A stretch of 21,077 nt of DNA from a virus. The stretch is from IMG/VR virus record IMGVR_UViG_3300040781_000156, positions 1-21,077 of that record; one strand, given 5' to 3'. How positions within the stretch are numbered: position 1 is the stretch's first letter; every line of letters begins with the position of its first letter. The notes beneath the pieces are model-generated. The model saw only the letters and a list, made by a program, of their open reading frames with translations, was not told the origin of the DNA and did not search any database. A program made the translations under genes and the position numbers. Of the stretch, positions 1-21,077 are shown in pieces.

Positions 1-1892
1 CCCGATGTTGAGGTAGTGTGGTATATGTTATCAACCGTAAGTGGCTGTGCGCCCGTTAGTGTTCGATGTGTTGTCAGGTCGCTTTCAGCTGAACGCTGAT
101 TTAACACTACAGTATCGACCTGCGTACCAAGTGGTGATGTTCTTGTTAACAAACTACCAACAACCTGTGTGAAGTTATCTGTTGTGGATTGCATTCTTAG
201 CGTGGAACCATCTATTCTACCGTACACCCCAGTGGCGCTGGTCGACTGTAACCACGATCCGTCAATAACTGTAAAATCACTGGAGGTGTGTTCGGCTGTT
301 ATCTTACCATCGAGAATCACTGTCTTCTTTGATGCATTATCTGTTGTGGTGAACGTTAGCCCTGAAGCATCAAGTTGCGATGTGTTGACGCCATTTGTTT
401 GTTGTAGTTGCTCACCATCAAGCGATGAATAATTTGTGGCTGTTTTCATTGATTCAATCAATCCACCCACTATAGTGGTTGTATTGTTTGATGTTCCATT
501 GAAGGACACAAATGTTGGCCCTTCAATGGATGTGTAGTAAGCAGATGTTCCAAGAACGGATTTGAATTCTGCAGCGTCAATTGAAATATCATCGTTGTCG
601 ACACCGAAACGATAACGGTTAATCAACCCTGAAGTTTGTCCTTCAAGAGATACGAAGCCGGGACCATTTCCAGCACCGTACAGAAAATCTTTTGTGACGA
701 GAGTGTATCCACTGTCGCTCAATTCGGTGGAAGGGGTATACGCTTTACCTTGATTAGCGCTGTATGTATCAACAACAAACGCACCAGCTGCTATATCACC
801 AAGATCATTGTCGTTGTTTGTAATTACAACCCGCTCATCTTCGATTGTGATTCGGTTAGTTTTAGTACCGTTGTGCTTGATCAACATTACGTGGTCAATG
901 TTGGAGTTAAAGCCTGTAGGCCCTTGTACCAGTGTTAGCTCCGCTCGTGTTACCCCCGTCTCATTAAACATTACTGTTGGGTTGTGGTTCACTGTGCCAT
1001 CGGGTGAGGATACAATCAGTTGTCCGCCAACAGCGTTGGATATTTCTAACGGACCTTCCATCGTTTGGGAACCAGTTTTCGCGACGAATCCAGATCCCGC
1101 AATGTAGTCTTTCGTCACCAATGTGTTGCCTGGGTGTGCTGCTGTGATCGTCTCACTTATACGGATTGTTCCATTCCCTAGCGTTGAGCCTGTTCCTTTC
1201 TCATACACCAAACCATCATCTTGCATACGAAGGCGAGCAATCCAACTTGAAGATGTCACGTTCTCCTTAGACCACACAAGATGGTCAGTGTCTGACGAGA
1301 ACGCGTTACCGTTCAAATCAACGACGCCTGGTTCAAATGTGGACGGATCCTGAATTAATGCGATTTGTCCTTTGATTCCGGCTGTATCGTACATTTCCAA
1401 ACTTGTTGAAACACCAGCACCTGATATGGACATTCGAATGCTAGGAGCAGAGTTGACGATATCTACGTTTCCTGACATCGTGCCGCCCGTTAGTGGCAAG
1501 AACAGGTCTGGGTCGGCACCGGCAGTTTGCCAAACCGGTGTCCCTGTCGGATCAACACAAACATAAAGCTTATTATCAGTTGTGTTATACCACTCCTGCC
1601 CCCTAACAGGTTTATTGATACCTGTGCTGACCCCATCCGGGTTGTATGTGGCTGACGCAGCTGATAGTTTGCTTACGGGGCGCGGTGGATTAGATCCAGC
1701 TTCCTCAGGACATGCAAAATTTTCAAGAATACGCAGTTGGTTTTGGTCAACACCACGACCCCAATTCAGTGTACCTTGACCATACAGGTCAAGATCTGTG
1801 ACACCAGACGTTCCCGACGGTCCGTTTAACTGGCCTGGTGAAATTGTGATTGCACTGCCGCCATTTGTGTACTTAATCTGGTAAATTGCCAT
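1..1892 (-). CDS. Tail fibre/adhesin protein, paralogue of the upstream gene (3' end outside window)
   Basis: I translated this frame by hand from an ATG at 1890-1892. It stays open to the window edge, giving at least 630 codons, so the C-terminus is missing. A strong ribosome site (AGGAGC) lies 6 bases before the ATG. The protein starts MAIYQIKYTNGG and its first 130 or so residues are very close to the start of the neighbouring 872-residue protein. That region includes the shared blocks DLDLYGQGTLNWG, GVDQNQLR and AGADPDLFLPLTGG. A second block of high similarity, around residues 425-560, contains NGVNTSQLDASGLTFTTT. The sequence is rich in Thr, Ser, Gly and Asn, with many short beta-type segments and a VTKDY motif common in phage fibres. 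I infer a virion fibre or side-tail adhesin; the family is not identified exactly. Confidence 0.8.
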   Translation of the reverse strand, partial: MAIYQIKYTNGGSAITISPGQLNGPSGTSGVTDLDLYGQGTLNWGRGVDQNQLRILENFACPEEAGSNPPRPVSKLSAASATYNPDGVSTGINKPVRGQEWYNTTDNKLYVCVDPTGTPVWQTAGADPDLFLPLTGGTMSGNVDIVNSAPSIRMSISGAGVSTSLEMYDTAGIKGQIALIQDPSTFEPGVVDLNGNAFSSDTDHLVWSKENVTSSSWIARLRMQDDGLVYEKGTGSTLGNGTIRISETITAAHPGNTLVTKDYIAGSGFVAKTGSQTMEGPLEISNAVGGQLIVSSPDGTVNHNPTVMFNETGVTRAELTLVQGPTGFNSNIDHVMLIKHNGTKTNRITIEDERVVITNNDNDLGDIAAGAFVVDTYSANQGKAYTPSTELSDSGYTLVTKDFLYGAGNGPGFVSLEGQTSGLINRYRFGVDNDDISIDAAEFKSVLGTSAYYTSIEGPTFVSFNGTSNNTTTIVGGLIESMKTATNYSSLDGEQLQQTNGVNTSQLDASGLTFTTTDNASKKTVILDGKITAEHTSSDFTVIDGSWLQSTSATGVYGRIDGSTLRMQSTTDNFTQVVGSLLTRTSPLGTQVDTVVLNQRSAESDLTTHRTLTGAQPLTVDNIYHTTSTS

Positions 1893-1940
1893 GAATGCTC
1901 CTGTAAACACAACACGGACCGCGAATAGATCCAGGTGTTG

Positions 1941-1948
1941 TATTTACA
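1941..1948 (-). promoter_or_regulatory. Possible T4-type late promoter box (TGTAAATA)
   Basis: On the minus strand this reads TGTAAATA followed by CAACACC, about 50 bases before the start of the second fibre gene. It is one mismatch from the T4 late consensus TATAAATA. The perfect box at 4633-4640 is also followed by ACACC, which makes a shared late signal plausible. Position and similarity only; there is no direct evidence of activity. Confidence 0.35.
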
Positions 1949-1974
1949 AGGAACGTCACATGGCGTAAACTTTA

Positions 1975-4593
1975 TTAACTACCCGATGTGATCAACAACC
2001 ACTTATTGCCTATAGCTATGTAAGCGTGGTTGGTGTACACTGCCCCCTGGACTTGATTGAACGGGTCAGAAGGTGGTACTGATGGACTACCACCCGCTGC
2101 TGCTATCCAAATATCACCTGTTCTAGCTCTTGCGTCATCTGGATCACCACCTGCAGAGATGCCTCGTTGGTTTCGGTCATCAGCATTTTCAATTCTCGGA
2201 GCTTCTTGTTGCGTCCATATGTTGGCCGCAAAATCGAAACGCTTATTGGTTTGTATGCCATTATCTCTAGTTAAGTTCATCTGCGTTCGGTTGGTGTCAG
2301 CCTCTGATGTACCCGCGGATGCCTCACCTTTAATCGTAACGGTGTTATTGCCAGCATCATAGAACATTCCACCCTTGGATTCATTGGTGATGGTGGAACT
2401 ATTCACGTCACCTTCCCAGAATTGATAACCAACTGTGCCAGGTTCGCTGAATCCCTTCGTCCACATCTTCACGCCAAAGTGGTTGTTTGTGTTATTGACG
2501 TTGTTTGTACCACCCTCACCTGATATGTGGACGCCTCTTTCCGCAATTGTCAATGCCGTTTTTTGAATGTTGTTTGTGTACTTCGTTAATCGTAACGTAT
2601 CGCCGCCACCGTCACCCGTGGCACCATTTGCTGACATCCACTCAACACCGCCACCTTTTGTGTGGCCTGTAATCGTATCATAAATCGTACTCGCACCCCC
2701 AGTGTAAAAAAGCATGCCACCGTCACCTGATAGAGTGCCACCTGGGACAATTGCGTGTATGAAAGCACCGCTGTTAGTTGATCCCAATTTCAACAACCCC
2801 GGTTGTAGCTCTGCATATCTTGATTGGATGCCACTAGGGTCGTCATATTGTTGTAGGGTACTGCCGACAATGTGTGTGTAATCTCTTCCGTTGGTAACAT
2901 CTGGGCCGATTTTGAGTGAATTTGTCATTGTTCCAACACCACCCTCAATTACGGTCTGTCCATCAACAGAGTCCGTTGATCGAAAATATGGTCCATTAAT
3001 AACGGTGTCATTTCCTGTAGATGCTTGAAATGTTACATTACCGTCCTGTATTACAGTGTTCCTCGTAGTTGCGTTGGTGGTTGTGAAAGTCAGGCCCGAC
3101 GCGTCAAGTTGTGATGTGTTTACGCCGTTTACTTGGTTCAACCGTTCACCGTCCATCGTGCTTGTGTTTGTTCCGCCTTTCTTCGATACAATACTTGCGC
3201 CGAATATTGTCGTGGAATCGTTTGTTGATCCATTTTGCGACTCGAATGTTGGACCATCGATGGATGTATAGAAATTGAAAGCCCCAGTAATAGACTTGAA
3301 AGATGCTCGTTCGATTGTGATGTCGTTGTTGGGGACGCCGAATTTGTAGATTCCGTCCATATCCGTCGTCTGTGATGTGAGTGATACGTAATTTCCTTCG
3401 ACATAGTCCTTGGTTGTTAGCGTGTACTGGCTGTCACCAGATGTTGTGGATGGTGTATGTATCTTACCCTGCTCTGTACCAGAGGTCCATATTGTTGTTC
3501 CGTTGATTGGCGTTTGTCCGGTGATAAACACCTTATCATCTTCTAGCGTTACACGTGTCCGTTCTACAGACCCAACACGTTTTGCCAGAGTCAGGTGGTC
3601 AATGCTACCTGACTGTTGGTCCAGATACAGAACACCTTTTAAGTTGGTGGTGTTGTCATAAAACTCAAGGTTGACATCTGAAGTGTCGCCTGTGGAGCGT
3701 AGGCGTAGACGGGGAGCACCCTCAACAATGTCGAGGGCACCCGTCATCGTTTGGGTTGATGTTACATCCTTCCGGACAACACGATTTTCAAGTTCTGCCT
3801 TCTCATCGGCGACCCATTTCTTTGTTGTCAGTGTTGATTCGGTGTGAATTGTTGTGACAGGCGTGTCCACGCGAATCGTTCCATTGCCAACACGTCCACC
3901 AGTGTTTTTACGAATGACGATGCCATCGTCTTGGATGCGGAGTTGGTTGATCCACTGGCTTGAATTCACATTCTCCTTAGATAAAACGAGATGGTCTGTA
4001 TTTGACGGATATACCACCTGATTTGGAGTGTCTGGGTAGCCAGTGTCTGCTGGATATGCTGGAATTACTGTTGGGTCCACAACAGTTGGATCTTGCACCA
4101 ACTCAAGTTTACCCTTGATGCCACCACTATCTAACAAACCGTAACGTGGTGTGACGCCTACTTGATCTACAACACCTGTGAGCAATCCGCCCGTTAGCGG
4201 CAAGAATAAATCAGGATCAGCACCTGCCGTATCCCACGTTCCGCTACCAGATGAATTTTTACAAATATACAACTTTCCGTCGGTTAGGTTATACCACAAC
4301 TGTCCTACCGTTGGATGGTTAATACCGGTGCTAACACCATCACCACTATATCCTGAAACACCCATATCGTCTTTGTTTACGGGACGAAGAGTGCTGCCAA
4401 CAGCTTGTGGACACGCCCAGCATTCCAACAAACGTAGTTGGTTTTGGTCGACGCCAGCACCCCAATTTAGCGTACCTTGACCGTACAGATCGAGATCAGT
4501 TACAGGGTTTGTGCTTGCTGAACCATTCACCGAACCAGGTTGGATTGTGATTGTGTTTACACCACTGGTGTACTTAATCTGATAGATTGCCAT
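1975..4593 (-). CDS. Tail fibre/adhesin protein, 872 aa
   Basis: Starts with ATG at 4591-4593, preceded by a GGTGAG ribosome site 5 bases upstream. The N-terminal 130 or so residues hold a conserved module with DLDLYGQGTLNWG, GQLWYNLTDGKLYIC (the W-Y-N / K-L-Y pattern seen in many phage fibre proteins) and PLTGG. The central part consists of Thr/Ser/Asn-rich beta-like repeats, with LTTKxxV segments near residues 265 and 385. The C-terminus ends in a compact module with TGDIW and HAYIAIGNKWLL. It shares its start and a central block with the next gene downstream but differs elsewhere, so the two look like duplicated and then diverged fibre genes. It is likely expressed late. The precise role (long fibre, short fibre or whisker) cannot be decided. 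Confidence 0.82.
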   Translation of the reverse strand: MAIYQIKYTSGVNTITIQPGSVNGSASTNPVTDLDLYGQGTLNWGAGVDQNQLRLLECWACPQAVGSTLRPVNKDDMGVSGYSGDGVSTGINHPTVGQLWYNLTDGKLYICKNSSGSGTWDTAGADPDLFLPLTGGLLTGVVDQVGVTPRYGLLDSGGIKGKLELVQDPTVVDPTVIPAYPADTGYPDTPNQVVYPSNTDHLVLSKENVNSSQWINQLRIQDDGIVIRKNTGGRVGNGTIRVDTPVTTIHTESTLTTKKWVADEKAELENRVVRKDVTSTQTMTGALDIVEGAPRLRLRSTGDTSDVNLEFYDNTTNLKGVLYLDQQSGSIDHLTLAKRVGSVERTRVTLEDDKVFITGQTPINGTTIWTSGTEQGKIHTPSTTSGDSQYTLTTKDYVEGNYVSLTSQTTDMDGIYKFGVPNNDITIERASFKSITGAFNFYTSIDGPTFESQNGSTNDSTTIFGASIVSKKGGTNTSTMDGERLNQVNGVNTSQLDASGLTFTTTNATTRNTVIQDGNVTFQASTGNDTVINGPYFRSTDSVDGQTVIEGGVGTMTNSLKIGPDVTNGRDYTHIVGSTLQQYDDPSGIQSRYAELQPGLLKLGSTNSGAFIHAIVPGGTLSGDGGMLFYTGGASTIYDTITGHTKGGGVEWMSANGATGDGGGDTLRLTKYTNNIQKTALTIAERGVHISGEGGTNNVNNTNNHFGVKMWTKGFSEPGTVGYQFWEGDVNSSTITNESKGGMFYDAGNNTVTIKGEASAGTSEADTNRTQMNLTRDNGIQTNKRFDFAANIWTQQEAPRIENADDRNQRGISAGGDPDDARARTGDIWIAAAGGSPSVPPSDPFNQVQGAVYTNHAYIAIGNKWLLITSGS

Positions 4594-4607
4594 TAATTCT
4601 CACCCGT

Positions 4608-4622
4608 GGCACAGAATGTGCC
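4608..4622 (-). other. Small hairpin in the leader of the 872-aa fibre gene
   Basis: GGCACA-TTC-TGTGCC is a perfect 6-bp stem with a 3-base loop, between the late-type box and the start codon of the fibre gene. No T-run follows it, so a terminator is unlikely. It could stabilise the 5' end of the late transcript. Confidence 0.4.
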
Positions 4623-4632
4623 TATTTGGTGT

Positions 4633-4640
4633 TATTTATA
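4633..4640 (-). promoter_or_regulatory. T4-type late promoter box (perfect TATAAATA)
   Basis: A perfect match to the T4 late-promoter core TATAAATA on the minus strand, 40 bases before the 872-aa fibre start. It overlaps the last codons of the preceding gene (its TAA stop lies inside the box). In T4 this core is read by the phage sigma factor gp55 with gp33 and the clamp gp45. A structural gene directly downstream fits that class. Confidence 0.6.
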
Positions 4641-5316
4641 GCGAAAGAGCTTCGATGTAAACTTTCATCTGATCAACATCTTCGGGTTGGTTCGTAAACT
4701 TCTCTGCCCAATACTTCGGACGAATGATTGATTCCATTATCATGCGATCCTCGGGTGTGCAGACGTTGGTGAAGAACACTCTGAACTTCTGGCTCTTCAG
4801 AAGTATCCACGGAGATAACCGTCGCTGTCGCAATAATTGGATAACTACTGCTGGATCAACGTTCGTGAATACTTCGCTTGCATCAGGCAAATCCAGATCA
4901 TCAGCCATCTCGTACAGAGTGTCAACAGTGATCATAGCGTGATTTGCTGGGCTCTCTTTGCGATCCATCCAGTCGATATACAACGCATACGCTTCATTGA
5001 GGGACCACATTGTTGGCGCTATACTACCCGATGTCATGATTCTGATATACGCGTCAACGTCGGGTATTTTCACCTTGCGGGCAAATTCAGCGAATTTCAG
5101 GAATGCGTTATAATAAGATGACTTCAGGAATGCTTCAGGTTTTGGAACCTGCCTGCGACTCGCTTTCATCCACTTCTGGTAGAACAACAGCGCCGCCTGA
5201 CCTGTCGGCGTCCGTAGTTCACTATCCCGTTTCATTTCTTTGCAGGCGTGTTGCATGAAACGTTTTTCGATTTTGAAACGTTTGCGGCAAAAGCTGCATT
5301 GAAAGGAGTGATCCAT
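4636..5316 (-). CDS. Conserved phage protein with N-terminal zinc finger, 226 aa
   Basis: The first 25 residues carry C7-x2-C10-x12-H23-x-C25, a short CCHC zinc-finger pattern, followed by a basic stretch. The rest is alpha-helical and charged. It contains FLKSSYYNAFLKFAEFARKV around residue 63 and LRQRRLSPWILLKSQKFR around residue 157, which recall a conserved protein I associate with T4-like phages but cannot name. The ATG follows the TAA of the probable gp62 gene directly (TAAATG), so translation is probably coupled. Its place at the end of the clamp-loader cluster suggests a nucleic-acid-related job, but the function is unknown. Confidence 0.75.
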   Translation of the reverse strand: MDHSFQCSFCRKRFKIEKRFMQHACKEMKRDSELRTPTGQAALLFYQKWMKASRRQVPKPEAFLKSSYYNAFLKFAEFARKVKIPDVDAYIRIMTSGSIAPTMWSLNEAYALYIDWMDRKESPANHAMITVDTLYEMADDLDLPDASEVFTNVDPAVVIQLLRQRRLSPWILLKSQKFRVFFTNVCTPEDRMIMESIIRPKYWAEKFTNQPEDVDQMKVYIEALSL

Positions 5317-5799
5317 TTAGGATCTACCCTTTAGTTCTTTCTTGATAGTTTTAATATCTTCAGGTTGTCTGCCCAGATGTGCAGCATACAACAAAATATC
5401 AGCATCAGACAATAATGACATCGCTTCAATTGCATCTCCAGTATTGTATCCAAAGTATTCCCTGATCACGTTTGTGATCGTCGGTGTCTTGGATGTCGCT
5501 CTGCCAGCAGCTTTCACCCACTTAACATTGCCGCCATTTCCTGATGAAGCAGCTGTGAGCAAATTAGCCATCAGTTCCTTGTGGTGAGTTAATGGGAACA
5601 CGTACGGATTAACAATTTCATTCAACATAACAACCTGACCTGCGTCTGATGTTCCTGACAGCCAGCGAGAGATTACAAGCGGATGGAACCCCTTACGTTC
5701 TTCGTCCGTCATCTTGCTGTAATATGCTTTGTTCTTCTTCCCTATGCTACCAAGCACCTGGAATATGTTGAGTTTGTGTGACTTTGTGGTAGTGTTCAT
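5317..5799 (-). CDS. 62: Probable clamp loader small subunit (gp62-like), 160 aa
   Basis: The gene-62 family subunit joins four copies of gp44 to open and load the sliding clamp onto primed DNA. The assignment rests on a diffuse pattern: a GFHPLVISRWLSGT block, a LNEIVNPYVFPLTHHKELMANLL helix pair, then a VKW motif and an EYFGYNTGDAIEAMSLL segment. The last two parallel the KW and Y-x-VNTNDAI elements of T4 gp62 in the same order. It belongs to the same gene cluster as gp44, although two genes separate them, whereas in T4 44 and 62 are adjacent. At 160 residues it is a little shorter than T4 gp62 (about 187). The upstream ribosome site is weak. A profile search could overturn this call. Confidence 0.62.
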   Translation of the reverse strand: MNTTTKSHKLNIFQVLGSIGKKNKAYYSKMTDEERKGFHPLVISRWLSGTSDAGQVVMLNEIVNPYVFPLTHHKELMANLLTAASSGNGGNVKWVKAAGRATSKTPTITNVIREYFGYNTGDAIEAMSLLSDADILLYAAHLGRQPEDIKTIKKELKGRS

Positions 5800-5828
5800 G
5801 TGTCTTATGTAACTCTAATAGTGTTGCT

Positions 5829-6173
5829 TCAATCTGCTGGTTGGTGGTTGACAGCGATCCTGCGGTTGCAAAATTTACAGGTTACAGTATGTTCGTCTGT
5901 GAGCACAAGGTGTTGGTATGGGTGAATACATTCAGCTACCATCAACTCTCGCAACTGCTGAACTTCATCAAAAATCGGCATCTTCTTGCCTTGTAGACTG
6001 ATGATTTCTTCTTCGATTGGACGCAACTTTGCCAGTAGTGTTACCATGTTGTCCATCTTACGATTCCATGAAGTTTTTTCGCTTCTATCGGAGTGGTTGG
6101 CAACAGTTTCGAAGGTACGGCGTTCGAGTTCTTGTTCAGGTGTTTCATTCTCAGGTTTGGAGCGTCTAGCCAT
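5829..6173 (-). CDS. Conserved small phage protein with Cys/His cluster, 114 aa
   Basis: I choose the internal ATG at 6171-6173 (MARRSKPENE) rather than the longer frame from 6215, because the longer form would overlap the kinase gene by 50 bases. The chosen start overlaps the kinase stop by only 8 bases. The C-terminal half has C82-x-H84, H88 and C99-x2-C102, which could bind one zinc ion. The middle is a predicted coiled helix (residues 38-80). The motif SEKTSWNRKMDNMV looks conserved among phages as far as I recall, but no function is known to me. It sits between guanylate kinase and the probable gp62 in one transcription unit. Confidence 0.72.
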   Translation of the reverse strand: MARRSKPENETPEQELERRTFETVANHSDRSEKTSWNRKMDNMVTLLAKLRPIEEEIISLQGKKMPIFDEVQQLRELMVAECIHPYQHLVLTDEHTVTCKFCNRRIAVNHQPAD

Positions 6174-6756
6174 TGTTATTGATCTCTGGTTGTTTAGCAA
6201 GCCACAGGCAAACATTTGCCAGGGTATTTTCGTTCAACTTGTCATCAGTTATTACGTAGTCGGGGACGATACCTGTTTCGCTGAATTGTTGTTTCAGATC
6301 GTCCTGAGCGAGTCGTTCAACGATCATCTCATTTGTGTCACCACGTGCAATCATATTTTGTATCAGACGTTCTTCGGAAATGTCAAAATATACAAACATA
6401 GTTCGGATGTTGTAAAACATAGCATCCAACGAATACTTAAATGCTTTGGCTGACGATGGGGTGACAACCAATGTTACAATGTTGTCAGTAGTGGTATATT
6501 CACTAGCAGATGAACCATACAAATTGCCACCAAACTCAGTTGTCTGTACCAACTCTTGTCGTGATTGCAATTCACGGAAACGTTCCACCGTAACGAAGTG
6601 GTAATCAACACCATCCTTCTCACCTTCACGAGCCGGCCTGGTTGTTGCTGATATAGCTTTGTGAACCCCTTCGTGTTCACATAATCCCTTTTCTAGTGTG
6701 CTTTTGCCACAACCTGACGGTCCCATCAACATCAATACTATTTTATCCTTTATCAT
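6166..6756 (-). CDS. gmk: Guanylate kinase, 196 aa
   Basis: Phosphorylates GMP and dGMP to the diphosphate using ATP, feeding nucleotide synthesis. The P-loop GPSGCGKS is at residues 12-19. The GMP-binding signature TTRPAREGEKDGVDYHFV is at 38-55, followed by YG at 80-81 where the family has its Y-G-T/S loop. The length (196) is near the usual size of bacterial guanylate kinase (about 205). The start overlaps the gp44 stop as ATGA, so translation is coupled. T4 itself uses a different monophosphate kinase (gp1), so a cellular-type guanylate kinase between the clamp-loader genes is a departure from the T4 layout. Confidence 0.9.
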   Translation of the reverse strand: MIKDKIVLMLMGPSGCGKSTLEKGLCEHEGVHKAISATTRPAREGEKDGVDYHFVTVERFRELQSRQELVQTTEFGGNLYGSSASEYTTTDNIVTLVVTPSSAKAFKYSLDAMFYNIRTMFVYFDISEERLIQNMIARGDTNEMIVERLAQDDLKQQFSETGIVPDYVITDDKLNENTLANVCLWLAKQPEINNNG

Positions 6757-7679
6757 ACCATACCCAATTGTATAAACATAGAGGCCGCGTTGATTTCGGG
6801 ATCAGCAACTAATGAGTGTTTGTATAGATGTTCAGCGATGATCACCATTCCGTCTTCCCACTTAGACTGATCTTGAAACTTTGGTGCTTTGTCCAGGTTC
6901 TCATACAAGAATCGATAGACGTCTTCCCACTCCTCTGCTGCGACATTACCACAAGCTAACATTCTAGCTTGTTGCCAGTTGTCTGCATTTAATGCATCCA
7001 GTAAAGCGAATTTGTAATCACTATCTTCACCATTTTGTGAAATATCACCAAGTACACCATCGTTGGTATTCTGTTGCAGGAGGTTGACGATCTTACGTAT
7101 ATCTGGATACCCAACTGCAACATACTTGTCAAGTAGATCCAAATCAAATTTGACACCTTCAGCAAGAAGAATCTTGCACGCATATTCAGTAATATCATCT
7201 TGGTTGGATGCTTTGAATCTGAAGTGTTGACAACGCGACTTGATCGCTGGAATGATTTTATTCTCGTAGTTGCAAGTTAAGATGAAACGAACCTGCTCCG
7301 AATACTCTTCCATTAGACGACGCAAGACTGCTTGACCGTTTGGTGTGATGTAATCAGCTTCTTCCAAGTTTACTATCTTGAAATCACCCATTGCAAACGT
7401 CATGACGAAGTTCTTAATCTTGTCTCGCATTACATCAACGGAGTTTTCATCGGATGCGTTGATCACCATAATGTCCATTGGATCAATATCCAGATGCGAC
7501 ATTAGTATTTTAGCTATTGATGTCTTTCCTGACCCTTGAACCCCTGATAACAACAGGTGCGGAATGGTCTGGTCTGATATGAACCGTTCAAATGCGTTCT
7601 TCTGCTTGTCGTCGTGAAATACATATTCGCTTAATTCGGTTGGGCGGTACGCTTCGACCCAAAGTGCGTGTGTGCTCAT
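6753..7679 (-). CDS. 44: Clamp loader large subunit (AAA+ ATPase gp44), 308 aa
   Basis: An ATPase of the replication clamp loader. The N-terminus has the family start W-x-E-x-YRP (residues 7-13). Walker A is GVQGSGKT (46-53). Walker B reads KIVNLEEAD (101-109), with Asn-Leu-Glu-Glu in place of the more usual Asp-Glu pair. The SRC arginine-finger motif is at 148-150 (IKSRCQHF). A helical C-terminal domain follows. The length is close to T4 gp44 (319). It is the first gene after a promoter-like sequence and heads the cluster gp44, kinase, small protein, probable gp62 and zinc-finger protein. Confidence 0.93.
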   Translation of the reverse strand: MSTHALWVEAYRPTELSEYVFHDDKQKNAFERFISDQTIPHLLLSGVQGSGKTSIAKILMSHLDIDPMDIMVINASDENSVDVMRDKIKNFVMTFAMGDFKIVNLEEADYITPNGQAVLRRLMEEYSEQVRFILTCNYENKIIPAIKSRCQHFRFKASNQDDITEYACKILLAEGVKFDLDLLDKYVAVGYPDIRKIVNLLQQNTNDGVLGDISQNGEDSDYKFALLDALNADNWQQARMLACGNVAAEEWEDVYRFLYENLDKAPKFQDQSKWEDGMVIIAEHLYKHSLVADPEINAASMFIQLGMV

Positions 7680-7690
7680 AAGTGTTATTT

Positions 7691-7708
7691 GATCTCCTAG
7701 ATGAGATC
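7691..7708 (-). promoter_or_regulatory. 5' leader hairpin holding the gp44 Shine-Dalgarno sequence
   Basis: GATCTC-ATCTAG-GAGATC is a 6-bp perfect stem. It begins within a few bases of the expected transcription start of the promoter just upstream. The GGAG of the best ribosome site is inside the 3' arm, about 14 bases before the ATG, so folding would mask it. This could be a transcript-stabilising 5' hairpin or a translational control. Confidence 0.4.
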
Positions 7709-7738
7709 ATTATACACGAAATGACTACTTCTCGGCAA
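7709..7738 (-). promoter_or_regulatory. Sigma70-type promoter upstream of gp44
   Basis: The -35 box TTGCCG (7733-7738) and a perfect -10 box TATAAT (7709-7714) are separated by 18 bases. The -35 lies in the last codons of the preceding small gene. It reads into gp44 and the genes behind it, consistent with an early promoter used by host polymerase. Confidence 0.55.
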
Positions 7739-7889
7739 CCTGCTTTGATGTATCATTGTGGTCTTGGATACGCTGCAAAATCGCTCGTTCTATTTGTTTA
7801 GGGGTCGCGTCGACAGTTGGAGCAAAAGGAAAACGCTCCAACTGTTTAACGGTATTGATCTTCGGTTTTGGTTCTTTGTCAGTAGTCAT
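7725..7889 (-). CDS. Small hypothetical protein, 54 aa
   Basis: I choose the ATG at 7887-7889 because an AGGTGGG ribosome site lies 4 bases before it. A GTG 18 bases further upstream is the alternative. The product is Lys- and Glu-rich with a helical C-terminal half (TPKQIERAILQRIQDHN) and no membrane segment. It sits between the GroES-like gene and the gp44 promoter. I do not recognise it. Confidence 0.6.
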   Translation of the reverse strand: MTTDKEPKPKINTVKQLERFPFAPTVDATPKQIERAILQRIQDHNDTSKQVAEK

Positions 7890-7907
7890 GTACCCACCTT
7901 TTGACAC

Positions 7908-7915
7908 TATTTATG
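7908..7915 (-). promoter_or_regulatory. Possible late-type promoter box (CATAAATA)
   Basis: One mismatch from TATAAATA on the minus strand. It overlaps the stop codon of the GroES-like gene and lies 19 bases before the small 54-aa gene. The stop-overlapping position repeats what is seen at 4633 and 20052. Weak on sequence alone. Confidence 0.25.
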
Positions 7916-8222
7916 CAGCGTCTACCAACAGAACCTTCTCTTCGTCTGTACGCCAAAATGATACACCTTCGGTCCGAACTTCGTTGGTCCATTGAAGAGC
8001 TTCAATGCAGATACGAACACCAGGTTGGATGTCTTTGTCCACTACGGAATTGCCGACTGCCAATACTTTACCCCAACGAGGATTTGCTGTTGATCGTTCA
8101 TGGCTCACACCCAGGTACAAACCGCTTTCAGTTTGATCTTTAAATCCCGTGGTGTGTGTGCCACGCTCGATGGCATCTTCGAATTGGAAGATAATACTGT
8201 TGTGTAGTGGACGGATATTCAT
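7911..8222 (-). CDS. GroES/gp31-like co-chaperonin, 103 aa
   Basis: It starts MNIRPLH, the same seven residues as bacterial GroES, and has GKVLAVGN at 51-58, matching the GroES G-x-VLAVG-N core. Between them lies a long flexible segment (about 19-45) with L35-Y36-L37, corresponding to the mobile loop whose hydrophobic tripeptide contacts GroEL. The C-terminal EEKVLLVD matches the end of the GroES fold. T4 gp31 plays this role for capsid folding; this protein is nearer to GroES in its N-terminus than I would expect of gp31. An AAGGA ribosome site stands 9 bases before the ATG, overlapping the stop of the upstream gene. Confidence 0.83.
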   Translation of the reverse strand: MNIRPLHNSIIFQFEDAIERGTHTTGFKDQTESGLYLGVSHERSTANPRWGKVLAVGNSVVDKDIQPGVRICIEALQWTNEVRTEGVSFWRTDEEKVLLVDAA

Positions 8223-8234
8223 TATTTGTATTCC

Positions 8235-8564
8235 TTATGTTTTTCGTCGTGCTTTTTGTTGTGTTGTTTTTGGAGCGGTTTTGTTTGGTTCTTCAACATC
8301 TTCTACTGGGTCGATAAATTCAACGTCTGCTTGATTCACATCAGGAGACCGAGGCTCAACAGATGTTGGCTTCGCTGGTGAAGGCTTAACGGCAGTTGAC
8401 AGAGGCGTTTTCTTCATGTTCCGCATCCGGCGTCGAAGTCTAGCGTCAATGTGATGTTGGCGTGCAGCCACATCAGTTGGTGCAGGCTGTGAACCAATAG
8501 ATTCTTTAATTTTCATCAGATCGAAGTCGACAACTGTGCCTCTAGCACTGCGTATCTTTTTCAT
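8235..8564 (-). CDS. Conserved small basic phage protein, 109 aa
   Basis: A GGGA ribosome site precedes the ATG. The N-terminus KKIRSARGTVVDFDLMKIKESI resembles a short conserved protein I recall from T4-like phages, where it has no known function. After it comes a basic RLRRRMRNMKK stretch (about 43-53), then a Pro/Ala/Lys/Glu-rich disordered tail ending in a Lys/Arg cluster. The basic patches suggest nucleic-acid or protein binding. It sits between the DnaE-like fragment and the co-chaperonin. Confidence 0.7.
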   Translation of the reverse strand: MKKIRSARGTVVDFDLMKIKESIGSQPAPTDVAARQHHIDARLRRRMRNMKKTPLSTAVKPSPAKPTSVEPRSPDVNQADVEFIDPVEDVEEPNKTAPKTTQQKARRKT

Positions 8565-8578
8565 ATTACATTCCCATG

Positions 8579-9130
8579 TTAAGTGCTGCGCAAAAATTCT
8601 GTTATGTCCAGTTCATATTTCACACTATCAATATCATGAACACCAATTAAGTACAAGACATACGACGACACACTGCTTCCACGTCCAACACCCCACATCA
8701 CATTGTTGTGGTTAAGAGTATTTATAACATAAATGAGGACCCTTAAAACATCCATCAACCCACACTTACGATACAAAGACAATTCGTCTACGACCCGTTT
8801 ACATCTGTGTTCAGCGTCGCTGGCATCTGGATCAAAATTGGTGTCAGACAGTAAGTATTCCAGAACGTCCAGCTCCCGATATTCATCAGGAATGTTCCAT
8901 TCGTGAGAAAGGGGTCGCGTTTCGGTTTTAATTCCAATCTTCTTACTATCTGTCACAAAAGAGTTATACTGTCGGATTTCGTCCGTTATTTCATCAACAA
9001 ATAACCCCTCAATGGGCAGCCCGCCAATCAATGAGTCAACAATCTCTTTGGAGTTGATGGTTGAATCACCATCAAACCAGAGTGTCCTGTCTTTCAGTTT
9101 AACCGAAAGTTGAGGTTGAGTATTCGCCAT
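8579..9130 (-). CDS. Truncated DnaE-like protein (Pol III alpha palm fragment), 183 aa
   Basis: Residues about 105-181 follow the family C DNA polymerase (DnaE) sequence leading into the palm: a helix RVVDELSLYRKCGLMDVL, then NVMWGVGRGSSVSSYVLYLIGVHDIDSVKYELDITEFL. The family has GPGRGSxxGSLVAYxLxITDxDPLxFxLLFERFL here. The GRGS motif of the pol-beta-like nucleotidyltransferase fold is intact. The protein stops just before the place where DnaE has its catalytic PDxDxDF, so it should not polymerise DNA. No frame nearby supplies the missing part. The start overlaps the preceding gene by 32 bases and has no clear ribosome site. The role is unknown. Confidence 0.72.
   Translation of the reverse strand: MANTQPQLSVKLKDRTLWFDGDSTINSKEIVDSLIGGLPIEGLFVDEITDEIRQYNSFVTDSKKIGIKTETRPLSHEWNIPDEYRELDVLEYLLSDTNFDPDASDAEHRCKRVVDELSLYRKCGLMDVLRVLIYVINTLNHNNVMWGVGRGSSVSSYVLYLIGVHDIDSVKYELDITEFLRST
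8719..8726 (-). promoter_or_regulatory. Internal late-type box (TATAAATA) inside the DnaE-like gene
   Basis: A perfect TATAAATAC on the minus strand, about 155 bases before the start of the 109-aa gene. It could drive late transcription of that gene and the co-chaperonin, but it also encodes ordinary residues (VINT) and may be chance. Confidence 0.28.
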
Positions 9131-9521
9131 CGATATCAGGTGTCTTTAAAACCTTCTCACCATTCTGTCCTGTTTTCACCTGCATACCCATGTTTTTGGC
9201 GTTATCACCTAGCTCAACACTGCCCATGGGTATTGAGCTAGGTGGTAGCGGCATTGGTGGAATACCTGCTGGTAGGTTTGATGGTTGTTGACTTGGTTGA
9301 TTGGTGTTTTGTGGTTGATTAAAAGTAGGTACGTGTTGAACGACCTGTTGGATGACAGGATCATCTGATACTATACTCTTAATCTTCGTTCGAATCAACT
9401 TCCATTGTGGCGCTGTTGGAACCCAGTCCTTTTCTTGCAATTCTTCAACACCCTCTAACCAAGCGGTGAACTCCGCCAAGGTTACTGTCTTTTTCGTTCT
9501 TGGTGTTCTTTTTCTAGCCAT
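9099..9521 (-). CDS. Hypothetical protein with Pro/Gln-rich tail, 140 aa
   Basis: I choose the ATG at 9519-9521 (MARKRTPRTKK) because GGAG lies 6 bases upstream. An ATG at 9531-9533 overlapping the previous stop is the alternative and would add MENN. The folded part (about 13-55) has LAEFTAWLEGVEELQ and WVPTAPQWKLIRTKIKSI, a pattern of small phage helical modules. Residues 60-105 are rich in Pro, Gln and Asn and likely disordered. The basic N-terminus suggests contact with nucleic acid. I do not recognise a function. Confidence 0.7.
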   Translation of the reverse strand: MARKRTPRTKKTVTLAEFTAWLEGVEELQEKDWVPTAPQWKLIRTKIKSIVSDDPVIQQVVQHVPTFNQPQNTNQPSQQPSNLPAGIPPMPLPPSSIPMGSVELGDNAKNMGMQVKTGQNGEKVLKTPDIDGEYSTSTFG

Positions 9522-9532
9522 ATTGTTCTCCA

Positions 9533-10018
9533 TCAGACGAAGTCGCCAGCGACTTTCCCCTTGAGATACTTATTGTATGCGTCGGACGGGCTCACATTGA
9601 TCCACGCTTCCGGCGATATTGGATGACACAACATCTGGTTCTTGCTCATAGATGGTGCAACATTCGCGTAGTTCGGGTGGTAGTTTGTTGCTGATACTGA
9701 CACTGCTTCTACCATATTGTAGTTTGGTCCATACACCATCGCCTTAAACTCCTTACCAGCTACCGAGGCAATATCAACGACATCAAGTTGCATCGTTTCT
9801 TCATCACATACCAATATACTCCAACTAGCAGGAAGGGCAAAGTGAAAACCATCGACTTGCAATTCGATGGTTGGACTAACTATCTCCTCCAACACAAACA
9901 AATTAGTCAGAGTAAAATCATCCATTGTCATATCCAACACCCAGAACATTTCAGCGATAGTGGGGGTTGTAATACTGTCAAGTATTGTTGGTGTTGAGTT
10001 TTCGTCAAATATCATCAT
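9533..10018 (-). CDS. Hypothetical protein, 161 aa
   Basis: The ATG at 10016-10018 has a GGAG ribosome site 10 bases upstream and lies 23 bases after the uvsW stop. The first 40 residues are acidic. The rest appears beta-rich, with FHFALPASWSILVCDEET near residue 58 and YHPNYANVAPSMSKNQMLCHPISPEAWINV near residue 113, blocks dense enough to look conserved. There is no signal peptide or membrane segment. Its stop overlaps the longer start option of the next gene, so both are probably one operon with uvsW. Function unknown. Confidence 0.72.
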   Translation of the reverse strand: MMIFDENSTPTILDSITTPTIAEMFWVLDMTMDDFTLTNLFVLEEIVSPTIELQVDGFHFALPASWSILVCDEETMQLDVVDIASVAGKEFKAMVYGPNYNMVEAVSVSATNYHPNYANVAPSMSKNQMLCHPISPEAWINVSPSDAYNKYLKGKVAGDFV

Positions 10019-10041
10019 TTAGTTGATTCTCCAACTACTAA

Positions 10042-12603
10042 TTATAGTACATCCGGTGTGGAGTAGTCAACAGATTTCTTGGTGTGAGGGTACTTTGCTT
10101 CCTTATAAAACTTCACACGCTCTGCCATATGCTTACGACCATACTTCAAATCGGAACAAATATCAGTAACATCCACATGATCCTTGTCCGGAGCTTTTCT
10201 CAGTCCACGACCAATCGTCTGTATGACCCTGATGAATGATTTACCAACATCAATGAACATCATGTTGTATATGCGCTTGATATTCAAACCTGTAGAAGCG
10301 ATCTGTACTGTAGCAATAACGACAAGGTTGTCATTCTCCTTGAATAGCTCATACACTTCCTTCCGTGCTTTCATCTTGTCAGCACCCGACAGAAACATAG
10401 CGCCTTCAACATAACCCGTTAGCTTCTTACCAAAGCGAACACCATCAACCAAGCATAATACATTGCCCTTACCTTCATCACGCTTTTTTTCAATGTGACG
10501 TGCGATGTATTTCAAGCGTGCATCATCGGATTGGTTGTATTGCTTTTCGGAAGTATAGTCCGGAAAATATTCGTCCTTGAACTTTCTGTATGTTACTGGT
10601 TTGCCGATTGTGTTTGATTTATATTCTTCATAGTCTTCCTTGAAGTTAGCTTCCAGTTGTAGTACTTCAATGTGAAGCGATGCGAGATAATCTTCATCTA
10701 TAAGTTCGTGAGCAGGCTTGGTATATTGTACGGAGCCAACAGCTATGCGAACAGCCATAGCATCAGTTTCAGCTTTTGGTAGAGTACCTGTTACACCAAA
10801 ACGATACGATATATTCTTGCCATATTCATTCAACAACTTTGTCAATATCTGTCCTTTCAACCCATGACACTCATCGACGATGATCATATCAAAGTCTTGA
10901 ATAATTGTTGGGTTGTTTTGTAGAGCTTGCCACGTTGATACGATATGTGTGTGGTTCAGATCCTTTACTTCACCACTATATTGTCCAACATCAACGCCGA
11001 AGAAAATGTACTCCTCGACAGTCTGATCCGTCAGGTTTTTATCAGGTACGATGATTATTGATTTCATGTTGAACTCACCATACACGAGAGCCAATGCTGC
11101 TGTCATACTGGTGTTGTGTGTGACGATATAATCGTCAGTTATGTACAAGTGGTCAGGGTGATCTATCATAATGCATTGCATTGGTTCATCTTCGATGCGA
11201 ACAACCGATTTCACACGTCGCATTAACTCAACGCGCCCATTTGCGTGGATTCCACAACGCTCGAGCTTGCGTGTGAGTTTAAACAACATTCGAGTGTCGG
11301 GGAATCCCACGATACAGTCATATGCTAGCCTAGCATTTTCTCTCGTGCGAATGTTGCATGTTCCACCCAGAGACCATATTATTTGTTGGACTTGAGTGGC
11401 TAGAATTAAACTGGTGGTCGAGTATGATACTGAACCGTTTGTTCCGACTGTACCGTCAGAATCAAACAAACCTCTGATCAATTCAAACCGTTGCTCTACC
11501 GTCGAGTTTATATATTTGCTCGGGATTGCTTTTTGATATGAGAGTGTTCCGTGCACTCCAAGGTCCTCCAAAATATTGACGAGAGGGTTTTTGTTGTTAT
11601 TTTGTGCCTGTTGGTCTTTTACAATTCTGTAATCACACCCATACCCACTAAACTTTGTTTTCAACTTCAGAGCTTGTAGAGCTGGTTGTATATTATCCAA
11701 CACTTCAACATCGGCAGTGGAAATCATAGGGGTTGCTTGTCTCAAACAACCATCGCCAATCAACACCCCAAGCAAATATGGATCAAGCGGGAGTCGTTCT
11801 TCAGGACCCAAACTCTCAACGGGTTGTACCAACGGAATGCTGATGTTGCCAGGCACGTGTTGTCCGCTAGCCTTTAGCTCCAAAAAATCAGCCATATACT
11901 GTGTATCAACAACATCACTTATAGTGTTAGCTCTGTACGTGAATTCGGGACGTTTGACTTTCCACAAATGTTCCTTTCCAGCAACGGTTGACGAACCGTC
12001 GTGGAAAGTGACACGATATGCTTCTTTTGACGCTTGTGGAAAGATTCCCGTGATGTCAGCTACTGTACCATCTGGGCATATAACAACGTGATTCGTTGTG
12101 ATGTCTCCCATACGGACCCAACCATCGGTTGTAAGAATTAGCGAGTTGAGTGATTGCATTTTACCTCCACCCGTACCACAAATACCAATACCACCGGCAT
12201 TATCAATCAGAGCGTTTGTCATACCAACTTGGTAATTACGCATGATCCAATCTTCACCCGTTTCTGGATCTTTTACGCCACGATCAGCAAAGAATCGCTC
12301 TGTAATGGGTTCTGGAAACACAGCTTCACCTTCGCGACGATCATCAATTTCAATATCATACCGAAGACCTATCAATCGTGGAATGATATCGTCAAGAAGG
12401 TTTACGTGTGTCTTTCCCGTCTTGTGGAAGAAGCGTATCTTACCATCCCACGAACCCAATTTGAATTTTGGATTGAAAAAGTGGTTCGCAGCGAACATAC
12501 CATATTCTTCATAGAAGTATAAGATGTGGTCATCTTTGAGGTTGGTGATGAAACAATTTACTTCGTCCTGTATGACGATCTTACATTTGCGTTGTTTTGT
12601 CAC
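10042..12603 (-). CDS. uvsW: UvsW DNA/RNA helicase, precursor interrupted by an intein (853 aa; 504 aa after splicing)
   Basis: UvsW is a superfamily 2 helicase that unwinds branched DNA and R-loops in T4-like phages. The N-terminal domain has FNPKFKLGSWDGKIRFF, matching T4 FNPRFRYGNWDGRIRLL. The Walker A GTGGGK (143-148) is split from its Thr by an intein. Motif II is DECH (577-580). Motif III is TGT, and motif VI is QTIGRGLR. I take the GTG at 12601-12603 as the start: the frame extends upstream to a TTG at 12696, but the T4 homology begins here and the GTG overlaps the stop of a small gene (GTGA). The spliced length of 504 equals T4 UvsW almost exactly (503), supporting both the start and the intein ends. 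Confidence 0.9.
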   Translation of the reverse strand: MTKQRKCKIVIQDEVNCFITNLKDDHILYFYEEYGMFAANHFFNPKFKLGSWDGKIRFFHKTGKTHVNLLDDIIPRLIGLRYDIEIDDRREGEAVFPEPITERFFADRGVKDPETGEDWIMRNYQVGMTNALIDNAGGIGICGTGGGKMQSLNSLILTTDGWVRMGDITTNHVVICPDGTVADITGIFPQASKEAYRVTFHDGSSTVAGKEHLWKVKRPEFTYRANTISDVVDTQYMADFLELKASGQHVPGNISIPLVQPVESLGPEERLPLDPYLLGVLIGDGCLRQATPMISTADVEVLDNIQPALQALKLKTKFSGYGCDYRIVKDQQAQNNNKNPLVNILEDLGVHGTLSYQKAIPSKYINSTVEQRFELIRGLFDSDGTVGTNGSVSYSTTSLILATQVQQIIWSLGGTCNIRTRENARLAYDCIVGFPDTRMLFKLTRKLERCGIHANGRVELMRRVKSVVRIEDEPMQCIMIDHPDHLYITDDYIVTHNTSMTAALALVYGEFNMKSIIIVPDKNLTDQTVEEYIFFGVDVGQYSGEVKDLNHTHIVSTWQALQNNPTIIQDFDMIIVDECHGLKGQILTKLLNEYGKNISYRFGVTGTLPKAETDAMAVRIAVGSVQYTKPAHELIDEDYLASLHIEVLQLEANFKEDYEEYKSNTIGKPVTYRKFKDEYFPDYTSEKQYNQSDDARLKYIARHIEKKRDEGKGNVLCLVDGVRFGKKLTGYVEGAMFLSGADKMKARKEVYELFKENDNLVVIATVQIASTGLNIKRIYNMMFIDVGKSFIRVIQTIGRGLRKAPDKDHVDVTDICSDLKYGRKHMAERVKFYKEAKYPHTKKSVDYSTPDVL
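11113..12159 (-). mobile_element. Intein with LAGLIDADG homing endonuclease, class 3 signature, in the UvsW P-loop
   Basis: A 349-residue in-frame insertion between the Lys and Thr of the UvsW Walker A motif. Block A reads MQSLNSLILTTDGW, with Met where the usual Cys or Ser 1 stands. Block B ends KEHLW, with His64 at B:10 and Trp66 at B:12 (intein numbering). The endonuclease has two LAGLIDADG motifs, LLGVLIGDG (Asp136) and LIRGLFDSDG (Asp235). Block F holds Cys329 at F:4, and block G reads IVTHN with Thr347 at G:5, His348 and Asn349, then +1 Thr. A missing residue-1 nucleophile with Trp B:12, Cys F:4 and Thr G:5 is the W-C-T triplet that defines class 3 inteins. The P-loop is a common intein site. 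Confidence 0.92.
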
Positions 12604-12680
12604 TGGGATAGTGCCGCCCAGCAAGCTGCTATTATTAGCACAACAACTATGATTGCTAATATTTGTCCAAATATGATCAT
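12600..12680 (-). CDS. Single-pass membrane peptide, 26 aa
   Basis: The ATG at 12678-12680 overlaps the uvsY stop (ATGA), and the TGA stop at 12600-12602 overlaps the uvsW GTG start (GTGA). A GAGG ribosome site lies about 10 bases before the ATG. The peptide runs MIIFGQILAIIVVVLI and ends IAACWAALSQ: nearly all hydrophobic, one membrane helix, no charged residue. The double stop-start overlap fills exactly the 73 bases between uvsY and uvsW, which argues for a real coupled gene. The function is unknown; a small membrane peptide or a leader that couples uvsW translation are both possible. Confidence 0.6.
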   Translation of the reverse strand: MIIFGQILAIIVVVLIIAACWAALSQ

Positions 12681-13144
12681 AGAATATTGTCCTCAACCTG
12701 TGCTACGATTGCCCTCGTAATGTTGTTAAGGGCGTACCCTCGTTGTCTGAACGCATCAACAAGACTCTCATATTGTCCATACATTTCCTCAACCTCAATC
12801 AGATACCCACGCATTCTAATATAGGCATCCTCGTTGGCAATGTATTTTAATATCTCACGCTCGCCAAGTTCTCTGGAATGCTTTTCTTTGAAGTTGCGAA
12901 ATAGCTTTCCTTCCACGCGCTTCACTTCACCCTCGAAGTGCTTAACGAGTGATTTTACTTCGATTCGTTTTTGGTCATAATAGCTCTGCCATATAGGATT
13001 CTCCATGTTGGCTTCCTTTATGGTTTTACCTTTGAACCGCAGGTGTTCTTCAGCTTCTTTCAAATACCCTTCGTACTCATCTAACAAGTCTGGTAGGTGT
13101 GCGTATTGGTTGTCTGCTGAACCAGCGTCGAATATTCTACTCAA
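12677..13144 (-). CDS. uvsY: UvsY recombination mediator, 155 aa
   Basis: UvsY helps UvsX displace gp32 and assemble on single-stranded DNA. The protein is an alpha-helical, highly charged chain. Its C-terminal block YGQYESLVDAFRQRGYALNNI parallels T4 UvsY WGILLDFCSGALDAIKSRGF followed by AIKHI. The middle has the long Lys/Glu helices typical of the family. It is slightly longer than T4 UvsY (137). The position directly before uvsW is the reverse of the T4 order but keeps the pair together. The start overlaps the preceding gene as ATGA. Confidence 0.82.
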   Translation of the reverse strand: MSRIFDAGSADNQYAHLPDLLDEYEGYLKEAEEHLRFKGKTIKEANMENPIWQSYYDQKRIEVKSLVKHFEGEVKRVEGKLFRNFKEKHSRELGEREILKYIANEDAYIRMRGYLIEVEEMYGQYESLVDAFRQRGYALNNITRAIVAQVEDNIL

Positions 13145-13626
13145 TGAAATTGTCCCAAAGGGTTCTTTGCTTTCATTAAAATAGCAATACGTTCCTTCTC
13201 ACTGAGGATAGGTTCTGCTACTTCTTCCGGCGCTGCTGTTGGAAGTTGCTTCATGTCATCGTCCATGTTGTCAAGGAATTCGAAAACATAAGCAGCATCT
13301 TCCTTTAGCACCAGATCAAGCGGGAGGTACATACACAATGCTCGTTGGAAGTATTGAGCGTTGTCGTCCGTAACGGTAATTGCTTCGCCCCCACCCGGTG
13401 GTGTGAATGTTGATCCGACAGGATACACCAGAGTGCCCATTAATTCAACAGCATCTTCTATGTTAGCGATTGACCGCCATTCCACACTACACTGGGTCAG
13501 TTCATTATTTTGGGTAATGTACCTGATGACGCCAGCGATAGTCTCCGGTATAGAGTCTATAATCGCCTGTGTGATGTTTTCCCAAACTTCGTCTCTTGCA
13601 ATGATCAGTTCTTTAAAATCAGTCAT
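13141..13626 (-). CDS. Hypothetical protein, 161 aa
   Basis: An acidic protein of mixed helix and strand with no membrane segment. The middle has LVYPVGSTFTPPGGGEAITVTDDNAQYF (about 67-94) and the end has an acidic linker followed by SEKERIAILMKAKNPLGQFH. Its stop overlaps the uvsY start as ATGA, and its start is adjacent to the stop of the nucleotidyltransferase gene, so it is translated in one coupled series. I do not recognise the family. The location next to uvsY and uvsW suggests a role in recombination, but that is only inference. Confidence 0.72.
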   Translation of the reverse strand: MTDFKELIIARDEVWENITQAIIDSIPETIAGVIRYITQNNELTQCSVEWRSIANIEDAVELMGTLVYPVGSTFTPPGGGEAITVTDDNAQYFQRALCMYLPLDLVLKEDAAYVFEFLDNMDDDMKQLPTAAPEEVAEPILSEKERIAILMKAKNPLGQFH

Positions 13627-14678
13627 TAAACTCTCCAGATTGAATCTTGCACTTCCATAAGGAGGTGGGCAGCAAATTTTGTGTTTGGCTTTTGTCGTAA
13701 TTGTGTTGTTGGTTGGAGCATTTTGATTTCCGCTTCCAGCTTCAATGCCACGTTCAATACTTCTTCGTATGTCATTGACCCATTACGAATGTTCAGAAGT
13801 TCAGCGGCATCAGGTCGTTTAACCAAAACCACACCATCGCGCATCGCTTCAACACCCATACGCAACAGCCGAACAAGATGCATAGCGTGTTTAGTATCAT
13901 ATCCATGAGCTTCTTCAAGAGCGGAACGCTTGACGTTTCTACTCTTCTTCCAATCCCAGTATTGTTTCCACTTATCACAAGCTAGTCTCCACTCTTCCCT
14001 GTTGAATTTGATAATCGCGAGAGGTGCTGGTAGTTGTGTTCGGTCAATGTTGTCAATATTATCGTTCAGTGATCCATCTTGTGGACGAATTGCTGATCTG
14101 TGACTCATAGGAACCACACCATATGTATCAGAACCATAAGGCACGAGCATTGCACCCTCATTAAAAAGTCTGATGCTGAATTTGCTCGGGAGAACCTTTT
14201 GATCACCAAACCATTGGATCAGAGAAACATAATCACACTGCTGTGGTTTGTCTTCTGGTTGTGGTTGGTTGATCCACTTATTGTGTCCTTTGATTCGTTT
14301 CAATTGAGACATAGCGTAGCCGCTTGTGGTGTAAGCGATTTTAGCTGATAACAACTCCTCACGGTGTTGGCGAAGCAGGTCGTAAGCTGGTGTACGGAAC
14401 GTGATGTCTGAATTGGCCGTCCATAGCAATTCAATAATATTAGGGTTGCAGTCAACAGCCAATTTCATGAAGTGGTTCAACTCGAAGTATTTAGTATCTT
14501 CGCCTTCACCAACATGTTCTCTGACAGGGAAGAAAGGTGTTCTGATTTGTACAGGGTCAGCACAAAATATTCCACGAATGTCAACATCCGATTCGGGCGT
14601 GTTTGTGCCATATGCTATCGACCCAGCGTACATCTCAACTAACTTGTTCATTTTACATTTCATATCAACACAATACAT
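13626..14678 (-). CDS. Predicted nucleotidyltransferase (pol-beta superfamily, COG3541-like), 350 aa
   Basis: Near the N-terminus the sequence AGSIAYGTNTPESDVDIRG gives the GS...SDxDxRG motif of minimal nucleotidyltransferases, with both metal-binding Asp residues present. The later HMKL-type and LIQWFG segments are as in the larger phage members of this group. The substrate is unknown; transfer of a nucleotide to a protein or RNA is typical of the fold. The ATG at 14676-14678 overlaps the upstream stop (TGATG). A shorter start, ATG at 14649-14651 (MNKLVEMYAGS), puts the GS motif at the usual distance from the N-terminus and is a serious alternative. Neither has a good ribosome site. Confidence 0.75.
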   Translation of the reverse strand: MYCVDMKCKMNKLVEMYAGSIAYGTNTPESDVDIRGIFCADPVQIRTPFFPVREHVGEGEDTKYFELNHFMKLAVDCNPNIIELLWTANSDITFRTPAYDLLRQHREELLSAKIAYTTSGYAMSQLKRIKGHNKWINQPQPEDKPQQCDYVSLIQWFGDQKVLPSKFSIRLFNEGAMLVPYGSDTYGVVPMSHRSAIRPQDGSLNDNIDNIDRTQLPAPLAIIKFNREEWRLACDKWKQYWDWKKSRNVKRSALEEAHGYDTKHAMHLVRLLRMGVEAMRDGVVLVKRPDAAELLNIRNGSMTYEEVLNVALKLEAEIKMLQPTTQLRQKPNTKFAAHLLMEVQDSIWRV

Positions 14679-16150
14679 CAACTATTGTGATTCGTCAACA
14701 CAAATTTCTTCTTACCACAATCCCATATGCGCAAAATGTTGTTGTTGTTGCAATTTTCGGTTTCAGTTAACATTGGATCATAGTTAGTTAACATGTTTGG
14801 CAGATTTTTATGTCTGTAGTTGAATTTATGCGTTCGTGTGTGCCCGTCTTTAGAATAATAATAGTCTGGTGGGATAGTAGCTTCAAGCTCCCAACCGTTG
14901 ATGTCATACAGACTACCCGTAGACCATCTACAATCAGCAAAAGATATTATTTTACTCCACTCGTGTGTTCGTTGAAAATGTTTTACTAACTTACTGAAGC
15001 CGCCAACCACGCGGGTGGATGTTGCGTATCTGTTTAGATAATGCTGACGTTGTTGGTGTATTAAGGTCATACACGCAACCAACTCGCCAGTGTAATACAA
15101 CCCAACGCTGATAGAACCTGGACCGTTACCCTGGATGTGATTTTTTTCGAAAAATTGTTTCTTTTCAGTTTGGGTGACGTCCCGTATCTCACACTGCCTA
15201 GCATACACAACCTGTGATTGGTCAAACCCGAGTGCATTTGTTAACTTGCGGCGAACCGCTTCCTCCCGTAACTTCCATTCATCCTCATATACAGTGAATA
15301 GTTGTATGTTTTTGTCAGCGGCGAGCAATAATTTGTTTTTGTGGTAGTTTCTATCCTTTCCCTTTTGCTCACTGTGCCAATATAAGCCACAATACTCTAT
15401 GGCTATATTGTGCGAAGGTATTAATATGTCTAGTTCGTGTCCGTTTAATACTACTCTATCCCCTGTTACGGTTGGCACCATTGTGTTGATAAAGTTGTTT
15501 AGTTCTTTCTCACCGGCAGATGCGGGATGACGGATGACCTTTACGTCAGCAGCTTTGCAATACTTGCCCAGTACGCCATCATTGATGCCCAATTCACTAC
15601 TGATTTGGGTTAATGGTTTTGCCAGCACATGGTGTTGATTAACCAGCCACGACCTGTCAGTTATGTTGTCGAGAATGTTAGCATTATACCGCGGGGGCTG
15701 AATTCTGTTTATATAATCCGTATTTAACACTCGGGTTCGTTTGGCACACTCCGGACAACCTGATTTTTTTGATATGTGATCTGTTGGTGTTTGTTCAAAA
15801 ATTCCGTGGTGTTTGCATATTATTTCAACTTTATCACTAGAAGCATTATTCACCGGTTTCCATAACGAATAGTCATATGTGTCACCGTGAACTTCTTCAG
15901 CTCGCTTTTTGTATTCTGTTACTGATATCCTCTTTTTAGCAGCTTTCAACAATTCTCCGCACTTTGGACAACCCGCTCCACGTAAGTGATTCGCCACACT
16001 CGTATGAAACAACCCGTGTGCATTGCATACAACAGGTATGTTGCGTTTGTGGTATCCTCCATCGTAGCAAACCCAACGGGAATAATCATATTTGTTGTCG
16101 TGGACGGCGTTTGCCCTGTCGATATAAGACTTAATACGTGCATCAAACAT
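14678..16150 (-). CDS. Free-standing Vsr-like homing endonuclease with zinc-ribbon repeats, 490 aa
   Basis: Two N-terminal repeats each have a Cys-His pair, HGxF and GCPxC (C42/H45/C61/C64 and C112/H115/C132/C135), resembling the DUF723-type zinc-binding repeat. Then a helix-turn-helix-like segment (about 173-205) leads to a nuclease core: SAGEKEL near 211, ELDILIPSHNIAIEYCGLYW from 239, His259 and HKNK at 270-273. This is the layout of the Vsr/EDxHD endonucleases found in phages. The C-terminal third (about 310-490), with GLYYTGELVACM and FADCRWSTGSLY, is a conserved extra domain I cannot name. The gene lies between the uvsX terminator and an otherwise coupled series, as expected of a mobile gene. 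Confidence 0.78.
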   Translation of the reverse strand: MFDARIKSYIDRANAVHDNKYDYSRWVCYDGGYHKRNIPVVCNAHGLFHTSVANHLRGAGCPKCGELLKAAKKRISVTEYKKRAEEVHGDTYDYSLWKPVNNASSDKVEIICKHHGIFEQTPTDHISKKSGCPECAKRTRVLNTDYINRIQPPRYNANILDNITDRSWLVNQHHVLAKPLTQISSELGINDGVLGKYCKAADVKVIRHPASAGEKELNNFINTMVPTVTGDRVVLNGHELDILIPSHNIAIEYCGLYWHSEQKGKDRNYHKNKLLLAADKNIQLFTVYEDEWKLREEAVRRKLTNALGFDQSQVVYARQCEIRDVTQTEKKQFFEKNHIQGNGPGSISVGLYYTGELVACMTLIHQQRQHYLNRYATSTRVVGGFSKLVKHFQRTHEWSKIISFADCRWSTGSLYDINGWELEATIPPDYYYSKDGHTRTHKFNYRHKNLPNMLTNYDPMLTETENCNNNNILRIWDCGKKKFVLTNHNS

Positions 16151-16181
16151 GTCATATACTCAATGTGATGATAACGAAAGA

Positions 16182-16199
16182 GTGGCCCCGTAGGGCCAC
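16182..16199 (-). terminator. Hairpin terminator after uvsX
   Basis: GTGGCCC-TACG-GGGCCAC is a perfect 7-bp GC-rich stem closed by a UACG (UNCG-type) tetraloop, followed by TCTTTCGTT. It starts 7 bases after the uvsX stop. The T-run is imperfect, but the stem and loop are typical of T4-like terminators. Confidence 0.72.
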
Positions 16200-16205
16200 A
16201 TCTTC

Positions 16206-17312
16206 TTATACGTCCTTCAAGTCGTCTTCACCTGCAACGTTTTTGATGCGTCGCTTTTTCATTGAATCCAACTCATCAGGTGGAGCTTCCTCCTCACCTT
16301 CTTCTACAATGGCTTGTAGATAGGTTGACTTCTGTGTGCGCAGTTGATCCAACAATATTGGTCCATACTCATCAATCTGTGTCCGACGGTAGTTGTTATC
16401 AGGATCTGACGTCAACTTGATATATGCGCCAGCTTTCTTGGCTAGACCAAGATCTATGGCCACCTCCAACAAACCGTTGTACGGATCCATACCACCATCA
16501 TACGGGACTTCAATTGTAACTTCCTGGAACGGTTTTGCGAAACGCGTTTTATATCCGTGAACTTTCATACGAATGCCCAACACTTCCCGTTGCCCTGTTT
16601 CCTTCAGCTTCAGTTTGGTTAACATAGCTATTTGTGACAGAGAGAACTTCACAGCCCCTGAAACAATCCAACGACCCTCGCCGTTCATCACATCTTGGTT
16701 TTCGTATACCTGACAGGTGATAACGATAGCAATATTCAACTTGGCGATACTGTGAACGAATCCGCGTAGCATAGCTTTGTTCTGCTTATTGCGTTGCCCT
16801 TGATCGCCTTTCTGAACACCCTTCTTTTCGTTTTCCCATTCAGTGTCCGTTAGGAGCATGTCCAGGGAGTCCAAGACGATTAGCATCTTCGGGCCATCGT
16901 CACCATAATCAGCACGATATTGTTTAACAACATTCGATACCGTTGTCTTTACTTCAGCGTTTGTCACAACCGGGAAGTACATATAGTCTTCGTGGTCTGG
17001 ATCAACACCTATTTTACTAGTAAAATCATCATCAAGAGCGTTCTCTGAATCAAGAACAACTACCATGAAACCATCCTTTTGCGCTTCACGAATGATGTTA
17101 CCTGCAATAAAACTCTTACCAGCGCCAGATGGTCCAGCAATGCCTGTAAGTCGTCCCTGAGGAATCATACCGTCAAAATCACCTGACATAGTATAATTCG
17201 CTACATGATTTCCACAAGAAATCCACCACCGAGGCGGCTGAGCTGAGCCCGCCTCGATACCAGCTTTCTTGAGGTCTTTCGCTATACCTTCAAGAAATTT
17301 ATTTTTTGCCAT
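16206..17312 (-). CDS. uvsX: UvsX RecA-like recombinase, 368 aa
   Basis: UvsX forms filaments on single-stranded DNA and carries out strand exchange in recombination-dependent replication. Walker A is GPSGAGKS (60-67), preceded by the PQGRLTGIAG strand. The catalytic Glu is E90 (VLDSEN). Walker B is LIVLDS (144-149). Loop regions follow at RNKQNKAMLRGF (174-185) and around 205-222 (NQDVMNGEGRWIVSGAVKF). The length is close to T4 UvsX (about 390). It lies 6 bases after the gp32 stop and is followed by a strong hairpin terminator, so gp32 and UvsX form a two-gene unit. Confidence 0.93.
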   Translation of the reverse strand: MAKNKFLEGIAKDLKKAGIEAGSAQPPRWWISCGNHVANYTMSGDFDGMIPQGRLTGIAGPSGAGKSFIAGNIIREAQKDGFMVVVLDSENALDDDFTSKIGVDPDHEDYMYFPVVTNAEVKTTVSNVVKQYRADYGDDGPKMLIVLDSLDMLLTDTEWENEKKGVQKGDQGQRNKQNKAMLRGFVHSIAKLNIAIVITCQVYENQDVMNGEGRWIVSGAVKFSLSQIAMLTKLKLKETGQREVLGIRMKVHGYKTRFAKPFQEVTIEVPYDGGMDPYNGLLEVAIDLGLAKKAGAYIKLTSDPDNNYRRTQIDEYGPILLDQLRTQKSTYLQAIVEEGEEEAPPDELDSMKKRRIKNVAGEDDLKDV

Positions 17313-17318
17313 TTCGGA

Positions 17319-18218
17319 TTACTTCTTGTTCCGGTTGCGAATCTTGGCAAGGATAGCGTCGGCTGCTTCAGATGAATCACCGGATGATTCTTCCTTGGCG
17401 GGAGCGTCTTCCTTGACTTCAGCTTTAGCTGGTGTGTCGTCTTCGGCAGGTGCTGCTTTTTCCTTCTTCTTGAAGGACATGGTAGATGGAGCATCTTCCC
17501 TGGTTTCGTTGTATTCACCACCGGTCAGGGCTGCTTCCAACATACCTTCTACACGCTCCAACCCTGGGTTTGGCGGCAATAAAGTACTGAGTTCAACCAT
17601 GTTGTCCGTTGCAACAGCAATTTCATCTTCGGTCAGGTCAGTCGCTTTACGAGCGAAGTTTGAACCAACAGCGTATGTTGCGTACTCGCCTTGCTTGGAC
17701 TTCTTAATTACGAAGTTACAACCACCTTCGTATGCGTATGGAATTTCATCCAGTTCACCGCCTTCGAAAGCTGCTTTGATGATTTCAAACAGTTGATACC
17801 CCAGAGAGATAGCACGAACTTGTCCTTCGTGTGTTTCACCTGTGTTGGTGTCTTTCGGTAGTGGATCTTCGATGATCAGAGCCTGAACGATGTGTTGCTT
17901 CTTGCGCCAGTATAGGCTACCGTTCTTCTTGTCATCGTCTTTGTAATAGCCTTGCGAGACTTTACAGATTGGGCATTCTTCGCCATACATCTTCAGGCAC
18001 GGAACAGTCTTGCGTTCGCCGTTGATTGTAAGGTTATGGGTAAGCTTTTCTACCATGAAGCCAAGAGGATTGCTTTCGTCAAGGTCTGGTAGGAAGCGAA
18101 TAATACATTGCTCACCTTCTTTCATGTTCCAGAAGGGATAGTAGTTATTCGGACGTGAAGTTTGTTTGTCGTCTTTTTTGAATTGCGAACGTAGTTCTTC
18201 GAGTGATTTTCTAGCCAT
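17319..18218 (-). CDS. 32: Single-stranded DNA-binding protein gp32, 299 aa
   Basis: gp32 coats single-stranded DNA and recruits recombination and replication proteins. The N-terminus MARKSLEELR recalls the T4 KRKST (LAST) motif used for cooperative binding. The zinc site is H61-x12-C74-x7-C82-x2-C85, close to T4 H-x12-C-x9-C-x2-C. The core continues with SLYWRKKQHIVQALIIEDP and a later GCNFVIKKSKQG segment, similar to T4 NFVLKVKQVSG. The C-terminal tail (about 240-299) is Ala/Glu/Asp/Lys-rich and disordered, but its last residues are basic (AKIRNRNKK), unlike the acidic end of T4 gp32. An AGGA ribosome site precedes the ATG; the leader carries likely control elements. Confidence 0.9.
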   Translation of the reverse strand: MARKSLEELRSQFKKDDKQTSRPNNYYPFWNMKEGEQCIIRFLPDLDESNPLGFMVEKLTHNLTINGERKTVPCLKMYGEECPICKVSQGYYKDDDKKNGSLYWRKKQHIVQALIIEDPLPKDTNTGETHEGQVRAISLGYQLFEIIKAAFEGGELDEIPYAYEGGCNFVIKKSKQGEYATYAVGSNFARKATDLTEDEIAVATDNMVELSTLLPPNPGLERVEGMLEAALTGGEYNETREDAPSTMSFKKKEKAAPAEDDTPAKAEVKEDAPAKEESSGDSSEAADAILAKIRNRNKK

Positions 18219-18253
18219 TGTCTAATTTCCTAGGTTGTCTAATTTAATTGTCT
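18218..18253 (-). promoter_or_regulatory. A/U-rich direct repeats flanking the gene-32 ribosome site
   Basis: The 11-mer AAATTAGACAA occurs twice (18218-18228 and 18235-18245), with the AGGA ribosome site between the copies, and AGACAA occurs a third time at 18248-18253. In T4, gp32 represses its own message by binding an unstructured A/U-rich leader nucleated at a structured element. This repeat array could be the binding track here. Confidence 0.42.
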
Positions 18254-18284
18254 TGTACAGCTTGTGATAGGTTATTTTTGTTTT

Positions 18285-18307
18285 AGTTCAAAGCCCATCT
18301 TTGAACT
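18285..18307 (-). promoter_or_regulatory. Perfect 9-bp hairpin in the gene-32 leader
   Basis: AGTTCAAAG-ATGGG-CTTTGAACT is a perfect stem with a 5-base loop, 67-89 bases before the gp32 ATG. No T-run follows, so it is not a terminator. A second TTCAAAG copy (18346-18352) with CCAT beyond it could compete for the 3' arm and loop, giving an alternative fold. T4 gene 32 carries an autoregulatory pseudoknot at a comparable distance. Confidence 0.5.
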
Positions 18308-18331
18308 GTTAACATTGTTGTGCTAACGTTG

Positions 18332-18339
18332 TATTTATG
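18332..18339 (-). promoter_or_regulatory. Possible late-type promoter box (CATAAATA) upstream of gene 32
   Basis: One mismatch from TATAAATA, followed by CAACG. T4 gene 32 is also transcribed late, so a late box here is plausible, but it is weak on sequence alone. Confidence 0.25.
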
Positions 18340-18376
18340 GTGAACCTTTGAATGATTGCTTATTTCCTATGCAGTG

Positions 18377-18405
18377 ATATTATGCTAAAATGGGCAGTAG
18401 GTCAA
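18377..18405 (-). promoter_or_regulatory. Sigma70-type promoter for gene 32 and uvsX
   Basis: The -35 box TTGACC (18400-18405) and -10 box TAATAT (18377-18382) are separated by exactly 17 bases. It lies in the only sizeable non-coding gap of the window and points into gp32, giving a leader of about 150 bases. Expected to be read by unmodified host polymerase early in infection. Confidence 0.65.
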
Positions 18406-18450
18406 CATTTCATGTAAGGTGAGTTTATGTGGTCTGTAATGGGTCCCGTG

Positions 18451-20013
18451 TTAGATGATCCCAGGTGATGGTGTGGACATATATGAAAACCCTAACATTG
18501 TTCGTAGGTACTGTCCAAAATAATCCAAGCCAACCTCCGTAGCAATGGGGGTATAATTGGATGCTGCTCCATCATTTGTAATTGCGTATGCTGCGGGTTC
18601 TGTTCCTATTGGCGTGGACAACTCTCTGCGGAAAATAATATGATTAAAATATGTGCTGGTACTCTGCCAGTTTATAGTAGCTCGTGGGACTACTATATAC
18701 TTTTGGTAATATAAACTTTCATCGTTGCCACCTGCCCAATTATTGTTCAGTGTTTGTAGCATCATGACACCGTTTAACCAAAGCTCTATGACACCAGAAG
18801 CGCCCGCGAAGCCGTCTGAAAGAGTATTACCAACCAACCGTAATGTTATGTAATTAACCGCGGGGCGGTTGGATGGTGTGTAAATTGTGTTTGTGGCGGC
18901 CGTGCCTGCAGTGTTGGGATATGTCATGCGAATACCACCCGTCCTTCTGTCGTATGATAGCCTAATGTAATAATTGGCGGTGGTACCAAACTGCAAAGAC
19001 ATCATGTCTTCGTATAACGGAGAGCCTGTTGTTGTCGCAGATGTTGTAAATGCAAATGACATTTCCAGTGCTGGTGTAGTCAACGACAAGCGTTCAGTGA
19101 GCACTGGCCACACGTCAATGTTAGCCCCCGATTGTGTGGGTGTGAACCATCGCTGGTCTGTTGGTGGTTCATCAATCAGTACAATAGCGGTTGACGCTAA
19201 ATTATTATTCACTGCCTTCACGTATGGGTTGAGTAACATATCGGCAGGTGTTTCGTATCCCTCGGCTGCAAATGCTGACAGCAGTGGGGTTGGTGATGGT
19301 TCATTGTTGAAATATGTGAATGGCACAACGGATGTAGTTATGCCGTACGACGCATCTTCAACAACAACCCTTGCCGAAGGTACGGTGTTGAGTGGTGTGG
19401 TCCATGCATCAAACACCATCATGTGATTTGATTGCGAGAAGTCACTGGCGTTAAATTCAACACTTGTTTGCAGTATGGTGGTCGGGTCAAACCCCGGACC
19501 CGTCAACGCTCCTGCTAACTCATACAATAACACCCCATTTAAGAATATCTGAATGACGCTAGTGCCCGAAGACCCGTATTTAAGCCTGAAGGTGTAAAAA
19601 CTAACTACACCTCTGGTAATAAACATATTTGTCACGAACCCCGCAGGAGTGTCAGCGCCATTTACCTCTACACGAGGGACCTGGTAATAAGCATTGAACC
19701 TAAATACACCAACGTCTCCCGTTGATGTTGTTGTCTTGAGTGTGAACAAAGCAGGAGCACCCGATATGGCATAGTGGTATTGGAATACAGCAAACGATGC
19801 TTCGATTTCCGTGCCTGTTACTGTGGTGATGAGAGTGGATTCGCCGCTGCTTGTACGGCTATGTTCGAACCACTTCTCACCAACTTCAGGAACAGGTAAC
19901 CGATCAACTGTTACACTCTGTGTAAAGCTATTAGGAGCAGTCCAGTTGGGGTTTGCTGATATTGAACTTCTGGTTGTATACCGGATAGCGTTTATTGCTT
20001 GCACTAAAGACAT
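18451..20013 (-). CDS. Virion adhesin with two lectin-like domains, 520 aa
   Basis: The chain contains two copies of a similar unit of about 190 residues. In the first, W48-F49 is followed by beta strands and IQIFLNGVLL at 154-163. In the second, W289-F290 is followed by the same spacing to IELWLNGVMM at 409-418. The strand-rich pattern with a late L-N-G-V turn resembles the concanavalin A/laminin-G fold used by phage receptor-binding proteins. Both copies end with a TP-rich segment and an A-Y/V-x-I/V strand. An AGGGT ribosome site lies about 8 bases before the ATG. It follows the repeat-built fibre gene, which fits a tail-fibre cluster. The exact family is not identified. Confidence 0.7.
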   Translation of the reverse strand: MSLVQAINAIRYTTRSSISANPNWTAPNSFTQSVTVDRLPVPEVGEKWFEHSRTSSGESTLITTVTGTEIEASFAVFQYHYAISGAPALFTLKTTTSTGDVGVFRFNAYYQVPRVEVNGADTPAGFVTNMFITRGVVSFYTFRLKYGSSGTSVIQIFLNGVLLYELAGALTGPGFDPTTILQTSVEFNASDFSQSNHMMVFDAWTTPLNTVPSARVVVEDASYGITTSVVPFTYFNNEPSPTPLLSAFAAEGYETPADMLLNPYVKAVNNNLASTAIVLIDEPPTDQRWFTPTQSGANIDVWPVLTERLSLTTPALEMSFAFTTSATTTGSPLYEDMMSLQFGTTANYYIRLSYDRRTGGIRMTYPNTAGTAATNTIYTPSNRPAVNYITLRLVGNTLSDGFAGASGVIELWLNGVMMLQTLNNNWAGGNDESLYYQKYIVVPRATINWQSTSTYFNHIIFRRELSTPIGTEPAAYAITNDGAASNYTPIATEVGLDYFGQYLRTMLGFSYMSTPSPGII

Positions 20014-20051
20014 GTGGTTTTTACCCTGTGGTGTTGGTGTAGACTATCATA

Positions 20052-20059
20052 TGTTTATA
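20052..20059 (-). promoter_or_regulatory. Possible late-type promoter box (TATAAACA)
   Basis: One mismatch from TATAAATA on the minus strand, about 40 bases before the 520-aa gene. It overlaps the TAA stop of the preceding fibre gene in the same way as the perfect box at 4633-4640. Confidence 0.38.
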
Positions 20060-21077
20060 GTGTACGTGCTATGCTTAGCGTAAAAGACACATCGGAAGCA
20101 CCATTTTGAACGACAGTGTCTATTGTGAGGATGTCGTTCGCCACAAGCGTCACTGTGGTAGATATTGTTACTGTACCCTGTGTTGCGCCGTCGAGTATTT
20201 CAACAGTACCGATCTGTGTGCCATTGCGTTTGATGGTAAAGCTGGCTGGTCCACCCGACGGTGCTATGACACAAACAACGTTAGGGTGCCCTGCCGTATT
20301 GATAGTATACGCCCCTGGTATGACAAACTGTGCTGTTTGTGTAGCGTCAGGTAGTACCCCTGCAAAACTCATCGGTATGAATGATGTAGCGTAGGTATCA
20401 ACATAAGCTTTGGTTGCCAACTCCTGGGGATTGACAGGGTCAACACCGACAGCAACAGAGGTGAACGTTTTAATACCAGAGATTAATTCGTTACCTGATG
20501 CGTGCACATAATCAGCTTCTGTGAAATCGGTAATATCTGATTTTGCAACGGATGTCAAACCAGCATTATCATCTACGTATTTTTTGGTTGCCAGTTGTTG
20601 ATCAGCAACGGGTGATACAGCTGTTATCATTCCAGTAAAATCTTTATTACCACCAATAATATCGTCACCTATTGTACGTACATAATCTGATTCATTGAAA
20701 TCAGTAATATCTGCTTTTGCAACGGATGTCAAACCAGCATTATCATCTACGTATTTTTTGGTTGCTACCTCTTGATCAGCAACGGGTGCGACGGAGATGG
20801 GTGCAGAGGTGAACGTTTTAATTCCAGCGATTAATTCGTTGCCCTCAGGACGTACGAAGTTACCTGGTATGAAAGCACTACCGTCCCAAATCACTGTTTG
20901 TCCCATAACCGGAGGGTTTGTAACCAGATCAACGTCTGTCAGATCATTCAAAACCGTGATACTTCCAGCTGCTGCTGAAAACGCGGTCAATTCATCATCT
21001 ACGTATTTTTTGGTTGCTACCTCTTGATCAGCAACGGGTGTTACGGAGATTGGTGCAGAGGTGAACGTTTTAATACC
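20055..21077 (-). CDS. Repeat-built tail fibre protein (5' end outside window)
   Basis: The frame is open from the window edge to the TAA at 20055. A TTG at 20988-20990 could be mistaken for a start, but the coding repeat clearly continues upstream of it. At least 340 residues are present. Four copies of a unit with G-x-KTFTS / PV-x-DQE-x-ATKKYVDD are visible, a signature of phage fibre shafts, spaced by 58-84 residues and linked by DITDFxExDYV segments. The C-terminal 120 or so residues form a separate beta-rich domain (FVIPGAYTINTAGHPNVVCVI... to LSIARTL), probably the tip or trimerisation part. The next gene encodes a lectin-like adhesin. Confidence 0.82.
   Translation of the reverse strand, partial: GIKTFTSAPISVTPVADQEVATKKYVDDELTAFSAAAGSITVLNDLTDVDLVTNPPVMGQTVIWDGSAFIPGNFVRPEGNELIAGIKTFTSAPISVAPVADQEVATKKYVDDNAGLTSVAKADITDFNESDYVRTIGDDIIGGNKDFTGMITAVSPVADQQLATKKYVDDNAGLTSVAKSDITDFTEADYVHASGNELISGIKTFTSVAVGVDPVNPQELATKAYVDTYATSFIPMSFAGVLPDATQTAQFVIPGAYTINTAGHPNVVCVIAPSGGPASFTIKRNGTQIGTVEILDGATQGTVTISTTVTLVANDILTIDTVVQNGASDVSFTLSIARTL
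20527..20591. repeat. Direct repeat copy A in the fibre gene
   Basis: A 65-base stretch that recurs at 20701-20765 with two mismatches, 174 bases (58 codons) apart. It encodes the DITDF to ATKKYVDDNAGLTSVAK unit. The near-identity at the DNA level implies recent duplication or gene conversion. Confidence 0.8.
20701..20765. repeat. Direct repeat copy B in the fibre gene
   Basis: The second copy of the 65-base repeat. Its 3' portion (20743-20826) is also nearly identical to 20994-21077, so at least three copies of the core lie within about 550 bases. Confidence 0.8.
20994..21077. repeat. Direct repeat copy C in the fibre gene, at window edge
   Basis: This 84-base stretch matches 20743-20826 with only a few mismatches and is cut by the window end, so the array probably continues upstream. 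Confidence 0.72.

What the first reader, a model, noticed from the sequence alone, without database searches (positions are those of the whole stretch)
8579..9130. DnaE-like fragment that keeps GRGS but ends before the catalytic aspartates
Seen: the C-terminal 75 or so residues follow the Pol III alpha palm entry, including VGRGSSVSSYVLYLIG and the D-x-D-S-x-K-Y-E-L segment, and the chain stops where DnaE has PDxDxDF. Known: those Asp residues bind the catalytic metals. Inference: a non-catalytic remnant reused by a T4-like phage, perhaps to bind a nucleotide, the clamp or host replication proteins. The reading frame is intact, which argues against decay.
Basis: partly seen in the sequence, partly recalled or inferred. 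Interest (0 to 1): 0.62.

Follow-up and report, generated by a model that had tools for sequence, protein, structure and literature searches.

The report
N-half of split phage Pol III
The gene is not a dead leftover: it is one half of a very small DNA polymerase that a group of giant phages encode as two separate proteins, with the catalytic half in a distant gene; this split enzyme was described from sequence in 2021, and I found no report that it has been tested biochemically.

Summary
Window 8579-9130 (minus strand, 183 aa) matches the palm entry of Pol III alpha (DnaE) and stops just before PDxDxDF. All 91 relatives read, from diverse phages, stop at the same point and keep GxGRGS, so the truncation is old and under purifying selection. 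The missing part is not lost. The same genomes carry a second gene of about 190 aa, mostly annotated 'hypothetical', that begins at the catalytic strand (DxDxD) and holds the third aspartate and a reduced fingers region. 26 phages with both genes were compared; only three N-half contigs (126-158 kb) lacked the second. The fragment is therefore the nucleotide-binding half of a split, apparently thumbless Pol III alpha, already described by Iyer et al. 2021 (PMC7824862) in 'group 2.2' jumbo phages. This contig is a new member. It is 21 kb and does not contain the second gene, so for this phage the partner is inferred. Added here: the exact split point, wider distribution (also a 141-kb phage), linked inheritance of the halves, and a conserved gene order (N-half, small VDxD protein, GroES-like).

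The parts
8579..9130 (-). N-half of the split minimal Pol III alpha (183 aa)
   Evidence: PF07733 8.2e-10, PHROG_11127 2.9e-46, AlphaFold2 pLDDT 92, Foldseek to Pol III alpha
8675..8692 (-). GVGRGS loop, residues 147-152; G-x-G-R-G-S invariant in relatives
8579..8596 (-). conserved end of the chain (F-L-R-S-T-stop), just before where DnaE has PDxDxDF
   Evidence: 91 of 91 relatives end 33-41 residues after the start of GRGS
8235..8564 (-). small neighbour protein, 109 aa, RSARGTVVDFDL motif; linked to the N-half in relatives; role unknown
   Evidence: the family's 121Q-like members are PHROG_14844
7911..8222 (-). GroES-like co-chaperonin, next gene of the conserved order
   Evidence: PHROG_3188 1.7e-5
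6753..7679 (-). clamp loader subunit (T4 gp44-like)
   Evidence: PHROG_168 5.7e-76
9099..9533 (-). upstream gene (144 aa) overlapping the start of the N-half; conserved in the XacN1-like group only

Best explanation
The ORF is the N-terminal, nucleotide-binding half of a split, minimal family-C DNA polymerase (Pol III alpha). It supplies the GxGRGS loop and the first part of the palm. A second protein, from a distant gene, supplies the DxDxD strand, the third catalytic aspartate and a short fingers region. The two chains are inferred to assemble, without splicing, into one composite palm that binds Mg2+ and dNTP and adds nucleotides. The assembled enzyme lacks the PHP and clamp-binding domains and most or all of the thumb, so it is inferred to be a distributive, specialised polymerase (gap filling, primer extension or repair) working beside the phage's own family-B polymerase. 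Shown: both genes in relatives, their conserved catalytic residues, co-occurrence and linked inheritance. Inferred: assembly, catalysis, the role, and that this particular phage has the second gene.
For: N-half homology and fold. Same stop in 91 of 91 loci. Second ORF starting at PDIDIDF, with the third Asp, fingers and KSHA motifs, in relatives. C-half in 24 of 27 records with an N-half, the exceptions being 126-158 kb contigs, and both halves in three further named phages. GxGRGS, DxDID and KxD invariant in 26 pairs; DxDxD in all 81 further C-halves. The two halves' distance matrices correlate. Purifying selection on both. Same conclusion reached independently by Iyer et al. 2021.
Against: The C-half gene is not in this 21-kb contig. 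The missing thumb could mean a different activity. Correlated trees are partly expected from shared phage ancestry.
Confidence: 0.87

Rival explanations
1. One reading: a non-catalytic remnant of DnaE reused to bind a nucleotide, the clamp or host replication proteins.
For: The chain alone has no catalytic aspartates and all relatives stop at the same place.
Against: The missing part is a separate co-occurring gene with all three aspartates invariant. From family knowledge, the clamp, tau and epsilon contacts of DnaE lie outside this segment.
Confidence: 0.06
2. The two halves pair, but as a regulator or decoy for host or phage replication rather than as an active polymerase.
For: No thumb and a shortened fingers region; the phages already have a family-B polymerase.
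Against: Invariant D-x-D-I-D, K-x-D and GxGRGS across 26 phages argue for metal and nucleotide chemistry being kept.
Confidence: 0.15
3. The downstream small protein (RG-x-x-VDFD) supplies the missing catalytic strand in trans.
For: The spacing from R to the first D equals that in DnaE NPERVSMPDFD (by eye), and the gene follows the N-half in 92 of 92 loci.
Against: Its second acidic position is D, E, N, H or G in relatives; a read-through fusion model was of low confidence there; the real DxDxD is in another gene.
Confidence: 0.03

Closest known systems
Split minimal DNA polymerase III alpha of group 2.2 jumbo phages (Iyer et al. 2021, PMC7824862); PHROG_11127 (N-half) and PHROG_11778 (C-half)
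   Same: Same N-half, same truncation, same companion family-B polymerase and replication genes in relatives
   Different: The published description covered jumbo phages; here the pair is also found in a 141-kb phage. In this contig only the N-half is seen.
Bacterial Pol III alpha (DnaE, E. coli 2HNH, Taq 3E0D)
   Same: Palm entry and GxGRGS loop in the N-half; PDxDxDF strand, third Asp and fingers motifs in the C-half
   Different: Two chains of about 180 and 190 aa instead of about 1200; no PHP, OB or tau/clamp-binding regions found and no room for a full thumb
Cyanobacterial DnaE split by a trans-splicing intein
   Same: DnaE encoded in two genes
   Different: No intein sequence on either half here; from general knowledge the cyanobacterial cut also lies at a different place in DnaE

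Membership tests
Split minimal Pol III alpha of group 2.2 jumbo phages | standalone N-terminal NTP-binding palm half with GxGRGS, ending before PDxDxDF | tested here: met
Split minimal Pol III alpha of group 2.2 jumbo phages | C-terminal Mg2+/template-binding half encoded by a distant gene of the same genome | tested here: inconclusive
   Present in 24 of 27 relatives' records and in three more named phages; not in this 21-kb contig, which is too short to decide
Split minimal Pol III alpha of group 2.2 jumbo phages | T4-like jumbo phage background with a family-B polymerase | tested here: inconclusive
   The window has UvsW, UvsY and gp44, and its gene order matches XacN1; a family-B polymerase is found in 10 of 10 relatives but its gene is not in this contig
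Full-length bacterial DnaE | single chain with catalytic aspartates, PHP, fingers and C-terminal domains | tested here: not met
   183 aa, stops before the aspartates
Intein-split DnaE | N-part ends in an intein-N segment and C-part begins with an intein-C segment | tested here: not met
   N-halves end 33-41 residues after the start of GRGS; C-half ORFs have only 1-37 residues before DxDxD counted from the preceding stop codon
Active DNA polymerase | template-dependent nucleotidyl transfer | not testable with these tools
   Needs purified proteins

The most novel reading that the evidence does not exclude
The N-half, the C-half and the strictly linked small VDxD protein (perhaps with the GroES-like neighbour) work together: a two-chain, thumbless family-C polymerase with a phage-specific third factor, acting beside the family-B enzyme.
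Probability: 0.25. Interest if true: 0.65.

Novelty: new member of a known kind. Interest (0 to 1): 0.4.

Why it matters
If the two halves form an active enzyme, it would be a very small family-C polymerase assembled from two proteins across its active site. It could serve as a stripped-down model of the bacterial replicase palm, and it would give these phages a second polymerase of unknown role. The idea was published in 2021; what is missing is a biochemical test. The conserved gene order found here points to candidate partners.

Tried and rejected
(1) Downstream gene as supplier of the catalytic strand: pursued because of RGTVVDFDL and the 92 of 92 synteny; dropped when its second acidic residue proved variable, the read-through fusion model was weak and the true DxDxD gene appeared. 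(2) Read-through or frameshift into a palm: the three frames after the stop, read in nine relatives, show only the small protein. (3) Split intein: no extension on either half. (4) Decay: dN/dS about 0.03-0.10 in close relatives. (5) A fused, unsplit minimal form: none among the N- and C-half loci read. (6) A nucleotide search with the neighbour gene found nothing. (7) A scan of bacterial and archaeal genomes for the C-half found one MAG contig, which may be phage.

Full report
OBSERVATION. Window 8579-9130, minus strand, encodes 183 aa ending EFLRST. Residues 107-181 match Pfam PF07733 (E=8.2e-10, profile 21-95 of 260) and the whole protein matches PHROG_11127 (2.9e-46). A profile search of the PDB hits only Pol III alpha at significant E-values. 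AlphaFold2 with 83 relatives gives pLDDT 92; Foldseek's top matches are all Pol III alpha, with probability 1.00 though modest E-values and TM-scores.

THE STOP IS CONSERVED. tblastn finds 85 phage records, large phages of the Rak2/121Q/GAP32/CBB, PA5oct, XacN1, Atu_ph07 and Vibrio 2.275 kinds. In the 91 loci read, every chain ends 33-41 residues after the start of GRGS, shortly after the conserved F of the EFL segment. The closest pairs have dN/dS about 0.03-0.10. The stop is therefore an old, selected boundary. Selection was measured in relatives, not in this contig.

WHERE THE REST OF THE PALM IS. In ten relatives (288-490 kb) PF07733 occurs once, but PF17657 (Pol III fingers) matches a small ORF in seven of them, above the curated cut-off in three. 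Those ORFs start at or just before the catalytic strand, e.g. MKLPDIDIDL, MDIDIDI, MKNIPDIDIDF, and contain the K-x-D third Asp, a KPxSxxELAxxxAxIRP segment and an FKKSHAxxYA segment, in the order found in DnaE. In Taq numbering the N-half's match ends at 454 and this second protein's match begins at 461: the cut falls in the loop before the metal-binding strand. The second protein matches PHROG_11778. In GenBank it is mostly 'hypothetical protein', although some records call it DNA polymerase.

CO-OCCURRENCE. The C-half was found in 24 of 27 records with an N-half; the three without are contigs of 126-158 kb. Stenotrophomonas RAS14, Sinorhizobium Phosso and the 141-kb Alishewanella Slicko01 also have both. 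Across 26 pairs, GxGRGS plus an Arg and a Glu in the N-half, and D-x-D-I-D, H, G, K-x-D-x-L, R-P, H and Y in the C-half, are invariant. All 81 additional C-halves carry DxDxD and none is fused to an N-half. Distance matrices of the two halves correlate (r=0.73 in 19 diverse phages, 0 of 2000 permutations as high) and the trees agree in their main groups. Part of that agreement is expected from shared phage ancestry.

THIS CONTIG. The C-half is not in the window, which is the whole 21-kb record and reaches 8.6 kb past the N-half. In relatives the C-half lies about 6 kb (G002), 15 kb (XacN1) or 31 kb (121Q) from the N-half, and about 182 kb away in Atu_ph07 (record coordinates). Its presence in this phage is inference.

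MECHANISM. The simplest reading is two chains forming one palm: the N-half binds the dNTP triphosphate through GxGRGS, and the C-half holds the two metals and the template. About 65 residues separate the DxD from the third Asp, against about 154 in E. coli DnaE (family knowledge), which leaves no room for a full thumb; the PHP, OB and tau/clamp parts were not found on either half. Such an enzyme would probably be distributive. In 121Q, Atu_ph07, Phosso and Slicko01 the C-half lies near primase or helicase genes, and the N-half usually lies near gp44, consistent with replication or repair. A family-B polymerase is also present in 10 of 10 relatives.

CONSERVED GENE ORDER. In 92 of 92 loci the N-half is followed on the same strand by a small protein (RG-x-x-VDxD; in most members outside the XacN1-like group also AVGN..VNARGD.LG.GG), and in 91 of 92 a GroES-like gene follows; the exception is a locus cut short by the end of its contig. 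gp44 usually comes next. Insertions of other genes occur without breaking the order. These loci were the best-scoring relatives, so the figure may be lower in more distant ones. The small protein's role is unknown.

PRIOR KNOWLEDGE. Iyer et al. 2021 (PMC7824862) describe, in group 2.2 jumbo phages, a minimal Pol III alpha split into an N-terminal NTP-binding and a C-terminal Mg2+/template-binding protein encoded by distant genes, and propose that the two reconstitute an enzyme. The CBB paper (PMC5259590) had noted the truncation; the Atu_ph07 paper (PMC6102473) lists its gp316. Searches for experimental follow-up found none in the held library. So this is a new member of a known kind.

Noticed in passing
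window 10042-12696 (minus), insertion about 11113-12159: The UvsW helicase ORF carries an intein-like insertion of about 349 aa inside its Walker A motif; removing it restores GTGGGKTSMTAAL. Its last residues are HN, but its first residue is Met rather than the usual Cys or Ser.
   Followed up: partly
window 8235-8564 and relatives L002-L097: A small protein family (RG-x-x-VDxD, often AVGN..VNARGD.LG.GG) lies directly downstream of the N-half, followed by a GroES-like gene, in 92 of 92 loci. Its function is unknown.
   Followed up: partly
L058, L067, L075, L078: A gene of about 620-630 aa starting MKNxYLIQxxDAYGPNKFLPL is inserted between the N-half and the small VDxD gene in several related phages; possibly B12/radical-SAM-like, judged by eye only.
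   Followed up: no
window 14678-16150 (minus): A 490-aa ORF with repeated zinc-finger-like CPxC segments and a C-terminal part that looks like a homing-type endonuclease, by eye; lies among recombination genes.
   Followed up: no
OQ508956.1 (L137, L142): Alishewanella phage Slicko01 (141 kb, below the usual jumbo size) carries divergent N- and C-halves about 11 kb apart on the same strand.
   Followed up: partly
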